64,000 nt of DNA from Novipirellula aureliae (GTDB lineage Bacteria > Planctomycetota > Planctomycetia > Pirellulales > Pirellulaceae): contig NZ_SJPY01000004.1 in the NCBI RefSeq assembly GCF_007860185.1, forward strand, positions 62,001-126,000, given 5' to 3'. The notes under the pieces are model-generated. The model saw nothing but the letters and a program-made list of their open reading frames with translations, was not told the origin of the DNA and made no database searches. The translations under genes and the position numbers were made by a program. Of the stretch, positions 1 to 64,000 are shown piece by piece. Positions within the stretch are counted from its first letter, which is position 1. Every line of letters starts with the position of its first letter.

Positions 1-365
1 AACAGCACCGAGTCACTGGCGACGACCGTTGCGTTCTCAGGCGAATCGTCACCGTTGTTTTGACGAACTCCGACCACGATCTCAATCTCGCTTCGCCGCG
101 CCAGCAGCTCCCAGAAATTCTCAGCATTGACAGCGAACAAAGCACCAGGCAATTGCTCGGCTGTCGCATAACCATGATCAATCAAGTAATCGCAAAGACG
201 CGACAGTGCATCCAATGGAATGTATTTTGCTTCGTTCTTGAGCAATGAGGCTACTTGATGCCGGTCTAAGCCTGTATGCTCAACTATCGATTTGATCGTG
301 CCCGGTCGCTTGCGACGATCAGGGGTGTGGCCAAGTAGTTCCGCGAGCCGAAAAGCGTATCTCAT
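1..365 (-). CDS. Helix-turn-helix (XRE/Cro-like) regulator, 3' end cut by window
   Basis: The reverse strand from ATG at 363-365 reads open to the window edge for 121 codons, starting MRYAFRLAELLGHTPDRRKR. Residues about 20-62 look like a Cro/C1-type helix-turn-helix: a segment with TGLDRHQVASLLKNE is followed by IPLDALSRLCDYLI, the pattern in which a recognition helix precedes a helix that places the protein on the operator. The rest, up to the edge, shows an ordinary globular composition (ENFWELLARRSEIEIVVGVR). It is probably a DNA-binding transcription factor of unknown target. The C-terminus lies outside the window, so the effector part cannot be judged. The family call rests on pattern only. 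Confidence 0.6.
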   Translation of the reverse strand, partial: MRYAFRLAELLGHTPDRRKRPGTIKSIVEHTGLDRHQVASLLKNEAKYIPLDALSRLCDYLIDHGYATAEQLPGALFAVNAENFWELLARRSEIEIVVGVRQNNGDDSPENATVVASDSVL

Positions 366-699
366 ATTTCGTTATTGAAGTCGAGTAGTTGGGGTTTTCA
401 AGAGCCGTATTGTATCACGAAGTCATCGGACGGGAGAGAATACGTCAAAAAGTAGAAAAAAAGTTTCAAAAAAGGCGTTTTTCTACCCACATTGGCCGCC
501 AATGCAGTATTTGAATGCCCAAACAGGCATGGATGCTGGGTTTGCTAACCCCACGTTTGTCCTCAAATTGCGATAAAATCGTCCCCAAACGGCACGCCCA
601 TGCGGAGACCTCTCCTTGCCAAAAATCGCTCCCCCCCCTTCAGAACGGAACCTCTTGGCCAATTCCCTTTGAGCGTTGATCCAATTGTCCGAAGTCTCT

Positions 700-807
700 G
701 GAGTACACGCGGTGTTTGGAATACACGCGGTGTTTGGAATACACGCGGTGTCTGGAATACGCGCGGTGTCTGGAATACGCGCGGTGTCTGGAGTACGCGC
801 GGTGTCT
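700..807. repeat. 18-bp tandem repeat, exactly six units
   Basis: Six head-to-tail 18-bp units, consensus GGARTACRCGCGGTGTYT, run from 700 to 807 with only transitions between copies. Because 18 is a multiple of three, two frames stay open through the array and give spurious repetitive peptides. No gene is attached, so it is treated as a noncoding minisatellite-like array. Confidence 0.9.
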
Positions 808-1164
808 AACTGTCAACCACTGAGTGACTGTTGTATCGATTCAAGCCAAGCAGCCAGCGAAGCGGAGGGAAGTTTTTGGCTTTGGCATGGAATCATCCAG
901 CGTAGAGAGCGCGATTTTAGTAACGCCAAATACTCGTTCCGCCGTGTTGGCAACCATCCGGTATTCAAGCAGATCGCAGACGTTGGGTGCGGATCAAATG
1001 CAGGTCCTTTTACATACACGCATCATTGTTCTCTGTTTTGTTGGTAGCTGGTAGAATTGCGGGGTATCGAGCGGAAGTTCGGTCATCGCTCACGACAGCA
1101 GACGGTATCTGGCAATCGCCGTGCCAATCCGTGGCGAGATTAGCGGCGTCTCTTCGGACGTTGA

Positions 1165-1328
1165 GTTTTTACGAGTCTCGGAGAGACTCGGCTACTAGTT
1201 TTTATGAGTCTCGGGGAGACTCAGTTATGAGTTTTTACGAGTCTCGGAGAGACTCGGCTACTAGTTTTTATGAGTCTCGGGGAGACTCGGTTATGAGTTT
1301 TTACGAGTCTCGGAGAGACTCGGCTACT
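1165..1328. repeat. 33-bp tandem array of palindromes, A-B-A-B-A order
   Basis: Five 33-bp units lie at 1165, 1198, 1231, 1264 and 1297. Each contains the hairpin GAGTCTC-NNN-GAGACTC. Units alternate between two variants (tail ctacta and tail gttatga), so the true period is 66 bp. Read on the minus strand each unit contains GTAGCCGAGTCTCTCCGAGA (variant A), which matches the hairpins at 9768-9937 and 44766-44867, so this is a member of a dispersed family. The array ends about 20 bp before the protease start and is open in the frame of that gene. Confidence 0.9.
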
Positions 1329-1349
1329 TTACAAAGGTTCTATTCCAAC

Positions 1350-2717
1350 ATGCCTCCTCGCAACCTGACCATTCTGATTATCGCGTTTCTCGCCTCCTCC
1401 GCTTGTTATGTCACCCACCGGCGTGCCAAGACAGCGATCATGGTTGGGGATGCGATGGAGATGATCAACAACTATTACGTGGACCCCGTGGAGGAAGACC
1501 AACTGCTTGTCGCGGCCATGAACGGGATGACATCGCTACTCGATCAAAATAGTGAGTACATCACGTCCGAGTACTATGAGTCGTTCCGCAATAGCATTCA
1601 GCAAGAATTCGCCGGTATTGGGATCTATGTGGACCAGCCAGTTGCGGGCGAACCGGTACGTATCATTACACCCTTGGTCGGGTCTCCGGCGATCAAAGCC
1701 GGCTTGCTACCCGCTGATCAGATCATTCGGGTCGATGGGCGAGACGTCTCTGAAATGAGCCTTGGGGAAGTCACCGCAGCGTTGAAAGGGGTGATTGGCA
1801 CGACCGTTGAGGTTCGCATCCGTCGCCGCAGCGGAGAAGACGGCGGTTGGAAGGAGATGGTGTTTACCGTCGAGCGAGCAACGATTGAGTTGGAATCGGT
1901 GATTGGATCGAGACGCGGCCCAAACGATGAGTGGATTTACCGACTCGAGGAAGACTCCACCATCGCCTACATCCGCCTGACCAGCTTTGGTGATCGGACG
2001 ATCGAAGAGCTTCGTAAAGTTCTTGTCGAGCTTGACAATGACTTTCGTGGCATGGTCATCGACGTCCGCGGCAACGGAGGCGGATTACTATACAGTGCGA
2101 TCGATATTGCGGATATGTTTTTAGAATCGGGAGCGATTGTTTCAACGCGTGTTCGAGGCGGGAAAATCGAAGCGGAATATGAGGCAAAACCAGGAACGTT
2201 GGTGGCCGTCGATAAACCGCTCGCGGTTTTGATCGACGAAAATTCGGCAAGTGCTAGCGAGATTTTGGCTGCCGCTCTCAAGGACAACAAACGAGCAACC
2301 ATCGTCGGAACTCGCAGTTATGGCAAAGGAACGGTACAAAATGTTCTGCCACTTCAGTATGGACGTAGTGCCCTGAAACTGACTGTCGCACGATACTATC
2401 GTCCCAACGGCAAAAATATTCACCGTAGTAAAGAGGCAACCGAAGAGGACGAATGGGGGGTTTCTCCCGATGACTCGATGCGTATCGAACTGGACGACAA
2501 AACTCGGTTGGCGCTTGTAGAGCATTGGACTCGTGCGTCCTACCCGAGTTTATCCGAGGCCGCGCTCGAGGAAGTGCGGGCGAAATTCAAACCGGCCAAC
2601 CCGGAGGAGGACGAGTCGATACCAGATGCAGAAATTGGCGCCTCGATAGAAACAGGCAGCTTGATGTCGATCGATCCGCAGTTGAGAAAAGCGGTCGAAA
2701 GCCTTAGAAGCCATTAA
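1350..2717 (+). CDS. ctpA: Carboxy-terminal processing protease (S41 family, PDZ)
   Basis: A 455-residue periplasmic serine protease of the CtpA/Prc type, which trims or degrades exported proteins from their C-termini. Residues 5-20 form a hydrophobic signal or anchor helix. A PDZ domain covers about 90-170 (GIGIYVDQP, SPAIKAGLLPADQIIRVDG). The S41 peptidase core follows, with the GNGGG turn at 251-255, the ENSASASEIL motif giving nucleophile Ser309, and GTRSYGKGTVQ giving Lys336 of the Ser-Lys dyad. The open frame runs back to 987, but only through the 33-bp hairpin array, so the ATG at 1350 just before the signal helix was chosen. The C-terminal 60 residues are acidic. It is the single gene between the repeats and the convergent glgC. 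Confidence 0.92.
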   Translation: MPPRNLTILIIAFLASSACYVTHRRAKTAIMVGDAMEMINNYYVDPVEEDQLLVAAMNGMTSLLDQNSEYITSEYYESFRNSIQQEFAGIGIYVDQPVAGEPVRIITPLVGSPAIKAGLLPADQIIRVDGRDVSEMSLGEVTAALKGVIGTTVEVRIRRRSGEDGGWKEMVFTVERATIELESVIGSRRGPNDEWIYRLEEDSTIAYIRLTSFGDRTIEELRKVLVELDNDFRGMVIDVRGNGGGLLYSAIDIADMFLESGAIVSTRVRGGKIEAEYEAKPGTLVAVDKPLAVLIDENSASASEILAAALKDNKRATIVGTRSYGKGTVQNVLPLQYGRSALKLTVARYYRPNGKNIHRSKEATEEDEWGVSPDDSMRIELDDKTRLALVEHWTRASYPSLSEAALEEVRAKFKPANPEEDESIPDAEIGASIETGSLMSIDPQLRKAVESLRSH

Positions 2718-2783
2718 CGTAGAACGGACTGAATTCGGCTTCACATCCGTTATCACCCGAGTGAGGGTTACGGTGAGGCCGTC

Positions 2784-4016
2784 TTAGGACGGCTCGATGT
2801 GCTCTCCGCGGGCAATCACGACCAGACCGCTGGCACTGACCGTAAACCCACGCTGCGCATCGGCGACGGGGTCGTAGCCGATTTCAACCCCCTCTGGGAT
2901 GTGAACATCTTTATCGATGATCGCGCGACGGATCCGGGAACGACGACCGACTTCGACGCCATCAAACAGAATACTGTCTTCGATATGGGCGTAGCTATTC
3001 ACGCGAACGTTGGAGCCGATCACACTTCGGGCGACCACGCCGCCGCTCAGAATAGCTCCTTGGCAAACGATTGAATCGAGCGCTTCGCCGCGCCGCGGCG
3101 ATGAGCCTTCGCTGCCAAACACGAACTTTGGTGGCGGCAACATCGGTTGATAGGACCGGATCGGCCACACACGATCGTAAAGGTTTAGTTGAGGATCGAC
3201 ACCGATCAAATCCATATTGGCTTCGTAATAGGCATCGATAGTCCCCACGTCGCGCCAATACGCATCCGATTTGCGGTTTTCATCCAAGAAGGGAAACGCG
3301 AAAACGCGGTGCTTATCGATCGCAGCAGGAATGATGTTTTTTCCAAAATCGTGCGAACTTTCCTCGCGCGTCGCGTCGTCACAAAGTTGCTCATACAAAA
3401 ACCTGGCGTTGAACACATAGATTCCCATGGACGCCAAACAGACTTCGGGATCTTCGGGTGTCGGAATCGGGTGGTCGGGTTTTTCTTGGAAACCGGTTAA
3501 GCGATGCTCTTGGTCGGTTTGCAAAACACCGAATTGAGTCGCCTCGCGAGGCGACACCCGCAACGCACCGATCGTAATATCGGCTCCCATTTCTCGGTGA
3601 AAATCGACCATCGGCTTGTAGTTCATTTTGTAAATATGATCGCCTGCCAAAACAACGATGTCTTTTGGCTGAGCCCGTTCGATCGCATAGATGTTTTGGT
3701 AAACGGCGTCGGCAGTGCCCTGGTACCAATTGTCATCGATCCGCTGCTGCGGCGGCATGACATCAATGAACTCGCCAAGCTCTCGGCAGAAATAGTTTCG
3801 CCATGCCAAGTTGATATGGCGATCAAGCGATTGCGCTTTGTACTGAGTCAACAGCATCAATCGTCTCATCCCGCTGTTGAGACAATTGCTGAGCACAAAG
3901 TCGATGATTCGGTAAAGGCCACCGAAAGGGACGGCCGGTTTTGCACGGTCTCGCGTCAAGGCTTCCAACCGAGAACCTCGTCCGCCTGCTAAAATGACTG
4001 TCAAAGTGTCGCGCAT
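2784..4016 (-). CDS. glgC: Glucose-1-phosphate adenylyltransferase
   Basis: A 410-residue ADP-glucose pyrophosphorylase, which makes ADP-glucose from ATP and glucose-1-phosphate as the first step of glycogen synthesis. The N-terminus has the nucleotidyltransferase signature LAGGRGSRLEALTRDRAKPAVPFGG split over residues 9-33 (key parts GGRGSRL and AKPAVPFGG). Further family marks are LAGDHIYKMNY, the FQEKP segment, SMGIYVF and YWRDVGTIDAYYEANMDL. The C-terminal third is a left-handed beta-helix with hexapeptide-like turns ending in EIGYDPVADAQRGFTVS. The start at 4016 is preceded by AAGGAG eleven bases upstream; an upstream in-frame ATG at 4097 has no such site. It is convergent with the protease gene. 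Confidence 0.95.
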   Translation of the reverse strand: MRDTLTVILAGGRGSRLEALTRDRAKPAVPFGGLYRIIDFVLSNCLNSGMRRLMLLTQYKAQSLDRHINLAWRNYFCRELGEFIDVMPPQQRIDDNWYQGTADAVYQNIYAIERAQPKDIVVLAGDHIYKMNYKPMVDFHREMGADITIGALRVSPREATQFGVLQTDQEHRLTGFQEKPDHPIPTPEDPEVCLASMGIYVFNARFLYEQLCDDATREESSHDFGKNIIPAAIDKHRVFAFPFLDENRKSDAYWRDVGTIDAYYEANMDLIGVDPQLNLYDRVWPIRSYQPMLPPPKFVFGSEGSSPRRGEALDSIVCQGAILSGGVVARSVIGSNVRVNSYAHIEDSILFDGVEVGRRSRIRRAIIDKDVHIPEGVEIGYDPVADAQRGFTVSASGLVVIARGEHIEPS

Positions 4017-4276
4017 CGAAATGATTGCTCCTTGCTTTTTAACTGCACAAATGCTTCCAAGCTGAAAAAGCGACGAAATCCCGAACATTCTCGCCACACC
4101 AACGCACTACGAGCATAGCAGAATCGTATCCTTTAACGCGACCCACGGTTTGCCTTTTGAGTGGCCCAAACGTTATCCTATTTTCTGCCGGAAGTTCCGG
4201 TACTCCAACTCTTTTTCGGCCCGTAGAAGCCAATATCAATCGGTTAGAATATTCCGATTCGTTTCGATAGATAACT

Positions 4277-4281
4277 AGGAG
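4277..4281 (+). promoter_or_regulatory. Ribosome binding site that decides the HtrA start
   Basis: AGGAG lies eight bases before the ATG at 4290. An in-frame GTG sits directly before that ATG at 4287, so the spacing favours the ATG as the initiation codon. Confidence 0.6.
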
Positions 4282-4289
4282 AAGCTGTG

Positions 4290-5816
4290 ATGAGTAGATT
4301 GTGGAAAAAATTGAGCATCCTGTTTACCGCCATGATTGTCGGCTCCCTTTTGACGGCCGTGGTGATGAGTTTGCCCGAGCGGATGCAGGGTGACATATCG
4401 GCGCAGGACCAAATGCCGCAACGAAGGTCGGGTCTACACGCCGCCGCCCCCCCAGTAGCGAACTCGCCACAAAATCTTGCGACCGCTCAGGATTTGTCCT
4501 CTTCGTTTCGCAATGTCGCCGAAATGCTACGGCCGAGTGTCGTCAGCATTAGCACGAAGCAAACCGAGATCATCAATGGAGGATATGAGGGTTTACCACC
4601 AGGTTTTCAGCGTCAATTGCCGCCCGGTTTTGAAGAGTTCTTTGGCGGCGGTCGGTTGCGTCCGCAGAAACGTGAGTCCGAAGGCATGGGCAGTGGGGTC
4701 ATCGTCCGTCGTGACGGATATATCTTGACCAACAATCATGTCGTCGAAGGTGCCGATACCGTTACGGTTGAACTGAGCGACGATACAATGATTCAAGCCA
4801 AGGTGATCGGAGCCGATCCGCAAACCGACTTGGCGGTTTTAAAGATCGATCGCGATGGGCTGCGTCCCGTCTCGTTCGGGAGCTCGGATGAAATTCGCGT
4901 CGGAGACTGGGTGTTGGCAATCGGCAGCCCCTTTGGTTTGGATCAAACCGTTACCGCCGGAATCATTAGTGGCAAGAACCGCGTTCAAGGTATCGTCGAT
5001 GATGGCAACGGTTTTGAAGATTTTTTGCAGACCGATGCGGCGATCAACCCAGGCAACTCGGGTGGTCCACTCGTCAATCTGCGAGGCGAATTGGTGGGGA
5101 TCAATACCGCGATCCTTTCCCGCAGCGGAACGAGTGCGGGAATTGGATTCGCGATTCCTGTTTCATTAGCCCGCCCCGTGTTTGAATCCATCATCGAAAC
5201 AGGTCAGGTGCATCGCGGCTTCCTGGGAGCCCAAGTTGTCGATGTGACGCCCGCGACGATTCAGAAGTTCGACTTATCCGTCCGCTCCGGGGCTTTGATC
5301 GGTGCGGTTTTGGAAAACCAACCTGCCGCGAAAGCTGGATTGCAACCAGGCGATGTGGTCACCAAGGTCGATGATCGACCGATCAAATCAGGTACGCAGC
5401 TTCGCAACTACATTGCGAGCCGGGCGCCAGGATCGATCGTCGTGATGGACGTCACGCGAAACGGGGCGTCGCTTCAAGTAAGCGTCAATTTGCAAGAACG
5501 AACCAATGCCGCAATGGCGATGTTCGGTAGCGGTAGCGTGCTCGGTGCGACGCTCGTTCCGGTCACTCCCGAATCGGCCCGCGATTATGGTTATGATCAG
5601 CTCGAGAGTGGTTTGATCGTGACCGGAATTGAAGACGGATCGGTTGCAGACCGCGGCGAATTGCAAGTCGGTGATGTGATTGAATCGGCCGCGGGGATCG
5701 AAGTCTCCTCAGCAGATCGCTTGTCGCTGATTGTCGCTGAGGCTGCTAAACAAGGGCAGCCTCTGCGGTTGGTCGTCCGCCGCGGCAATAGCCGGATGTT
5801 GTTGGTCGTTCGCTAA
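4290..5816 (+). CDS. htrA: HtrA/DegP-like serine protease with two PDZ domains
   Basis: A 508-residue periplasmic trypsin-like protease and chaperone of the Do family, for misfolded envelope proteins. Residues 9-27 form a signal or anchor helix. The catalytic triad is visible as His150 (TNNHVVEG), Asp180 (DPQTDLAVLKI) and Ser257 (NPGNSGGPL). PDZ1 spans about 310-400 (GALIGAVLENQPAAKAGLQPGD around the carboxylate loop) and PDZ2 about 420-505 (LIVTGIEDGSVADRGELQVGD). The linker of 100-125 before the protease domain is rich in Gly, Pro and Phe, as in the LA loop region of DegP. It is divergent from glgC with about 270 bp between and is followed by two hairpins. The precise subtype (DegP, DegQ or DegS) cannot be told. 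Confidence 0.93.
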   Translation: MSRLWKKLSILFTAMIVGSLLTAVVMSLPERMQGDISAQDQMPQRRSGLHAAAPPVANSPQNLATAQDLSSSFRNVAEMLRPSVVSISTKQTEIINGGYEGLPPGFQRQLPPGFEEFFGGGRLRPQKRESEGMGSGVIVRRDGYILTNNHVVEGADTVTVELSDDTMIQAKVIGADPQTDLAVLKIDRDGLRPVSFGSSDEIRVGDWVLAIGSPFGLDQTVTAGIISGKNRVQGIVDDGNGFEDFLQTDAAINPGNSGGPLVNLRGELVGINTAILSRSGTSAGIGFAIPVSLARPVFESIIETGQVHRGFLGAQVVDVTPATIQKFDLSVRSGALIGAVLENQPAAKAGLQPGDVVTKVDDRPIKSGTQLRNYIASRAPGSIVVMDVTRNGASLQVSVNLQERTNAAMAMFGSGSVLGATLVPVTPESARDYGYDQLESGLIVTGIEDGSVADRGELQVGDVIESAAGIEVSSADRLSLIVAEAAKQGQPLRLVVRRGNSRMLLVVR

Positions 5817-5851
5817 TTGTCGACGCGTCTCTCTCGGGACATTCGAAACGT

Positions 5852-5893
5852 CGCTCCATTTCCGATCCGCCTTCGGTGGGCGAAAATGGAGCG
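5852..5893. terminator. Hairpin downstream of HtrA
   Basis: A 10-bp stem (CGCTCCATTT pairing with AAATGGAGCG) encloses a smaller CCGCC/GGTGGG hairpin, 36 bp after the htrA stop. No T tract follows, so it may stop transcription by another route or simply protect the 3' end. Confidence 0.35.
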
Positions 5894-5933
5894 CGGGAGC
5901 GGGGAGATGCATTTTCGTGCGTTGTGAAGCAGA

Positions 5934-5966
5934 GCCCCTGTGTCGTTGTGCCATCGACACAGGGGC
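5934..5966. terminator. Perfect 12-bp GC-rich hairpin
   Basis: GCCCCTGTGTCG pairs exactly with CGACACAGGGGC across a 9-base loop. It sits between htrA and the sigma factor gene. It lacks a T tract on either strand, so its role as a terminator is a guess; it could also be a dispersed repeat. Confidence 0.35.
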
Positions 5967-6162
5967 GAAGCGAGGCGAATGGGAAGGACCAAAATCAGCA
6001 ACGGACAAATCATTGCCTCCGGAGACGCCAAATTCTTGCAATTTTGCACCGCTGCAGGAACGATCCTCGTCGATTGTTGGGATAATGCTTGCGATTTGGA
6101 TGCTCGCTACTTACTATTAGCATAGAGTTTTGTTCCATCTTCCCCTCTTTGGTGTCCTACTT

Positions 6163-6723
6163 GTGAGTCTTTCTGAGGTTGATCGCCAGCTTCTTCAACA
6201 TTGTCTTGATGGGGCTCCGCGCGCTTGGCAGAACTTTGCTGACCGGTTTCTGGGGTTGGTCGTGCATGTGGCGAACCATACGGCTGAGTCGCGAGGTTTT
6301 TCGCTCGATAGCTCGACGCGAGACGATTTGGTCGCGGAAGTCTTTTTGGCAATCATTGCAAACGACTTTGGCGTGCTGCGCCGGTTTCGTCGCAATTGCT
6401 CGCTGGCGACCTATTTGACAGTGATTTCTCGACGTGTAATCGCTCGGCGTTTGGCAGCAGCCGGGCGAACGGCTCGCCCCGTTGGCGATATTCGTTCTGC
6501 TGCAGATTCTCAGGCCGAATCCGATAACGGAGCCGCCTCCCGAATCGAAGATCAGGAACAGGTCCAACAGTTACTCTTGCGGCTCGATCCCCAAGAAGCC
6601 AACGTGGTTCGCATGTACCACCTCGAGGGCAAATCCTATCAAGAGATTAGCCAAACCGTCGGCATGGCTGAAAACAGCATCGGCCCCGTCTTGAGTCGGG
6701 CTCGAGCAAAGATGAGATCCTAA
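6163..6723 (+). CDS. ECF-type RNA polymerase sigma factor
   Basis: A protein of about 186 residues with the two domains of an extracytoplasmic-function sigma factor. Region 2 lies at about 10-90 (WQNFADRFLGLVVHVANH, then DDLVAEVFLAIIANDFGVL and YLTVISRRVIARRL), which binds core polymerase and the -10 element. Region 4 lies at about 130-185 (LLRLDPQEANVVRMYHLEGK, SYQEISQTVGMAENSIGPVLS), which binds the -35 element. The GTG at 6163 was chosen because VSLSEVDRQLLQHC is the natural N-terminus for this family; a TTG at 6130 in the same frame is the alternative. No anti-sigma gene is adjacent, so the signal is unknown. Confidence 0.82.
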   Translation: MSLSEVDRQLLQHCLDGAPRAWQNFADRFLGLVVHVANHTAESRGFSLDSSTRDDLVAEVFLAIIANDFGVLRRFRRNCSLATYLTVISRRVIARRLAAAGRTARPVGDIRSAADSQAESDNGAASRIEDQEQVQQLLLRLDPQEANVVRMYHLEGKSYQEISQTVGMAENSIGPVLSRARAKMRS

Positions 6724-6744
6724 GAAGCCGGCCACGCCAACGAT

Positions 6745-6860
6745 TGGGCCGGGCGGATGAAGGGCCGGGCGGATGAAGGGCCGGTGAAGGACGTCCAAAG
6801 TCTGGCGACTTCGGCTACGAGCTACCCTGCGTTGGATCGACCGTGGTGGATCGACCGTCG
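6745..6860. repeat. Short direct repeats after the sigma factor gene
   Basis: Two copies of a 16-bp unit (GGGCCGGGCGGATGAA) and a partial third lie at about 6747-6790. Two copies of a 14-bp unit (GGATCGACCGTSGT) lie at about 6833-6860. They are noncoding and precede the inverted-repeat element at 6871. Confidence 0.6.
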
Positions 6861-6870
6861 TGGAAACGGC

Positions 6871-6980
6871 CTGTCGATTTAATCGTTTAACGCTTAGCCG
6901 AAGGCGTCAGCTTTCCCATAAGCGGTCGCCTATGGCTTGGCGTTAAACAATCAGTCGAGTCAAACCGATTAAATCGACAG
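6871..6980. mobile_element. 110-bp MITE-like element with 15-bp terminal inverted repeats
   Basis: The ends CTGTCGATTTAATCG (6871-6885) and CGATTAAATCGACAG (6966-6980) are perfect inverted repeats. A second inner pair, GTTTAACGC and GCGTTAAAC, lies just inside, offset on the right side by a 16-bp insertion. The interior has no coding potential. The short length and nested ends suggest a nonautonomous element or a large structured RNA repeat. No target duplication was clear, and no partner transposase is in the window. Confidence 0.55.
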
Positions 6981-6990
6981 CCCGTCAACG

Positions 6991-7590
6991 CTACGGCAAA
7001 ACTTCAATCTGATTGTCGACGTTTCGCACGCCAGGCTCCAGTCGCATCAGCAGCTCGCTCATTCGGCGGTCATGCTGGCTGCTGACCGTCCCTGCGATAA
7101 CGGCGGTCCTGCCTTCTACCCGGACCTGGACGCCCGGCATTCGCTTCCCGCTTGGTAGCGAACGAATGAGAGCGGTAGCGGATTGCTCGGTTTGCCACTG
7201 TGGTCGCGGTGGAACTTCGATAGCACTTCTCAACCGCGTGCGGATAACGGGTGGGGTCGAACTGCCAGTCTGACCTGTTTGATTTCCAAACATGCTGGAG
7301 AAGCCACCCATTCCTCCCATACCTCCCATGCTGACGCCTCCAGTGGTTCGGGCTGTCGTTCCTGTTGTCGTTGTCCCGCCGACTCCCCCGAAACCGAGTC
7401 CGGTTTCAGCCGTTTGCCCCACAGCGGTTCCGCGGTCGATTGCTGAGAAAGCAGCATCGGCATCCAATCCGCCGCTCGCTGGAGTGAGGGTACCGCCTTG
7501 ATCGGAGGTATCGGCATTACCCTGAGCAAATAAAGGACTCGATAGCAGAGCGGCAAATAGGCAAGAGGTGAATATACGTCGGATCATCAT
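6991..7590 (-). CDS. Secreted BON-domain protein
   Basis: A 199-residue exported protein. Residues 1-22 are a signal peptide (MMIRRIFTSCLFAALLSSPL, then FAQ). The middle (about 60-105) is a low-complexity Gly/Thr/Met linker with repeated GGMGG. The last 70 residues, from about 130, match a BON domain, with the pattern ATALIRSLPSG, VRVEGRTAVIAGTVSS and DNQIEVLP; BON domains are found in periplasmic proteins that bind phospholipid or the outer membrane (OsmY family). It stands alone, convergent with the sigma factor gene and divergent from the next gene. The exact partner or ligand is unknown. Confidence 0.75.
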   Translation of the reverse strand: MMIRRIFTSCLFAALLSSPLFAQGNADTSDQGGTLTPASGGLDADAAFSAIDRGTAVGQTAETGLGFGGVGGTTTTGTTARTTGGVSMGGMGGMGGFSSMFGNQTGQTGSSTPPVIRTRLRSAIEVPPRPQWQTEQSATALIRSLPSGKRMPGVQVRVEGRTAVIAGTVSSQHDRRMSELLMRLEPGVRNVDNQIEVLP

Positions 7591-7843
7591 GGCTAATTCG
7601 AGAGAACGAGACGGCTAAATCGCGGAATCAACGACAGACTCCTAATCTATTCTAACCTCCTAATCGCCAACTCGTTCCGCAAAATCCAGTTTGGAGGGCA
7701 TCTTTTCATAAATCGCAGCTCTCGAGTATCCGCTCACGACATGTTTCCCAATTATAGGGTGCTCCTTAGCGAATCTACCCAAGACTTCGTGATTCGACTC
7801 GAATATAAAGGGAGATCCGCAACCTCTCACATAGTGACTTTCC

Positions 7844-9724
7844 ATGAACCCGTTTTTCCAAAGCCCATTGCCAATCTGTCTCGGCTCTTTGCTCATGATC
7901 ATGATGCCGGCCCAGCCGGCGCCCGCAGCGAACCCGGTTTCGATTCCTGGGGCTCCCCATTTGTTGCCCGAGGACACATTGCTATACGCCCGTTTGGATA
8001 GCGCGGATGAATTTCGGGAGACATTGTCAGAATCTTCACTGGGCCGAATGCTCGCTGACCCAAAACTAAAACCGTTTGCTGGCGACATCTATCAAACGCT
8101 AAGAGAACTGTTTGCTCAGTTCGGAGACGAGGTTGGCTTATCGCTTGACGAATTGTTGGCGATCCCCAGCGGCCAAGTTGCGATGGCGATGATGCCCGGA
8201 AACGTGGTCACTGAATCATCGGATACCGCCGCGAACGAAGGAGCAAAGAGGGACGAATCCGAAGAGGCAATTCGTCGTCGAATCGCCCGGAGACGACGTG
8301 AACAAAACGCAATCGCTGGATTGTTCATGGTCGATGCTGGAGAGAAGGTTGCCGATTTGCTCTCACTCGTCGACCGATTGGAAGCTCGATTGATTGAGTC
8401 AGGCTATGTTCGTCGCACGAGCAGGTTGGAGAAAATCGAACTGGTGCGACTGATGCCACCGCGTCCAGGCCGTCCGGAGATCGAGTACTTTCAAAATCAA
8501 GATGTCATCGTCTTGGGGGTCGGACACGAAACAGCGGGAAAGGCACTCGACCAATGGCTCGGCCACAGTGACGAACCGACGCTGGCGGACAATGTAAACT
8601 TTGGCAACGCCATGTCTCGTTGTATTGGGGCCGAATCAACTCGCCCTCAATTCACGTTCTATGCGGATCCCTATCATGTGGTCGAACGAGTCGTCAAGCG
8701 AGGGACGGCAGCCGTTTTCGTATGGCCGATTCTTGAGGATCTCGGAATTGGCAAAATTCGCGGCATTGGTGGTAGCACCTTTCACGGTGGTGAGATGTTT
8801 GAATCGATCTCTCATCTTCATCTACTGATCGATACTCCGCGCGACGGATTTCTTGGTTTGATTCGGCCTGAAACCGGTGACATCATGCCTCCGGATTGGG
8901 TTCCCGCCGACGTAACCGCTTACACCACCGTCCATTGGAATTTTGAAAAGGCATACGAAAACCTCGACAAGATCCTTGCGCTCTTTCAAGGCGAGGAGCC
9001 ACTCAAACGGTTCGTGGAGGATCCACTTGAAAACGCGACTCGCCTGCAGGTCAACGAGGATATCCTGCAAAACCTATCGGGCCGTTACGCCAGTACGACT
9101 TGGTTGGAAACGCCGGTCAAACTAAACAGCCAAGTCACGGCGTACGGATTCGAGTTGAAAGACGCCGAGAGTGCCAAGAGTGCGATCGCTCGTTTTCGTA
9201 AAATGAAACCAAATGTACTGAAGGTCGAAACCGTGGCAGGTTCGGTGATCTACAGTTTCCCGAGTCGGCGACCGGTTCCCGATTCGTTTCGCCAACCATC
9301 GCCTGGGATCGTCATTTTGGGAACATGGATTGTTTTTAGCGACAGCCGCGTCTTTTTGGAACGAATCATCCGAGCGAACGAGAGTGGGACGCCACGATTG
9401 GCGACAGAACCCGATTTTGATTTGGTGGTGAGTGAACTGGGCGGGAAGCTGGATGGCGAAAAACCGTTTATGGTTTCATTTGTTCGCGGTGCCGATTATT
9501 TCCGCCAGTTCTATGAGTTGGCCAAAGCAGACGATTCGAGAAAGTTTTTGCGGACGCAGGGCGAAAAGAGTTCGGCGGCGAAACAGTTTTCGGAGTTATT
9601 GGAACGGAACCAATTGCCTCCTTACGAGGAATTTCGCCAATACTTTGCACCGGGCGGGGTGTTCGGCTACAACGAGCCGACCGGAATTCATTTCGGTTCG
9701 TTCAGCCTAAAACCAACCAAATGA
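7844..9724 (+). CDS. Large secreted protein of unknown function
   Basis: A 626-residue protein with a signal peptide over about 1-29 (ICLGSLLMIMMPAQPAPAA). After it comes LLPEDTLLYARLDSADEFRE, a layout also seen in large exported planctomycete proteins of the DUF3352 kind, in which a beta-rich module is repeated. A basic, charged stretch lies near 145-160 (IRRRIARRRREQ). No catalytic motif, transmembrane helix or metal site was recognised in the mature part. It is a single gene divergent from the BON-domain gene, with repeats downstream. It is probably periplasmic or surface-exposed; its role is not known. Confidence 0.75.
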   Translation: MNPFFQSPLPICLGSLLMIMMPAQPAPAANPVSIPGAPHLLPEDTLLYARLDSADEFRETLSESSLGRMLADPKLKPFAGDIYQTLRELFAQFGDEVGLSLDELLAIPSGQVAMAMMPGNVVTESSDTAANEGAKRDESEEAIRRRIARRRREQNAIAGLFMVDAGEKVADLLSLVDRLEARLIESGYVRRTSRLEKIELVRLMPPRPGRPEIEYFQNQDVIVLGVGHETAGKALDQWLGHSDEPTLADNVNFGNAMSRCIGAESTRPQFTFYADPYHVVERVVKRGTAAVFVWPILEDLGIGKIRGIGGSTFHGGEMFESISHLHLLIDTPRDGFLGLIRPETGDIMPPDWVPADVTAYTTVHWNFEKAYENLDKILALFQGEEPLKRFVEDPLENATRLQVNEDILQNLSGRYASTTWLETPVKLNSQVTAYGFELKDAESAKSAIARFRKMKPNVLKVETVAGSVIYSFPSRRPVPDSFRQPSPGIVILGTWIVFSDSRVFLERIIRANESGTPRLATEPDFDLVVSELGGKLDGEKPFMVSFVRGADYFRQFYELAKADDSRKFLRTQGEKSSAAKQFSELLERNQLPPYEEFRQYFAPGGVFGYNEPTGIHFGSFSLKPTK

Positions 9725-9767
9725 CTGCCGTGTTAGTGCAGGGTGGTTTTTGTTAAAGTGAATAGCG

Positions 9768-9938
9768 CACCTCCGTAGCCGCGTCTCTCCGAGACGCGAA
9801 CCCGAGGCGCAAACAACCCGCACCTCCGTAGCCGCGTCTCTCCGAGACGCGAACCCGAGGCACAAACAACCCGCATTTCCGTAGCCGCGTCTCTCCGAGA
9901 CGCGAAATCCCCGTGCCTCGGAGAGGCACGGCTACGGA
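9768..9938. repeat. 53-bp tandem repeat carrying dispersed hairpins
   Basis: Two full 53-bp units (9768-9820 and 9821-9873) and a partial third each contain GTAGCCGCGTCTCTCCGAGA followed by CGCG, a hairpin with 7-bp arms. At 9911-9937 an inverted relative (CCGTGCCTC-GGA-GAGGCACGG, then CTACGG) closes the array. The same core occurs at 1165-1328 and 44766-44867. It lies between the secreted protein and the next gene and could form strong RNA structure there. Confidence 0.9.
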
Positions 9939-9977
9939 TCTACCGCTACTCACCAAGAACGAAAGCTAATTTGACTC

Positions 9978-11549
9978 GTGCAAAACGACACCCTTGGATC
10001 GTTACTCGGCCCCGAAGCTGACCCCGTTGCGGCGGGCTGGCGATTGCGTGAAATCGCTGAAAGTAACCAGCACGACGGGGCTGGCCTGATCGCTGAACTG
10101 TTGCAGCAGCCTGGCATCGTGGGCCGCAGTGATCCAGCGATTCTGGGCGGTTTATTGCATTTGATTCACACGCTTTTGATGCGATCCGACACCGGTTTGG
10201 CCAACCTTGATCCGAATCAGGTAGCGCGTCTGCATGACATCCTGCCTGTCGGGGCATCGAATAAACACTTGCTATTGCATCTATTGGCAATGCTTCGAAG
10301 TCAGGAATCGCTTGCGCTTTTGATCGAGAAGATGACGTCATCGCCGCCTCGCAAATGGATCGAAGCGGCTCAGGCAATCAGTCCTCTGATGCAGCATTTG
10401 GATTGGAAGACGAATTGGGTCTTTCCGCAAATACTCGATTGCCTTGAATTCCCCTCGCTTGCCGCTCCGACACTCGATTTGGCCAACTACTTGGTTCGCA
10501 GCGGCGGCGTCGATCCTCATCCGGCTCGCGAAAAACTACCCGTGCTGAATCTGTTGCTCGGTGAAGTCAGCGGCCGGTTGGCTCGTTTCGAAGAAAACCC
10601 TCGCGAATTTGGCGATGATGTAGAAACGGTTCAGGCGACACTTGGTGAGGCGGTCGCATTGGCGGTTTCGTTGTGTGATACGCTTAGCTTGATCGGCGAT
10701 CCCTCGTCGATCGGCAAACTGAACCAAACGATCGATTTGAAACACCGGCGCGTCCAATGCGAGGCCGCCGGAGCACTCGCGAAACTTGGCGACGAAGACG
10801 GAAAAAAACGGTTATTGGAATTGACCAAAGATCCCGCGGCAAGATTAAGAGCGGTTCACTACGCCGACGAACTCGGGTTGGGCGACAGCGTCGACGAATC
10901 GGTCCGCTCCGATACCGCCACGGCGGAGGCGGAAATGTCACTATGGTTGACTCAACCCCAACAGATGGGCGTGCCACCGACATCGGTTGAAGTCGTCGAC
11001 ACGCGGCGTCTGCTTTGGCCGAGTTTCACCAACCCGGTTGACGTTCATTTGGTGAGGTTCGAGTATTCGTTTGGCGATAAAACGTACAGTAACGTTGGGA
11101 TGACGGGGCCCGTCGTGTTTGCGATGAGTGCGGATGTGGCGGATATGCCCATTGATGACATCTATGCGATCTACGCAGGCTGGCATGCCGAACACGCCGA
11201 AATCTTCACCGTCGCAGCCGACCAGTTCAATGCGGCTCAGCGGCGAGCGATGGAGCAGTTCGAAAAACATCTCAACCAACTTGGTTATGAATCGATCAAA
11301 CCAGCGTTGTTAGGTTTTTTCTTGGATGAACAAGCGGGCGTCATGACCGCGGAGCGAGATGGGACGGCATGTGTCGTCGTGACCGACGGGCTCGAAACCA
11401 TCGATCAACCAACCGCCGGTCGGCTGCGTCCCTTGAACCCCGGTGATCTGTTTAATCTGTACAAAGGTCGAAAGATGTTGCGAACGTTTAATCCATCAGC
11501 TGGGATTGCCGATTTTAATGAACCGGATGACGCTTCCAATGACGATTAA
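9978..11549 (+). CDS. HEAT-repeat-like protein, first gene of an ESX-like locus
   Basis: A 523-residue soluble protein of unknown function. Residues about 20-300 are almost all helical, with short hydrophobic helices in pairs; the clearest repeat is RVQCEAAGALAKLGDEDGKK near 255-275, typical of HEAT/armadillo scaffolds. Residues about 325-480 form a distinct alpha/beta domain (VDVHLVRFEYSFGDKTYSNV, then VAADQFNAAQRRAMEQFEKH), and the tail is acidic. There is no signal peptide. A GTG at 9978 is the likely start since no ATG lies upstream in frame. Its 3' end overlaps the next gene, followed by the FtsK-like ATPase, so it may be a cytosolic adaptor or chaperone for that machine. This role is inferred from position only. 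Confidence 0.7.
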   Translation: MQNDTLGSLLGPEADPVAAGWRLREIAESNQHDGAGLIAELLQQPGIVGRSDPAILGGLLHLIHTLLMRSDTGLANLDPNQVARLHDILPVGASNKHLLLHLLAMLRSQESLALLIEKMTSSPPRKWIEAAQAISPLMQHLDWKTNWVFPQILDCLEFPSLAAPTLDLANYLVRSGGVDPHPAREKLPVLNLLLGEVSGRLARFEENPREFGDDVETVQATLGEAVALAVSLCDTLSLIGDPSSIGKLNQTIDLKHRRVQCEAAGALAKLGDEDGKKRLLELTKDPAARLRAVHYADELGLGDSVDESVRSDTATAEAEMSLWLTQPQQMGVPPTSVEVVDTRRLLWPSFTNPVDVHLVRFEYSFGDKTYSNVGMTGPVVFAMSADVADMPIDDIYAIYAGWHAEHAEIFTVAADQFNAAQRRAMEQFEKHLNQLGYESIKPALLGFFLDEQAGVMTAERDGTACVVVTDGLETIDQPTAGRLRPLNPGDLFNLYKGRKMLRTFNPSAGIADFNEPDDASNDD

Positions 11550-11787
11550 ACTGGGACCGATTCGGGATGCCGAGAACAAAATCCGGCGAGACTTTATCGA
11601 CTTTGCTAAACTTTGGGCAGAGGTTCGCGAAAGTTGGGTTGATGATCGCAGTCGCCAATTCGAACAAGAGCATCTGTCAAGTCTAGGGCCAAGTTTGAAT
11701 CGTTTCGCATCGGCAATGACAGAATTTTGCGAGGTCATTCGTCGTGCCGACGAGGCACTCGCGGACGATCAACATCGAGATCAATAG
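11527..11787 (+). CDS. Small WXG100-like helical protein
   Basis: An 86-residue protein (82 if ATG 11539 is used) that starts inside the end of the preceding gene, a sign of translational coupling. It is predicted to be two helices around a central turn, with the segment LWAEVRESWVDDRSRQFEQE at 25-44 (counting from 11539). The Trp33-Val-Asp35 followed by Phe41 and then a second helix LNRFASAMTEFCEVIRRADE matches the WXG100/ESAT-6 layout (W-x-G, later aromatic, long second helix), with Asp in place of Gly. WXG100 proteins are secreted as dimers by EccC-type ATPases, and such an ATPase is encoded nine bases downstream. The identification is by pattern and position. Confidence 0.65.
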   Translation: MTLPMTIKLGPIRDAENKIRRDFIDFAKLWAEVRESWVDDRSRQFEQEHLSSLGPSLNRFASAMTEFCEVIRRADEALADDQHRDQ

Positions 11788-11796
11788 ACGAAAACA

Positions 11797-14700
11797 ATGA
11801 CCATGAAAGACGCATCGGTAAGCCCCGCAGGATTGCTCGATCCCGCACGGCAAACGAGGTTGCTCGATGCCCTTCGCCAGCGTTTCGAATCGAGTGTTGC
11901 GGAGCATCGTGCGTTGATCGCCGATCATGCGCGCGCGAGCAAGCGAGAAGCCGAAGAATTTCAATCCATTCAAACAGCCAAAAAGAATGATTGTCGTTTG
12001 CTCCGACGTTCGACGCTTAGCGTTTGGGATGAATCCGAAGAGCAACTCGTTAGTGAGTACGAAACGTTTGCAATCGAGAACCGCAAACAACAATCGGAAC
12101 TTTTGGCTCACTTTCGTCGCAAAGCAGTCAAAGAAAAAGAAGCGATTGAACAAAAAGTGATCTCGCGGTGCCAAGCGATTGGGCACCAATACGAAAAGCA
12201 AAAACATCGGCCGATTGAAACACGTGATCGGGAAATTCAAAAAATCGACGACTCGCTGCAGTCGATTTATTCGACCGTGAGCGAAGCGAGAGAATTGACG
12301 ATCGCCCGACTCGACCATCTACCGCAATCGGACCCATCGGTTACTCCCGAAGGCGAACAGCCGATGACGCTACCCAAATCGGTTGACGAGGCAATCGAGC
12401 AAATCGCCTCGACGACCAAGCGTTGCCGAAACATTGTCGACGAGATGCGCCGCGGTGCAATTTCAAAACTGATCGATTCGTACTTGTTGCCCATTGTCGC
12501 GTTGGTGTTTTGTGTTCTCTGGTCACTGGGCGTCTATTTCTTCGTCCAGGACAAAAAAATACTTTGGGTTCTCACTGGCTTCACGATGATCGCCGTTTTG
12601 GGCTTCGTTGCATACCTGTTGTTAATGTGGCCGGTGAAGAAACAGACACGGCGGTTGTACCCCGTTGCCGAATGGTTATTGGCAGAAGCTGGGAAAAACG
12701 CCGATCGCGCCAAGGCGATTTCAACGAAAATCGCCAAAGATGCCTCTGCCGAATTGGTAAAAAAACGTGATACGCACTTAGCGGCCGCTGCGCAATGGAA
12801 GAACGAGCAATTGACCCAATTGGAGGCTGAGCTCGAAAAGCAACGTGATCAACAGCGAACGGCGCTCGATCAGTCGCTAGCGGAAAAAGATCAATGGTTC
12901 AAGTCCCACTACGCCCAGTTGGCCGAAACCATGCGAGTGAAAGCGGAAGCGGTCGCTGCGGAGATCACGCACAGCTTGGCCTCGACCGAGCAAATGATAT
13001 CGGAAAAGCGGACTCGGTTGGCCGAGTCCCGCTGGCAAGAACGGCGGCGGTTGATGCAGCGACTCGAGCAAGGGGTCCGCCGAGGACTCGCTCGCATCAG
13101 CAAGGCGACCGAATCGGTCGAGCATCGTTTTCCAGCTTGGCAAAATGTTCTTGCTTCGCCCTTGCCAGTCGATCTCAATCGCATCGACTATGTTCCCGTT
13201 GGAACCTTGAGCGTTGGTTCGAGCCTTGATGAAGTGTTGAATGAGCCAAACATCGATAATGATTCGGTTCTTGATTCGATCAGCGATCTATCGATCCCCG
13301 ATTCGTTGCCATTGGTACTGCACCGTCGTTTGCATAGCGGATTGGTCATTACCGCTCCGCCATCGCAACTCGATTCGGCGATCGATTTGGCTCATCAAGT
13401 GCTGTGGCGGTTACTCGCCGGCGCACCACCATCGCGATGCAAACTCACGCTACTCGACCCGCTCGGACGAGGCCAGAACTTTACAGGTTTTATGGCATTA
13501 GCGGATCACGATCCGTCAATCGTTGGCCATCGCGTGTGGACGAGCGATGCACAAATCAATGAGCGATTGGCCGAGCTGTCGCATCATGTCGAAGATGTAT
13601 TGCAGGTCAGTTTACGGGACCGTTTTGAACGGATCGAAGACTACAATGAATTAGCGGGGTCGATGGCGGAACCCTACCGCGCGGTCGCTGCGATCGGTTT
13701 TCCGGAGGGGGTGTCACGCGACGCCTACAAACATCTGTTAGCATTGATTGAAAGTGGCCTGCGCTGCGGCATCTATAGCATTTTGGTTTGCGATTCCTCG
13801 AAGCCATGGCCATCGGACATGCCGATGCCAAAATCGAACAAGATCTTGCAAATCGACATCGATTCCTCAGGCAGGTTTCATGTTGAGAAAGCGGGTTTGT
13901 CCGAGTTGGCGTTTCGTCCCTGTGAACCGCCGACCGACCGGATGCGTTCGCCGCTCGTCGAAAAGATCGGCTTAGCCGCCGTCGCCGCGTCACGAGTCGA
14001 AATTCCCCTCGGTAGTATTCTAAAAGAGGAGGATGCGGCATCGGGTTCGACCAGTGATGGGATCGCGATCGCGGTTGGTAGCCAAGGTGCCAACCGCTCG
14101 ATGTGTTTGGATTTGGGCGAAGGGGTTCGCCAACATGTACTGATCGCTGGGAAAACCGGTTCGGGAAAGAGCACGCTTCTGCATGCGATCATTACATCGG
14201 GCGCCTACCGATACACGCCCGATGAACTTCAGTTTTATCTGCTGGACTTTAAGAAAGGGGTTGAGTTCAAACCGTACGCCGACGCCAGTTTTCCTCACGC
14301 TCGCGTGATTGGCATCGAAAGTGAGCGTGAGTTTGGGCGAAGTGTGTTGCAACGTCTCGATGGCGAATTGCAACTTCGTGGTGAGCAATTCCGTGCCGCT
14401 GGCGTGCAAGAGCTTGGCGAATACCGACGTGCCAGCGGCAATGCGATGCCGCGAATTATGTTGGTCGTCGACGAATTCCAAGAGTTGTTCATGCGCGACG
14501 ATCGATTGGCGGGCGATTGTGCGATGCTGCTCGACCGCTTGGTTCGTCAAGGTCGTTCGTTTGGGATGCACGTGGTACTGAGCAGCCAATCGTTGGCCGG
14601 TGCCTATTCGCTACCTCGAGCAACGCTCGGGCAAATGGCCGTCCGGATTGCGATGCAGTGCAGTGAATCGGATGCCGCTTTGATTCTTGCCGATGACAAC

Positions 14701-15702
14701 ACCGCCGCTCGCTTGATCGCCCGCCCCGGTGAAGCGATCTACAACGACGCAGGTGGTTTGATCGAAGGCAATCAACCATTCCAAGTGGCGTGGCTATCAT
14801 CAGCAGAGCATCGCGAACTGCTTGCGTCCATCGCGGATCGTGATGCGGAGTATGTGAAGTCATTGCCGCCAGCGGTTGTGTTTGAAGGGAACCGTCCATG
14901 CCGTTGGACACCGGCACTGGCCAAGGCGATCTACCCGGCTAATCTTTCTCAGGACAAATCGTTGTACGGACTGCTCGGCGAAGCGGTTGAGATCGGGCCC
15001 CCCGTAGCGATCCGATTAACTCGCGACACAGGCCGAAATGTCTTGATCATCGCGCCACCCGAATCGCGAAGTAGTGTCATCGCAACTTGTATCGCTGGAT
15101 TCCAGCACAGCGACCCGCGTTTAGAACTTGTTTACTACGACGGCAACCGAGTCGATGAAGGAGAAACCTTGAGGCCGTGGCTTGATGAATGCGGGATCGA
15201 TTTCAAGAGCATCAAAATGAGAGATTCGGAAGCTGAATTGGTCCGCATCAGTGAACGGGTGAAATCACGTATGGATGACGAAGCCGACCATTCGCCGCTT
15301 GTCCTCGTGATCGATCCGCTGGAACGGTTCCGTGACCTTCGCCAAGAGGAATCATTCAATTTTTCCCTCGATGCGGCGGCCGGTTCCGTCAGTGGAGCGG
15401 CGGCACTCCAGCAGGTGCTTCGCGACGGACCAGCGGTGAATGTGTTTTGCATCGTTGTTTGTGGATCGACCGAGACGTTGTCACGTTGGTTGCCCCGGGC
15501 CAACCAACATGATCTGGAACTGCGGATTCTAGGACGAATGAACGCGTCCGATTCGTCGCTATTAATCGACACACCCATCGCAGCAGAGTTGTCGGCGGCA
15601 ACCATGCTCTCTTACGATGATACGGATGGTCGAATCGCCAAATTCCGTCAGTGTGATTTGCCAGATGCCAAAGTGGTCCGCCAGTGGCTCGAAAACCGAT
15701 AG
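11797..15702 (+). CDS. Membrane FtsK/SpoIIIE (EccC-like) ATPase
   Basis: A 1,301-residue protein. Residues about 25-190 are coiled coil; two membrane helices follow at about 229-247 and 255-277; a second coiled coil runs over about 300-450. The rest holds three RecA-like units: a degenerate one at about 510-740 (LVITAPPSQ in place of a P-loop), a complete one with Walker A GKTGSGKST at 785-793 and Walker B LVVDEF around Asp892-Glu893, and a degenerate one from about 1078 (LIIAPPESRSS; LVLVIDPLERF). Three tandem ATPase units after two membrane helices is the plan of EccC/EssC, the motor of type VII secretion, rather than of FtsK, which has one and a DNA-binding gamma domain. It is nine bases after the WXG100-like gene. 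A chromosome or DNA translocase is the alternative. Confidence 0.8.
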   Translation: MTMKDASVSPAGLLDPARQTRLLDALRQRFESSVAEHRALIADHARASKREAEEFQSIQTAKKNDCRLLRRSTLSVWDESEEQLVSEYETFAIENRKQQSELLAHFRRKAVKEKEAIEQKVISRCQAIGHQYEKQKHRPIETRDREIQKIDDSLQSIYSTVSEARELTIARLDHLPQSDPSVTPEGEQPMTLPKSVDEAIEQIASTTKRCRNIVDEMRRGAISKLIDSYLLPIVALVFCVLWSLGVYFFVQDKKILWVLTGFTMIAVLGFVAYLLLMWPVKKQTRRLYPVAEWLLAEAGKNADRAKAISTKIAKDASAELVKKRDTHLAAAAQWKNEQLTQLEAELEKQRDQQRTALDQSLAEKDQWFKSHYAQLAETMRVKAEAVAAEITHSLASTEQMISEKRTRLAESRWQERRRLMQRLEQGVRRGLARISKATESVEHRFPAWQNVLASPLPVDLNRIDYVPVGTLSVGSSLDEVLNEPNIDNDSVLDSISDLSIPDSLPLVLHRRLHSGLVITAPPSQLDSAIDLAHQVLWRLLAGAPPSRCKLTLLDPLGRGQNFTGFMALADHDPSIVGHRVWTSDAQINERLAELSHHVEDVLQVSLRDRFERIEDYNELAGSMAEPYRAVAAIGFPEGVSRDAYKHLLALIESGLRCGIYSILVCDSSKPWPSDMPMPKSNKILQIDIDSSGRFHVEKAGLSELAFRPCEPPTDRMRSPLVEKIGLAAVAASRVEIPLGSILKEEDAASGSTSDGIAIAVGSQGANRSMCLDLGEGVRQHVLIAGKTGSGKSTLLHAIITSGAYRYTPDELQFYLLDFKKGVEFKPYADASFPHARVIGIESEREFGRSVLQRLDGELQLRGEQFRAAGVQELGEYRRASGNAMPRIMLVVDEFQELFMRDDRLAGDCAMLLDRLVRQGRSFGMHVVLSSQSLAGAYSLPRATLGQMAVRIAMQCSESDAALILADDNTAARLIARPGEAIYNDAGGLIEGNQPFQVAWLSSAEHRELLASIADRDAEYVKSLPPAVVFEGNRPCRWTPALAKAIYPANLSQDKSLYGLLGEAVEIGPPVAIRLTRDTGRNVLIIAPPESRSSVIATCIAGFQHSDPRLELVYYDGNRVDEGETLRPWLDECGIDFKSIKMRDSEAELVRISERVKSRMDDEADHSPLVLVIDPLERFRDLRQEESFNFSLDAAAGSVSGAAALQQVLRDGPAVNVFCIVVCGSTETLSRWLPRANQHDLELRILGRMNASDSSLLIDTPIAAELSAATMLSYDDTDGRIAKFRQCDLPDAKVVRQWLENR

Positions 15703-16032
15703 CAGAGGTCGTCAAGACGAACGCTCACGGAATGGAATCGGCAAACAATGCACGGCAAGATGGGCTCGACAAAATCATTCCGCTAAACTTTTGTCTTGCA
15801 TTTCCTGCCTTTCCAAATGTGTTCTTTTGCCTAACCCGGAAACCAGGCGAGGTTCCTAAATCGGTTCTTTTGTTACCCCGTTTATCCGATACAGCCGTTG
15901 TTTTTCAAGCTGCCTAAGCGAGAGACAACAATCCGTGCAGCCATTCGGTTCGCGAGGACTAATTGCGACGTAGGGTTACGTTGGAGCGTCACGCTCTTTC
16001 CCAACCCTGAGTTATCAATCAAAGCCACGCTT
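15703..16032. other. Intergenic region before the J-domain gene
   Basis: About 330 bp with no supported gene. A small hairpin, GAGCGT-C-ACGCTC, lies at 15984-15996 and is followed by TTTCC, but this is too short to be a convincing terminator. An open frame enters the region upstream of 16033 but has no start signal or domain. Confidence 0.5.
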
Positions 16033-16569
16033 ATGTCGTCCCAAGAATTTGTGGACCATTACGAAGTGCTCGAAATCAGTCCGAACGCCAATTTGGCAAC
16101 GATCGAAAGAGTGTTTCGCTATTTGGCGAAAAAGTATCATCCGGATATCAACGAGGATCACGACGCTAGCCACTTCACCCGGTTGGTGGATGCATTCGAG
16201 ACGCTTCGCGAACCGGAAGCCCGCAAGGCATACGACGTTTCCCACCAACGGCATCAACAGGTCCAAGTCGAGCTTGTCGAAGGAGCCAATGCCGCAAGCG
16301 ACGACTGTTTAGAACGATACAAATTGTTGTCGCTTCTTTACGCCCAGCGAAGACGAAATTTCCAGAAGCCTGGGATCGGCTTGGGAACTCTGGAAACATT
16401 GGTCCCCTACACGCCCGAAGTGGTTCAGTTTCATATCTGGTATTTTCGCGAAAAAGGTTGGATCGGTCGCGAAGAGTGTGGCCAGTTGTCGATCACAGCT
16501 GCGGGCGTCGATTATATCGAAGCGTTCAACCAACCCACGGTCTCCGACCAATTGCGGTCAGAAAAATAG
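16033..16569 (+). CDS. J-domain protein with C-terminal winged-helix-like part
   Basis: A 178-residue protein. Residues 6-75 are a J domain, with DHYEVLEISPNANLATIERV, the invariant HPD in KKYHPDINEDHD, and FTRLVDAFETLREPEARKAYD; J domains stimulate Hsp70 (DnaK) ATP hydrolysis. The G/F, zinc-finger and substrate domains of full DnaJ are missing. Instead, residues about 100-170 read like a winged helix (LLYAQRRRNFQKPG, VVQFHIWYFREKGWIGREE, QLSITAAGVDYIEAF). The ATG at 16033 begins right at the J domain, while the open frame upstream to 15898 has no likely signal. It may bring DnaK to a specific client or to nucleic acid; no partner is adjacent. Confidence 0.8.
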   Translation: MSSQEFVDHYEVLEISPNANLATIERVFRYLAKKYHPDINEDHDASHFTRLVDAFETLREPEARKAYDVSHQRHQQVQVELVEGANAASDDCLERYKLLSLLYAQRRRNFQKPGIGLGTLETLVPYTPEVVQFHIWYFREKGWIGREECGQLSITAAGVDYIEAFNQPTVSDQLRSEK

Positions 16570-16769
16570 CGACGCACCGATTCGGCAATCATCGATACCG
16601 TTGGCATCAAATGGTACCGTACCGCCGCAAAGTATCAGCAAACGGTGAGTCAATGGGTGTCGTTGATTCGGGTTTGCGACATGGATAGGATCGGCAAGCA
16701 GAAACCGCATTTTTTTGCTAGGATGGTCAAGCCAGCGAGAAGGGAAAGTTGTCGCATAGAAAATGCCAG

Positions 16770-16805
16770 CTCTGAGACTGGCTCTGAGACTGGCTCTGAG
16801 ACTGG
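16770..16805. repeat. 12-bp tandem repeat, three units
   Basis: Three units of CTCTGAGACTGG lie head to tail just upstream of the phosphorylase start (16825). The array is within the likely 5' untranslated region. No function can be stated. Confidence 0.85.
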
Positions 16806-16824
16806 CACGAGATAAAGGAAAAAC

Positions 16825-17658
16825 ATGCTGCGAACGTTCGCCCCCAATACTCGTCAACAAATCGATGCGGCTTGCGACCTTATCCGCTCCCATGATCACC
16901 GCGTTCCTGCGGCTGCAGTGATTCTCGGCAGCGGCTTGGGCGGTTTGGCAGACAAGATCGAAGATCCGGTGGCGATCGATTTTGCTGAAATTCCTGGGTT
17001 CGCTACCTCTACCGCTAGCGGACATCGCGGACAATTGATCCTTGGAACCATCGAAGGACTCGTGGTCGCTGCGATGGCCGGACGATTTCATCGTTACGAA
17101 GGACACGGCAATGACAAAGTGACGTTTCCGGTGTACACGTTGGCCGCGCTGGGAGCAAGCCGGTTGATCGTTAGCAATGCAGCAGGCGGTGTGAATCCAA
17201 AACTCCGTGTGGGAGACATCCTGGTGATTCGCGACCATATCGATTGGCTCAGCGGTGTTTCGAGTGGAGTGGTCTCCATGGCTCAGACGGGGCTCAGCCG
17301 TTTTGAAGAGTTTTATGATTCGGCAATGAGCGAGATTGCCATACGAACATCTCTTTGTGAGAATTTTACCGCTTATCCAGGAACCTACTTAGCTACTCTT
17401 GGTCCGACTTATGAGACGCGTGCAGAGTACCGAATGATGCGGCGGATCGGAGTGGACGTGGTTGGCATGAGCACCGTGCCCGAGGCAATGGCTGCCAAAA
17501 ACGCAAACATGAAAGTGCTCGGCTTATCGATGGTAAGTAACGTCGCCAATCCCGATATCGCTATTAGCACAAATCATGATGAAGTTTTAGAGGCAGGCAG
17601 ACGAGCCGAGGTTAGAATGGAGTCAATCGTGCGTGCGGTGCTAAAAAGCAGCGAGTAG
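16825..17658 (+). CDS. punA: Purine nucleoside phosphorylase
   Basis: A 277-residue enzyme of the trimeric PNP/MTAP family, which splits purine nucleosides with phosphate for purine salvage. Family marks are AAVILGSGLGGLADKIED near 31-48, the phosphate-binding TASGHRGQLILG, MAGRFHRYEGH, the SNAAGGVNPKL segment near 117-127 that contacts the base, and the C-terminal VVGMSTVPEAMAAKNANMKVLGLS that binds ribose and base. A well-spaced purine-rich RBS (AAAGGAAA) precedes ATG 16825. It is followed about 40 bp later by the GlxC-like gene on the same strand, so the two may be cotranscribed. Whether it prefers guanosine, adenosine or methylthioadenosine cannot be read here. Confidence 0.92.
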   Translation: MLRTFAPNTRQQIDAACDLIRSHDHRVPAAAVILGSGLGGLADKIEDPVAIDFAEIPGFATSTASGHRGQLILGTIEGLVVAAMAGRFHRYEGHGNDKVTFPVYTLAALGASRLIVSNAAGGVNPKLRVGDILVIRDHIDWLSGVSSGVVSMAQTGLSRFEEFYDSAMSEIAIRTSLCENFTAYPGTYLATLGPTYETRAEYRMMRRIGVDVVGMSTVPEAMAAKNANMKVLGLSMVSNVANPDIAISTNHDEVLEAGRRAEVRMESIVRAVLKSSE

Positions 17659-17699
17659 CGAGAAGTGTCCAACATTATTCTTTTTCATCTGAGTAAACG

Positions 17700-18434
17700 A
17701 TGGTTGCAGGATCACCACAGCGTAACCCAAACTTCAAATTCTCGTTGCAGTCGATGACCGATGCGCAGCTCTGCGAAGCGATACATGCGGTACCCGTATT
17801 GCAGGAGGATGAGGAGTTGGTGCGAGTCGATGTAGCGGGTGCTGTCGGCCAGCACCATGCGATGATGCGACTTAGGCATCCCGTTCGCTTGCAAGTCGAC
17901 GGCCATCTCGGTGATTATGCATTTGCGATGAACCAAGATGCCGATATCCGCTTGACGGGATCGGTTCGGCATGGAGTGGCCGAAGGGATGGCAAGCGGAG
18001 CCGTTAGGGTACAAGGGGACGCCGGCGTTGGCGCTGGAGTCGCGATGACGGGCGGGACGTTAGCTATCTTCGGAAATGCTGGCCCCCGATGCGGTGCGGC
18101 CATGCGGTCCGGCAGCATCTTTGTTCGGGGCGATGTTGGAGACGAAGCGGGCATCGGTGCGATCGGAGGCACGATTGTGATCGGAGGAAACGCTGGCCAT
18201 CGACTGGGCGATGCGGTGAATAATGTATCGGTTTTTATTCGTGGCAAAGCGCTCAGCTTAGCAGAGGGGGTGACCGAAGCACCGCTGCGAAAACGTGAGG
18301 AACTGCGGCTTGGATTGCTGCTTATCAATGCCTCGATCCGTGGCGATGCCAAGGAGTTTCGGCGAATCGTGCCAACCGCCCTGTTGCAAGCCGAAAATGC
18401 TCAACGAGGCGAAGTGACTCCCAATTGGAGATGA
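17700..18434 (+). CDS. GXGXG beta-helix protein, GlxC/GltB C-terminal-like
   Basis: A 244-residue protein dominated by the GXGXG beta-helix fold that forms the C-terminal domain of glutamate synthase large subunits and occurs as a separate subunit in GlxC/MgsC and FwdC. The repeated turns are visible over 62-190: VDGHLGDYAFAMNQDADIRL, HGVAEGMASGAVRVQGDAGV, GGTLAIFGNAGPRCGAAMRS, IFVRGDVGDEAGIGAIGG and IVIGGNAGHRLGDAVNN. The order and spacing resemble the N-methylglutamate synthase subunit GlxC most. The partner subunits (glutamine amidotransferase GlxB and FMN synthase GlxD) are not in this window, so it is an orphan here. It follows the phosphorylase by about 40 bp. Its substrate is unknown. 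Confidence 0.75.
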   Translation: MVAGSPQRNPNFKFSLQSMTDAQLCEAIHAVPVLQEDEELVRVDVAGAVGQHHAMMRLRHPVRLQVDGHLGDYAFAMNQDADIRLTGSVRHGVAEGMASGAVRVQGDAGVGAGVAMTGGTLAIFGNAGPRCGAAMRSGSIFVRGDVGDEAGIGAIGGTIVIGGNAGHRLGDAVNNVSVFIRGKALSLAEGVTEAPLRKREELRLGLLLINASIRGDAKEFRRIVPTALLQAENAQRGEVTPNWR

Positions 18435-18611
18435 TTCCATTTTTTATACCGTTGCATTTGACGGCAACGAAGCCGTTGCAGGCTAGCTAACCGGCAAAGT
18501 TGACGGAAAACATTCAACCGGAACGACCGGAAAAGCCGAAAGAGGTTTGTAGGGACGCTTGCGCCTCCAATCCAAACCTTTTGCTTGATCCATTTGCTGG
18601 AAAACAACGCG

Positions 18612-20219
18612 ATGAGACTCCCATCGGTCCACTGCAGCCACCCATTGCTCCTGAAACTTGCCATCTTTGCTAGCGTTATGGCCAATCCATTGGTGGTCAG
18701 CGGCCAGGTTCGTACGAAGAAACCGGATCGTGGCGTCTACCGACCTCCGGTGGTCATGGCGGATGATGGCTTTTTCGAGGTCGCGACAGAGGAAGAGGAG
18801 TCCGCAACGGGGCCCGAACGAGTGACCGATGCGGTCGCTCGTCCTTCGCTCGTGCCTCGAAATGCAGTCGTCAAGCAGGTTGCCTACGAAACGGATTCCG
18901 AGCCAATCGATTCGAGGGAGGCCTATTTGAACGATGCGTATTCGGGCGATGTGTATTCGGGCGATGCCTATTCGGGCGATGTATATTCGGGCGATGCGTA
19001 TTCGGGCGATGTGTATTCGGGCGATGCGTATTCGGGCGAGCAGGGAGCGATTGCGTATTACGACGAACCTTCATGCGGTCTCGAATCATGTGACTCTCCT
19101 GGGTGTGATTCCCTTTCGTGCAGTGGTTGTTCGCCATGGGCGAATAGCCATTTGGCGTTTAGCTCTGACCGCTGGTTTGGATCGCTGGAATTATTGTTGA
19201 TGTTTCGTAGCGGCGACTATCCGCCGGCACTCCTAACGACTGGCCCTGCGGATGCGGACAACCCAGGTCAGTTGGGAGATCCTGACACAGAAATGTTGGT
19301 AGGTGGCGAAGAGATTCTGGGCGACATGACCGCTGGAGGCCGGTTGACGATCGGCACTTGGCTTGACGATTGCCAATCTCGTTCGCTGGTCGTTCGCGGC
19401 TGGTTGGCTGGAAAGGAATCTTTCAATTACGACGTGGATCAATCGACAACGTCGATCATCACCCGTCCTTTCTTCAACGTCACCACAGGTGAAGTTGCCC
19501 AGCAGGACACTCAGGTCATCGCGACACCTGGGTTCACAACCTTTGGGGCTGCCAACGTCAATGCGTCGAGCGAAGTATACGGAGCGGATTTGTCGATACG
19601 CCAACACTTGTATTCACGATTTGGCGGAACGGTTGATGCGCTCTATGGTTACCAATTCATGCGGATGAACGAAAGTTTGTCGATCTCAAGCACGTCTACC
19701 GCTGGGGCGGATAACCCGTTGCCGCTTGGATCGACGATTGCGGTCTCTGATTCTTTTGATGCAGAGAACGAATTTCATGGCGGCCAATTGGGCTTGGCGA
19801 CACGCTACCGAGAAGGGTGTTGGTCCTTTCGAAGTCTTTGGAAGGTCGCGTTTGGACAACTTTCACGACAAGCAGAACTCGTTGGTAGTACTGCGATAGC
19901 TAACGGCCCTGTCGTGACGGAGCCCAACGGATTGTTGGTCCGTAGCACGAATGCGGGCACAACGACCGATCACACGTTTAGCTGGGTCCCCGAATTGGAC
20001 CTGTCACTTGGTTGGCATCAATTTCCGAATTTCGATGTCACGTTTGGCTATCACGTGATTGCGATGACCGACGCGATTCAGGCATCAGGATTGATTGACC
20101 CTGAATTGGCATCGAACTTAGCCACTCCCGTCGAGGATCCACTTCGGCCATCGCTCGAAATGCGAGACAAGACGTTCTACGTTCACGGATTGCACTTCGG
20201 TTTAGCCTACATCTATTGA
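18612..20219 (+). CDS. BBP7-type outer-membrane beta-barrel protein
   Basis: A 535-residue exported protein. A signal peptide covers about 1-32 (LLLKLAIFASVMANPLVVSG). Residues about 105-145 are a tandem DAYSG/DVYSG pentapeptide repeat, then a Cys-rich segment (CDSPGCDSLSCSGCSPW). From about 160 the barrel starts: WFGSLELLLMFRSGDYPPAL, the glycine-rich GGRLTIGTWLDD, GVVDALYGYQFMRM-like turns and the final strand LHFGLAYIY. This is the planctomycete BBP7 family (putative beta-barrel porin 7) of unknown transport role. The paralogue at 47144-48598 has the same domain order. ATG 18612 was chosen over 18585 because it directly precedes the signal peptide. It is transcribed alone. Confidence 0.8.
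   Translation: MRLPSVHCSHPLLLKLAIFASVMANPLVVSGQVRTKKPDRGVYRPPVVMADDGFFEVATEEEESATGPERVTDAVARPSLVPRNAVVKQVAYETDSEPIDSREAYLNDAYSGDVYSGDAYSGDVYSGDAYSGDVYSGDAYSGEQGAIAYYDEPSCGLESCDSPGCDSLSCSGCSPWANSHLAFSSDRWFGSLELLLMFRSGDYPPALLTTGPADADNPGQLGDPDTEMLVGGEEILGDMTAGGRLTIGTWLDDCQSRSLVVRGWLAGKESFNYDVDQSTTSIITRPFFNVTTGEVAQQDTQVIATPGFTTFGAANVNASSEVYGADLSIRQHLYSRFGGTVDALYGYQFMRMNESLSISSTSTAGADNPLPLGSTIAVSDSFDAENEFHGGQLGLATRYREGCWSFRSLWKVAFGQLSRQAELVGSTAIANGPVVTEPNGLLVRSTNAGTTTDHTFSWVPELDLSLGWHQFPNFDVTFGYHVIAMTDAIQASGLIDPELASNLATPVEDPLRPSLEMRDKTFYVHGLHFGLAYIY
18934..19038 (+). repeat. 15-bp coding tandem repeat (DAYSG/DVYSG)
   Basis: Seven 15-bp units encode alternating DAYSG and DVYSG pentapeptides within the first BBP7 gene, just after the signal peptide and linker. 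The near-identity of the DNA, with few synonymous changes, points to recent expansion by slippage and a length that may vary between strains. Confidence 0.85.
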
Positions 20220-20273
20220 GATCGTGCGTGCCGCTTGATCCTGATCTCGTTGACTCGTAACAGGGCTCTTGCC

Positions 20274-20459
20274 TTATGGCGGGATGAAGCGGAATTCGAA
20301 CCATCCGCCATTGGTCATCAACGTCTTGCCGTTGCCGGTGGGGGTGACCGTGTGGGTTAAGGCGAGCGACACAAAGCCAAATGCAAGCCTTTGGAAAACT
20401 CCAAAAGCTTCTTGAAAAACGAGATTGGGGATAAAGTAGCCAGGAGTCTGGGAACAAGC
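20274..20459 (-). pseudogene. Possible C-terminal gene remnant
   Basis: A minus-strand frame opens after a stop near 20460 and ends at TAA 20274-20276. It reads TPGYFIPNLVFQEAFGVF and then LTHTVTPTGNGKTLMTNGGW plus FEFRFIPP before the stop, which has the amphipathic, aromatic-rich look of real protein. It has no start codon with a binding site and no recognised domain. It may be the degraded end of a lost gene or chance; only weakly supported. Confidence 0.25.
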
Positions 20460-20486
20460 TCAATTTAGAGGGGTTATTTCCTTTGC

Positions 20487-20526
20487 TTGACATTGCCGCT
20501 ATCGTTTAGGGTAACGTTACTAAACG
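20487..20526 (+). promoter_or_regulatory. Candidate sodA promoter with overlapping palindrome
   Basis: TTGACA lies at 20487-20492, and 17 bases later the sequence enters CGTTTAGGGTAACGTTACTA, whose core GTAACGTTAC is a perfect 10-bp palindrome flanked by CGTTTA and TAAACG arms (20504-20526). A repressor bound there would overlap the -10 region. The -10 hexamer itself is poor. The site is about 45 bp before the sodA ATG. The regulator is unknown. Confidence 0.35.
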
Positions 20527-20569
20527 TTTTGACCCTGATTCTGACCCTTAAACGGAGCAAACATCGAAT

Positions 20570-21193
20570 ATGGCTTACACACTACCATCCCTTCCGTACG
20601 CATACGACGCACTCGCACCTCATATTGATGCTCAAACGATGGAAATCCATCATACCAAGCATCACCAGGCCTACATCAACAAGGTCAACGACGCGATTGC
20701 TGGCACTGATTTAGAAAACAAATCGATCGAGGAATTGGTCTCAAACCTTTCCGCAGTGCCAGCGGACAAGCTTGGCGCGGTTCGCAACAACGGTGGTGGA
20801 CATGCGAACCACTCGTTGTTTTGGACGATCATGGGACCTGGGAAAGGTGGCAGTCCAAGCGGCGATTTGGCAGATGCGATCAACAAGGCATTCGGCTCAC
20901 TTGACGCCATGAAAGAACAATTCGCGAACGCGGGAGCAACTCGTTTCGGTAGCGGTTGGGCTTGGTTGGTCGTCGATGGTGGCGAGCTCAAGATTGGCAG
21001 CACTGCCAACCAAGACAGCCCGCTAATGGGCAAAGAGATCGCCGGAATGAGCGGCACACCGATCCTTGGCTTGGACGTTTGGGAGCATGCTTATTATCTG
21101 AATTACCAAAACCGCCGCCCCGATTACATCTCCGCTTTCTGGAACGTGGTCAACTGGGATGCTGTTGCGGATCGCTGCAAAGCTGCCCTGTAA
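20570..21193 (+). CDS. sodA: Superoxide dismutase, Mn type
   Basis: A 207-residue cytosolic enzyme of the Fe/Mn superoxide dismutase family, converting superoxide to oxygen and peroxide. The metal ligands are His27 ([10 protein letters not shown]), His81 ([11 protein letters not shown]), Asp169 and His173 ([18 protein letters not shown]). The second-sphere TANQDSP at about 145-151 carries the Gln typical of the Mn form, and the Gly-rich GGGHANH also fits Mn, though metal choice cannot be settled from sequence. The length is normal. The ATG at 20570 begins at the conserved [10 protein letters not shown]. It is a single gene with an upstream palindrome and a downstream hairpin. Confidence 0.95.
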
Positions 21194-21223
21194 TTGCACC
21201 GCAAGCAGGCAGTGTTTTTAAGT

Positions 21224-21266
21224 AAATGTCGTGCGAGGGCAGCCTTCCTTCGTGCGACATTTCTTT
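21224..21266 (+). terminator. Putative sodA terminator
   Basis: AAATGTCG pairs with CGACATTT across 23 bases that can themselves partly pair, and the right arm runs into TTTCTTTGG. It lies 30 bp after the sodA stop. The stem is imperfect, so confidence is moderate. Confidence 0.45.
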
Positions 21267-21393
21267 GGTTTCAAACATTGCCCTGTAGGGACAAGCGGCG
21301 TTTGACGGTCCATTATCAATTTGCATGGTTGCACATTGCAATTTGCAATCTTATCCCTCCCGCTTATTTTTCCATCCGCTTCGGACCTCAGCC

Positions 21394-22476
21394 ATGACTG
21401 TTTATCGCCAAGCGTGCCCCTCGTGTGCGGCTCAGCTTGAACTGCCGCCCGATTCTGTTGGCCGCTTGGCAAAATGCCCTGCTTGTCAAGCAACGTTTCG
21501 GATCGGAGACAGCACGCCGGTCGCTACGACGGACCCGGTTGCGGAAGGCCCCACACCCGCGACGGAACCCTTGGGGAATTCCGAACCCACTGCCGCTGCG
21601 CCGCCGCAGTGCTCCGAGAGTCCTTTTAGTGAGCCGTTGTCGTCGCAGACCGATCCGAACCAATTGGGAAATCGCAATCCCTATCAACCTTCGGCCGCTC
21701 ACACACCCTTGGTCGTTGGCAGCGGCAAGATTCAAGTGGTCCAACGTCCGATCGAGGATATTGTTTCGCCAACGTGGAACATCTTCATCGCTCGCTGGGT
21801 ACCGTTGGTCCTCAGCATGCTGATTCTAATGGCCGTTTCCATGGTCGTCATCGTGGTACCATTCTTCGGCATTGCCGTGGTCGCCGATGGGGTTGGCGAA
21901 GAGGTCGCGGGGGTGCTGATGGTGTGCTTTTTACCCTTTCTCCTCTTCTTTAGCGCCTACGCAACGGTCGGATGGAGCCGTATGGCACTTGCGGTCGCTC
22001 GCAACGAACCCGAACCTCTGTCCCGTTTGCTGCCGCCGATTCGCCTCGTTTTCCGGTTGATTTTAGGCGGCATCATCATGTTGGCGCTGCTCGGATTGGC
22101 GATTGGAATCGTCGTCGCCTTCACCGCCGGTTTAGCGATGGCCGTCGCGAATGACGGTCTTATCGTTGGAGTTACCTTTCTCCTATTGGGAGCGCTATCG
22201 ATCGTCATCATGGTCGGGCAATGGTTGCTTTGGCCTTGGGTTTTCGTGGTCAGTGATGACAAGGGCTCGGCAATCGAATCGATTCGCATCGCCTATGGGA
22301 TTTCGATCAATAACAAATTGACTTCGCTGTTGATCGTTGTGTTCTCCTTCGTGCTCTCAACACTTGGGTCGATGATGTGCTACGTCGGCCATTTTGTCAC
22401 GACGCCGGCGACGGTCCTTTTATTCGCAGTCGCCTACCTCATGCTAACAAGTCAACCGATCAGTAATCCGCAATAA
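21394..22476 (+). CDS. Zinc-ribbon membrane protein
   Basis: A 360-residue protein. The first 35 residues form a zinc ribbon with paired cysteines, CPSC at 8-11 and CPAC at 28-31, of the kind seen in planctomycete proteins with a MJ0042-like ribbon. A Pro/Thr/Glu-rich linker of about 80 residues follows. From about 130 there are roughly six transmembrane helices (for example PLVLSMLILMAVSMVVIVVP, LILGGIIMLALLGLAIGIVV, TSLLIVVFSFVLSTLGSMMC). No catalytic motif was seen. ATG 21394 directly precedes the zinc ribbon; the upstream extension to 21325 is not supported. Its role is unknown, perhaps membrane organisation or transport. Confidence 0.75.
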   Translation: MTVYRQACPSCAAQLELPPDSVGRLAKCPACQATFRIGDSTPVATTDPVAEGPTPATEPLGNSEPTAAAPPQCSESPFSEPLSSQTDPNQLGNRNPYQPSAAHTPLVVGSGKIQVVQRPIEDIVSPTWNIFIARWVPLVLSMLILMAVSMVVIVVPFFGIAVVADGVGEEVAGVLMVCFLPFLLFFSAYATVGWSRMALAVARNEPEPLSRLLPPIRLVFRLILGGIIMLALLGLAIGIVVAFTAGLAMAVANDGLIVGVTFLLLGALSIVIMVGQWLLWPWVFVVSDDKGSAIESIRIAYGISINNKLTSLLIVVFSFVLSTLGSMMCYVGHFVTTPATVLLFAVAYLMLTSQPISNPQ

Positions 22477-22712
22477 AGTCGCATCGGCAAGTCGCAAATA
22501 GGCTGAATCCGGTTGCGGTAGCGACGCAGAATCGACGTGAAACAGACGCGGATTCTCGTGTCAAGACCAACGGTTTTGCATTCCCGCCCCGGGTGCATGA
22601 CCGGGTTTGTGGGGAAGATTGGCCTGGGCTCAAATTGACATGGGATTTACAATAGGAGACGTGCAGCCCGGAAGGCTGGGAGTTTTAGAGAACACATTTT
22701 AGGTAAATTGCC

Positions 22713-23075
22713 ATGGAATCGGCCTCCAACAGTCCCTCGGCGGACGAAATTGCTAGCCTCGTTGTCGAGCGATTGCTAAACAGCGGTAAGCTGCCAGATT
22801 TAGCCAACTCCAACTTGATGACGATCGAAGAACAGACCATCGAACAAGTCGATCAGGTGACTCGACTTGTCATGGGCGAACTGCTCGCCAAACAGTCCAA
22901 GCAAGCGGTCCCCCCGACGAGTTGCCCCAAGTGTGGAGGAGCAATGAAAGAGCGAAAGCCACAACATCGATCGCTTGAGAGCAGACGTGGCAAAGTCAAT
23001 TTCATGACCGATGTGTTTCACTGCGAGGCTTGCCGCCTCGATTTTTTTCCCTCAGATGAGAACACTGCAGTGTGA
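22713..23075 (+). CDS. ISKra4-like transposase, N-terminal frame
   Basis: This 120-residue frame encodes the N-terminal part of the transposase: a helical region followed by a zinc ribbon, CPKCGG at about 72-77 and FHCEAC near 101-106. It ends at a stop in the overlap with the next frame. A run of seven T at 23042-23048 sits exactly where the DFFP peptide is encoded in both frames. Loss of one T, by transcript slippage or a +1 ribosomal shift, would join the two frames into a protein of about 546 residues. On its own, this product would lack the catalytic core. Confidence 0.8.
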   Translation: MESASNSPSADEIASLVVERLLNSGKLPDLANSNLMTIEEQTIEQVDQVTRLVMGELLAKQSKQAVPPTSCPKCGGAMKERKPQHRSLESRRGKVNFMTDVFHCEACRLDFFPSDENTAV

Positions 23076-24357
23076 TGTCGATCATGGTCACACACCAGCG
23101 GTCCTGAAGAAGGTCTGCATCGCGGCGGCACGTAACCCTTCTTACGTCGACGCTAGTCGCAACCTCGAAGATCTTGCCGAACTGAAGGTCTCTGCCAAGC
23201 AGTGCCAACGCATTGCCATTCGCATCGGTAACGAGCGACTCGACGAACAGCAAAAACGCATTGATGCTTACACTTCGGCTAGCATCCCCGATCAACAACA
23301 TGGTCAAAGCAACGAGGCTCCGGCGAACTCTTGGGACAATCGCGTCGCGGTGGTTCAGTGCGATGGCGGACGGGTTCAAATACGAGACGCCTATTGGGGC
23401 AACGAGAAACCTGCCGAAAGGAAACATCGTTGGTGGCGAGAAACCCAAGCAGCTGTTTTGCAGACCTATCAATCGACTCGGGGCCTCAACGATCCCACGC
23501 CCGAGGTTCCTGAATGCTTGAAGGATTCGCTGTGGGTCGTACCAAAACTCAACGAAATCCACCGTCAACACACTCCGGCGGGTTCCTCCGAAGAAATACA
23601 GGAAAGTCCCCCCGACACATCGGAGCAGACTTTTGATGAGACGAAAGACGACTCAGCTAAGGCGAAAAAAAGATCTCGCGAGCCCCGCTGGAGCGGCGGC
23701 GATCCGCTGGTCAAAACGGTGGTAGCGACTCGTCGCGGTTACGACCACTTGGGCCAAGCAATGGCGGGCGAAGCGTTCGCTCGCGGGTTCAACAAGGCAA
23801 AATCCAAAGCTTTCATGGGCGACGGTTTGAAAGTGAACTGGTCGCTGTGGTCGGCACACTTTTCACACTACACACCGATAACCGATTTGATGCATGCGTT
23901 GAGCTATGTCTATGGTGCGGCGATCGCATCGCGTAGCCGGATCGAAGAGGGGTGGTCGTTGTATCTTGTCTGGCTTGGCTGGACCTGGTCTGGCGATGTT
24001 AGTCGGGTGATCGTGGCACTTCAAGAAATAGCAGCAGGGGATCCCGAGGTTCCCGAAGCGGTTCGCCGTGCGATTACGTACCTGAGTAATAATGCCCAGC
24101 GAATGAAATACGCCGAGTATCGCAAGTTAGGGCTTCCAATCACGACATCGCCGGTGGAGTCGACTCAAAAACAAATTAACAAACGGATCAAAGGCACCGA
24201 GAAGTTCTGGCGAGACGAGTCACTTGAACCGCTGCTACAACTCAAAGCCGACGACTTGAGCGAAACGCACGATCGAGACGCTTTCTGGAAACGCCGAGGC
24301 CAAAGAAACGATGGTTTCCGCCACCGCTGCCGCAAGACCAAAATCAAGGATTCCTAA
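23011..24357 (+). CDS. ISKra4-like transposase, catalytic frame
   Basis: This frame carries the DDE-type catalytic part. It continues the zinc-ribbon frame from the T run at 23042-23048, then reads TPAVLKKVCIAAARNPSYVD and VSAKQCQRIAIRIGNERLDE, as in ISKra4 transposases. Probable catalytic residues are the Asp of VVQCDGGRVQ, an Asp of the SHYTPITDLMHALSYVYGAA segment (or MGDG just before it), and the Glu of SPVESTQKQINKRIKG. The apparent N-terminus MCFTARLAA from ATG 23011 is probably not used; expression by frameshifting is more likely. If no frameshift occurs, the element may be inactive. The coding length is otherwise intact to the stop inside the right terminal repeat. Confidence 0.82.
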   Translation: MCFTARLAASIFFPQMRTLQCDVDHGHTPAVLKKVCIAAARNPSYVDASRNLEDLAELKVSAKQCQRIAIRIGNERLDEQQKRIDAYTSASIPDQQHGQSNEAPANSWDNRVAVVQCDGGRVQIRDAYWGNEKPAERKHRWWRETQAAVLQTYQSTRGLNDPTPEVPECLKDSLWVVPKLNEIHRQHTPAGSSEEIQESPPDTSEQTFDETKDDSAKAKKRSREPRWSGGDPLVKTVVATRRGYDHLGQAMAGEAFARGFNKAKSKAFMGDGLKVNWSLWSAHFSHYTPITDLMHALSYVYGAAIASRSRIEEGWSLYLVWLGWTWSGDVSRVIVALQEIAAGDPEVPEAVRRAITYLSNNAQRMKYAEYRKLGLPITTSPVESTQKQINKRIKGTEKFWRDESLEPLLQLKADDLSETHDRDAFWKRRGQRNDGFRHRCRKTKIKDS

Positions 24358-24507
24358 CAAACCCGGTCATGCACCCATCTGCTGCGCCTTTTGACGAATA
24401 CTTGCTAATCAGCGATGCTTTTCGGAAACTCATCGTTAGCCTACAATTCCCTGAGACAAAAACGCAGTAGACAAAACGCGAATTTACAACAATCCTTAGG
24501 AATTCAA

Positions 24508-25014
24508 ATGATGCTTAAATTTAGTCTGATGGTTCTCGGTTTTACCTTGCTATCAATGGTCGTACCGGGGGCCTCCTCGGCGGCGGAAGCGGAAGGGGAA
24601 TCACCTAAATTAAAGGCGGGGCCGGAAGATCCGCAAGAGAAAGAAAAACCGGGTAAAATCGATGCGGACGCGTCGGCCGAATTCAAGTCGACCGAATCTG
24701 GCTTGAAGTACCGCATTCTCCGTAAAAGCGACAAAGCAAAACCGGTCGCGACCAATACGGTCAAAGTGCATTACAAAGGTTGGCTCGATAACGGCACGAT
24801 CTTCGATAGCTCTTATCGCCGAGGCGAAAAGATTGCCTTTCCACTCAACCGAGTGATCCCCGGTTGGACCGAAGGCATGCAGCTAGTCGGCGAGGGTGGG
24901 ATGATCGAGTTAGTAATTCCCTCGAAAATCGGCTATGGAACAAGAGGTGCGCCGCCAACGATTCCACCGAACGCAACGCTGCATTTCATCGTTGAATTGT
25001 TTGACGTTAAATAG
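24508..25014 (+). CDS. Exported FKBP-type peptidyl-prolyl isomerase
   Basis: A 168-residue protein with a signal peptide at 1-25 (FSLMVLGFTLLSMVVPG, then ASSAAEA). A charged, Lys/Glu/Asp-rich linker covers about 28-55. The FKBP domain follows from about 60: VKVHYKGWLDNGTIFDSSYR is the classic family start, with FPLNRVIPGWTEGMQLVGEG and IGYGTRGAPPTIPPNATLHF and the last strand IVELFDVK. It should speed proline isomerisation during folding of exported proteins in the periplasm. The start at 24508 is preceded by TTAGGA at a good distance; an ATG also follows at 24511. It lies just right of the insertion sequence. Confidence 0.92.
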   Translation: MMLKFSLMVLGFTLLSMVVPGASSAAEAEGESPKLKAGPEDPQEKEKPGKIDADASAEFKSTESGLKYRILRKSDKAKPVATNTVKVHYKGWLDNGTIFDSSYRRGEKIAFPLNRVIPGWTEGMQLVGEGGMIELVIPSKIGYGTRGAPPTIPPNATLHFIVELFDVK

Positions 25015-25318
25015 TCTCTAAGGTCAAATAGTCTCTAAGCGGGGGCGATCCACCCGATTTCCGGCCAGAACTCCTTCGGTCTCACAGCGAAGACGACCTG
25101 CCGTCTTCATCGTAGACAACTCGATACGAGTCGGTTTTGCGGTCGTTCCCGTTTTGTGCAGAGCCGTTTTTTTACAGAGCCGCTGTTTTGATATTTTCGC
25201 GATTGCTCGTGCATCCACGAATCGCGATATGGGTTCGGTTCTCAAGGCAACGACCTTGAGAACCGTCTTTCTCTTGGCTCATCTCGCGTCACTGCTCGAC
25301 AATGTTGTGTCGTTCGCT
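25015..25318. other. Intergenic region with bidirectional terminator
   Basis: About 300 bp between the convergent FKBP and HDOD genes. Its main feature is the hairpin at 25237-25264. Short open frames on the minus strand are not supported. Confidence 0.5.
25237..25271. terminator. Strong hairpin terminator between convergent genes
   Basis: GGTTCTCAAGG pairs perfectly with CCTTGAGAACC over a six-base loop, and the plus strand continues GTCTTTCTCTT. It lies between the FKBP gene (rightward) and the receiver-HDOD gene (leftward) and may end transcription from both. Confidence 0.6.
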
Positions 25319-26809
25319 TTAGCCTGAGAGGACGAGATCTTGGAGCATGGAATAGCTGGTGGGCATTTTTAGCACGCCTTTGAAAGGGGCGTAATCGCTT
25401 GCATCTTTGCGGTCACAGACGACGTATACCCTCGATTCCAAACCGGTCCCGACCATTGATAACAACGCCTTACTTTTGATACCCACGCTGTTGACGAGAA
25501 CCGTGTTGCGTGCCGAGGCGGGGTTCGAGCAAGGATTCAGGACGACGTTCATCGAAGATAGAATTTTAGCCAGGAAGTCAAAACGCATCGACCCAGGAAC
25601 GTAATAGTCGAGAGTTTGTGCCTGATGCACACGATTGGAATGTCGCGTGGGGGTGATCGCGGCGGTGCTCCCCGGCGCGAAAGGCTCTATCCCGCCCAGG
25701 TTACGTGTGATCTGTTCAATCACTTTGGATATGGACAGCAATTCTAAACGTTCAAGCAGTTCATGAGATGGGATTTCAATGAGATTCGAGGGTTCCCAAG
25801 TCTTGATGGAAATACGTCCAATGAGGCCAGCGAGCTTGATCAGCTCTACCTGAGTTCGCAGCGGGTTTGCCAGACGCGTGACCGTTTCATAGTCGTCGTT
25901 GACATATCGGAGTGGTCCATACAAAGTCGCCGGAATGCCCCAAGCATGAAGTAGGTCAGCCAAAACGTTCTGGTCGCATTGAGGCGATATCAGTTCATGT
26001 AGCGTTGCGCATAGCAGCAGTCCATCCGACACGTTCCCATGACCACCCTGTGCGATGAGTAACTCCATCGCGAATCTGGCGGCAAGGCAGCGATGTCGGA
26101 CGGATGACAGATCCATCGAGAAGGACTCTTTCGAGGTAATCGTGTCAATCACGTTGGTAGCCAGTGCAAGTTGACCGATTCGTTTTTGACCGATTTGTGT
26201 GATCGCCCGTTCTAAATCCGTAATCAGCGTGCGATTCGGATTGTAGAATGGACTGTTGGCAAGCTGTAATACCTCTGCCGCCAACCCTTCATTCGGTGTG
26301 ACGACACGAGCAAGATCGTCGGCATCGGTTTCCGCTAACGTGGTCATGCGGAAAATCGCAAGTCCGTCATCGACAATACGAGTTGCAACAGGTGCAGCTT
26401 TTTCCTTGACCGGCGGTTGATCGGCATCGTCGTTGCTTGATCGTCCAATGAGTGACCTCACCTTCGCAGCCAACGCGGGATACTCGACAGGCTTAAACAT
26501 CACATCGTCCACGCCATGCCGAATCAGGTCCTTTACCAGTCGCGGTTCCAAAACGGCGGTCAAGACGACAATTCGCGGAGCTTGTTCGCGCTGGAGCAAC
26601 TCGATAGCCAATGCATGCCCATTCTTGTTCGGCATTCGCAAATCGGTAATGACGACGTCATAGCGAGTGCACTCGGCCATGGCGAGCGCTTCATTTCCAT
26701 CGGCGGCGCTGTCACATTCGAATCCCACTTGCGACAACGCGCGCATCGTTAGATTGCGCACGAGAACTTCGTCGTCCGCAACCAACGCTTTCGGTTTCGA
26801 ATCAGTCAT
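25319..26809 (-). CDS. Response regulator with HDOD output domain
   Basis: A 496-residue protein. Residues 5-125 are a receiver domain: acidic pair Asp12-Asp13 (LVADDEV), phospho-acceptor Asp56 (VVITDLRMPN), Thr of LTAVLEP and Lys of MFKPVEYP. A linker leads to an HDOD domain over about 150-350, with FRMTTLAETDADDLARVVTP, AAEVLQLANSPFYNPNRTLI and the ITDLERAITQIGQKRI helix typical of this family, which is related to HD phosphohydrolases but usually lacks the metal residues. The C-terminal 110 residues form a further domain (MRFDFLAKILSSMNVVLNPC). The ATG at 26809 follows the hybrid-kinase stop by four bases, so the two are one transcript. It may be the final target of a phosphorelay that controls gene expression or motility. 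That last step is inference. Confidence 0.85.
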   Translation of the reverse strand: MTDSKPKALVADDEVLVRNLTMRALSQVGFECDSAADGNEALAMAECTRYDVVITDLRMPNKNGHALAIELLQREQAPRIVVLTAVLEPRLVKDLIRHGVDDVMFKPVEYPALAAKVRSLIGRSSNDDADQPPVKEKAAPVATRIVDDGLAIFRMTTLAETDADDLARVVTPNEGLAAEVLQLANSPFYNPNRTLITDLERAITQIGQKRIGQLALATNVIDTITSKESFSMDLSSVRHRCLAARFAMELLIAQGGHGNVSDGLLLCATLHELISPQCDQNVLADLLHAWGIPATLYGPLRYVNDDYETVTRLANPLRTQVELIKLAGLIGRISIKTWEPSNLIEIPSHELLERLELLSISKVIEQITRNLGGIEPFAPGSTAAITPTRHSNRVHQAQTLDYYVPGSMRFDFLAKILSSMNVVLNPCSNPASARNTVLVNSVGIKSKALLSMVGTGLESRVYVVCDRKDASDYAPFKGVLKMPTSYSMLQDLVLSG

Positions 26810-26813
26810 TCTG

Positions 26814-28178
26814 TCACCCCTGGGCCTGCAAAAGGGCTTGGGGGTACTGGCCGCAATCAGCGGTTTCGGAGGGTTGCACTGCGACCGGAAGGTATATCCG
26901 AAAGGTAGAGCCCTTGCCTTCGATGCTTTGGACGGTGACCGCTCCCTCATGATCTTGAGCTGCAGCAAACACCATGGCAAGTCCCAAGCCGGTTCCCTTA
27001 CCGACCTCTTTTGTTGTAAAGAACGGATCGAAGATTCGGTCGGCAAGATCCGTTGGTATTCCGCATCCGGTGTCGGTAATGGCAATGACCGAGTAACGTC
27101 CATCGTGAAAACTCAGGTCGTCTGCCATAGCCGTTCCCGTCTGCAAATCGGACGGTTCCTCCACCTCGGTCGTAATGGTCAATCGTCCCCCATCTGGCAT
27201 TGCATCACGCGCGTTGATGCACAGATTCAGTATCGCTTGTGAGATGGCCTCTCGATTGGCTAGCACGTTCGCATCCGTCTCTCCGAGATTGACTTCCATC
27301 TCAATCTGGCTCTCCAACAACGGCCGCAACAGGTTCAGCGTGCCGGTGACGATCTCGTTTGTTGGTTGAAATGATTTCTCCGTCGATTCGTTGCGGCTAA
27401 AACGAAGCAGTTGTCCCGTGATCTCAGTGGCTTGGTTTGCCGCGTTCATCACATTGCGAAGATCCTCGTGCAGCAGTCGATCCGTCGGCCGATCATCCAT
27501 GGCGAATCGAGTGTACCCGCTGATGATCTGCAGCAAATTATTGAATTCATGGGCGACACCTCCTGCTAAAGAACCGATCGCTTCGAGTTTTTGTTTTTGT
27601 CGCAGCGACGTCTCGGCCAGCAGCAGTTGGCTCGTCCTCTCGTCGACGAGTCGTTCGAGTTCTACCGTTGACAAGCATGCTTGCCGGGAGAGGTTCCATT
27701 TCTCGGTTAACGCAATCGCCAGTTGGCAAACCTCGGCGTTGTCAAAAGGTTTCTTGAGGATCAACAAACGATCGGTGTAACCAAGTCGACGACAAATGTC
27801 GGACCACGAGTTGTCGGAATATGCCGTGCAAATGACGATCTGAAGATCGGGATCGGCATGACGTAGATGTTCAATCGTCGTCAATCCATCCCACCCTGGT
27901 GGCATTCGCATATCGACAAACGCCACGGCATAGGGACGGTTGTTTGCGATCGCGGCAACGACTTTGTCGAGTCCTTCACGACCTTGGTGCGCACTGTCAA
28001 GTTCGACGTTCAATTTTGGGGATGTGTCCTCCGCCGCACCAAAGAATGCCGTTTCAGCGTTCTTTAGGTCTGCTCCAGAATCGTCCGAGACGAGGATCTT
28101 ACGGAAGTCTTCGTGAATCGCCAGATTGTCGTCGATGATCAGAATGCGACGATTGGTTTCGCTCTCTATACTTTGCAC
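26814..28178 (-). CDS. Hybrid receiver-histidine kinase
   Basis: A 454-residue soluble protein starting at GTG 28178, overlapping the stop of the PAS kinase by 13 bases. Residues about 10-155 are an N-terminal receiver with Asp16-Asp17 (ILIIDDN), phospho-acceptor Asp89 ([13 protein letters not shown]) and Lys of LKKPFDNA. A coiled linker follows, then the dimerisation/phosphotransfer helix with His210 ([20 protein letters not shown]) and the HATPase domain with the N box ([15 protein letters not shown]), G1 (ITDTGCGIP) and G2 ([13 protein letters not shown]). No membrane helix is present, so its input is probably phosphate from another kinase or a direct protein contact. This layout (receiver before kinase) allows feedback through a relay. 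Confidence 0.88.
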
Positions 28179-30184
28179 AATGATTCTCGTTGGAAGGGAA
28201 GTTGCAGAGTGAATGTCGCCCCTTGCCCGGGACCATCGCTTTGGACGGATAAGGAACCGCCTAACTTTTGCGCTGCTAGAGCGCTCGTGTGTAAACCAAA
28301 TCCGTGACCGTCCTTCTTGGTTGTGAAACCATTGGCAAAAACCTTCGATAAATTCTCCTTCGGAATCCCAACTCCATTGTCTTGCACGGAAACATACACA
28401 CGCGTTTCGTCGGTGGTAATTCTCAATATCGTTTCTTTGTCGGTCCGATCCGTCTCGCATAGGGCTGCCTTGGCATTGCTAATTAGATTGACAAGGATTT
28501 GCAGCACTTGATGCTTATCGGTGACGATTGGTGGGATGTCGTTGAACTCGCATGCCACGTCCACGTTGTGCCGCATCATTGTGGTATCGTTTAGCTTGAG
28601 TGCGTCCTTTGCCAGAGTGACTAGGTCCACCGCCTGCATGTTGCCTAGCGGTTTGGCGTAGACTTGCTGCATACTGACGATCTCTTTGACATGTTCAATG
28701 TTCTTAACAAGCGAGCGAAGTTCTTCAAGCTGCATGTCACGCTGTTGCGACAAATTGGTGGCTAACTCCTTAAGAAATCGAGGGAACGATTTGCCTCGCT
28801 CATCCGTGGTCAGAAACGCTGCGAGATCCTCTTGATGCTCGGAGATGACGTCGGATGCTTTGACGAGGCTCGACACACAGCTGTTTTCGAGTTTTTCTGT
28901 CACAAACGTCGCCGATACATTGACGCTATTGAGCACATTGCCAACGTTGTGCAACACACCGGTGGCGACTTCCGCCATGCCGGCTTGCCGGCATGTGTCG
29001 ACCAGTTCACCATGCAATCGTGATAGATCTTCTTCGTCTTGTTTGCGCTGTGTAATGTCTTCCTTCACGCTGACGAAGTGGGTGATTTTTCCAGCGTCGT
29101 TGGAAATCGGAGAAATGGAAGCCGACTCCCAAAACAGCTCACCGTTTTGTTTGCGATTCAGTATCTCACCACGCCACTCCTGGCCCGACAGCAAGGTCTT
29201 CCAAAGGTCTTTGTGGAACTCAGGCGCCATTTTACCAGAATTCAATATCCGAACATCTTTACCGAGTACTTCAACACGTTCATACCCGGTGAGCTGTGTG
29301 AATTTCGGGTTAACGTATTCAATGCAACCGACGCTGTCGGTAATGACCACGGTCGCCGGACAGTGTTCGATGGCTTGGTAGAGTTTTCGTAGTTGGCCTT
29401 CCGTTCGCTTGCGATCGACGATGCTATGAAATGTCAGTGTCAGAATTCGTTTGCCCCTTTCGCTTTCACCTTCTACCATTCCGAGTTCGATTGGGAATTC
29501 ATACCCCGTTGCGTGCATGGCGTTTATTTCGGTCAAACGGTTGAGACGGTTCGATTCTCCGGTCTCAAGATATTTCTTCAGCTCCGAGTAAAGTTGTTGA
29601 CGCTGTCGCTGCGGAACGGTGTACTCGATGAGATCCCGACCGATAACCTCCGCACGGCGATATCCGAAAACCTGCTCCGCTGCATGGTTGAACTCAACGA
29701 TCTTTCCATCCTGGTCAATGCCCACGATACAATGGATCGGCGATTCAAAGATTGTCTGCATGATCAGAGAGGCGTAACCCTTCGGTTTCCGCCTCGGCGC
29801 GATGCCCCCGACGAAAAAAAGAGCCGACGTGGCACCGGCAAGCAATAGTGAGCCAGCGATCAAGATTATTCCGAGCGGCGTGTTCATCGGTATCCCACGA
29901 TGCCAGATCAGCACCATGCTAATCTGGGTTAGCCCCATGATTGTCAAAATGGCTGGTAGCTCGCTACTTAGCGAAAGCCACTGACTCAACCTGTATCTCT
30001 CGCTTTTCATTTTGAATGCCCCCATCAAAACGCTGCTAAACATGAATATCGCGGTTATAATGGCCCCATTTGACAGATCAATGACTTGCGTTGTCGATGC
30101 CGATTGGGATAGCTGTACCATTCCACTTGCCTGAACAAGTCTTGAACAGGAATTGGCTCCAGGGCGGCAAGTATTCGGAAACAT
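28166..30184 (-). CDS. Membrane PAS-PAS histidine kinase
   Basis: A protein of about 672 residues. The N-terminus holds three or so membrane helices ([57 protein letters not shown]). Two PAS domains follow ([40 protein letters not shown]), then the phosphotransfer helix [20 protein letters not shown] with its HN motif, and an HATPase domain with [19 protein letters not shown] and [18 protein letters not shown]. It is the first gene of a three-gene operon with the hybrid kinase and the receiver-HDOD protein. The start is unsure: ATG 30184 has AGGG eight bases upstream but lies in a hairpin, ATG 30121 and GTG 30250 are in frame. The signal it senses is unknown. Confidence 0.85.
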
Positions 30185-30199
30185 AGGGTTTTCCCTATG
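30182..30199. promoter_or_regulatory. Hairpin enclosing the proposed kinase start codon
   Basis: CATAGGG and CCCTATG pair perfectly across TTTT. On the minus strand the right arm contains the ATG proposed for the PAS kinase and the left arm its AGGG ribosome-binding site. Such a structure could hide the initiation site. It is also possible that the true start is further in, at 30121. Confidence 0.35.
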
Positions 30200-30375
30200 G
30201 CTGTTTCGACTACGCCTGTCGATATTGAAGACGACACGGAAGTGGCCCACATCCTTTCAATGCCATTGAATAAACAACCAGCCATTGAATAAACAACCAC
30301 CTCCTTCATCATTCTCTTGAGCCCCAAACTTGGTGAACATAGGATAATCGATAGCCTCCAATCAGAGCCGCGACC

Positions 30376-31014
30376 ATGCTTCAGCCTGCCGTGTTCCTCG
30401 TCGAGAAGGATCCGACGTTACGTCGTTCGCTCGTTCGCATGCTGAAGTGTGGGGGCTATACCGTCGAAGCATTTGCAGCGCCGAGCAAATTTTTGGCGGA
30501 GTTTGATGCCGCTAGGCCTGGATGCTTGGTTCTCGCTCATTGTTTCTCGGATATGAGCGGCTTGGAGTTCTACAAGCGACTTGTGGAGAAGGGGTGTCGA
30601 CTTCCGTATCTGATCACCATTGCGGCGGATTGTGAATTGTCGGTCGCGATCGACGCGATGAAAAATGGGGCGTTGGACGTCATGGAACACCCGCTCGATC
30701 GCGATGCTTTTCTTGATCAGGTATGGCAAGCGATTGGTTTGGACGAGGAACGCCGCCGCCAGCAATTTGATGACGAGACGTTTCAAGACAGGCTGAGCAA
30801 GCTATCAAGGCGAGAGCGAGAAGTGATGGATTTGGTCATCGCGGGCAGGCTAACGAAACAAATCGCCCGACAATTGGATATTAGCCCCAAGACGGTCGAA
30901 GCCCACCGAAGTCACATTATCAAGAAGATGCAGGTCAAATCCCTGGTTGACTTGGTGCGTGTGGTTACCGAGCATCGGCCAGTCATCCGACGCGAAGGGC
31001 GTCACAAAAGATAA
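30376..31014 (+). CDS. FixJ/LuxR-like regulator with degenerate receiver
   Basis: A 212-residue protein with the order of FixJ regulators: receiver at 4-120 and LuxR-type helix-turn-helix at about 145-205 (LSKLSRREREVMDLVIAGRL, TKQIARQLDISPKTVEAHRS, HIIKKMQVKSLVDLVRV). The receiver, however, lacks the usual phospho-acceptor: position 54 is Ala (CLVLAHCFSDMSGLE) where FixJ has Asp, and position 105 is His (MEHPLD) where Lys is normal; the acidic pocket is reduced to Glu10 and Asp12. Thr81 is kept. So control by phosphorylation at that site is unlikely. It is divergent from the kinase operon, with about 190 bp between. The DNA-binding half appears intact and should bind a promoter, perhaps its own or that of the kinases. 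Confidence 0.88.
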   Translation: MLQPAVFLVEKDPTLRRSLVRMLKCGGYTVEAFAAPSKFLAEFDAARPGCLVLAHCFSDMSGLEFYKRLVEKGCRLPYLITIAADCELSVAIDAMKNGALDVMEHPLDRDAFLDQVWQAIGLDEERRRQQFDDETFQDRLSKLSRREREVMDLVIAGRLTKQIARQLDISPKTVEAHRSHIIKKMQVKSLVDLVRVVTEHRPVIRREGRHKR

Positions 31015-31264
31015 CTTCCGTAATCGTTCATCGATTAAAACAACCGGTGGGGCGGCTCGGTCTTGCCGCGATAGAAGGAGACGGCTATTGCAGGGACTGT
31101 GTTTTGACGCCCTAAGGATCTGATAAGTTACACGGCGTACCCTTCCAGCCACAGCGGGACGCCGACGATGAAGACGTTGAGTTTGAGCAGCGATGCGCAG
31201 GCAAAATCCGACCTGTCTAGGGGAGATCGCAAGAAACATCGCCACCGGAAACGATATGCGGCCG

Positions 31265-32458
31265 CTATGTCGTGTACTTGGTATTGAACTGAACATAATC
31301 GGTGGTCAAATCGCTCGACCAATAGGTCACCTTTCCGTTGCCCTCGCCGACACCTAGTTCGATTTCGACTTCGCGATTGGATTTCATCCGATCGCCGATC
31401 GCGGCTGCATCGAATGGTAACGGCGTACCGTTACGGTAGATCGCTTCTCCCGCAATCTTCAAGCTCATTTTCTCAGGATCGATGGCTTCTCCTGCATACC
31501 CTGCAGCGGAAACGATACGCCCCCAATTCGGGTCGCATCCGGCGATCGCGGTTTTCACAAGTGGGCTGGCCGCGACGGTTTTTGCGATTTTTTCGGCTGC
31601 ATCATCATCTTCCGCCCCGAAGACATGAAGTTGCATCACACGGCTCGCTCCCTCGCCGTCGATCACCAACTGTTTCGCCAAATGGATGGCTAGCTCCGTG
31701 AGCTCCCTCTCGAAGAGACAAATGGATTCGCCTGATAATGGTGTTCCATTTCCATTGGCCAGCAGCAAAAGTGTATCGTTCGTACTGGTGTGCCCATCGA
31801 CACTGACGCGGTTGAAGCTGACGTTTGCGGTTCGCGTGAGCATTCCTTGTGCCTCATCAGGATCGATTGTGGCGTCGGTACAGATGACGGACAACATGGT
31901 CGCCATGTTTGGCGCGATCATGCCAGCGCCCTTTGCCATTGCCGCGATTCGGATCGTTTCCCCGTCGAGTGTGATTTCTCGCGTTTCCATTTTTCGCCCT
32001 TTATCCGTCGTCGTGATCGCATCCGCGGCGGCAAGAAAGGCTGTTTCACCAGCCGCCAATTTGGCAGATGCTTGATCGATTCCCGCACTCACCTTTGCCA
32101 TCGGCAACGCTTGTCCGATGACGCCCGTGCTCATAACCAGCACGTCCGATTCGTCGCATCCAATTCGCTCGGCGACCTGTTCACACATCGCTTTGGCGTC
32201 GCTCATACCTTGTTCGCCAGTACATGCATTCGCATTGCCGCTATTGGTAATGACGGCCCGCACGGTAGAGGAGGGGGTTCGTGTACGAGACAAAACGACG
32301 GGTGCGGCAACAACTTGATTCGTCGTGTATACTCCCACTGCAACCGCTCGTTGGTCCGAAACGATCAGTGACACGTCCGGCTTTCCGCTTGCTTTGATGC
32401 CAGCAGCAACGCCCGCGAAACGGAAACCTTTGGGAAGAACCAGCGGTGACTTGGACAT
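31265..32458 (-). CDS. argJ: ArgJ, ornithine/glutamate N-acetyltransferase
   Basis: A 397-residue enzyme of arginine synthesis that moves acetyl from N-acetylornithine to glutamate, and in bifunctional forms also uses acetyl-CoA. The self-cleavage site is clear: KGAGMIAPNMATML at 176-189, with Thr187 expected to become the N-terminal nucleophile of the beta chain after cleavage between Ala186 and Thr187. Other family marks are YTTNQVVAAPV near 44-54, VITNSGNANACTGEQG near 69-84, SVDGHTSTNDTLLLLANG, and the C-terminal AGCDPNWGRIVSAAGYAG. Length is normal. It stands alone, divergent from the ABC transporter genes. The presence of both activities cannot be told from sequence. Confidence 0.95.
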   Translation of the reverse strand: MSKSPLVLPKGFRFAGVAAGIKASGKPDVSLIVSDQRAVAVGVYTTNQVVAAPVVLSRTRTPSSTVRAVITNSGNANACTGEQGMSDAKAMCEQVAERIGCDESDVLVMSTGVIGQALPMAKVSAGIDQASAKLAAGETAFLAAADAITTTDKGRKMETREITLDGETIRIAAMAKGAGMIAPNMATMLSVICTDATIDPDEAQGMLTRTANVSFNRVSVDGHTSTNDTLLLLANGNGTPLSGESICLFERELTELAIHLAKQLVIDGEGASRVMQLHVFGAEDDDAAEKIAKTVAASPLVKTAIAGCDPNWGRIVSAAGYAGEAIDPEKMSLKIAGEAIYRNGTPLPFDAAAIGDRMKSNREVEIELGVGEGNGKVTYWSSDLTTDYVQFNTKYTT

Positions 32459-32573
32459 GAATAGCGTTCCCTAAAATCACAAATTTGATGAACCAACAAA
32501 CGAAATGGACAAGCCGAAACCATAAAGTGCTTCTTGATTCACAGCAAGCGACCTAACCTCTGAGTAATTACGA

Positions 32574-33542
32574 TTGAATTCAAAATTGTCTGTCCAAATT
32601 GACGCCGTACCTGTATTGTCATGCAATGGATTGTCCAAACGCTATGGTGACTTTTCTGCACTGTCCGATTGTTCGGTTCGGGTTGATCGCGGCGACGTGT
32701 ATGGATTGCTCGGGCCCAACGGTGCCGGAAAAACCACCTTGATTCGGATTCTCCTTGGCTTTTTGCATCCTACCGGTGGCGATTGTCGGGTGCTCGGCAT
32801 CGACCCGGTTGCCGATAGCGTGGCGGTACGCCGACAAGTCGCCTACTTGCCCGGCGATGCTCGCTTACCGCGGCACATGAAAGGTGAAGGAGTCTTAAAA
32901 TTCTTTTCGGAAATGCATCCCTTCGGCGAACTCGATCGAAGCCGTCGCATCGCAGAACAATTGGAACTGAACACCAAGACGCGGGTCGCTTTTATGTCGA
33001 CTGGGATGCGGCAAAAGTTAGCGTTAGCAGTCGTCCTCGGGCCGCAGACGCCGTTTTTGATTCTCGATGAACCGACGGCAAACTTGGACCCAACCGTTCG
33101 TGCGACGGTGTTACGGTTGGTGATGGAAGCACGCGACCATGGGCGTACGGTGATGTTGTCGTCTCACGTTCTGAGCGAGATCGAAGATACTTGCAACCGT
33201 GTCGCTTTCCTGAGGAAGGGCCGTTTGGCTCATGAGTTAAAAATGAGCGAACTGTTCCAACGGCACCGTATGACCGCGCTGACCTCGGTTGCCGTCGACG
33301 TACCCGAAGCCCTCAATTCGCAGGTTTCGCTTCAAACCACTCGGCTTAGCGAGACGCAGTACCGAGTGCAAATCGACACGTCAGGCGATTTGGCTCCGAT
33401 TCTGACATGGGTCAACACCTTGCCACTGAGCCACGTTCGTTTTGAACCGTTCGGGTTGAGGACGATTTACGACAGCGTCCATACTGGGGAAATCTCTCAG
33501 GTGACAACGGCAGCATCCCCTGAACCAACGGTGGTGTTGTGA
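32574..33542 (+). CDS. ABC transporter ATP-binding protein
   Basis: A 322-residue ATPase of an ABC-2 type exporter. Walker A is [12 protein letters not shown] near 44-55, the Q/H region is lost to YLPGDARLPRHMKGE, the signature is MSTGMRQKLALAVV (a changed LSGGQ), Walker B is FLILDEPTANLDP, and the switch His is in LSSHVLSEIEDT. The C-terminal 80 residues form an extra beta domain. The start appears to be TTG 32574; no ATG or GTG lies in a better place. Its stop overlaps the permease ATG (TGATG), so the two are co-translated. The substrate is unknown; the following toroid/DUF362/SDR genes hint at a lipid or isoprenoid compound, which is only a guess. Confidence 0.88.
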   Translation: MNSKLSVQIDAVPVLSCNGLSKRYGDFSALSDCSVRVDRGDVYGLLGPNGAGKTTLIRILLGFLHPTGGDCRVLGIDPVADSVAVRRQVAYLPGDARLPRHMKGEGVLKFFSEMHPFGELDRSRRIAEQLELNTKTRVAFMSTGMRQKLALAVVLGPQTPFLILDEPTANLDPTVRATVLRLVMEARDHGRTVMLSSHVLSEIEDTCNRVAFLRKGRLAHELKMSELFQRHRMTALTSVAVDVPEALNSQVSLQTTRLSETQYRVQIDTSGDLAPILTWVNTLPLSHVRFEPFGLRTIYDSVHTGEISQVTTAASPEPTVVL

Positions 33543-34507
33543 TGCGGAACCGCTTCCTACTGCGAAAGTATATCGGCCAATCTTCGCTACTCTTCTTATC
33601 GTGTGGAGCGACACTGTTCGCGTTCTCGTGGATTCGCGTTTGGGTCGTCAGCCTTCTCGATATGGGCCAATTTCAAGCCATCTTGGAGCAATTTCGCGAA
33701 TTCGAAAAATTCGCCCCCATCGATTTTGATTCCTTGTTTACATACACCGGTCGCGTGGGAATGACGTTTGACGAGCCGATCGTCATTTTATGCATCGTGA
33801 TTTGGTGCATCGCACGTGGGAGCGATGTGGTGAGCGGAGAACTCGGGCGAGGGACACTCGAAATGGTCTTGGCACAACCGATAAGCCGTACACAACTGCT
33901 TTTGTCCCATGCAGCCATCTCCGTTCTTGGCTTAGCGTTGTTGTGCCTTTTGGTGTGGGCGGGTGTCGGTGCAGGCGTCTACGCCACCGAGGTCGAAGAA
34001 TCGGTTCCACCGCCGACGATACGAATCCCGTTCTTTGAAGTCGACATGCCGTTAACCATCGATAAGCCGGAGAAGCAGACGTTGAGATTACGGGATCGGG
34101 TTGACGTCCACCTGTACGCTGCTGCGACGTTCAATTTGTTCGCATTCGGTTTCTTCGTGCTAGGGGTTGCTAGCTTTTTCAGTAGTATCGATCGTTACCG
34201 ATGGCGAACCGTCGGTGCGACGGTGGCATTGTACATTTTGCAAATGGTGATGTATGGGCTGGGAAAAGCGGCCGAATCGCTCAATTATCTTTTGTCGATG
34301 ACTTTCTTTAGTTGCTATAAGCCACAAAAAATGGTCTTGGCTGCCAGCCAAGAAGGGTTGTCAGCACCTTGGTCGCTGACAAGTTCCTTTGATGACATGG
34401 CTCTATCGCCGCTAGCCTACCCGCTGATTTTGATATCGCTCGGGCTAATAAGCTACCTGCTAGCAACCGTCTGTTTCAACAAACGGGATTTGCCCGCTCC
34501 GTTGTAG
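33542..34507 (+). CDS. ABC-2 type transporter permease
   Basis: A 321-residue membrane protein, probably with six helices, partner of the preceding ATPase. Features are an N-terminal helix (LLFLSCGATLFAFSWIRVWV), then EPIVILCIVIWCIARGSDVV with the conserved SGELGRGTLEMVLAQPISRTQ cytosolic loop of ABC-2 permeases, LALLCLLVWAGVGAGVYA, FNLFAFGFFVLGVASFF, and a last pair near the C-terminus (LILISLGLISYLLATVCF). A loop of about 60 residues between helices 3 and 4 lies outside the membrane. ATG 33542 overlaps the upstream stop by one base. A GTG three bases earlier is also in frame but is less likely. Confidence 0.85.
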   Translation: MRNRFLLRKYIGQSSLLFLSCGATLFAFSWIRVWVVSLLDMGQFQAILEQFREFEKFAPIDFDSLFTYTGRVGMTFDEPIVILCIVIWCIARGSDVVSGELGRGTLEMVLAQPISRTQLLLSHAAISVLGLALLCLLVWAGVGAGVYATEVEESVPPPTIRIPFFEVDMPLTIDKPEKQTLRLRDRVDVHLYAAATFNLFAFGFFVLGVASFFSSIDRYRWRTVGATVALYILQMVMYGLGKAAESLNYLLSMTFFSCYKPQKMVLAASQEGLSAPWSLTSSFDDMALSPLAYPLILISLGLISYLLATVCFNKRDLPAPL

Positions 34508-34537
34508 CCATTGGTTGTCCCGGCCTAGGAAACAACC

Positions 34538-34572
34538 AACAACCGATGACCGACAACCGATGACCAACGACA
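34538..34572. repeat. Imperfect 15-bp direct repeat
   Basis: The sequence AACAACCGATGACCGACAAC followed by CGATGACCAACGAC shows two or three imperfect 15-bp repeats between the permease and the toroid protein gene. The rest of this 170-bp spacer holds nothing recognisable. Confidence 0.4.
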
Positions 34573-34675
34573 AACCCCCAACGTCTCTTGCATTTCACTC
34601 TCGGTCCTCGTAGGATCGACCCTCGATAAGGCAGTCTTCATCGTTGAAAATGATAGCTTACTTTTTGACTGCAAT

Positions 34676-35713
34676 ATGATTTCTATTGTGTCTTCGCCGC
34701 CCATGCCCAGCAAAGCAAACCAATCGCTTTCTAGCAATCAACCTGACCGCACGGATCTCGTTTTAGCTGATTGGAAAGCGCAGCAAATCAAACGGCTTCG
34801 CGCGAAACCGACGATTGGTTATGCGGCCGGGGAGCCGGTTGCAGCGGAACCGGTAGCATTTGCTGCGTTAGCGGCTGTTGCATACGAGCAAATGGATGCA
34901 GCGATATCGGCATGCGATTGTTTACGTCAGGCCCAAAACCCGGATGGTTCGGTGGCGGTGAATTTAGATGCTATCGGGCCCTATTGGACCACATCCCTTT
35001 CGTGCATCGCTTGGCGGCAACTCGAGATTCGTCAGAGGATACAAGCGGGTGAAAAGTATCGCACGGCTTACAAACGGGGCCTCGACTTCCTGTTGTCCCT
35101 TGAAGGTGAAAGGATATCGCGAACGGAAGCGACGGGGCACAATACTCAGCTCGTCGGATGGCCTTGGGTCGAAGGAACCCACTCGTGGCTCGAACCGACC
35201 GCAATGGCACTTTTGGCGATGCGGCATTGTGGCGCGTCGGAGCATCCACGTGCTCAGGAAGCCGCTGAGTTGCTGATCGATCGTCAAATCGAATCGGGGG
35301 GCGCGAATTATGGCAACACGATCGTACTCGGTCAGACGCTTGTGCCGCATGTGATGCCAAGTGCGATGAGCGTTGTGGCACTGCACCATATCGAATCACT
35401 TTCTGATCCACTTGGCCCGACGATTCGTTATCTGCAAAATGAACTCAACCGTCCCATGGCCGCGGTCTCACTCGCTTGGACCATCCATGCATTGGTTTCG
35501 GTTGGTTTATCGCAGCAGCAACGTTTTGACATGGAATTTGATTGGCCGCTTCGTTCGGCAATCAACCGATTGCACCGGATCGAAGATAATCCGCATCGTC
35601 AAAACTTGCTTTTACTTTCAGCTTCGTTGGCCGATTCACCGCTGTTGAATATGTCAAAGATGAAGTTATCGACCAAGGCATCATCGAACCGTAAAAGCCA
35701 GGAAACGTCATGA
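34676..35713 (+). CDS. Alpha/alpha-toroid (prenyltransferase/squalene-cyclase-like) protein
   Basis: A 345-residue protein with paired helices and Gly-rich turns of the terpenoid-cyclase/prenyltransferase toroid fold. The clearest motifs are CDCLRQAQNPDGSVAV near 81-96, LIDRQIESGGANYGNTIVLG near 201-220, and QTLVPHVMPSAMSVVALHHI. These resemble QW motifs of squalene-hopene cyclases, but the DXDD catalytic motif was not seen, so it is probably not a cyclase. It has no signal peptide. Its stop overlaps the DUF362 gene start by four bases (ATGA), so the two products probably act together. Alternatives are a substrate-binding or scaffold protein. Confidence 0.75.
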   Translation: MISIVSSPPMPSKANQSLSSNQPDRTDLVLADWKAQQIKRLRAKPTIGYAAGEPVAAEPVAFAALAAVAYEQMDAAISACDCLRQAQNPDGSVAVNLDAIGPYWTTSLSCIAWRQLEIRQRIQAGEKYRTAYKRGLDFLLSLEGERISRTEATGHNTQLVGWPWVEGTHSWLEPTAMALLAMRHCGASEHPRAQEAAELLIDRQIESGGANYGNTIVLGQTLVPHVMPSAMSVVALHHIESLSDPLGPTIRYLQNELNRPMAAVSLAWTIHALVSVGLSQQQRFDMEFDWPLRSAINRLHRIEDNPHRQNLLLLSASLADSPLLNMSKMKLSTKASSNRKSQETS

Positions 35714-36726
35714 CCAACGTTCCGAATGAGCATCAAGATCGGCGTGGTTTTTTGATTGCAAGCGCTGCGACCGCTGCGACCGCGGCCGGTGCTGCGGTTT
35801 GGTATCAGAGGACGCATCCGTCGAGTGATGTATTTATTGCCAAAAACCAAACGTACCACGGCGACTTGGTCCGTACCATTCGCGATGGTCTGATCGCTTG
35901 TCAATTCGATCCCGCCACGATTCGAGGCAAACGGGTACTGCTGAAACCGAATCTCGTGGAACCCTCGCGAGCTTCGCCTCACATGACCACTCATCCGGTG
36001 ATGATTCAATCGGCGATCGAGGTTTTTCGCGGTTGGGGGGCAGACGTAACCGTTGGTGAAGGGCCGGGACACGTCCGCGATAGCGAGCAGGCGTTAATCG
36101 AATCGGGCGTCATGGAAGCGCTTGCCGATATGCGGATGCCATTTGAAGATTTGAATTATCAAGAAGTCCGAATGGTCGAAAATGCTGGGAAAGCCTGTCA
36201 ATTATCCAGTTTCTATTTCCCCCGCGCTGTGATCGAAGCCGATTTGGTTGTCAGTATGCCCAAGATGAAAACGCATCATTGGATGGGGATGACCGGGGCA
36301 ATGAAAAATCTTTATGGAGTGATTCCTGGGATCAAGTATGGGTGGCCAAAAAATGTTCTGCATTTTAACGGAATTCCACAAACCGTCTTCGATATCAACG
36401 CTTCGGTTGGTCGCCGGATAACGATTGTCGATGGAATTGATTGCATGGAGGGTGACGGCCCGATTATGGGGACGCCCAAATCGATGGGGTTGATTTTGGT
36501 GGGGACGAACTTAACCGCGGTCGATGCGACAATGGCTCGATTGATGGATATCTTGCCAGACCGGATACCCTATCTCGCGTTAGCGGCCGATCGCCTTGGA
36601 CCGATTGACGACCAACGGATTCGGCAGCGTGGGGAACGTTGGGAACCGCTTCGCAATCCATTTAAGATTCTCGACCGCGAACATTTACGACATTTACGCA
36701 AAGACGGGGCGCACTTTGTCACGTAG
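35710..36726 (+). CDS. DUF362 family protein with Tat-like signal
   Basis: A 338-residue protein. The N-terminus QDRRGFLIASAATAATAAGA looks like a twin-arginine (Tat) signal peptide or anchor, with an Arg-Arg and a hydrophobic Ala-rich segment. The rest is DUF362: GKRVLLKPNLVEPSRASPHM, VTVGEGPGHVRDSEQAL, LVVSMPKMKTHHWMGMTGAM, KNLYGVIPGIKYGWPKN and VDGIDCMEGDGPIMGTPK with VGTNLTAVDATMARLM. Some DUF362 proteins carry a ferredoxin-like C-terminal domain; here there is none. The enzymatic activity of the family is not established. It is coupled to the toroid gene and overlaps the dehydrogenase start. Confidence 0.85.
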   Translation: MTNVPNEHQDRRGFLIASAATAATAAGAAVWYQRTHPSSDVFIAKNQTYHGDLVRTIRDGLIACQFDPATIRGKRVLLKPNLVEPSRASPHMTTHPVMIQSAIEVFRGWGADVTVGEGPGHVRDSEQALIESGVMEALADMRMPFEDLNYQEVRMVENAGKACQLSSFYFPRAVIEADLVVSMPKMKTHHWMGMTGAMKNLYGVIPGIKYGWPKNVLHFNGIPQTVFDINASVGRRITIVDGIDCMEGDGPIMGTPKSMGLILVGTNLTAVDATMARLMDILPDRIPYLALAADRLGPIDDQRIRQRGERWEPLRNPFKILDREHLRHLRKDGAHFVT

Positions 36727-37528
36727 CCTATTACAAACTCAATTTGATTGCGATTCGCCCGTCGCTTTGGTGACCGGCAGCGGGTCGCCACGTGTGGGGC
36801 GGGAAATCGCCCGGTTTTTAGCGATTCGTCACTGCCGAATCGCTCTGCATGCGAACACCAGCCTCGAAGAGGCCGAGCAAACCGCAGCCGATTTTCTGTC
36901 GAATTATGGGATCAAACCGCTCGTCACTCGCGGTGCACTGGACGAAGATGGGGTTGCTGAGCGGATCGTCGCTGAGACACAAAACGCCTTCGGGCGATTG
37001 GATATCTTGGTCAATTCAGCTGCGATTTGGCAGCCCACACGATTGGAGAATGTGACGCGTGACGAGATCAATCGATACTTTCAAACCAACGCCGTGGCAA
37101 CCTTTCTGTGTGCCCGTGCAGCCGGCCTCCGCATGGTAGAACAACCGTCAGGCGGTTCAATCGTCAATATCGGAGATTGGGCAACCGTGCGACCCTACCT
37201 CGATCACGCCGCCTATTTTCCAAGCAAAGGGGCGATTGAAGCGATGACGCGTTCGTTAGCCGTTGAATTGGGTTCGCGAAATGGCAAAGTTCGAGTCAAC
37301 TGCATCCAGCCAGGTCCGGTATTGTTGGCGGATAACGTCAGCGAAGCGAAGCGAAAAAAGATTGCGTCGAGTACTTTGACCGGCCAGGTCGGTACGCCCG
37401 ACTCGATCGCACATGCGGTCGGCTTTCTCTGCGAAAACGCGTTTGTAACGGGCGTCTGCCTGCCGGTTGACGGGGGCCGCAGCATTTTCGCAAACGATGG
37501 ATTGCAGGTAGGCTTGAACACGGGTTGA
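36716..37528 (+). CDS. Short-chain dehydrogenase/reductase
   Basis: A protein of about 270 residues with a Rossmann fold of the SDR family. The cofactor site is VALVTGSGSPRVGREIARFL at about 15-34, a variant of TGxxxGxG, and the NSA region is ILVNSAAIWQPT. The catalytic Tyr and Lys lie in YFPSKGAIEAM, and the family Ser is replaced in IVNIGDWATVRPYL, where Asp-Trp appears. The N-terminal layout with HANTSLEEAEQT resembles pteridine reductase/FolM-like SDRs, which prefer NADPH. TTG 36716 is the likely start, overlapping the DUF362 stop by 11 bases, and no ATG lies in a better place. The substrate is unknown. Confidence 0.8.
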   Translation: MSRSLLQTQFDCDSPVALVTGSGSPRVGREIARFLAIRHCRIALHANTSLEEAEQTAADFLSNYGIKPLVTRGALDEDGVAERIVAETQNAFGRLDILVNSAAIWQPTRLENVTRDEINRYFQTNAVATFLCARAAGLRMVEQPSGGSIVNIGDWATVRPYLDHAAYFPSKGAIEAMTRSLAVELGSRNGKVRVNCIQPGPVLLADNVSEAKRKKIASSTLTGQVGTPDSIAHAVGFLCENAFVTGVCLPVDGGRSIFANDGLQVGLNTG

Positions 37529-37572
37529 GGCTCCATTCCGCCTGGCGGAGTCGGGGGAGGCTTTTAGAAAGG

Positions 37573-37588
37573 CAAGCGTAAACGCTTG
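37573..37588. repeat. CAAGCGTAAACGCTTG hairpin
   Basis: A perfect 7-bp inverted repeat with an AA loop, CAAGCGT-AA-ACGCTTG. Its core AAGCGTAAACGCTT recurs exactly at 41314-41327, and an imperfect copy, GAACGTAAACGCTTG, lies at 41525-41539, which marks a small dispersed repeat family. Confidence 0.75.
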
Positions 37589-37636
37589 CAATGTAACAAC
37601 CCAAAATCCTGCATGACCTAAACTTCCTTGCATCCG

Positions 37637-37819
37637 ATGACCGATTTCGATGATGACGATTCCTTTCCTGAGCTACTGGAAGCCGAGTGGGGAAACGATC
37701 AAGTGATGGCGTTGTTTCGTGACCTAGCAGAAGGAGCGGAGGTCGAACATGTGCCGATGCATTCGGGTGCAGGCGACCGAGCCGTGACCTTCTCGGAGGC
37801 CCGAGCTGCTTCGTTTTAG
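37637..37819 (+). CDS. Small acidic protein of unknown function
   Basis: A 60-residue open frame starting MTDFDDDDSFPELLEAEWGN. The first half is very acidic with aromatic residues, the second half ends EVEHVPMHSGAGDRAVTFSE. No domain is recognised. A TTG at 37628 is an alternative start. The composition looks coding rather than random, and it lies about 110 bp after the dehydrogenase gene on the same strand. It could bind a basic partner or nucleic-acid-binding protein; this is not known. The evidence for a real gene is moderate. Confidence 0.45.
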   Translation: MTDFDDDDSFPELLEAEWGNDQVMALFRDLAEGAEVEHVPMHSGAGDRAVTFSEARAASF

Positions 37820-38125
37820 GGGATGCGGTGGCAATCCAAGTTCGCTATCGATTTGAAAGCGAGTTTTGGAGGGATACGATGTTGCCAGGCGGGCCAACGA
37901 GGAAGATCATGCGCAATCGCTTACCTGTTTGAGTGCAAAAGCATCGCAACCCGTTCATCTGTTACACTCGCTACGCTTTGCCACCAATCTAGCTTCGTCT
38001 GTTCAGAAGCTTTGGGCCTGTTGGGTAACCCCAAGCTAGACTCACAATGAGAATCCGTCGGGTTCTCAATTGCGCCCGCTTCGCAATTTAGTCCCTTTGG
38101 TATCTATCTTTTCAGAACGCTTGTT
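37820..38125. other. Intergenic region before the Tad-like cluster
   Basis: About 300 bp without a supported gene. A hairpin at 38048-38068 (TGAGAATCC-GTC-GGGTTCTCA, with one G-T pair) is present and could be a terminator for the upstream genes, though only AT-rich sequence and no T run follows. Confidence 0.5.
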
Positions 38126-38584
38126 ATGTCCGAACGCAAAGCACGTCGTAGCCGTCACCTTGTTGATCGCGAAGTTCAAGGCGGCCTGCTCCGTAAGATC
38201 GCCATTCATTGGGTCATCTTTTTCGTATGTAATGCCGTCGCCTTGGTGATCTGGATTCGCTTGTTCGAGAGTCCTGACGCCGATTGGAACGCGACGATCC
38301 GTGCAACGTTTCAGCGGTTCTTTCCTTTCTTCATCATCACGATGGCACTGATTCCTGCGTTTGTGCTCGATACGCTCAAGTTAACTCATCGATTTGCTGG
38401 CCCGTTGCTGCGTTTTCGTGCTGCATTGGCTGACGTCAGTGCGGGGCACAGCGTCGCTCCACTCGTGTTTCGAAACAACGACTTTTGGCAGAAATTGGCA
38501 GCCGATTTCAATAGCGTTGTCGGTCGCTGCGAAGGCTTGACCGCCCCCGCAGACTGTCATCGTGACAATCAATCCGAGGCATAG
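38126..38584 (+). CDS. HAMP-like membrane protein
   Basis: A 152-residue protein with two membrane helices, at about 24-46 (IAIHWVIFFVCNAVALVIWI) and 64-86 (FFPFFIITMALIPAFVLDTL). Between them is a short outside loop. After the second helix comes LTHRFAGPLLRFRAALADVS followed by FWQKLAADFNSVVGRCEG, which fits a HAMP linker, the parallel coiled coil that passes signals between membrane and cytosol. No output domain follows. It is four bases upstream of the TadE gene, so it is likely part of that operon, perhaps as an envelope sensor or assembly factor. That role is inferred from position. Confidence 0.7.
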   Translation: MSERKARRSRHLVDREVQGGLLRKIAIHWVIFFVCNAVALVIWIRLFESPDADWNATIRATFQRFFPFFIITMALIPAFVLDTLKLTHRFAGPLLRFRAALADVSAGHSVAPLVFRNNDFWQKLAADFNSVVGRCEGLTAPADCHRDNQSEA

Positions 38585-38587
38585 GCA

Positions 38588-39010
38588 ATGACTGCGACGA
38601 ATGCAAGAGCAAAGAATCGAAGACTGCGGAGGCACCGGCGTGGTGCAGCAGCCGTCGAGTTTGCGGTCTGTTTGCCGATCCTCGTGATCTTGGTGTTCGG
38701 ATCGATCGAAGCGTGCAGTTTTATTTTCTTGAAGCAATCGCTCAGCGTTGCCGCTTACGAAGGAGCGAGAGAGGCCGCACTGAGCAATTCAACGACCTCC
38801 GCTGCGAGCACTCGTTCACAGCAAATCCTGGATTCGCGAGGAGTCACCGACTATGCGATCTCTTTTCCTGGCGGCACGCCTGATGCGGCGCTGCGAGGAC
38901 AACCGGTGACGGTAGAAGTCTCCGCGCCGACTCAAACCAATAGCCCGTTAGCGGGCCAATTTGTACCCAACCGAACGCTTGTTTCTCGTGTAGTAATGCT
39001 AAAAGAATGA
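38588..39010 (+). CDS. TadE-like pseudopilin
   Basis: A 140-residue protein with a basic N-terminus (NRRLRRHRRG) and then AAAVEFAVCLPILVILVFGS. This fits the type IVb prepilin pattern G/xxxxEF, with cleavage expected after Gly19 and Glu24 at position +5, followed by the hydrophobic helix. The rest is a small beta-rich part (VTVEVSAPTQTNSPLAGQFV). TadE-like pseudopilins belong to the tight-adherence (Tad) secretion system. The usual motor genes tadA, tadB and tadC are not in this window. The stop overlaps the next gene by four bases (ATGA). Confidence 0.8.
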   Translation: MTATNARAKNRRLRRHRRGAAAVEFAVCLPILVILVFGSIEACSFIFLKQSLSVAAYEGAREAALSNSTTSAASTRSQQILDSRGVTDYAISFPGGTPDAALRGQPVTVEVSAPTQTNSPLAGQFVPNRTLVSRVVMLKE

Positions 39011-40047
39011 AACGAAACCAACTAAATTTGCGATTGCCAAAACCAACGGCTCGTACCGGTGCAATGCTGGTCTTGATTGTCATTTTGCTCGTTGCGTTTA
39101 TGATCGCTGTCGCCTTTTCGGTCGATGTTGCTCAGATGCACTTGGCGCGAACGGAACTGCGAAGCGCCACCGATGCGGCATCCAAAGCAGCCGCTCTCGA
39201 GCTTTCGATGACCCAAGATCAGAGCAAAGCAATCGCTCGTGGCCAAGAGGTTGGGGCACTTAATTTGGTCAATGGCAATCCACTCCTGATGGCACCCGAC
39301 GAGTTTGATTTCGGACACAGCGAAGAGAGCGCCGATGGGCGTTTCGAATTCGTTTCAGGAAGCCTTCCGCTCAATAGTGTCCGTGTCACAGGCAACCGAA
39401 CCGCTGGTTCACGTTCAGGGGCAGTGCCGCTGTTTTTTGGAAACATTTGGGGAATCAACACCTTCGAACCATCCGTTACGGCAACCGCTACCTACATTGA
39501 ACGAGACGTTGTTCTCGTCGTGGACCGCAGCGGTTCGATGGCCGGCTCAAAAATAGCGGCCCTTCGTTCCGCAATCGACATCTTTGTCACCACCTTGAAC
39601 GATACATCCGTCGACGAGCAAGTCGGCTTGGCATCCTACAATGATCGAGCGACTGAAGATGTCCAATTGACTCCAGACTTGACTCAAATCTCATCTGCCA
39701 TGTCGGTAATGCCTGTGGGTGGGTGGACCAGTATTTCACGTGGTATGGATGCTGGCCAAGCGATTATGAACAACAGTCGCGATTCGAAATTTGTCGAACG
39801 AACCATGATTGTCATGACGGATGGCCAACACAACCGTGGTCCAGAACCACGAACATCCGCTCTGCGAATTGCCAATGAGGGAGTGACGATTCACACGATC
39901 ACTTTTGGCAGCGGCGCTGATATTACGCGGATGCGTGAAGTAGCCACCATCGGCGGTGGCAAGCACTATCATGCCGCTAGCGGTGAGGAACTTGAGCGAA
40001 TCTATCGTGAGATCGCCTTAACACTGTCAACGATGATGACGCAGTAG
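39007..40047 (+). CDS. TadG-like protein with von Willebrand A domain
   Basis: A 346-residue exported protein. The N-terminus RTGAMLVLIVILLVAFMIAV resembles a Tad pseudopilin helix, but the Glu at +5 is missing. TadG-like features follow: VDVAQMHLARTELRSATDAA and SKAAALELSMT. From about 163 comes a vWA domain with the MIDAS motif DRSGSMAGSK, then GWTSISRGMDAG and MIVMTDGQHNRGP, which bind a divalent ion and can grip ligands. The last segment is IGGGKHYHAASGEELERIYR. It sits between two TadE-like genes. It is likely an envelope-anchored adhesin or assembly factor. Confidence 0.82.
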   Translation: MKRNQLNLRLPKPTARTGAMLVLIVILLVAFMIAVAFSVDVAQMHLARTELRSATDAASKAAALELSMTQDQSKAIARGQEVGALNLVNGNPLLMAPDEFDFGHSEESADGRFEFVSGSLPLNSVRVTGNRTAGSRSGAVPLFFGNIWGINTFEPSVTATATYIERDVVLVVDRSGSMAGSKIAALRSAIDIFVTTLNDTSVDEQVGLASYNDRATEDVQLTPDLTQISSAMSVMPVGGWTSISRGMDAGQAIMNNSRDSKFVERTMIVMTDGQHNRGPEPRTSALRIANEGVTIHTITFGSGADITRMREVATIGGGKHYHAASGEELERIYREIALTLSTMMTQ

Positions 40048-40090
40048 ACAGCATTTCCCTATCACCTATCTTGCACAGAAATACAATTCG

Positions 40091-40489
40091 ATGAACAAAC
40101 GAAAACCGTCGCAGCGAAGTGGTGCCGTCATGGTCGAATTTGCGATCGTTGTTCCGATCCTCTTTTTGTTCTTCTTTGCCGCCTTCGAGTTTTGCCGCGT
40201 TTCGATGATCCGTCATACCGCTGATAACGCTGTCTACGAGGCCGCGCGAACCGCGATGATCCCTGGAGCGACCGCTACCGACGCTCGGCAAGCAGCTACG
40301 GCGATCATGAGTTCCCTCGGAGTGAGTGGCGTGAACGTTACGGTCACTCCCGCTACCATCGATCGCGATACGGCAGACGTCACCGTCGAGATTGCCGTTC
40401 CTCTAGTGGGTAACAGCTTTGTGCCAATACATTACTTTCGAGGCGACATCGTTCGCGAGTTGACCATGCACCGCGAAGGTGCCCGCTAG
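40091..40489 (+). CDS. Second TadE-like pseudopilin
   Basis: A 132-residue protein with N-terminus MNKRKPSQRSGAVMVEFAIV, giving the type IVb prepilin motif G/AVMVEF with cleavage expected after Gly11 and Glu16 at +5. A hydrophobic helix follows (VPILFLFFFAAFEFCRV), then ADNAVYEAARTAMIPGATAT and a small beta-rich part. It is paralogous to the product of 38588-39010 but has its own C-terminal sequence. It lies 43 bp after the vWA gene on the same strand. The two TadE-like proteins may form a minor pilin pair. Confidence 0.8.
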   Translation: MNKRKPSQRSGAVMVEFAIVVPILFLFFFAAFEFCRVSMIRHTADNAVYEAARTAMIPGATATDARQAATAIMSSLGVSGVNVTVTPATIDRDTADVTVEIAVPLVGNSFVPIHYFRGDIVRELTMHREGAR

Positions 40490-40698
40490 TTCGCTAGCCT
40501 TCTTGGCGGTTTGGTTGGTTGATGCCGTAACCATTTGTTTGCCCACGCCCTACACCACCTCCACCGAGCGCAGCTTGGGGGAGGTCGAACGCGGCCTAAA
40601 GCCGCCGTTCGGGAGGGGGCCTCCACGATGTGAATTCTGCAGGCCCCCTCCTTCGCGAATGCCTAAATGGCATCGCTCGACCTAGTATCAAAGCAGAA
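40490..40698. other. Intergenic region with large hairpin next to IS110 remnant
   Basis: The region holds an 11-bp perfect stem at 40612-40651, GGAGGGGGCCT pairing with AGGCCCCCTCC across 18 bases, and further short complementarities around it (GAGGTCGA and TCGACCT). Structured repeats of this sort are favoured targets of IS110-family elements, whose remnant follows at once. No gene is seen. Confidence 0.55.
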
Positions 40699-41151
40699 TT
40701 GACCACAGGTTCTCTTTCTCGATCAGGATACCAACGCGTCATCGGAGTCGATGTCGCCAAAGACAAACTCGATCTCTACGACTCCGCCGGAGTTCTCAAG
40801 GCGAAGTTCGACAACGACGAAAAATCGATCCTCAAGAACTCGATTCAACGTATCGACGGGGATACGAAAACGCTTGTCGTTTGCGAATCCACGGCAACCT
40901 ATCATTGGACAATGATGGATCTGCTTCACGATCATGATATCGACGTGGTTGTTGCCAACCCAAGACAAATTCGACATTTTGCCGAAGGTCAGGGGGAACG
41001 CGAAAAAACAGACACCATTGATGCTCGAGTGCGAGGAGGTTGAGCGGAGGTCCGCAACGCATTATTTTTGGCAGCCTTTTGTGCTCGCCAGCATGACCCA
41101 AGTATGAAGGCTTTCTACGATCGCTTGATCAAACATGATAACCTATTGTGA
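40699..41151 (+). pseudogene. IS110 family transposase with internal deletion
   Basis: The N-terminal part (about 115 residues) has the DEDD-type core of IS110 transposases: VIGVDVAKDKLDLYDSAG, VVCESTATYHWTMMDLLHDH and PRQIRHFAEGQGEREKTDTI followed by DARV. It then reaches a TGA at 41041-41043, and the same frame continues with VRNALFLAAFCARQHDPSMK and AFYDRLIKH, which is the C-terminal Transposase_20 part. The normal middle of roughly 180 residues is missing. So this is the decayed remains of one element with a deletion joining both ends. No terminal repeats remain visible. Confidence 0.82.
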
Positions 41152-41685
41152 TAAGCTGCGGTGAGTCCCTTTCGCTGGGCCCCGAGAGAGTGCTTCGCAA
41201 GCCAACGCAATGGTCAATAAATAAATCCGCAGCGAAAAGATAGAATCCTTTTTAGCAAGTTGCCCTTGCCAAGTGAAGACACGGTCGCTCGGCTGCGCCG
41301 GGGGAGGTACAAGAAGCGTAAACGCTTGTGAAACAAGCACTTGAAAGCGGCACGCCCTCTTTGGTGGAGGGAGGTGGTTACGCTCCGTCATACAATTGAC
41401 GCCCGACGCCCCTCAGGCCATAAAAGTTCGCCGCTCCGCAGATGTCGTGCTGGTTTGTTTTGCTCTTCTAGCATCAGCCCGCTAACGCCAAAACGGCTAA
41501 TACGCAGACTGTTTTTCGAGCAATGAACGTAAACGCTTGAAGGCGTAGACGTTAGCAAAACAATTTGCAAGCCCATGAATCATCCGGGCTAGCGGAACCG
41601 TCTTGACTTTAGCAAGACGTACAATTCCTGATTGGGACGTCAACACCAAGTTTTGAACAGCTCTTCCAGCCCAGCGATGAAAGGT
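41152..41685. other. Gene-free region with short hairpin repeats
   Basis: About 530 bp without a supported gene. A copy of the AAGCGTAAACGCTT hairpin lies at 41314-41327 and a weaker one at 41525-41539. Sequence such as TTTGGTGGAGGGAGGTGG near 41360 looks like decayed repeat. Small open frames on both strands lack any domain. Confidence 0.5.
41314..41327. repeat. AAGCGTAAACGCTT hairpin, second copy
   Basis: Perfect inverted repeat AAGCGT-AA-ACGCTT, identical in its core to the copy at 37573-37588. It lies in gene-free sequence. Its function is unknown. Confidence 0.7.
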
Positions 41686-43941
41686 CTAGGTCGATGCCAA
41701 TTGGGCCGCAGGGTCAACCATCGTATTGTCCACTTCGATTCGATCCGCATCGCTGTCGCAGGTTTCGGCTTTCAACGTCGCGAACCACCACACGCAGATC
41801 GCTGCAATCATCACACTGCCGACGATCCAAAGCGGATGATAGGCAGGTCCTTCGTCGGTCATACGATACATGATCGCGGATCCACCCCAGCTACTTTCGG
41901 CAATCCGGCCCATAGAGACTGATAAAGCATTGTTCGTGAAGTGCAGTAGGATGCATGGCAACACCGAACCTGTTTTTAGAGCGATACCGCCGAGCAGTAG
42001 ACCCATGAAGGTTGCGGCAATCGATTGCTGAAGCACGCCATGCGATAAGCCGAACATAACCGACGTCAGAATAATCGCTCGCAACGCGCCCTTTTCGCGA
42101 TTGAGCCCAGCAAAGATGAAGCCGCGAAACGCCAGCTCTTCACAAATCGCTGGTAAGACAGCCATCAGAAATAGGACCGACAGCCATGGTGCAGAAGCAA
42201 TCTGCTGAGCGAACGGTTCGATCGCAGCAGAGGCTTGTTCGCTAACCGGATACATGTAGCTAATCCATGATGCCAATTCGACGTAGAGAGGATGCAATGC
42301 GATCCCCAGAAGTACGGCTAACGGCAAAGTCGGCCAATGAGGCATTCGAAGACGAAGACTTGTGCGAAGTGAGGTCGTTAAGACAACCGCCATCAATAGG
42401 GTCGGTGCCAAAATCAATCCGATTTGTGGCATCATGACGAGTTTGGCGATGCCTGGGAAATCGCTAGGCATTTCCGTGACAGCAAGTTTACCGAAGAATA
42501 ACGCGACCAGAATGATCGCTCCACATACGGCGGCTTGGGCAGGCGTCGCAGCGGTTTGTCGGTCTCGCCACAAATGGCGTACCCAGCGGCGAAGTTCCCA
42601 GCTATCGTCACCACCAAACAGTACCGATTCGCTTTCAAATTGCCGATGTGCCCACTTTGCGGCCATGTACAAACAGGCTGCGGTTACCGATGCAACGATT
42701 GGCAAATGGATGAGTGCCACGCCGTATTGACCTTCCACCAAGGCTCGGACCATCAAGAACATTCCGGTTACTGGAATCAAGCTCGTGCCAACCGATAATG
42801 TCGTACCCGGCAGCATCGGTAACATCACCAATGGGAGTGTCACCATCATCAGCGGCATCAAGTAGTATTGGCCCTCTTTACTACTGCGTGCCATCGCAGC
42901 AACAGCAAGCGCCAAAGCGCTAAAGAGTGCTGACAAGGGAACGAGTGCGACTAGCAACCAAAGCATGGGGATCAGCGGCGGCGCTCCGATCGAGCTGCCG
43001 ACGCCCCCGACACCGATTTGATGAAACACGAGCGAGCTGGTGACAAGCATACTCCCTGCGTTCAGGATTGCCGTCATCATGCTAAACGTGGTCACGGTCG
43101 CCAACTTGCCAAGTACGATTTCGGAACGCAGGGCAGGTGAGCAAAGCAATGTTTCGAGCGTACCACGCTCTTTTTCGCCCGCGACCAGGTCGATTGCCGG
43201 ATAAAACGCACCGGTCATCGCCCAGATCAACATGATGAACGGCAATAGTTTGCTCCATAAAGCCGCCTCGCGTGTTCGCAGGGGGGCAACATCAATATCC
43301 GAGAGTCGGAAGGGTGCGAGCGCATCGATGTCGATTCCCGAACGAGCCAAACGATCACGCATCCAATCTTTTCGCCATTGCTCAAGCACACTGATGACGC
43401 GTACGCGCGCGACCATCGATTGATCGGATGCGACATTGTAGAGCAAGCGTATCGACGCCTCATCGTTCGTTGTGCGCTCGTTTGCGTTGGCGAATTTTGG
43501 AGGAATCATGACGACACAATCAAAAATCCCTGACTCGACCCAATCGTTGGCGCGATTTTCAACCGCAGTCGTTCGTTCGATCTCGCTCCAAGGATAGGTG
43601 ATGACTTTCATCGGTTGATGCTCCTCCGGCACCGCCGGCACGAAGCCCTCTTCGCCGATCAGTGGAGGTGCATTCCGCAAATGCTCGGTCCCGATCACAC
43701 AAACACTGGTCGGATGCTGCTGAGTAAATTGAGCGATTTGCAGGAGTAGCGAACCGACGATTGGGTACAGCAAAATCGGCAGCACGGCGATCGTAAAGAG
43801 TGTCCGGCGATCTCGTAGTTGGTCGCGCATTTCACGCATGTAGATCAAACCGACAGCGGACAACCTTGGCTGGCCTGCCTTTTTCGCCGCCCGACGTTTT
43901 TGCTCGGACGTTTGGGGCTCGCTCGTTTTCCAATATCTCAT
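41686..43941 (-). CDS. ABC-2 permease fused to CPBP intramembrane protease
   Basis: A 751-residue membrane protein of two parts. Residues 1-440 are a NatB-like ABC-2 permease with a large outside loop between helix 1 ([20 protein letters not shown]) and helix 2 ([20 protein letters not shown]), and the loop [20 protein letters not shown] common to the family. Residues about 470-750 form a CPBP (CAAX/Rce1-like) protease with [15 protein letters not shown] (Glu601-Glu602, Arg606), His634 in FGLSHG and His667 in LLHFTNN, the expected active-site set. Fusion puts export and cleavage in one chain. The ATPase gene ends in the ATG overlap at 43938-43941. The substrate is unknown; peptides or lipoproteins are likely. 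Confidence 0.88.
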
Positions 43942-44729
43942 TCGCCCGCTCCTGTGCTCAACAAACCTGTATCCAATTGATCAATTTCCGCCCGTTCATG
44001 CTGGCTAAGCAGTCCAAAAAATAGTTCTTCAAAATCTTCTTGTCCGTGCCGGTTTCGTAAGGTCTCGAGCGTGCCGCTGTCTAGGATCTTCCCTCGGTGC
44101 ATGATCGCGATGCGGTCGCAAAGTCGTTCCACTTCGCTCATAATGTGAGTCGAGAAAATCAGACATTTGCCACAGTCCCGCAGGTCGCGAATCACGGTAA
44201 GCAAGTTGCGTGCGACCAAGACGTCGAGACCAAGGGTTGCTTCGTCAAATACCAGGACGGGAGGATCATGGACCAAGGCTCTGGCAATCGAGACCTTTTG
44301 TTTCATCCCTGTCGACATTTTTCCGCCCGGTACGTCACGGAAATCATTCATCCTGAGTTGGGTGAATAATCTTTCGAGCCGATCTCTTAGATGAGCGGGC
44401 TCCATACCATGAAGGCGACCGAAGTATTCAGCCATTTCCCAAGCGGTCATTCGGTCATACATCGCGGTGTTGTTACTGACAAAACCGATTCGTCGCCGAA
44501 CTTCCGCAGGATCGATTTCAACGTCATAACCCGCAACGTTGGCGATCCCCGAACTTGGCCGCAGCACGGTGCTTAGAATTCGCAAAACCGTCGTCTTCCC
44601 AGCCCCGTTGGGGCCAAGTAGCCCAAAGATTTCGCCTGGAGCGACAGTGAAGGAAACGCCGTCGACGGCTGCAAACGTGCCCCGGTGCAAGTCTTCATAA
44701 AGCTTGCTCAAATGCTGGACTTGAATCAT
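43938..44729 (-). CDS. ABC transporter ATP-binding protein (NatA-like)
   Basis: A protein of 263 residues (268 from ATG 44744) paired with the permease-protease downstream, with a four-base overlap. Walker A is [15 protein letters not shown], the signature [15 protein letters not shown], Walker [14 protein letters not shown], and the switch His is in [16 protein letters not shown]. The end of the protein has a long linker ([20 protein letters not shown]) typical of NatA-type proteins. The start at 44729 fits the family N-terminus [11 protein letters not shown]; 44744 is an alternative. ATP hydrolysis would drive export through the fused permease. The hairpin repeats at 44766-44867 lie just upstream of it. 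Confidence 0.88.
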
Positions 44730-44765
44730 ATTAGGGCATTCCATCGATCAAACAGGTTCGTTAAT

Positions 44766-44867
44766 TAGTAGCCGCGTCTCTCCGAGACGCGAAGTGCCTC
44801 GGGCATCTCGCGAGATATCTCGCGAGACGCAGAGTACCGATCGCGTCTCGGAGAGACGCGGCTACTA
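44766..44867. repeat. 26-bp inverted pair of dispersed hairpins around a 22-bp palindrome
   Basis: Positions 44766-44791 and 44842-44867 are exact inverted copies of 26 bp, each itself a hairpin with core GCGTCTC-TCC-GAGACGC next to TAGTAGCC. Between them lies a perfect 22-bp palindrome at 44806-44827, formed by TCTCGCGAGA-TA-TCTCGCGAGA. The whole can fold as a cruciform or a long stem. The core is the same family as 1165-1328 and 9768-9937. It separates homoserine dehydrogenase from the NatA-like gene. Confidence 0.9.
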
Positions 44868-44946
44868 AACCTAGCCCCATCTTAGCTGCAACAAAAACGG
44901 CCAGTTGAAAAAGCAGCTCATCGGTGGAACGATTCTTGCCCGAAGG

Positions 44947-46254
44947 TCAAACCTTCACTCTAAGCCGTACAACCGGACCCGAAATCGCCGGCAATGCCTC
45001 AATTTCATCCGCGGCACGACGCGCCGCTCCAGCTGGAGTGGCGTGGGTCATAATCACAAGCGGGACCCGATTCGCCGTCGTCGCTCCGTCCTCACTTTCG
45101 TGCTGGATGACCGAAGCGATCGAGATTTTATGTTTAGCCAAGACGGCGGTGATCGCCGAAAGTGTCCCTGGATGGTTCGCAACACTCAAGCGGAAATAGA
45201 ATCGCTCGACGATCGTGTCAGCATCGCGAAGTTTAACTCGCGGCGGTTGGTCAATCGAGAAATACTCCAAAGTTTGAAACGTCAATCGCGTTCGACCGAC
45301 CGCGGTATCGATCAGGTCCGCGGCTACCGCCGAAGCGGTTGGCATTTGGCCCGCACCAAGTCCATGAAAGAAAACCGGCCCGACAGCATCACCGATCACG
45401 CGAATCGCATTAAACGCATCACGCACCTCGGCTAGCGGCGTGCCAATACGAACCAAGGTAGGACCTACGGATAATTCGAGGCCATCATCCGCCAATCGGG
45501 CGTTGGCGATAAGTTTGATACGATAACCCAGTTGACGAGCGTATCGCAGATCATCGGGATCAAGCCGATCGATGCCGTCTTTTGGTATGTCAGACCAAAC
45601 CACCGTCGCACCGAAGGCCAGGTGAGACAGAATCGCTAATTTTTGGGCTGCATCGGTGCCGTCAACATCCATCGTAGGATCGGCTTCGGCATAGCCCAGT
45701 TCTTGGGCTTGGCGGACAACGTCGTCATAAGAGCTGCCCTTTTCGTCCATTTGAGTGACAATAAAGTTACTCGTCCCATTGAGAATGCCCTCGAGTGACA
45801 AAATTTGGTTTGCGGACAGGCATTGGCTAATGTTGGCGATGATCGGAATCCCGCCTGCGACGGCAGCCTCAAAGGCGATGCTGCGGCCCAGTTCACGAGC
45901 TCGCGTGAACAGCTCGGCCCCGTGCTCGGCCAAAAGTGCCTTATTAGCCGTGACGATGTCCTTGCCCGCTTCGAGAAGTTGTAGCATGATCGTCCGAGCA
46001 GGCTCGAGACCGCCTATCAGTTGGGCGACGACTTCGATTTCAGGATCGTTGATGACGTCCGAGAGTGATTCGGTGAGGACGCCCGCGGGCAGATCGACAT
46101 CGCGTTTTTTCGACAAATCACGAACGACCGCTTTCTTCAGCCACAGTGTCTGCCCGGCGTGGCGCGCCGTGCGATCACCATGATCCAACAGTAAACGAGC
46201 AACGCCTGCACCGACGGTGCCCAGCCCAACAATAGCTATATTTGTTTTTTCCAT
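44947..46254 (-). CDS. hom: Homoserine dehydrogenase
   Basis: A 435-residue enzyme that reduces aspartate semialdehyde to homoserine for threonine and methionine synthesis. NAD(P)-binding GLGTVGAGVARLLLDHG lies at 11-27. The substrate region is marked by VTANKALLAEHGAEL, EAAVAGGIPIIANIS, GILNGTSNFIVTQM, and AEADPTMDVDGTDAAQKLAI with the catalytic Asp and Lys. Residues about 350-430 form an ACT domain (YFRLSVANHPGTLSAITAVL, IASVIQHESEDG), which usually carries feedback inhibition by threonine. Length is normal. Upstream lies an 890-bp region with the hairpin array at 46301-47017, so control by that structure is possible but unproven. Confidence 0.95.
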   Translation of the reverse strand: MEKTNIAIVGLGTVGAGVARLLLDHGDRTARHAGQTLWLKKAVVRDLSKKRDVDLPAGVLTESLSDVINDPEIEVVAQLIGGLEPARTIMLQLLEAGKDIVTANKALLAEHGAELFTRARELGRSIAFEAAVAGGIPIIANISQCLSANQILSLEGILNGTSNFIVTQMDEKGSSYDDVVRQAQELGYAEADPTMDVDGTDAAQKLAILSHLAFGATVVWSDIPKDGIDRLDPDDLRYARQLGYRIKLIANARLADDGLELSVGPTLVRIGTPLAEVRDAFNAIRVIGDAVGPVFFHGLGAGQMPTASAVAADLIDTAVGRTRLTFQTLEYFSIDQPPRVKLRDADTIVERFYFRLSVANHPGTLSAITAVLAKHKISIASVIQHESEDGATTANRVPLVIMTHATPAGAARRAADEIEALPAISGPVVRLRVKV

Positions 46255-46300
46255 AGGGGAATAATAGTCGCTAGAAGGATCAGTTGCGAGAGGTCAGGTC

Positions 46301-46680
46301 GTAGCCCAGGCTTCTAGCCTGGGACCCAATACTATCCCAAGCTGTAGCCCAGGCTTCTAGCCTGGGACCAGCACTATCCCAGGCTGTAGCCCAGGCTTCT
46401 AGCCTGGGACCAGTACTATCCCAAGCTGTAGCCCAGGCTTCTAGCCTGGGACCAGCACTATCCCAGGCTGTAGCCTAGGCTTCTAGCCTGGGACCAGCAC
46501 TATCCCAAGCTGTAGCCTAGGCTTCTAGCCTGGGACCAGCACTATCCCAAGCTGTAGCCCAGGCTTCTAGCCTGGGACCAGCAACTATCCCAGGCTGTAG
46601 CCTAGGCTTCTAGCCTGGGACCAGCAACTATCCCAGGCTGTAGCCTAGGCTTCTAGCCTGGGACCAGCACTATCCCAGGC
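46301..46680. repeat. Hairpin array, block 1: nine 42-43-bp units
   Basis: Nine head-to-tail units begin GTAGCCCAGGCTTCTAGCCT and end with GGGACCAGCACTATCCCARG followed by CT. Each contains the hairpin CCCAGGCT-TCT-AGCCTGGG (often CCTAGGCT in the left arm) and a second weaker pair between GGGA and TCCC. Units differ by a few bases, with coordinated changes that keep the stem or accept G-T pairs. The array lies directly upstream of hom. Confidence 0.92.
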
Positions 46681-47017
46681 TGGAAGCCTAGGCCACACAA
46701 AAGCCAAGACTTCTGGCCTGGGACCAGCACTATCCCAGGCTGGAAGCCTAGGCCACACAAAAGCCCAGGCTTCTGGCCTGGGACCAGCACTATCCCAGGC
46801 TGGAAGCCTAGGCCACACAAAAGCCTAGGCTTCTGGCCTGGGACCAGCAACTATCCCAGGCTGGAAGCCTAGGCCACACAAAAGCCTAGGCTTCTGGCCT
46901 GGGACCAGCACTATCCCAGGCTGGAAGCCTAGGCCACACAAAGGCCTAGACTTCTGGCCTGGGACCAGCACTATCCCAGGCTGGAAGCCTAGGCCACACA
47001 AAGGCCTAGGCCACACA
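46681..47017. repeat. Hairpin array, block 2: about five 60-61-bp units
   Basis: Five units and a partial sixth of GGAAGCCTAGGCCACACAAA followed by the same hairpin (AGGCTTCTGGCCTGGGACCA) and CTATCCCAGGCT. They match block 1 but with an added GGAAGCCTAGGCCACACAAA segment, which also is partly palindromic (GCCTAGGC). So the array has grown from two related unit types that switch at 46681. Confidence 0.92.
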
Positions 47018-47018
47018 C

Positions 47019-47055
47019 AAAAAAAAGGGCGTGAAGGAAATTCCTTCACGCCCTT
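47019..47055 (-). terminator. Rho-independent terminator of the second BBP7 gene
   Basis: On the minus strand AAGGGCGTGAAGGAA pairs perfectly with TTCCTTCACGCCCTT over a single central base (realistically a 3-5-base loop), and eight T follow. It is about 90 bp after the stop of the leftward BBP7 gene. It is the clearest intrinsic terminator in the window. Confidence 0.88.
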
Positions 47056-47143
47056 CTTGGGGTTTGACTCATCTAGCGGACTCCGGTGCGGTGTTCCGGA
47101 CCAAAGTCATCTTTGCCGGAGCCGCTGGGCCAATTTCCAACTC

Positions 47144-48598
47144 TTAGAGACTGATAACGAGTCCCAAGTCAATTCCTTGGACCCAGAGGCTCGAATCATT
47201 AAACTGGAACGCTGGGCTGCCGAAGGGGCCGCCGGTGCTATTGGTCGTCCCGTCAAAGGTTGGGTTCACGTAGTCACCCGTCAATGCCACGTTGTCGAAG
47301 TACAGGAACGAGTAGCCGACCGTGAAGGCGATATTTTCGCGGAACTGGTAACCAAGCTTGAAGTTGGCTTCGGGGACAAAGGCGAAGACATCACGCTCAT
47401 ATACCCCTTGATTGTCCAGTGCCAACGCCCCGCCTGGCAAGACTGGTGGGTTGGTACCAACAGGACCGAACTGGGACGAGCCAGCGATATTGACGCGTTG
47501 GTTCATGTTACCCAAGTGAACTTTGGTTAGCGAACGGACGATCCAACGACCACGAGTCGCACTCAATTCAAAACCAAGTTGCCCTCCATCGAAACGATTT
47601 TCGGTTTCAAACAAGTCGTTAAATCGTGTCTCGTCACCTGTGTCTCGATTGAGCGAACGGCTGGTCATGCGAAGTTCGTCGTCGATGCTTAGGTGAGTGT
47701 AGCCACCGATTAGTTCTAGCTTGTGCGTGCTGCAGCTACCCAAGTTGATACGTGCGTAGGCTTCGGCACCGAACAGGTTTAAGTCGCTTTCTGCTTGAAC
47801 GGAACCGGTGAAGTTTGCACCCGATGCATTGTCCGCAGCAATCAGCAGTGAGTTCTCTGCACTCGTGTTGGTATCAAAGAAAGGGCGGCCAATGGTTTCA
47901 CTTGTACCGTCTCCGCTGTTCGCATAGGAATCACTATTTTCATCCATGATCCAGAATCGACCGCCGACACCGACGTTCTTGGTAATGTACTTACCGTAAT
48001 CGCCGCGGAATCCGACCGACATGTCGCCTTCGATATCGTCACCGAACACGGTTGTTGGAGTCGTCAAGGTCGGCAAAACGCCGGGGGCATTGGTCGTGAC
48101 CAAAGCAGGCATGTTGCGATCAGGAGCGAACCACATGAGGAACTCGGTGGTTGCCCAGGTGTTGCTACCGCAGCCGAAAATTTTGCCGATTCCCAAGGAA
48201 CCGCCACCGCAGCTGTCGCAGCCACCATCACAGCCACCGTCACAGTGGCTACCATGCGGTTGGTAGGAGCTGCGATTCGGGGAAACCATGTTCATTGTTT
48301 TGCGGAGCATTTGTCCGTCCAGGAATGCAACCGGTTGCAACGCTTCGGGGGTAACCGGAGCGAAGTTTTCGGCAGCAGCCGGCTGGTCGTCATAGCCATA
48401 ATCATTTTCAGCTTGGTCGCCCTGAGCGTGTGCGACGGGTGCCACCTGCTCTTGGTAAGTCGCTTCATCAGCGAAGTAGGCGTCTTCGTCGTAACCTGGT
48501 AGGTCGCCAACGCTCGTTACACCCTGTTGAGCAAAGCTCACGTTTGAGGCAGACAGCAAGACGGCTGCCAGGGTAATGCCACGCATATTCATTTTCAT
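47144..48598 (-). CDS. Second BBP7-type outer-membrane beta-barrel protein
   Basis: A 484-residue exported protein paralogous to that at 18612-20219. Signal peptide at 1-24 (RGITLAAVLLSASNVSFAQQ), then an acidic, Tyr/Ala-rich linker, then a Gly/Cys/Asp-rich segment (CDGGCDGGCDSCGGG) and the barrel from about 150: TTEFLMWFAPDRNMPALVTT, SVGFRGDYGKYITKNVGVGG, RSLTKVHLGNMNQRVNIAGS, NIAFTVGYSFLYFDNVALTG, and the final strand LWVQGIDLGLVISL. The ATG at 48598 was chosen since it directly precedes the signal peptide; 48625 is the open-frame limit. A terminator follows at 47019-47055. It is divergent from the SecA-like gene. The function is unknown, perhaps a porin. Confidence 0.82.
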   Translation of the reverse strand: MKMNMRGITLAAVLLSASNVSFAQQGVTSVGDLPGYDEDAYFADEATYQEQVAPVAHAQGDQAENDYGYDDQPAAAENFAPVTPEALQPVAFLDGQMLRKTMNMVSPNRSSYQPHGSHCDGGCDGGCDSCGGGSLGIGKIFGCGSNTWATTEFLMWFAPDRNMPALVTTNAPGVLPTLTTPTTVFGDDIEGDMSVGFRGDYGKYITKNVGVGGRFWIMDENSDSYANSGDGTSETIGRPFFDTNTSAENSLLIAADNASGANFTGSVQAESDLNLFGAEAYARINLGSCSTHKLELIGGYTHLSIDDELRMTSRSLNRDTGDETRFNDLFETENRFDGGQLGFELSATRGRWIVRSLTKVHLGNMNQRVNIAGSSQFGPVGTNPPVLPGGALALDNQGVYERDVFAFVPEANFKLGYQFRENIAFTVGYSFLYFDNVALTGDYVNPTFDGTTNSTGGPFGSPAFQFNDSSLWVQGIDLGLVISL

Positions 48599-48768
48599 TA
48601 GAAATCTCGTACAGTCCGGGAACACAGGATTGACTGGTATAACTCAATCGACTGAACTGACCGTCAGATGTAGCACCGCCGGAACTCCAGGAACACTCCG
48701 CCTAAGCTGCCTAGTTTGAAACAAAATGCGGTCAATGTTTATCTAGCATTCCTGGATTAAATGTTAGA

Positions 48769-50925
48769 ATGAATGTTTCACGCGAATTAGCGGTGCGATT
48801 GGGCCGAACAAGCAACGATATGACCGAAAAAAAACACGAAGAAACTGCGATTTCCACCGGCGAACAGGATGGGGGATCGGAATTACCATCCAATCCAAAG
48901 TCCGAAGCGTCTAAACCGAAGGTTGTCGAAGGGGAGCTACTCGGGGCACCGGGGACGAGCGATCGACATATCGGCGGCACCCATAAGGCTCTCTCGCCGT
49001 TTTCGCGGCAAGGGATCAGCCCGCGCATGATCCGTTGGCGGCGCAAGCTAAATCAAATCAATGAACTCGAGCCGATGCTTAAGGCCGAGGACGATCAAAG
49101 TCTCCGCAAACGCTCCCTTGCGTTGCGTTACCGCGCGATGGCGGGTGAAAAGTTGGCAATGCTCCTCCCGGAAGCTTATGCGTTAGTGCGGGAAGCCGGA
49201 CGCCGAGCCTTATCGATGCGGCACTACGATGTCCAAATGATCGGTGGCATTGCACTCTTCGAAGGTTGTATTGCGGAGATGCAAACCGGAGAAGGAAAAA
49301 CACTGACCGCAACGCTGCCGTTGTATCTGCATTCACTCGTCGGCAAAGGAGCTCATTTGGCGACCGTCAATGACTACTTGGCCAAGCGGGATGCCGAGTG
49401 GATGCGAGTCCTCTACGAGAAGCTAGGGGTTAGCGTCGGGGTGATTCAAACGAGCGATGACCAAAAAGATCGGCGTCGATCGTACGCCTGTGCGGTGACC
49501 TACGGAACGGCCAAAGAGTTCGGCTTTGACTTCCTCCGCGACCGACTTTTGCTTCGTGCACAGAACCGCCTGCAAACGGAGATGCTCGGCGATGGAGGTG
49601 TTGGCTTTTCAGGCGGCGGTGACGAAATCGTGATGCGCGGAATGCACTTCTGTTTGGTGGATGAGGCCGACAGTATTCTGATTGACGAAGCCCGAACCCC
49701 GCTCATCATCGGCAGTATCGAAGATACCGTGCGTGACCAGATTGTCGAAACCTACCAGTGGGCATCCGAGCATGCGCCCGAATTCGAACTCGACGAGCAT
49801 TTCGAAATCGATAATGAAACGAAGCAATACGAATTGACCGCTCGAGGCCGACAAAAGGTCCGAGCGTTACCGAAGAGTGACCTCGTTCGCACAATGGGCT
49901 TGGTCGACTTGTACGAGTACATCGAACGTTCGGTGAAGGTTTACCGCGAATTTCTGCTCGATCGTCAGTACGTCGTCCGCCCCAATGAAAAGGGCGTGGA
50001 AGAAATCGTGATTGTCGATGAGTTCACCGGTCGCTTGGCAGAGGGACGCAAATGGCGTGATGGAATTCACCAAGCGATCGAAGCGAAGGAGAAGATTGAA
50101 ATCAGCGTGCCGACGGGTCAGGCGGCTCGAATCACCGTACAGGATCTATTCTTGCGTTACCCGCACTTGGCCGGTATGACCGGTACCGCGGCGACAAGTG
50201 CTCGCGAAATGCGAAAGATCTATCGCACTCCCGTTATTCGCGTCCCGACCAATCGTCCGCCACGTCGAGAGCGGATGCCCGATCGTGTGTTCGGGACAAT
50301 GCTGGCGAAGTACGAAGCCGTTGCCGATGAAGTACAAGAAATCAACAGGCAAGGCCGGCCCGTTCTGATCGGAACTCGGTCGATCGACAAGAGCGTGATC
50401 TTGTCCAAAATGCTGACCGAACGAAACATCGAACACGAAGTTCTCAACGCCAACAACGTCGCCAAGGAAGCTGAAATCGTTTCGGCGGCAGGGGCAAGAG
50501 CAAAGGTTACCGTCGCAACCAACATGGCTGGACGCGGTACAGACATAAAATTGTCGGATGACGTGGAGCGGATGGGCGGAATGCATGTGATTTGTACCGA
50601 ATTTCACGATGCCGCGCGAATCGACCGCCAATTGATCGGACGTTGTGGTCGGCAAGGTGACCGAGGCTCGTACCGTCAATACCTATCGCTTGATGACGAC
50701 ATTTTGAAGGGAGGGTTGGGGCCAGACAAAGCAGAGAAGTTGAAGTCCAAAGGAGAACTGCTCAAGGGATCTTCCGACAAATTGGCCAGCCTCTTTGTGA
50801 GGGCTCAACGCAAGGTCGAGCGAAAACACTTTCGCGACCGCATGGTGCTGATGCACCACGAAAAAGAACGCAAGAAAATGCAACGGGAAATCGGCCAGGA
50901 CCCCTACCTCGATACGCCCGATTAG
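48769..50925 (+). CDS. Short SecA-like ATPase
   Basis: A 718-residue member of the SecA family, the ATP-driven motor of protein export. After a polar N-terminal extension of about 70 residues come Walker A MQTGEGKTLTAT near 171-182, the DEAD-type LVDEADSILIDEARTPLIIG, the MTGTAATSAREM segment, ATNMAGRGTDIKLSDDVERM and LIGRCGRQGDRGSYRQYLSL. It ends about 75 residues after that last motif with a basic, Lys/Arg/Glu-rich helix. The usual helical wing and C-terminal zinc tail are absent, so it is shorter than housekeeping SecA (roughly 850-950 residues). It may be an accessory SecA (SecA2-like) or a remodeller. ATG 48769 is the open-frame limit; 48820 is an alternative. Confidence 0.85.
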   Translation: MNVSRELAVRLGRTSNDMTEKKHEETAISTGEQDGGSELPSNPKSEASKPKVVEGELLGAPGTSDRHIGGTHKALSPFSRQGISPRMIRWRRKLNQINELEPMLKAEDDQSLRKRSLALRYRAMAGEKLAMLLPEAYALVREAGRRALSMRHYDVQMIGGIALFEGCIAEMQTGEGKTLTATLPLYLHSLVGKGAHLATVNDYLAKRDAEWMRVLYEKLGVSVGVIQTSDDQKDRRRSYACAVTYGTAKEFGFDFLRDRLLLRAQNRLQTEMLGDGGVGFSGGGDEIVMRGMHFCLVDEADSILIDEARTPLIIGSIEDTVRDQIVETYQWASEHAPEFELDEHFEIDNETKQYELTARGRQKVRALPKSDLVRTMGLVDLYEYIERSVKVYREFLLDRQYVVRPNEKGVEEIVIVDEFTGRLAEGRKWRDGIHQAIEAKEKIEISVPTGQAARITVQDLFLRYPHLAGMTGTAATSAREMRKIYRTPVIRVPTNRPPRRERMPDRVFGTMLAKYEAVADEVQEINRQGRPVLIGTRSIDKSVILSKMLTERNIEHEVLNANNVAKEAEIVSAAGARAKVTVATNMAGRGTDIKLSDDVERMGGMHVICTEFHDAARIDRQLIGRCGRQGDRGSYRQYLSLDDDILKGGLGPDKAEKLKSKGELLKGSSDKLASLFVRAQRKVERKHFRDRMVLMHHEKERKKMQREIGQDPYLDTPD

Positions 50926-53012
50926 TCACTCGTTGTGGACATGCCAAGCTGACGCATTTTGCGGTAGAGGTTGGAGCGATGCAAACCGAGGTACTCGGCG
51001 GCTTCGGTCATGTTGCCTCCGCATCCGGCGATCGCTCTTTCGATGTGTCCCACTTGGAAGATCCGCGTTGCATCGCACAATGCTGCTGGCGCCTCGGACA
51101 AGTCGTTCAGACTGCTGGGACCCTGCGCATCGTTTTGTGACGTCGACAATCCGTTTTGCCTGATGTCATCCGCCGTAATCGTCTCCTCGGGGCTTAGATA
51201 GCAAATGCGTTCCATCGTGTTTCTCAGTTCGCGGATATTGCCGGGCCAAGGATGGCTTCTCAATACCTGTTGCGCCTGAGGATCGAGCTTCGGAGGTAGC
51301 CGACCAATTTGCTGAGAAAAATGGCTGAGGAAGTGTTCGGCCAGCAACAGGACGTCATCGCCTCGTGATGCGAGCGGCGGAAGGGTAAGCGAAACAACGT
51401 TGAGGCGAAAGAACAGATCTTCGCGAAACCGCTTTTCGGCAATGTGGGTTTCGAGTGGCTGGTTCGTTGCGGCGATCACGCGGACGTCTACCGGAATCGG
51501 TTGGGAGCCGCCGACACGAACGACCATTTTATCCTCCAGCACTCGCAGCAATTTGGCTTGCCCGCCGGGGCTGAGGTCGCCGACTTCGTCAAGAAACAGA
51601 GTTCCACTGTCGGCCAACTCAAATTTCCCGATCCGGGTCTGTGATGCATCGGTAAAGGAACCTCGTTCGTGTCCGAAGAGTTCACTTTCGAGTAGCGACT
51701 CGACGAGTGCCGCACAATTCACGGCGACAAAGGGGGCGTGCCGACGATCGCTGTGGTAGTGGATATGTCGGGCCAGCACTTCTTTACCCGTGCCGTTATT
51801 GCCAAGGACCAGAACCGATAGGTCTGTCTTGGCAATTCGATCCGCATTTTTACGAACCGACTCGATCGAGCGGTGGTTGCCGATAAGGGGTGCCGCCGAC
51901 GCCGCTGTGGCAACCAATTGGTCGCGGGATTTGGTCAATGATTTTCGAGTTTTCAGACTTTCAATCGCGACCGCCGCGTGAAGGGCTAAATCGGTCAAGA
52001 CCGCAACATCGAGAGTATCAAAGCCGTCGTCGAGGTGGTTGATCGCTTCGAACACACCGATTTTATCTTCTCGCTGCGGGTCGCCACGATGACCGAGCAT
52101 CGGCACCGCAACGAGCGATCGCGTTTGGAAAGCGAGAGACCGGTCGACCGCTCGATTCACTCGCCGCTCTTCATCTTGGCTGTTGGCGTTCCATATTTTG
52201 GGCTCTCCACTGGTCAGCACTTCGCCGACCACGCCCTCATGGTCGTTCACTTCGAGAGGAACGCCTTCCACACCCAAGGCTGGCCGGCCGATCAATTTTT
52301 TGCGGCGGCGATCCCACAAAAAAATGCTGGCACGCTCACAATTCAGCAATTTCGTTGCCGCGGCAGCGATCTGTTTCAGCAACGCCTCATCCTCCGAAAT
52401 GCGTTGCCACTGGGCGGCTTCGGTTAAAACGGCCTGAAGCTGCTCGATTCGTTGAACGTTTTGAGTATCACGTTGCATCCGATGCAGTCCCGTCGCCAAT
52501 AAATCCACCGCCGCTTGTATCGTCTCGCTCGTTTCGATTGGCAATGCATTGGTTGGGTTACCTGCGACGCGGATCACAAACGCGGTTGGGGAGTTTGCGG
52601 CCAACGAAGACGATTGCTGCGGATCCAGGGGAACGGCCAACCAGTCGTCACAGCGTTTGGGTGCTGCCAAATCAATCGCTTCGCTCACCAAACCAGCAGG
52701 AAAACGGGTCCGTTCGCCCGTCCACGCGTCCACCGCCCATTCGCCTGATTGCTGGGACACCAACCCACCCTCGGTGCGGCCGAGCAGTTGCACGACCTCC
52801 GCAACGGCCGTGCCCAGAAACTCTTTGACGTTCGAACTCGATTGCAATAATTTTAGGATTTTGAACGATAGCATACCTTGGATACCGCCCGCTTCGGGTC
52901 TCTCGTCATTCGGCATTTTTACGTGATGTGCTCTTGGGTCGATAGCAGATTGCATGACGGGGTTCACTTGAATTTGACTTCGGCTTGATAGGTATAATGC
53001 ATTTTTGTTCAT
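50922..53012 (-). CDS. Sigma-54-dependent regulator with GAF domain
   Basis: A protein of up to 696 residues. A sensing region with a GAF domain covers about 200-350 (LLNCERASIFLWDRRRKKLI, GVVGEVLTSGEPKIWN, LVAVPMLGH). The AAA+ domain covers about 370-610 with Walker A LVLGNNGTGKEVLARHI, Walker B TLFLDEVGDLSPGGQAKLLR, and FREDLFFRLNVVSLTLPPL. The loop that touches sigma-54 reads GSFTDA in place of the usual GAFTGA. The C-terminal Fis-type helix-turn-helix is GNMTEAAEYLGLHRSNLYRK. It should activate promoters of the -24/-12 type. The start is unsure (53012, 52955 or 52916). It ends four bases into the SecA-like gene's stop, so the two genes are tail to tail. Confidence 0.85.
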   Translation of the reverse strand: MNKNALYLSSRSQIQVNPVMQSAIDPRAHHVKMPNDERPEAGGIQGMLSFKILKLLQSSSNVKEFLGTAVAEVVQLLGRTEGGLVSQQSGEWAVDAWTGERTRFPAGLVSEAIDLAAPKRCDDWLAVPLDPQQSSSLAANSPTAFVIRVAGNPTNALPIETSETIQAAVDLLATGLHRMQRDTQNVQRIEQLQAVLTEAAQWQRISEDEALLKQIAAAATKLLNCERASIFLWDRRRKKLIGRPALGVEGVPLEVNDHEGVVGEVLTSGEPKIWNANSQDEERRVNRAVDRSLAFQTRSLVAVPMLGHRGDPQREDKIGVFEAINHLDDGFDTLDVAVLTDLALHAAVAIESLKTRKSLTKSRDQLVATAASAAPLIGNHRSIESVRKNADRIAKTDLSVLVLGNNGTGKEVLARHIHYHSDRRHAPFVAVNCAALVESLLESELFGHERGSFTDASQTRIGKFELADSGTLFLDEVGDLSPGGQAKLLRVLEDKMVVRVGGSQPIPVDVRVIAATNQPLETHIAEKRFREDLFFRLNVVSLTLPPLASRGDDVLLLAEHFLSHFSQQIGRLPPKLDPQAQQVLRSHPWPGNIRELRNTMERICYLSPEETITADDIRQNGLSTSQNDAQGPSSLNDLSEAPAALCDATRIFQVGHIERAIAGCGGNMTEAAEYLGLHRSNLYRKMRQLGMSTTSD

Positions 53013-53202
53013 GTTGTCGAGTTGGGTCCGTGGTTTTGGGCAAAATCATCAGGACCGTCAAAGTTATTAATAACGCTCTTGCCAAGCGCTAACCGATGAG
53101 GCCTATTTTAGGCAAATAGACGAACATGGCCGTTACGGGTATCCTTTACCCAGCTATCCCTTACCGGATAGGTTGACGAATAGCTTCTCAGGAAAAGAAA
53201 TA

Positions 53203-54015
53203 ATGCAATTTGAAGGTAAAAAAGGTCTTATCTTAGGCGTTGCCAATGATCACTCGATCGCTTGGGCTATCGCAAAGCAAATCATGGAAATGGGGGGGGA
53301 GTGTGGTTTCACCCACCTACCCGACCGTCCCGATGACGAGCGGCAACGAAGTCGCCGACGAGTGGCACAATTGACCGATCAATACGAAAACGCAAAATTC
53401 CTGATACCGATGGATGCGCAGAAGGATGAAGATATCCGCAGCGTATTTGAGTATACGGCGAAAGAATTTGGAAAAATCGACTTTCTGCTGCATTCGATTG
53501 CCTTCGCTGATCGAGACGATTTGGCTCGCGATACGGTCGAAACGAGCCGAGCGGGTTTCAAATTGGCAATGGATGTCAGCGTCTACACGTTCTTGGCTTG
53601 CGTGAATGCCGCCAGACCGATTTTGAATCCTGGGGCGGCTGTTGCCACGATGACCTTTTTCGGTGGCGAAAAGTGTGTGCCAGGCTATAACGTGATGGGA
53701 GTTTGTAAGGCAGCTCTTGAAGCATCCGTCCGTTACTTGGCATATGAGTTGGGCCCCCAAGATGTCCGAGTCAATGCGTTGTCCGCAGGTCCGATCCGAA
53801 CACTGGCGGGACGAGCGGCAGGAGTGGATGGCATGTTGGAACTCTACAAGGAGGTCGCGCCGCTTGGTAAGAACGTTTCGCATGAAGAGGTTGGCCGCAC
53901 CGGAGCGTTTTTGTTGAGCGATATGAGCAACGGGATCTCCGGAGAAATCCTCCACGTCGATGGCGGCTATCACGCAATGGGAAGCCCCGGACGACTGCTC
54001 AACCGGCTTCGCTAA
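53203..54015 (+). CDS. fabI: Enoyl-[acyl-carrier-protein] reductase
   Basis: A 270-residue enzyme that reduces enoyl-ACP in the last step of each fatty-acid elongation round. Cofactor site: GLILGVANDHSIAWAIAKQI at 8-27, typical of FabI. The catalytic Tyr and Lys are Tyr162 and Lys169 in VPGYNVMGVCKAALEASVRY. The Tyr that E. coli FabI has ten residues earlier (Tyr146) is Phe152 here (MTFFGGEK). C-terminal marks are VNALSAGPIRTLAGRAAGVD and LSDMSNGISGEILHVDGGYH. The start at 53203 has AGGA nine bases upstream and begins MQFEGKKGLI; the open-frame start at 53173 is not supported. It is divergent from the sigma-54 regulator. Confidence 0.93.
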   Translation: MQFEGKKGLILGVANDHSIAWAIAKQIMEMGGECGFTHLPDRPDDERQRSRRRVAQLTDQYENAKFLIPMDAQKDEDIRSVFEYTAKEFGKIDFLLHSIAFADRDDLARDTVETSRAGFKLAMDVSVYTFLACVNAARPILNPGAAVATMTFFGGEKCVPGYNVMGVCKAALEASVRYLAYELGPQDVRVNALSAGPIRTLAGRAAGVDGMLELYKEVAPLGKNVSHEEVGRTGAFLLSDMSNGISGEILHVDGGYHAMGSPGRLLNRLR

Positions 54016-54154
54016 GCGATTTGTCAATTTTACGGTACTGGAAGTCGCCAAGACTTTCGGCTCTTTAGCGTCGACAAAACGCTTGAGGCATTTCAGCTAC
54101 TGGCCTCCGACGATGAATGCATCGGCGGATGCTCACCAACAAACAGGTTTTTCG

Positions 54155-54748
54155 ATGGTACGAACAGCAAGCACGATGTTACCCTTGGGCACGACAGCGC
54201 CAAGTTTTCAGTTACCCGAATGTGAAGGTTCAACCGTATCGCTTTCGGATTTCACGGATTCAAAAGCGTTACTCGTCATCTTCATGTGCAATCATTGTCC
54301 GTTCGTCAAACATGTTGCCGAAGAGTTAACGCGACTTAGCAATGACTACATGGCAAAAGGGGTTTCCGTTGTTGCAATCAACAGTAACGATGCGGAAAAG
54401 TATCCTGATGACTCACCCGAGGCGATGCGGAAAGAAAAAGCGATGCGGGGATATCCCTTTGCCTATCTTTTCGATGAGGATCAAACCGTTGCCGCAGCGT
54501 ACCATGCTGCCTGTACACCCGACTTCTATCTATTCGATGGCGATCACAAACTGGTTTACCGAGGCCAGCTCGACAGCAGCCGACCTGATTCGGGTATTCC
54601 AGTCACGGGTAAGGATTTAAGAGCTGCGATCGATACTGTGTTAGCAGGCGAAACGGTTCCCGAAGCCCAAACGCCTTCGATCGGATGCAACATCAAATGG
54701 AAGCCGGGCAACGAGCCAAGCTATTTTAATCCGCAAGGTAGTGCGTAG
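54155..54748 (+). CDS. Thioredoxin-like/redoxin protein
   Basis: A 197-residue cytosolic protein of the AhpC/TSA and thioredoxin-like group. The core reads APSFQLPECEGSTVSLSDFT and LVIFMCNHCPFVKHVAEELT, with a CxxC pair at Cys45 and Cys48; VVAINSNDAEKYPDDSPEAM and FDEDQTVAAAYHAACTPDFY follow, with a conserved cis-Pro, and FDGDHKLVYRGQLDSSRPDS. The NHCPFVKH motif defines a subgroup of thioredoxin family proteins of unknown reductant. ATG 54155 has AGG seven bases before it; the open frame starts at 53960. It overlaps nothing, but the stop is four bases before the next gene. Confidence 0.85.
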   Translation: MVRTASTMLPLGTTAPSFQLPECEGSTVSLSDFTDSKALLVIFMCNHCPFVKHVAEELTRLSNDYMAKGVSVVAINSNDAEKYPDDSPEAMRKEKAMRGYPFAYLFDEDQTVAAAYHAACTPDFYLFDGDHKLVYRGQLDSSRPDSGIPVTGKDLRAAIDTVLAGETVPEAQTPSIGCNIKWKPGNEPSYFNPQGSA

Positions 54749-54752
54749 GATC

Positions 54753-55430
54753 ATGGAATCGCCTCATTCGCTTCTCGTCGAGCATTTATCGAAGTCTTAT
54801 CCAACGGCAACGGGGCCGCTACAGGTACTCCACGATATCGGCTTGGAGCTGTCGGCCGGCGATTCACTGGCGATCGTCGGGCCGAGTGGCAGCGGGAAAA
54901 GCACGCTGTTGCAAATCCTCGGCACACTCGATCATCCCGATGACGGCACCATCACCATCGACGGTCAAGATCCATTCCAGCTAAACGACAAAGATTTGGC
55001 GGCATTCCGCAATCAAAAGATCGGGTTTATTTTTCAAGACCATCATCTGTTGCCGCAACTAACCGTCACCGAGAACGTGCTCGTCGCCGCACTCGCGATC
55101 GGTCAGCCGAGTGCGGAGCAAAGGGAACGCTGTGAAAGCTTGCTCGATGCGGTCTCTTTGGCGGATCGGCGTGGGCATCTTCCAAGTGAGTTATCGGGTG
55201 GTGAACGAGAGCGAGTCGCGATCGCACGTGCCTTGTTAATGCAACCCGCTTTGATCTTAGCCGATGAACCGACTGGCAATCTCGATCGACGTACGGCCGA
55301 TTCGGTGACGGAGCTACTCTTAACGCTGCCCTCCGACTTTGGGGTGATTCTGATCACGGTGACTCATAGCGATGCGTTGGCGGCAGCGATGAAGAAACGT
55401 CGCGAATTAGAAGACGGAAGGTTGGTTTAG
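54753..55430 (+). CDS. ABC transporter ATP-binding protein, LolD-like
   Basis: A 225-residue ATPase similar to LolD and MacB ATP-binding parts. Walker A is AIVGPSGSGKSTLLQILGTL, the Q-loop IGFIFQDHHLLPQLTVTENV, the signature LSGGERERVAIARALLMQ, Walker B LILADEPTGNLDRRTADSV and the switch His is in VTHSDALAAAM. It is preceded by the thioredoxin-like gene with four bases between. An FtsX-like permease (LolC/LolE) is not found next to it or elsewhere in the window. So the partner must be encoded elsewhere. A GTG at 54741 is an alternative start; ATG 54753 fits the family better. Confidence 0.88.
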   Translation: MESPHSLLVEHLSKSYPTATGPLQVLHDIGLELSAGDSLAIVGPSGSGKSTLLQILGTLDHPDDGTITIDGQDPFQLNDKDLAAFRNQKIGFIFQDHHLLPQLTVTENVLVAALAIGQPSAEQRERCESLLDAVSLADRRGHLPSELSGGERERVAIARALLMQPALILADEPTGNLDRRTADSVTELLLTLPSDFGVILITVTHSDALAAAMKKRRELEDGRLV

Positions 55431-55518
55431 GTCCGTCATTCTTGCTATACTCAAAGGGATGACGTTTTGACTCCCTAAGCGTTTTAAGAATCCCTCCTTT
55501 ATCAGTTGAGTCATCCCG

Positions 55519-55791
55519 ATGAATCAGCGATCTGGTAGCGTCGTATTCGACGAATCCTTTTTAAGTGTGCGAGCCAAACTGCTCGAGATCTCTGCAACGC
55601 TCGATCGGGTCGACCGCGCGGTGGAAGCCAACGCCCCGCTCGATGAGGCTGCCCTTGAGCAGCGAGAAAGGGTCGACCATGCAATTCGCCTATTGTTAAG
55701 CGAGCGGTCCGATCGAGCCGAGAACATTCAATTATTGTTCTCGCGTCGTTACCGTCCCAATTGGCGGTCCGACATGGCAATCGATGACTGA
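55519..55791 (+). CDS. Small helical protein of unknown function
   Basis: A 90-residue protein starting MNQRSGSVVFDESFLSVRAK. The middle (LLEISATLDRVDRAVEANAP, LDEAALEQRERVDHAIRLLL) is strongly amphipathic and could form two helices. It ends LLFSRRYRPNWRSDMAIDD. No domain was recognised. The ATG follows a small gap after the LolD-like gene on the same strand. The even codon use and helix pattern suggest a real gene. Its function is unknown. Confidence 0.6.
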   Translation: MNQRSGSVVFDESFLSVRAKLLEISATLDRVDRAVEANAPLDEAALEQRERVDHAIRLLLSERSDRAENIQLLFSRRYRPNWRSDMAIDD

Positions 55792-55915
55792 TGTCGCACG
55801 GCTCTCCGAGCGGATCGCGCCCACCGATTAGCACACCCTAACTTTCAATCCTCCCCCCGTCGCACGCTATCCGCTCGGAGCACAGTGCGACCATCCAAAG
55901 ACAAGTGACAAAAAA

Positions 55916-56731
55916 ATGGATTACATTGACCCCCACATCCACATGGTGTCGCGGATTACCGACGACTATGAGACGCTTTCGCGGATGGGCTGCGTCGCTG
56001 TCAGTGAGCCCGCCTTTTGGGCGGGCTATGATCGTGGCAGCGTCGATGGATTTCGTGACTACTTTCGGCAATTGACGGAGGTCGAACCGAAGCGGGCCGC
56101 AAACTATGGAATCCAACTTTTTTGTTGGCTCTGCATCAACGCCAAGGAAGCGGAGAACGTAGCGCTCTCGCGAGAAGTGATTGCGATGATCCCTGAATTC
56201 TTAGATCATCCCAACGTTCTGGGGATCGGGGAAATCGGTTTGAACAAGAACACGAAAAACGAATCGATCACCTTTCTCGAACATCTCGAACTAGCCATCA
56301 AGTATGAACAATCGATTCTGATTCATACGCCCCATTTGGCGGACAAGTACCAAGGGACGCGGATGATTTTGGACATGTTGTCCGACGATTCTCGGATCAA
56401 CCGCGACCGAGTGCTCGTCGATCATGTCGAAGAACACACGATCGGCGAAGTGCTCGATCGTGGTTTTTGGGCGGGGATGACTTTGTACCCTGTTTCGAAA
56501 TGTACGCCCGAGCGGGCTGTCGACATGATCGAAATGTACGGGCCCGAGCGATTGATGGCCAATTCCGCGGGCGATTGGGGGCCGAGCAAACCGACAGCGG
56601 TTCCCGATTTGATTTTCGAAATGCGCCGCCGCGGCCATAGTGAAACGCTCATTCGAAAAATTGTCTACGACAACCCAATCGAGTTTTTCTCGCAAAGCCC
56701 AAATTTTAACAATCATTTTCAATCACGCTAA
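55916..56731 (+). CDS. TatD-like metal-dependent hydrolase
   Basis: A 271-residue protein of the amidohydrolase superfamily, nearest to TatD. The metal sites are visible in order: His-x-His in DPHIHM near 5-10, Glu in GIGEIGLNKN near 103-112, His in SILIHTPHLADKYQGTRM, His in VLVDHVEEHTIGEVLDRG and Asp in NSAGDWGPSKPT near the end. TatD proteins are described as 3'-5' DNases and other hydrolases; the true substrate is not known here. A family with this layout belongs to the Ebo cluster of planctomycetes and other bacteria, but no other Ebo gene is next to it. The ATG at 55916 begins MDYIDPHIHM. Confidence 0.82.
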   Translation: MDYIDPHIHMVSRITDDYETLSRMGCVAVSEPAFWAGYDRGSVDGFRDYFRQLTEVEPKRAANYGIQLFCWLCINAKEAENVALSREVIAMIPEFLDHPNVLGIGEIGLNKNTKNESITFLEHLELAIKYEQSILIHTPHLADKYQGTRMILDMLSDDSRINRDRVLVDHVEEHTIGEVLDRGFWAGMTLYPVSKCTPERAVDMIEMYGPERLMANSAGDWGPSKPTAVPDLIFEMRRRGHSETLIRKIVYDNPIEFFSQSPNFNNHFQSR

Positions 56732-56812
56732 CCTTCTCAACATCGATCATCAATCTGCCACGCATGCCGCTCTGTCACCGTCCGTCGGGCTTTTGCACAG
56801 TGGCCCAAAAAA

Positions 56813-57145
56813 ATGAAAGAATCGACAAACCCGTCAATCGTTTTGGTCCTTTCAACGGTAGGGAACAGTGCCGACGCCGAACGATTGGCGAAGGATCTTA
56901 TCAGTCAGTCGCTGGCTGCATGTGTCCAAATTGATGGACCCTTGATAAGCCACTATCGCTGGGCAGGCAAAGTCGAACAGGGTGAAGAATTTCGTTTATC
57001 GATCAAGACTTCGCTTGCTACATGGCCTAAACTGCGCGATCGATTGCAAAAGGAGCACCCGTACGATGAACCACAGATCGTGATGATCCCGATTGTCGAA
57101 GCTACCGAAGGCTACCGTGATTGGGTGATTGAACAAACGAGCTAA
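56813..57145 (+). CDS. cutA: CutA-like protein
   Basis: A 110-residue protein of the CutA family, small trimeric proteins linked to copper tolerance and often of unclear role. Marks are SIVLVLSTVGNSADAERLAK near 8-27, LAACVQIDGPLISHYRWAGK with the typical Trp, and HPYDEPQIVMIPIVEATEGY RDWV as the last part. Length is normal. ATG 56813 is preceded by CCCAAAAAA. It is followed by the 39-bp repeat array. The function in this organism is unknown. Confidence 0.92.
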   Translation: MKESTNPSIVLVLSTVGNSADAERLAKDLISQSLAACVQIDGPLISHYRWAGKVEQGEEFRLSIKTSLATWPKLRDRLQKEHPYDEPQIVMIPIVEATEGYRDWVIEQTS

Positions 57146-57160
57146 GTGACAGGAATTATT

Positions 57161-57303
57161 CAATTTCCCGTAGTGGATCTTGTTAAAGATCCTCTCGCAC
57201 AATTTCCCATAGTGGATCTTGTTAAAGATCTTCTCGCACAATTTCCCATAGTGGATCTTGTTAAAGATCCTCTCGCACTCGGATCTTTAACAAGGTCCAC
57301 TAC
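57161..57303. repeat. 39-bp tandem repeat of hairpins with inverted tail
   Basis: Three units of 39 bp lie at 57161, 57200 and 57239. Each contains GTGGATCTTGTTAAAGATCC (or a variant with GATCTTCT), a hairpin with arms GGATCTT and AAAGATCC. After the third unit, GGATCTTTAACAAGGTCCAC at 57281-57300 is a near complement of the unit core. So the array can also fold as a long stem with this tail. It lies between cutA and the next gene and may end transcription. Confidence 0.85.
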
Positions 57304-57331
57304 CTAAGGGCATAATTTGAAAACACTGAAG

Positions 57332-57814
57332 ATGCAGCCTGTGTTTACGTTGGAGTTGCCGATCGGAGCCGAAGCGGTGATTCGAACGATTCGCGAGCGG
57401 ATCCGTTCGTCGGACTCTTTACGGTTTGCCAAGGCTGCAGGCCATTGTGCGGAGTTCTCCGTTGATCCGAAAGAGAAACGTTTTTGGTCGCCACATTTGT
57501 CCGTCACCCTGAGTGACACCGAGCAGGGATCGCAGCTCTACGGACGCTTTTCGCCCCGACCAGAAATATGGACTTTCTTTATGTTCATCTATTTCTTTAT
57601 GGCATGCTTGATCTTCGGCGGAGGTGTGCTGGGGTATTGCCAATGGTTTATGGAACAAACGCCTTGGGCTCTTGTCTTGATCCCAGTCAGTTTCATCGTG
57701 ATCGCGTTGTTGCATCTCGCGTCACTCGTGGGCCAAAGTCTTAGTCACGACCAAATGGAAGCGTTACGGCGTCAACTTGATCAATCGATCGAGAACGTTG
57801 CAGACAACTCTTGA
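57332..57814 (+). CDS. Small membrane protein
   Basis: A 160-residue protein. The first 85 residues are soluble with a beta/alpha look (FTLELPIGAEAVIRTIRERI, RFWSPHLSVTLSDTEQGSQL). Then come two membrane helices at about 86-108 (IWTFFMFIYFFMACLIFGGG) and 115-138 (WALVLIPVSFIVIALLHLAS). The short cytosolic tail contains SLSHDQMEALRRQLDQSIEN. The first part is reminiscent of planctomycete proteins with an SRPBCC-like or other small domain, but no family was established. A TTG at 57317 is an alternative start. The 3' end overlaps the convergent gene at 57781-57814. Confidence 0.6.
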   Translation: MQPVFTLELPIGAEAVIRTIRERIRSSDSLRFAKAAGHCAEFSVDPKEKRFWSPHLSVTLSDTEQGSQLYGRFSPRPEIWTFFMFIYFFMACLIFGGGVLGYCQWFMEQTPWALVLIPVSFIVIALLHLASLVGQSLSHDQMEALRRQLDQSIENVADNS

Positions 57815-59634
57815 ACGGGTTGAGGTGGGAAATGGAAACGCTCGTAGGAGGCGGAGGGAACCTCCAACTTGCCGTTTCCAAATTCTCTTTGCAGGTCGGT
57901 GAATACTCGGCGAGCATAGAGACAAATCTCTAGCTTTTCTTCGTGGTCGAATGTGACCAATTGCGAATCACGCCGTTCGGCCAAACGAATCGTTTGTTCC
58001 AAATGAGCCGTCAACAAGTCTTCGATCGGTTCGCCATTGATGGATTGGTAAGCACCATTTTCGCCGACCTGTAGTGGGGACGCTGCGCAGATGTTTTTTG
58101 AAACCGTGATAACAGCGAGACCATCGAACAAGGCGCTGATAAAGCGTACCATCGGGCGTTTACCATTGTCGCTGATCTCGGCAAGTACCTTGTGTTCGCC
58201 ACCGAACTGTAGTGCGATGGTGCCGCTGTTGTAATCATCGGCAGAGCGGATGAAGGTCGGATTCGAAAAGCCAATCGTCGCCAGGCGTTCGACGACGTCG
58301 ATGGTAGCACTGCGGCACGCATCGTCGGTTGCCGCGATAAAACGAGGGTCCGTGTAATACTGCACTTCATCGGCCCGTTTCATTTTCGCATACTTCAGCG
58401 TTTCGCGTTTTTCTTGCTGCGGGCCACTCGCCGTTTGCCCATTCGTACTCTGGTAGCGGAGGATCGGATCGTTCGATTGTTGGCTCGGGACTGGGGGCGG
58501 CGGCAAGAAATCTTGAAGAGGCAATTGGGCGCGGCGATGGAGAATCGTGGCAAGGATGGCCGCTAGGCCAGTTGTGGCAATCATGAATCCCAAGCCTTGT
58601 TCGAGTGAACTGCCACCCGTAAAACCGAAGCGGCCCGATCGCACCATGAAGTAAGCACCGACGGCAGACAAAAAGATACCGATCAGCAGGTAGATGGTTC
58701 TCGTCACACGTCCGCCTCGACCGCGGCGAAGGGGGAATCCTACCATGCCAACGATCGCGGGGATGGGGGAAAAAATCCACATAAACCAAGAAGCGGTTCC
58801 GCTACCGCACAACAACCATCCCAATACAATTGCCAAACCTGCGGCTGCCATCTTTGCGAAGCTCTCGGTTCGGTTCGGCGGAACATCCATTGGATCGATT
58901 AAGTAGATCGGTGTTTCGGATGCGTCGGCGTTACCGATTTCTTGTGCGATCTCTAACCATGCGGACGAGTCAAAGGCATCGTTATCGGATCGGTTCACTT
59001 GATCGCTAATGCGCTCGATTGTGCGGCGAGTCCGTTCACTTTTGTCGAGCGAGATGTAACCGCGAATCTCGCCCGTATGATCGATTTGTTCGGATGCCAA
59101 TTCGATCGCTTTGCCTGAACGAGCCAGAGAAACACCTAGCTGAGTCGAGTTTGAAATATGACCTTGGGGATAGAGGCGAATGCTTGTAAAGGAATCGGCA
59201 ACAAGCCGAGCAAACTCGGCTCGGGTGGCGGGATCGAGCATTTGTTGCTTGATCGCTTCGATTCGCGCCTTGAGATCGACCGATTGTGCATCAACACTAC
59301 CAGCATTCTCGTTGGCCTTTTCCGCCAACTTGCTTAAACCTGCTTGAATCGATTCCATTTGGCTGGGCGATTCATTTCGATCGAAATCGACATTTTGAAG
59401 TGAAACGAAAGCGTTGTCGCCCAATCCGTCTCGGGCGAGTTGTTGGTAGCTAATTTGGGTCGGCACGGCCTTCATGACCAACGCCCTGTGCGCCGTTGAA
59501 ACGACTCCTGTTGCAACAAACACAAAGCCACAAATAAGCAGAATGAAACCTAGCAGAACAGAAAAACTGCCGCGTGAGCGTCGTGGGTCATCGGCGTAAC
59601 TTGAGGATCGGTTCATTGCGTTTACCTTCAACAT
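57781..59634 (-). CDS. Large membrane protein of unknown function
   Basis: A 617-residue protein. One helix lies near residues 25-46 (FSVLLGFILLICGFVFVATG), followed by an outside part of about 210 residues with helical, polar sequence (IQAGLSKLAEKANENAGSVD). Helices follow near 255-275 (MAAAGLAIVLGWLLCGSGTA), 279-297, 306-325 (TIYLLIGIFLSAVGAYFMV) and 345-365. The C-terminal 220 residues are soluble, with a Pro/Gln-rich linker (LPPPPVPSQQSNDP) and a globular part including FSNPTFIRSADDYNSGTIAL. The ATG at 59634 is chosen because the upstream frame to 59724 encodes a 15-bp repeat (TLGTSSLGTSSLETS). No family was recognised. Confidence 0.65.
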   Translation of the reverse strand: MLKVNAMNRSSSYADDPRRSRGSFSVLLGFILLICGFVFVATGVVSTAHRALVMKAVPTQISYQQLARDGLGDNAFVSLQNVDFDRNESPSQMESIQAGLSKLAEKANENAGSVDAQSVDLKARIEAIKQQMLDPATRAEFARLVADSFTSIRLYPQGHISNSTQLGVSLARSGKAIELASEQIDHTGEIRGYISLDKSERTRRTIERISDQVNRSDNDAFDSSAWLEIAQEIGNADASETPIYLIDPMDVPPNRTESFAKMAAAGLAIVLGWLLCGSGTASWFMWIFSPIPAIVGMVGFPLRRGRGGRVTRTIYLLIGIFLSAVGAYFMVRSGRFGFTGGSSLEQGLGFMIATTGLAAILATILHRRAQLPLQDFLPPPPVPSQQSNDPILRYQSTNGQTASGPQQEKRETLKYAKMKRADEVQYYTDPRFIAATDDACRSATIDVVERLATIGFSNPTFIRSADDYNSGTIALQFGGEHKVLAEISDNGKRPMVRFISALFDGLAVITVSKNICAASPLQVGENGAYQSINGEPIEDLLTAHLEQTIRLAERRDSQLVTFDHEEKLEICLYARRVFTDLQREFGNGKLEVPSASYERFHFPPQPVQELSATFSID

Positions 59635-60133
59635 GATCGATTCTTTCGATGTTTCTAGAGACGATGTTCCTAGAGACGATGTTCCTAGAGTCGATATTCC
59701 TAGAGTGGTTCTAACGGCACCCAATCGGTAGGGGGAACCATTCCAAGTCTAGTTCAGTATTTTGAAGGAAAGAGGTTGCTGAAAGAGATGACGCGAAAAA
59801 ACATCCTCCGGTCACGCTGGTTGTACGTGTTTTCCTTGCTGTGCCACGTGTTGTCTCGCTTCGATTACAAAGGGTGTTGAAAAGAGCAGTTCAAAACACG
59901 GGAATGCCTAGAGGCACGAGCAGAGAAACACAGATAGATCCGAACAGCGAGTGGAGGAGTGGAGGAGTGGACTAAGGGACAGTACCTCGGATTTTGGGAC
60001 GCCTCGGAAAACTTTGTGCGTGCGGTGGATTTTCGTTCGGGGGCTCGGATGTCAAACAAGTTTCGCTGGCGAAGCCTGATCCGTTCCACATTGCGTGACA
60101 ACGAGATCGATAACATCATCACTCGTTTGTCGT
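59635..60133. other. Gene-free region with minor repeats
   Basis: About 500 bp between a leftward membrane protein gene and the end of the kinase gene. It contains the 15-bp repeat at 59650-59705 and a short GTGGAGGAG repeat near 59950-59970. No gene or terminator was recognised. Confidence 0.5.
59650..59705. repeat. 15-bp tandem repeat, about four units
   Basis: Units of CGATGTTCCTAGAGA lie head to tail, with variants CGATGTTTCTAGAGA and CGATATTCCTAGAGT. It lies upstream of the start of the leftward membrane-protein gene and reads TSSLG-like in that frame. It is probably noncoding. Confidence 0.75.
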
Positions 60134-62632
60134 TCAATCGCCATATTGTTTCCACCATGCGGCGGCATCATCGATCTTCCAGGGGAAATCGTCACGAATC
60201 AAATCGATCGCTCGGGCTAACTCGGCAACACTTTGGTAACGATCGTCTACGTTTTTCGCCATGCAGCGAGCAACCAATTTTCGGATTGACTCGGGGACTT
60301 CTTCGCCACGATGGATGCCGATGCCGATCGGCGTTTCACTGAGAATCAGTGCGAACAAAGATTCGGGATCACATTCAGCAAACGGCGGTCGGCCTGCCAA
60401 TAGATAGTAGGCAACGCAGCCAATTGAATAGACGTCGGATCGAGGATCCATATTGGTGGGTGACCGAAAACGTTCGGGAGCCATATACATCGGCGTTCCC
60501 GCCCAGACGACTTCGCTCGTTTGATACGTACTGCTATCGGGGCTGAGTGGTTTGGCCAAACCATAATCGAAGACGACGGCCCAATCACCGACCGAGGCAT
60601 CGAACGACAACATGATGTTTTGTGGTTTGATGTCGCGGTGAACCAAATCCAAACTGTGGGCTTCAATCAATGCTTCGCAGATTTGCCGAATCACGTACAG
60701 AACGCGTCCAACGGGTTGCCAACGACTGCGGGCGACCACTTCGCCGAGCGAGAGGCCATTTAAGTATTCCATGACGCAGTAGGCTTCGCCCTCTTCACTG
60801 CGTCCATAGTCGTAAATCATCACGCTGTGTGGATTACTCAGTGACGCAGCCAATTTTGCTTCGCGGTCAAAACGCAATCGATCTTCTTTGTTTTGTCGAT
60901 CGCCACGCAAAATCTTCAAGGCCGTATCACGACCAAGTTGCCGATGTCTTGCGCGGTAAACGATTCCCATTCCGCCACTTCCCAACTCGGAAACGATCTC
61001 ATAGCGGCTGAGCGGATGGACGGCGACTTGGTCGATCATCGATCTGCGGGCAAGACGATTGGCCGCTAGAAAGGCGGTGACGCTAAGCAGGCTTCCAAGC
61101 AGCAGAAAGCTGGACCAAACGATCCGCGCCGGAGCGAATGCTTCCCTGACTCCCTTTTCCACGATCACCGCGAACTTCCAATCGGAATTCCATCGCCATC
61201 CTCCGACCACTGATTCGCCAGCATAGTTGTTATAAGGATCGAGACGAACGTTGGATTCCGCTAACGTTGCCGAGGCAACCGATTCGGTAAGCGGCATCGC
61301 GCGGCGATGGACTCGGGCTACGTTGTCTTGGTCGAGCTTAAAGCCCGGGTCGGTAACACGCAGTCGATCCGCAATCTCCTCCGCCGCAAAGTCCAGTAAT
61401 CCGCGACTGGCTAACGATGTTGCGTTGCGGCTTTCACTGACCATCATGCCATCCGCGTTGACGGCATAGGCATCGAGTCCGTTTCGATTCGATGCATCGA
61501 GGATCAATTGATTGAATTGGTCGTAGAAACCGATGCCGGAGACCAACATGGCGGCGACGACTTCGCGTTGATCATCGAAAATCGGTACGATGCAGGCCAT
61601 GACGGGACGATCGATCTTTGGTAAATAGCTATCGGTCATGTTATCCATTCGCTTGGGGCCGAACATGACAATTTCACCCCGCAGCGCTTTGGCAACGTCC
61701 GAAGCGTCTTGCGGTAAAACAGGTCGCCCAACGTTCGATCGATCTTCATGCCAAGTAGCGATCGTGGTAAAGGCCGGGTTCCAAACGATGAAATGAACCG
61801 ACTTATTCGCTGACAAAGTCTGCAGTTCAACTTTGATTCGATCGGATTGGGGGGCGGCTTGCAGTTCATCGATCGATGGTTTCGTTTCAGCAAATTCGAC
61901 CAGTTCAAGAATTGAATTGCGAATTTGCGTTTGACGAGACCATGATTGGACGAGCTGAGCTTTGTCGTCCATGAACCGACCGGCTGCTAACGAAACGCTA
62001 TCGGCAACGCCCGTCAATTCGTTATGCAGAGCGATGCGAACACTTTGCTCGACGCTTCGGTAAGTCCATACACCCACGATCGCCGTCGGTAAAACGGCAG
62101 CTAGGAATAACCATCCCGAATTGACCCGCTGAGTCCGACGAGACTTTTTTGCAAACAGAATATCACTGGGGGAACTTCGGTGATGCGATCGATCGGTTTC
62201 GAGATCGCGAGGAGACGCATGGGTCCGCAGGGCACCACCATGCTGTGTGATTTCCGATGGCGAAACCGTTTTGCGAGCAGGACGAGGATCCGCCTTTTGA
62301 GGAACCTCGCTCCGTTGGTCGTCATCCCCTCGCTTGGTGTCGTCGTCAGACCCCTGTTTTGCAGGAGGTGACTGTTTTGCAGGAGGTGACTGCGTTGATC
62401 GGGCCATCGGCGCAGAAGTGGGGATGTCGATCGGCGAAGTGACCGGCATCGCGTTTTCACCTTCGGCTCGTGCGGAATCAGGATCGTGCTCTCCCAATAG
62501 AGACATCACCTCTTGAACCAGCTCGGCATCGCCGTTGGCTTCGGCTTCGACGAAAGCTCGTTGGTCTTCGGGTGGCAACTCGTCGGCGGCAAGAAAGAGA
62601 TCCCGAATGCGATCATACCGCTTCGCATCCAT
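60134..62632 (-). CDS. Membrane Ser/Thr kinase with sensor domain
   Basis: An 832-residue protein. Residues 1-60 are an N-terminal domain common in planctomycete kinases of this kind (DRIRDLFLAADELPPEDQRA). A Pro/Gln/Asp-rich linker follows. Two membrane helices at about 174-191 (WLFLAAVLPTAIVGVWTY) and 506-525 (VWSSFLLLGSLLSVTAFLAA) flank about 310 residues outside the cell, which look like a Cache-type sensor (VACIVPIFDDQREVVAAMLV-like strand, GLDAYAVNADGMMVSESRNA). The kinase domain from about 545 has GSGGMGIVYRARH, Lys573 in ALKILRG, VHRDIKPQN, the DFG as FDYGLAKP, and APERFRSP. ATG 62632 overlaps the sigma factor stop (TGATG). Such pairs may link an outside signal to sigma factor activity. 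Confidence 0.9.
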   Translation of the reverse strand: MDAKRYDRIRDLFLAADELPPEDQRAFVEAEANGDAELVQEVMSLLGEHDPDSARAEGENAMPVTSPIDIPTSAPMARSTQSPPAKQSPPAKQGSDDDTKRGDDDQRSEVPQKADPRPARKTVSPSEITQHGGALRTHASPRDLETDRSHHRSSPSDILFAKKSRRTQRVNSGWLFLAAVLPTAIVGVWTYRSVEQSVRIALHNELTGVADSVSLAAGRFMDDKAQLVQSWSRQTQIRNSILELVEFAETKPSIDELQAAPQSDRIKVELQTLSANKSVHFIVWNPAFTTIATWHEDRSNVGRPVLPQDASDVAKALRGEIVMFGPKRMDNMTDSYLPKIDRPVMACIVPIFDDQREVVAAMLVSGIGFYDQFNQLILDASNRNGLDAYAVNADGMMVSESRNATSLASRGLLDFAAEEIADRLRVTDPGFKLDQDNVARVHRRAMPLTESVASATLAESNVRLDPYNNYAGESVVGGWRWNSDWKFAVIVEKGVREAFAPARIVWSSFLLLGSLLSVTAFLAANRLARRSMIDQVAVHPLSRYEIVSELGSGGMGIVYRARHRQLGRDTALKILRGDRQNKEDRLRFDREAKLAASLSNPHSVMIYDYGRSEEGEAYCVMEYLNGLSLGEVVARSRWQPVGRVLYVIRQICEALIEAHSLDLVHRDIKPQNIMLSFDASVGDWAVVFDYGLAKPLSPDSSTYQTSEVVWAGTPMYMAPERFRSPTNMDPRSDVYSIGCVAYYLLAGRPPFAECDPESLFALILSETPIGIGIHRGEEVPESIRKLVARCMAKNVDDRYQSVAELARAIDLIRDDFPWKIDDAAAWWKQYGD

Positions 62633-63246
62633 CAATCCGACTCGCCCTGTGGCGCATCGGGGCGGCTAGCTTTCGGTGTTGAGGATTCCTCCGATTCACG
62701 CCGAAGTTCACGCCGCATCCAGGCACGAGCCATCGCCCAATCCTTTTCAATTGTCCGTAGCCCAAGGTTCATTTCGGCCGAGATTTCTCGCATCGTCATG
62801 CCGCCAAAAAAACGTAGTTCAACGATACGAGCTTGACGCGAACTTAAATTCGCTAGCGTATTGAGTAGATCGTCCAAGGCGACGACATCTTCATCCTTAC
62901 TCAGCTCGAACGTCACATCATCGGTTAGCATTCGCCGGTCCCATCCGCCGCCACGTTTCTGGGAACGAACCTTGCGGGCATGATCGACCAAGATACGACG
63001 CATCACTGTCGCGCCGATGGCGAAAAAATGTGTCTTGCCTTGCCAATCGATTCGCGTTTGGTCGATCATCCGCATGTACGCTTGATGGACCAGCGAAGAG
63101 GAACTGAGCCGATCGCGAATCGGCTCGTGTTGCAGGAACTTTCCCGCCAACCGGCGGAGGTCTTCATACATGGCAGTGAATAAACGATCCGTGTCGGCGA
63201 GGTGTCCATCGACACTCTTTTCGACGAGATCGTTCAAACTACTCAT
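62632..63246 (-). CDS. ECF sigma factor coupled to the Ser/Thr kinase
   Basis: A 204-residue ECF sigma factor with region 2 at about 20-95 (TDRLFTAMYEDLRRLAGKFL, SSLVHQAYMRMIDQTRIDW, GATVMRRILVDHARKVRSQK) and region 4 at about 120-185 (LDDLLNTLANLSSRQARIVE, LRFFGGMTMREISAEMNLGL, RTIEKDWAMARAWMRREL). A tail of about 25 polar residues follows. It overlaps the kinase start by one base, so one transcript makes both. In planctomycetes such sigma/kinase pairs are common, and phosphorylation of the sigma factor or an adaptor by the kinase is the proposed mode of control. No anti-sigma gene is seen. Confidence 0.9.
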   Translation of the reverse strand: MSSLNDLVEKSVDGHLADTDRLFTAMYEDLRRLAGKFLQHEPIRDRLSSSSLVHQAYMRMIDQTRIDWQGKTHFFAIGATVMRRILVDHARKVRSQKRGGGWDRRMLTDDVTFELSKDEDVVALDDLLNTLANLSSRQARIVELRFFGGMTMREISAEMNLGLRTIEKDWAMARAWMRRELRRESEESSTPKASRPDAPQGESD

Positions 63247-63489
63247 GCTGAAAAAGTTCCATTGATAAAATAGGCTGTCCTGTTATTCCCTAGAATAACC
63301 GCCAAATCGTGATTCCGATAGTCATTTTGACCACTGACAAGCATCCTTAAGCAAGCGAACATAAATAAAAATGTTCCGATTCTGCCAAGAACCCCCGTTT
63401 CGTTGCGAATAAGTGGTTGTGAGGCATCAAGTCCGTGCCAAAAACGTAACGAAAATACGTATCCAAACCTTCCGTATAGGGGATTTCAA

Positions 63490-64000
63490 ATGTTGAAAAA
63501 ACTAGTACTTGCCGGTGGTGCCGCCGCACTGCTATCGTCGATGGCCGTTTTTACGCCGCTCTATAGCTACGCTCGCTGCGGCATGGGCTGGCTAAAATCG
63601 TCTGCTTCCGATTCAATGCCACTGGAGTGGGAACTGAAGCGGGCACGTCAAATGATTGCCGACCTGAAGCCCGAGATCGAGTCGAACGCCCAGCGTATTG
63701 CACTTGAAAAAGTGCAGGTCGCTCGTCTGGAAAAACAGTTCAATGATTCGGAACAACGGTTGGCAAAAACCCAGTCCGATATCGAGCGGCTTTCCGATGA
63801 CTTGCGAAATGATAGCACTGTCTATACTTACGCAGGTCGGACCTACACGTCGACTCAGGTCAAAACCGATCTGGGCAACCGTTTCAAGCGGTTCAAGACT
63901 CGCAAAGCGACCGCCGACAAACTCAATCAGATGCTCACAGCCCGCAAAGCGACCCTCGAAGCGGCTCACGAGCGAATGGATGCAATGATCAATGCACGCC
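63490..64000 (+). CDS. Exported coiled-coil protein, 3' end cut by window
   Basis: The frame starts at ATG 63490 after GGGGATTTCAA and runs open to the window edge (170 codons). Residues 1-28 look like a signal or anchor sequence (LKKLVLAGGAAALLSSMAVF, then TPLYSYA). From about 45 it is strongly helical, with heptads in LEWELKRARQMIADLKPEIE, KVQVARLEKQFNDSEQRLAK, and DIERLSDDLRNDSTVYTYAG; a coiled coil is likely. A short break at RTYTSTQVKTDLGNRFKRFK is followed by more helix. It resembles envelope-spanning or phage-shock-like helical proteins, but no family is assigned. Divergent from the sigma factor gene. Confidence 0.7.
   Translation, partial: MLKKLVLAGGAAALLSSMAVFTPLYSYARCGMGWLKSSASDSMPLEWELKRARQMIADLKPEIESNAQRIALEKVQVARLEKQFNDSEQRLAKTQSDIERLSDDLRNDSTVYTYAGRTYTSTQVKTDLGNRFKRFKTRKATADKLNQMLTARKATLEAAHERMDAMINAR

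Follow-up and report, generated by a model that had tools for sequence, protein, structure and literature searches.

Type VII secretion is described as a Gram-positive and mycobacterial system. Its motor, EccC or EssC, has two transmembrane helices, as does the ATPase described here, and a ubiquitin-like protein, YukD/EsaB, is almost universal in these systems. The account of the motor in PMC11217815 gives EccC/EssC of T7SSa-j four NTPase units. In Helicobacter pylori, the WXG100 protein HP0062 carries WRD in place of WXG, and its gene is clustered with an FtsK/SpoIIIE gene (PMC3397514, PMC4978471). This pair of WXG100 and FtsK proteins, HP0062/HP0066, has been termed a minimal set of T7SS. 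In T7SSb, Lap1, Lap2 and an LXG protein form a heterotrimeric presecretion complex (PMC9600955). Where the review PMC10765036 treats Gram-negative pairs of WXG100 and FtsK/SpoIIIE proteins, it describes them as functionally unconfirmed. WXG100 and FtsK pairs in Gram-negatives are already published, and the planctomycete set described below is a variant of such pairs.

Layout of the locus

The window is a 64,000-nucleotide stretch of the genome of the planctomycete Novipirellula aureliae. At positions 9978-15702 it holds three closely spaced genes on the forward strand, which encode a HEAT-like protein, a small protein termed c1, and a membrane ATPase (Table 1). The sequence-only reading had proposed this tight packing, an overlap followed by a nine-base gap, and it was borne out: the HEAT and c1 genes share 23 nt if c1 starts at 11527 and 11 nt if it starts at 11539, and nine bases separate the end of c1 from the start of the ATPase gene. 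The HEAT-like identity proposed for the first protein was confirmed by Pfam. The locus goes beyond chance: 36 of the 60 related genomes hold a strong relative of the ATPase (best E 4.3e-111 or lower), and among the 73 named loci that extend 500 nt or more upstream of the ATPase, 68 have a c1 gene there.

Table 1. Features of the locus, in window coordinates
Feature	Position	Strand	Basis and remarks
HEAT-repeat protein	9978..11549	+	GTG start, 523 aa; Pfam HEAT_2 8.3e-7; clade-limited neighbour, non-core
c1, small helical protein, WXG100-related, W-x-D core	11527..11787	+	start 11527 or 11539
Membrane ATPase (core part c0), EccC/EssC-related	11797..15702	+	1,301 aa
Transmembrane helix 1	12484..12540	+	residues 230-248; hydropathy
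Transmembrane helix 2	12568..12624	+	residues 258-276; hydropathy
RecA-like unit 1, without P-loop	13174..14022	+	model and motifs; EccC D0-like by position only
RecA-like unit 2, predicted catalytic, EccC D1 equivalent	14032..14868	+	motifs, profile scores
Walker A GKTGSGKS	14149..14172	+	residues 785-792; motif
Walker B region with VDEF	14461..14478	+	residues 889-894; motif
RecA-like unit 3, degenerate	14866..15696	+	model and motifs; EccC D2-like by position only

An ATPase related to EccC and EssC

The proposed build of the ATPase, with two membrane helices and three RecA-like units of which the middle one alone has an intact P-loop, held up well. The helix pair is evident from hydropathy and is present in 16 of the 17 ATPase sequences of alignment A1 (one case has three segments). 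Positive residues, judged by eye, flank both outer sides of the pair, which suggests an N-in/C-in topology. A third, weaker hydrophobic window (residues 647-665) falls within RecA-like unit 1. Residues 425-1301 were modelled as three alpha/beta units with a mean pLDDT of 86.6; GKTGSGKS and the VDEF Walker B are confined to the middle unit, where they are invariant or nearly so across the 27 sequences of alignment A7. The regions flanking the membrane helices, earlier read as long coiled coils, have 34-35% charged residues and 2-5% Pro+Gly, a composition compatible with long helical regions and putative coiled coils. RecA-like unit 1 has no PDB sequence match at E<=1, and no FHA match was found in the ATPase with Pfam at E<=1. 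The best PDB matches of RecA-like unit 3, to alkaline phosphatases, reach only E 0.017 or worse and were taken as chance.

The proposed comparison with EccC, EssC and FtsK profiles favoured EccC/EssC. Against NCBIfam, the ATPase scores 116.7 bits with EccCa and 29.4 with FtsK, and the profile of unit 2 gives 165 bits against EccC and 56.5 against FtsK, which places EccC ahead by about 109 bits. In a Foldseek search with the ATPase model, ranks 1-8 are all EccC/EssC, and FtsK first appears at rank 9 (6.6e-17). FtsK is not the best match over EccC, as it would be for an FtsK DNA translocase. All NCBIfam T7SS scores nevertheless fall well short of the curated equivalog cut-offs (EccC, 116.7 vs 509 bits; EssC, 90.5 vs 778 bits), and it is with this limit that the protein is an FtsK-superfamily membrane ATPase of the EccC/EssC type. 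Its grouping with EccC/EssC and not with FtsK is largely supported, and on these profile scores RecA-like unit 2 is homologous to EccC D1. The earlier claim that the ATPase follows the plan of EccC/EssC therefore stands for kinship and fails on unit count, since the model and motif alignments give three NTPase units instead of four.

The genome also holds a separate gene resembling an ordinary FtsK (G000:C10, a weak match of putative identity). PADLOC matched the ATPase to the defence-system ATPases SspH (1.8e-24) and mad8 (8.5e-22); anti-phage defence was set aside, as these matches were taken to reflect shared FtsK/HerA-type domains and the other proteins match weakly.

Probable partner genes and their co-occurrence

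The neighbourhood survey suggested by the sequence-only reading revealed a wider gene set in other planctomycetes. Of the 62 named loci whose upstream sequence extends to 2.2 kb or more, 42 show the order c3-c2-c1-ATPase. With starts chosen by script, the c2 gene runs exactly 4 nt into c1 in 40 of 79 loci, an arrangement compatible with translational coupling. The ATPase, c3 and c2 are present in the identical 36 of 60 related genomes; in 8 of these 36, c3 is either on a different contig or at a distance above 1 Mb. Across 294 genomes of the phylum, the ATPase occurs in 39, c3 in 40 and both in 38. The discordant genomes, one with the ATPase only (G276) and two with c3 only (G328, G336), are all 72-87% complete. 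Fisher p-values for co-occurrence ignore relatedness among genomes. Among 18 stretches with unlinked c3/c2 (L156, L159, L160-L175), no neighbour family besides c3 and c2 recurs in more than 3. Three of these 18 belong to one genus.

The conserved set appears to consist of the ATPase, c1, c2 and c3; c2 and c3 belong by co-occurrence, and c1 is tied to the others by linkage only. Novipirellula aureliae itself carries c3 and c2 on contigs other than that of the window. The view of the locus as an entire system was accordingly given up, since two genes located elsewhere, one for a genuine WXG100 protein and one for a long hairpin, apparently belong to it.

By its profile matches, c3 is a true, canonical WXG100 protein. 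Pfam WXG100 matches all 34 of 34 c3 members at E<=1e-3, and the PF06013 gathering score is passed by 3 of 3 scored members and by the copy from the window's genome, which reaches 39 bits against the WXG100 cut-off of 27.3 (1 of 14 controls also passes this cut-off). The best solved relative is HP0062 (3fx7; 5e-12). As in T7SS, a WXG100 protein is genetically tied to the ATPase.

The relationship of c1 to WXG100 proteins is one of profiles. Among 16,157 ORFs, at E<=0.01, the c1 profile picks up 68 of 75 c3 proteins and nothing outside c1/c3, while the reverse search with the c3 profile finds 13 of 103 c1 proteins; hhalign gives 62% for c1 against c3. In a PDB search, the c1 profile matches Staphylococcus aureus EsxA at 2.4e-5. 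A viral spike coiled coil ranked just above EsxA (1.8e-5), with no individually passing stretch, and was read as coiled-coil bias. Pfam WXG100 matches 4 of 53 single c1 members, weakly, and does not match the window's c1 as a single sequence. The WXG100-like core claimed for this protein thus holds by profile and fails for the single sequence. The secretion idea was to fall if the ATPase grouped with FtsK and the small protein failed WXG100 profiles and dimer prediction; on the half of this condition that was addressed, the ATPase does not so group, and it is the window's c1, taken alone, that fails Pfam WXG100.

c2 is predicted to be a long two-helix hairpin. It has no detectable likeness to WXG100 (9.8%) or to LXG, and a Foldseek search with its fold returned nothing at E<=1e-3, every match being weak. 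The best 60 of its 157 PDB profile matches are mostly to MHC and coiled-coil proteins, and none of them has an E below 0.009. No YxxxD/E export arm was seen by eye in the alignments of c2 and c3.

Other type VII components

The membrane parts of known systems had been read as absent, EccB, EccD, EccE, mycosin and EsaA by name. Among such parts, the searches covered EssB/YukC and EccB. Absence is supported for EssB/YukC of T7SSb, which passes the cut-off in 0 of 60 genomes (two weak sub-threshold matches, in G012 and G027) with a Bacillus subtilis control that rings; a search for EccB matched in 0 of 60 genomes, with controls equally silent. The ubiquitin-like part YukD/EsaB was not found in the window's own genome. 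YukD occurs in 9 of 36 ATPase-positive and 11 of 24 ATPase-negative genomes (Fisher p=0.10, relatedness ignored), and was rejected as a part because its presence in relatives does not track that of the ATPase. LXG effectors, the substrates of T7SSb, were likewise rejected as cargo, since LXG proteins were found in 0 of 60 genomes with a B. subtilis control that rings. Nor did any toxin-bearing cargo come to light.

A proposed exporter and its alternatives

We consider it fairly probable that the window encodes the motor and one WXG100-related partner of a reduced, dispersed type VII-like exporter in a diderm phylum, with export as its predicted function. The steps that follow, from complex formation and docking to export, its cargo and any route through the outer membrane, are what we infer. 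In the cytoplasm, c1, c2 and c3 would come together as a helical presecretion complex, comparable to Lap1/Lap2 with their LXG effector in T7SSb. This complex would dock on the ATPase at the two degenerate units that flank the middle one. Two membrane helices would anchor the motor, and docking would activate its sole unit whose Walker motifs are intact, the one that corresponds to EccC D1. ATP hydrolysis could then carry the complex, or bound cargo, through the inner membrane, and neither EssB/YukC nor YukD would be needed. A bolder version is doubtful: that of a self-sufficient diderm machine, in which the three-unit, two-helix ATPase would export c1, c2 and c3 as one composite helical rod, the membrane complex known from T7SS playing no part, and in which motor, c2 and c3 stay co-inherited after scattering over several loci. 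If true, a self-sufficient machine without a fourth unit would need a different substrate docking site.

Matches to FtsK (29 bits; Foldseek 6.6e-17) and to SspH and mad8 by the middle unit also allow a DNA- or chromosome-acting FtsK/HerA-type pump, with the WXG100-like proteins as regulators or adaptors, a role that could be suspected of Gram-negative WxG+FtsK pairs located beside DNA-processing modules, and WxG, FtsK and nuclease genes stand together in the TerY-phosphorylation cluster of H. pylori as PMC4978471 presents it. Such a pump is nonetheless unlikely given the lead of EccC over FtsK, the separate ordinary-looking FtsK gene of the same genome, and the scarcity of neighbour clusters besides c1-c3, which, counted by recurrence, reach at most 5 of 40 ATPase stretches and at most 3 of 18 unlinked c3/c2 stretches and may yet include a DNA-related partner. 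Slightly less likely again is a non-secretory envelope or cytoskeleton-like machine, in which the ATPase would act within the cell to remodel long helical rods made of c2 and c1/c3, perhaps as part of how planctomycetes organise their membranes. The hairpin predicted for c2, the extended helical regions that composition indicates in the ATPase, and the searches that returned neither toxin cargo nor LXG proteins fit this reading, but EsxA is secreted in both T7SSa and T7SSb as described in PMC11217815, and patchy presence (36 of 60 genomes) disfavours a housekeeping role.

The original three-gene unit, in which HEAT protein, small protein and ATPase form one system with HEAT as a working part, is now very improbable. 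At 13 loci, the window's among them, a HEAT gene does immediately precede c1 in the same orientation, but all 13 fall in the window's clade, other genes take its position in clade members L070, L076, L081 and L087, and a search of the ORFs from 119 loci with the HEAT profile gave no further relative. In L076, L081 and L087 the gene in that position encodes a 405-aa protein for which hhalign shows no relationship to HEAT, and HEAT was rejected as a core part. As a general rule the three-gene unit is largely refuted; HEAT as a clade accessory is possible.

Comparison with described systems

On the reading of a reduced exporter, the family provides a defined candidate in environmental planctomycetes, made up of a motor, two small WXG100-type proteins and one long hairpin, in which the sufficiency of an EccC-type ATPase with WXG100 partners for diderm export becomes testable. 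Like EccC/EssC of T7SSa/T7SSb and the motors of T7SSc-j (TsxC), the ATPase is a membrane-bound member of the FtsK superfamily in which RecA-like units stand in tandem and the D1 equivalent keeps its Walker motifs intact, and its partners include a WXG100 protein. It differs in its three units, the lack of an FHA match and a long helical N-terminus, and its genome and relatives differ in the components surveyed above, YukD (own genome) and EssB/YukC (none over cut-off in 60 genomes). The three-unit motor raises the question of what purpose the fourth unit serves in EccC/EssC.

Lap1-Lap2-LXG resembles c1/c3 with c2 in that two small WXG100-like proteins are co-encoded with a larger helical partner, whereas the planctomycete complex, which we infer, comes without an LXG match in 60 genomes or a detected toxin domain. 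H. pylori HP0062/HP0066 resembles the planctomycete set through HP0062, the best solved relative of c3, which likewise carries WRD instead of WXG and whose gene is clustered with an FtsK/SpoIIIE gene. To this pair the planctomycete set adds the conserved c1 and c2, and its genes are dispersed in some genomes.

The membrane ATPase

The three packed genes lie where the sequence-only reading had placed them (see table), and its assignment of the ATPase to the EccC/EssC proteins of type VII (ESX-like) secretion rather than to FtsK was borne out. Against NCBIfam profiles, the ATPase scores 116.7 bits with EccCa, 90.5 with EssC and 82.7 with EccCb compared to 29.4 with FtsK, all far under the curated equivalog cut-offs. 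A profile of the second of its RecA-like units reaches 165 bits with T. curvata EccC, at the first ATPase domain (chain residues 275–462), compared to 56.5 with FtsK. In a Foldseek search with the ATPase model, ranks 1–8 are all EccC or EssC (4nh0, 5.9e-32), and E. coli FtsK comes next at 6.6e-17.

The two membrane helices reported earlier correspond to strongly hydrophobic stretches at residues 230–248 and 258–276; a weaker hydrophobic window occurs at 647–665, inside unit 1. Of the 17 aligned ATPase sequences, 16 carry such a pair, the exception being a shorter paralogue (L068, G023:C3; 1,059 aa) that is without any transmembrane helices. This paralogue is accompanied by a c3 copy of its own, located some 2 kb upstream. 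Residues 425–1301, modelled from 27 sequences (mean pLDDT 86.6, pTM 0.68), form three alpha/beta units, and the Walker motifs GKTGSGKS and VDEF occur solely in the middle one, as expected from the proposal that only this P-loop is intact. The TM-score of the whole model is low (0.39), which is read as the predicted units being oriented differently to each other. PDB sequence searches returned no match at E ≤ 1 for unit 1 and no credible match for unit 3; by order alone, these would be D0-like and D2-like, respectively.

EccC/EssC orthologues are described with four NTPase units (PMC11217815), whereas the ATPase of the planctomycete family has three, and therefore one unit is absent, by position D3. 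The suggestion that the protein follows the plan of EccC/EssC thus holds for the match of unit 2 but not for the number of units.

The small proteins

Neighbour clustering and profile searches identified three small families upstream of the ATPase, termed c1, c2 and c3. All 34 c3 members tested (length about 89 aa) match WXG100 at E ≤ 1e-3. Among solved structures, their closest relative is H. pylori HP0062 (3fx7, 5e-12), followed by EsxB and EsxA.

The small protein of the window belongs to c1, and its reading as WXG100-like stands for the family profile but not for the single sequence. Only 4 of 53 single c1 sequences match WXG100 at E ≤ 0.01, and that of the window is not among them. The c1 profile, run over 16,157 locus ORFs (E ≤ 0.01), finds 103 c1, 68 of 75 c3 and no others, and S. 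aureus EsxA is among its matches (2.4e-5). Run over the same ORFs, the c3 profile recovers 13 of the 103 c1 and no others beyond c3, and hhalign gives 62% for c1 against c3. W33 and D35 are invariant in the 53 sequences, and c1 is taken, from its profile, as a WXG100-related protein with a W-x-D core.

The c2 proteins, mostly 160–250 aa, are predicted to form a single long two-helix hairpin (residues 8–77 and 87–164, pLDDT 91). A fold search gave no significant matches, and profile comparison revealed no clear relationship to c3 or c1. At several Phycisphaerales-type loci (L115, L133, L145 and others), c2 reaches about 340–390 aa through an additional C-terminal region, possibly a fused cargo or regulator.

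Gene order and co-inheritance

The ATPase was matched at E ≤ 1e-3 in 59 of 60 related genomes. Those counted as having an ATPase relative are the 36 with a best match of 4.3e-111 or lower, beneath which there is a wide gap. Under the gap lies a match in G013 (4.6e-26, residues 19–400, two stops), and the remaining weak matches look like ordinary FtsK. G027 and G036 each carry the relative in pieces on different contigs.

The ATPase, c3 and c2 mark the identical 36 genomes among these relatives, c3 and c2 occurring in 0 of the 24 others in a count that omits one weak c2 match (G057, 7.5e-4) and ignores relatedness. In 8 of the 36 (G000, G001, G002, G008, G012, G015, G017 and G044), c3 is on another contig or far from the ATPase (in G001 and G008 on the same contig, more than 1 Mb apart), so the match between ATPase and c3 is not explained by close linkage. 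Across 294 genomes of the phylum, compared for ATPase and c3 with relatedness likewise ignored, the ATPase is present in 39 (E ≤ 1e-60) and c3 in 40 (E ≤ 1e-6), with 38 genomes shared; the exceptions (G276, ATPase only; G328 and G336, c3 only) are all 72–87% complete.

In the window's own genome (G000), PF06013 matched at six places (E ≤ 10), of which a single one, on G000:C6, passed the cut-off with 39 bits compared to 27.3; 1 of 14 control genomes had a match over the cut-off. This c3 scores 130 bits with the family profile, and a c2 was found at 3.8e-38 with its profile. With c3 on C6 and c2 on C7, the four parts are in three places. Around unlinked c3 and c2, 18 stretches showed no further neighbour family in more than three, and the adenylate-kinase-like neighbour of c3 did not recur in the 18 compared.

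A wider set comprised the best 80 of 558 confirmed stretches from a scan of genome contigs. Their titles are planctomycetal almost throughout; a few read just "bacterium", and L108 and L132 are labelled Anaerolineae and Thermoflexales MAGs. Within these 80, c1 is present in 68 of the 73 loci with at least 500 nt upstream (absent at L078, L080, L108, L116 and L127). Where at least 2.2 kb is available (62 loci), c3 is found in 42, c2 in 44 and all three in 42; of the 20 incomplete loci, 11 bear a Rhodopirellula or Rubripirellula title, and 4 further ones (L070, L074, L079 and L081) are near the window by identity. Packing is tight, with exactly 4 nt of c2/c1 overlap in 40 of 79 loci of a set that combines named with unnamed ones (script-chosen starts; some genomes counted twice). 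A blast search at loci L031–L069 found no relatives of the DnaJ-domain protein that follows the ATPase.

Coordinates of features in the window, its own genome and related loci
Feature	Location	Strand	Remarks
HEAT-like gene	window 9978-11549	+	
c1	window 11527 or 11539 to 11787	+	
ATPase	window 11797-15702	+	1,301 aa
Repeat units	window 9760-9950		upstream of HEAT gene; near-identical (cgtagccgcgtctctccgagacgcgaa...) plus inverted copy, by eye
DnaJ-domain protein	window 15898-16569		Pfam 3e-16
544-aa ORF	window 18585-20219		tandem YSGDAYSGDV-type repeat
Own-genome c3	L156:8887-9156	-	89 aa
402-aa gene	L156:9162-10370		adenylate-kinase-like by eye; c3 begins 5 nt after
Own-genome c2	G000:C7:337449-337931; L159:8447-8938		163 aa
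Second ORF (G018:C180)	L036:4532-6082	as full copy	516 aa; resembles ATPase C-terminal part; downstream of full copy
405-aa protein	L076:6330-7547; L081:6291-7508; L087:6307-7524		some Rhodopirellula-type genomes; unrelated to the HEAT protein, which it replaces just upstream of c1

Other type VII components

EssB/YukC was over the cut-off in none of the 60 genomes, with two weak matches under it, and LXG in none of the 60; both controls were positive. EccB matched in 0 of 60, a search in which the control was silent too. YukD was not found in the own genome, and it shows no association with the ATPase (9 of 36 ATPase-positive compared to 11 of 24 negative relatives). Genes of this ubiquitin-like family occur in 20 of the 60 relatives, independent of the ATPase system.

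Comparison with known systems

Among the matches listed in the open-access literature (titles and abstract openings), none deals with type VII secretion in planctomycetes, which does not prove that such papers are lacking. In the study of Poulsen et al., WXG100 proteins were nearly confined to Actinobacteria and Firmicutes, with a few in Chloroflexi (PMC3935865). Some Gram-negatives have WXG100 together with FtsK/SpoIIIE proteins, functional confirmation lacking, according to a review (PMC10765036) that cites Sutcliffe 2011 and Unnikrishnan 2017, both of which may mention planctomycetes. In H. pylori, HP0062/HP0066 are included in a "minimal set" (PMC4978471), and HP0062 is described as a dimer with a WRD motif (PMC3397514). 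Given these precedents, the planctomycete system would be a variant and not a separate kind of system.

The closest worked example is Lap1-Lap2-LXG, described in PMC9600955 as a heterotrimeric presecretion complex. Its members are a pair of small WXG100-like proteins and a larger helical protein, to which c1, c3 and c2 are likened. By this analogy, c1, c2 and c3 would form a presecretion complex, which would be recognised by the ATPase, dock there and be exported.
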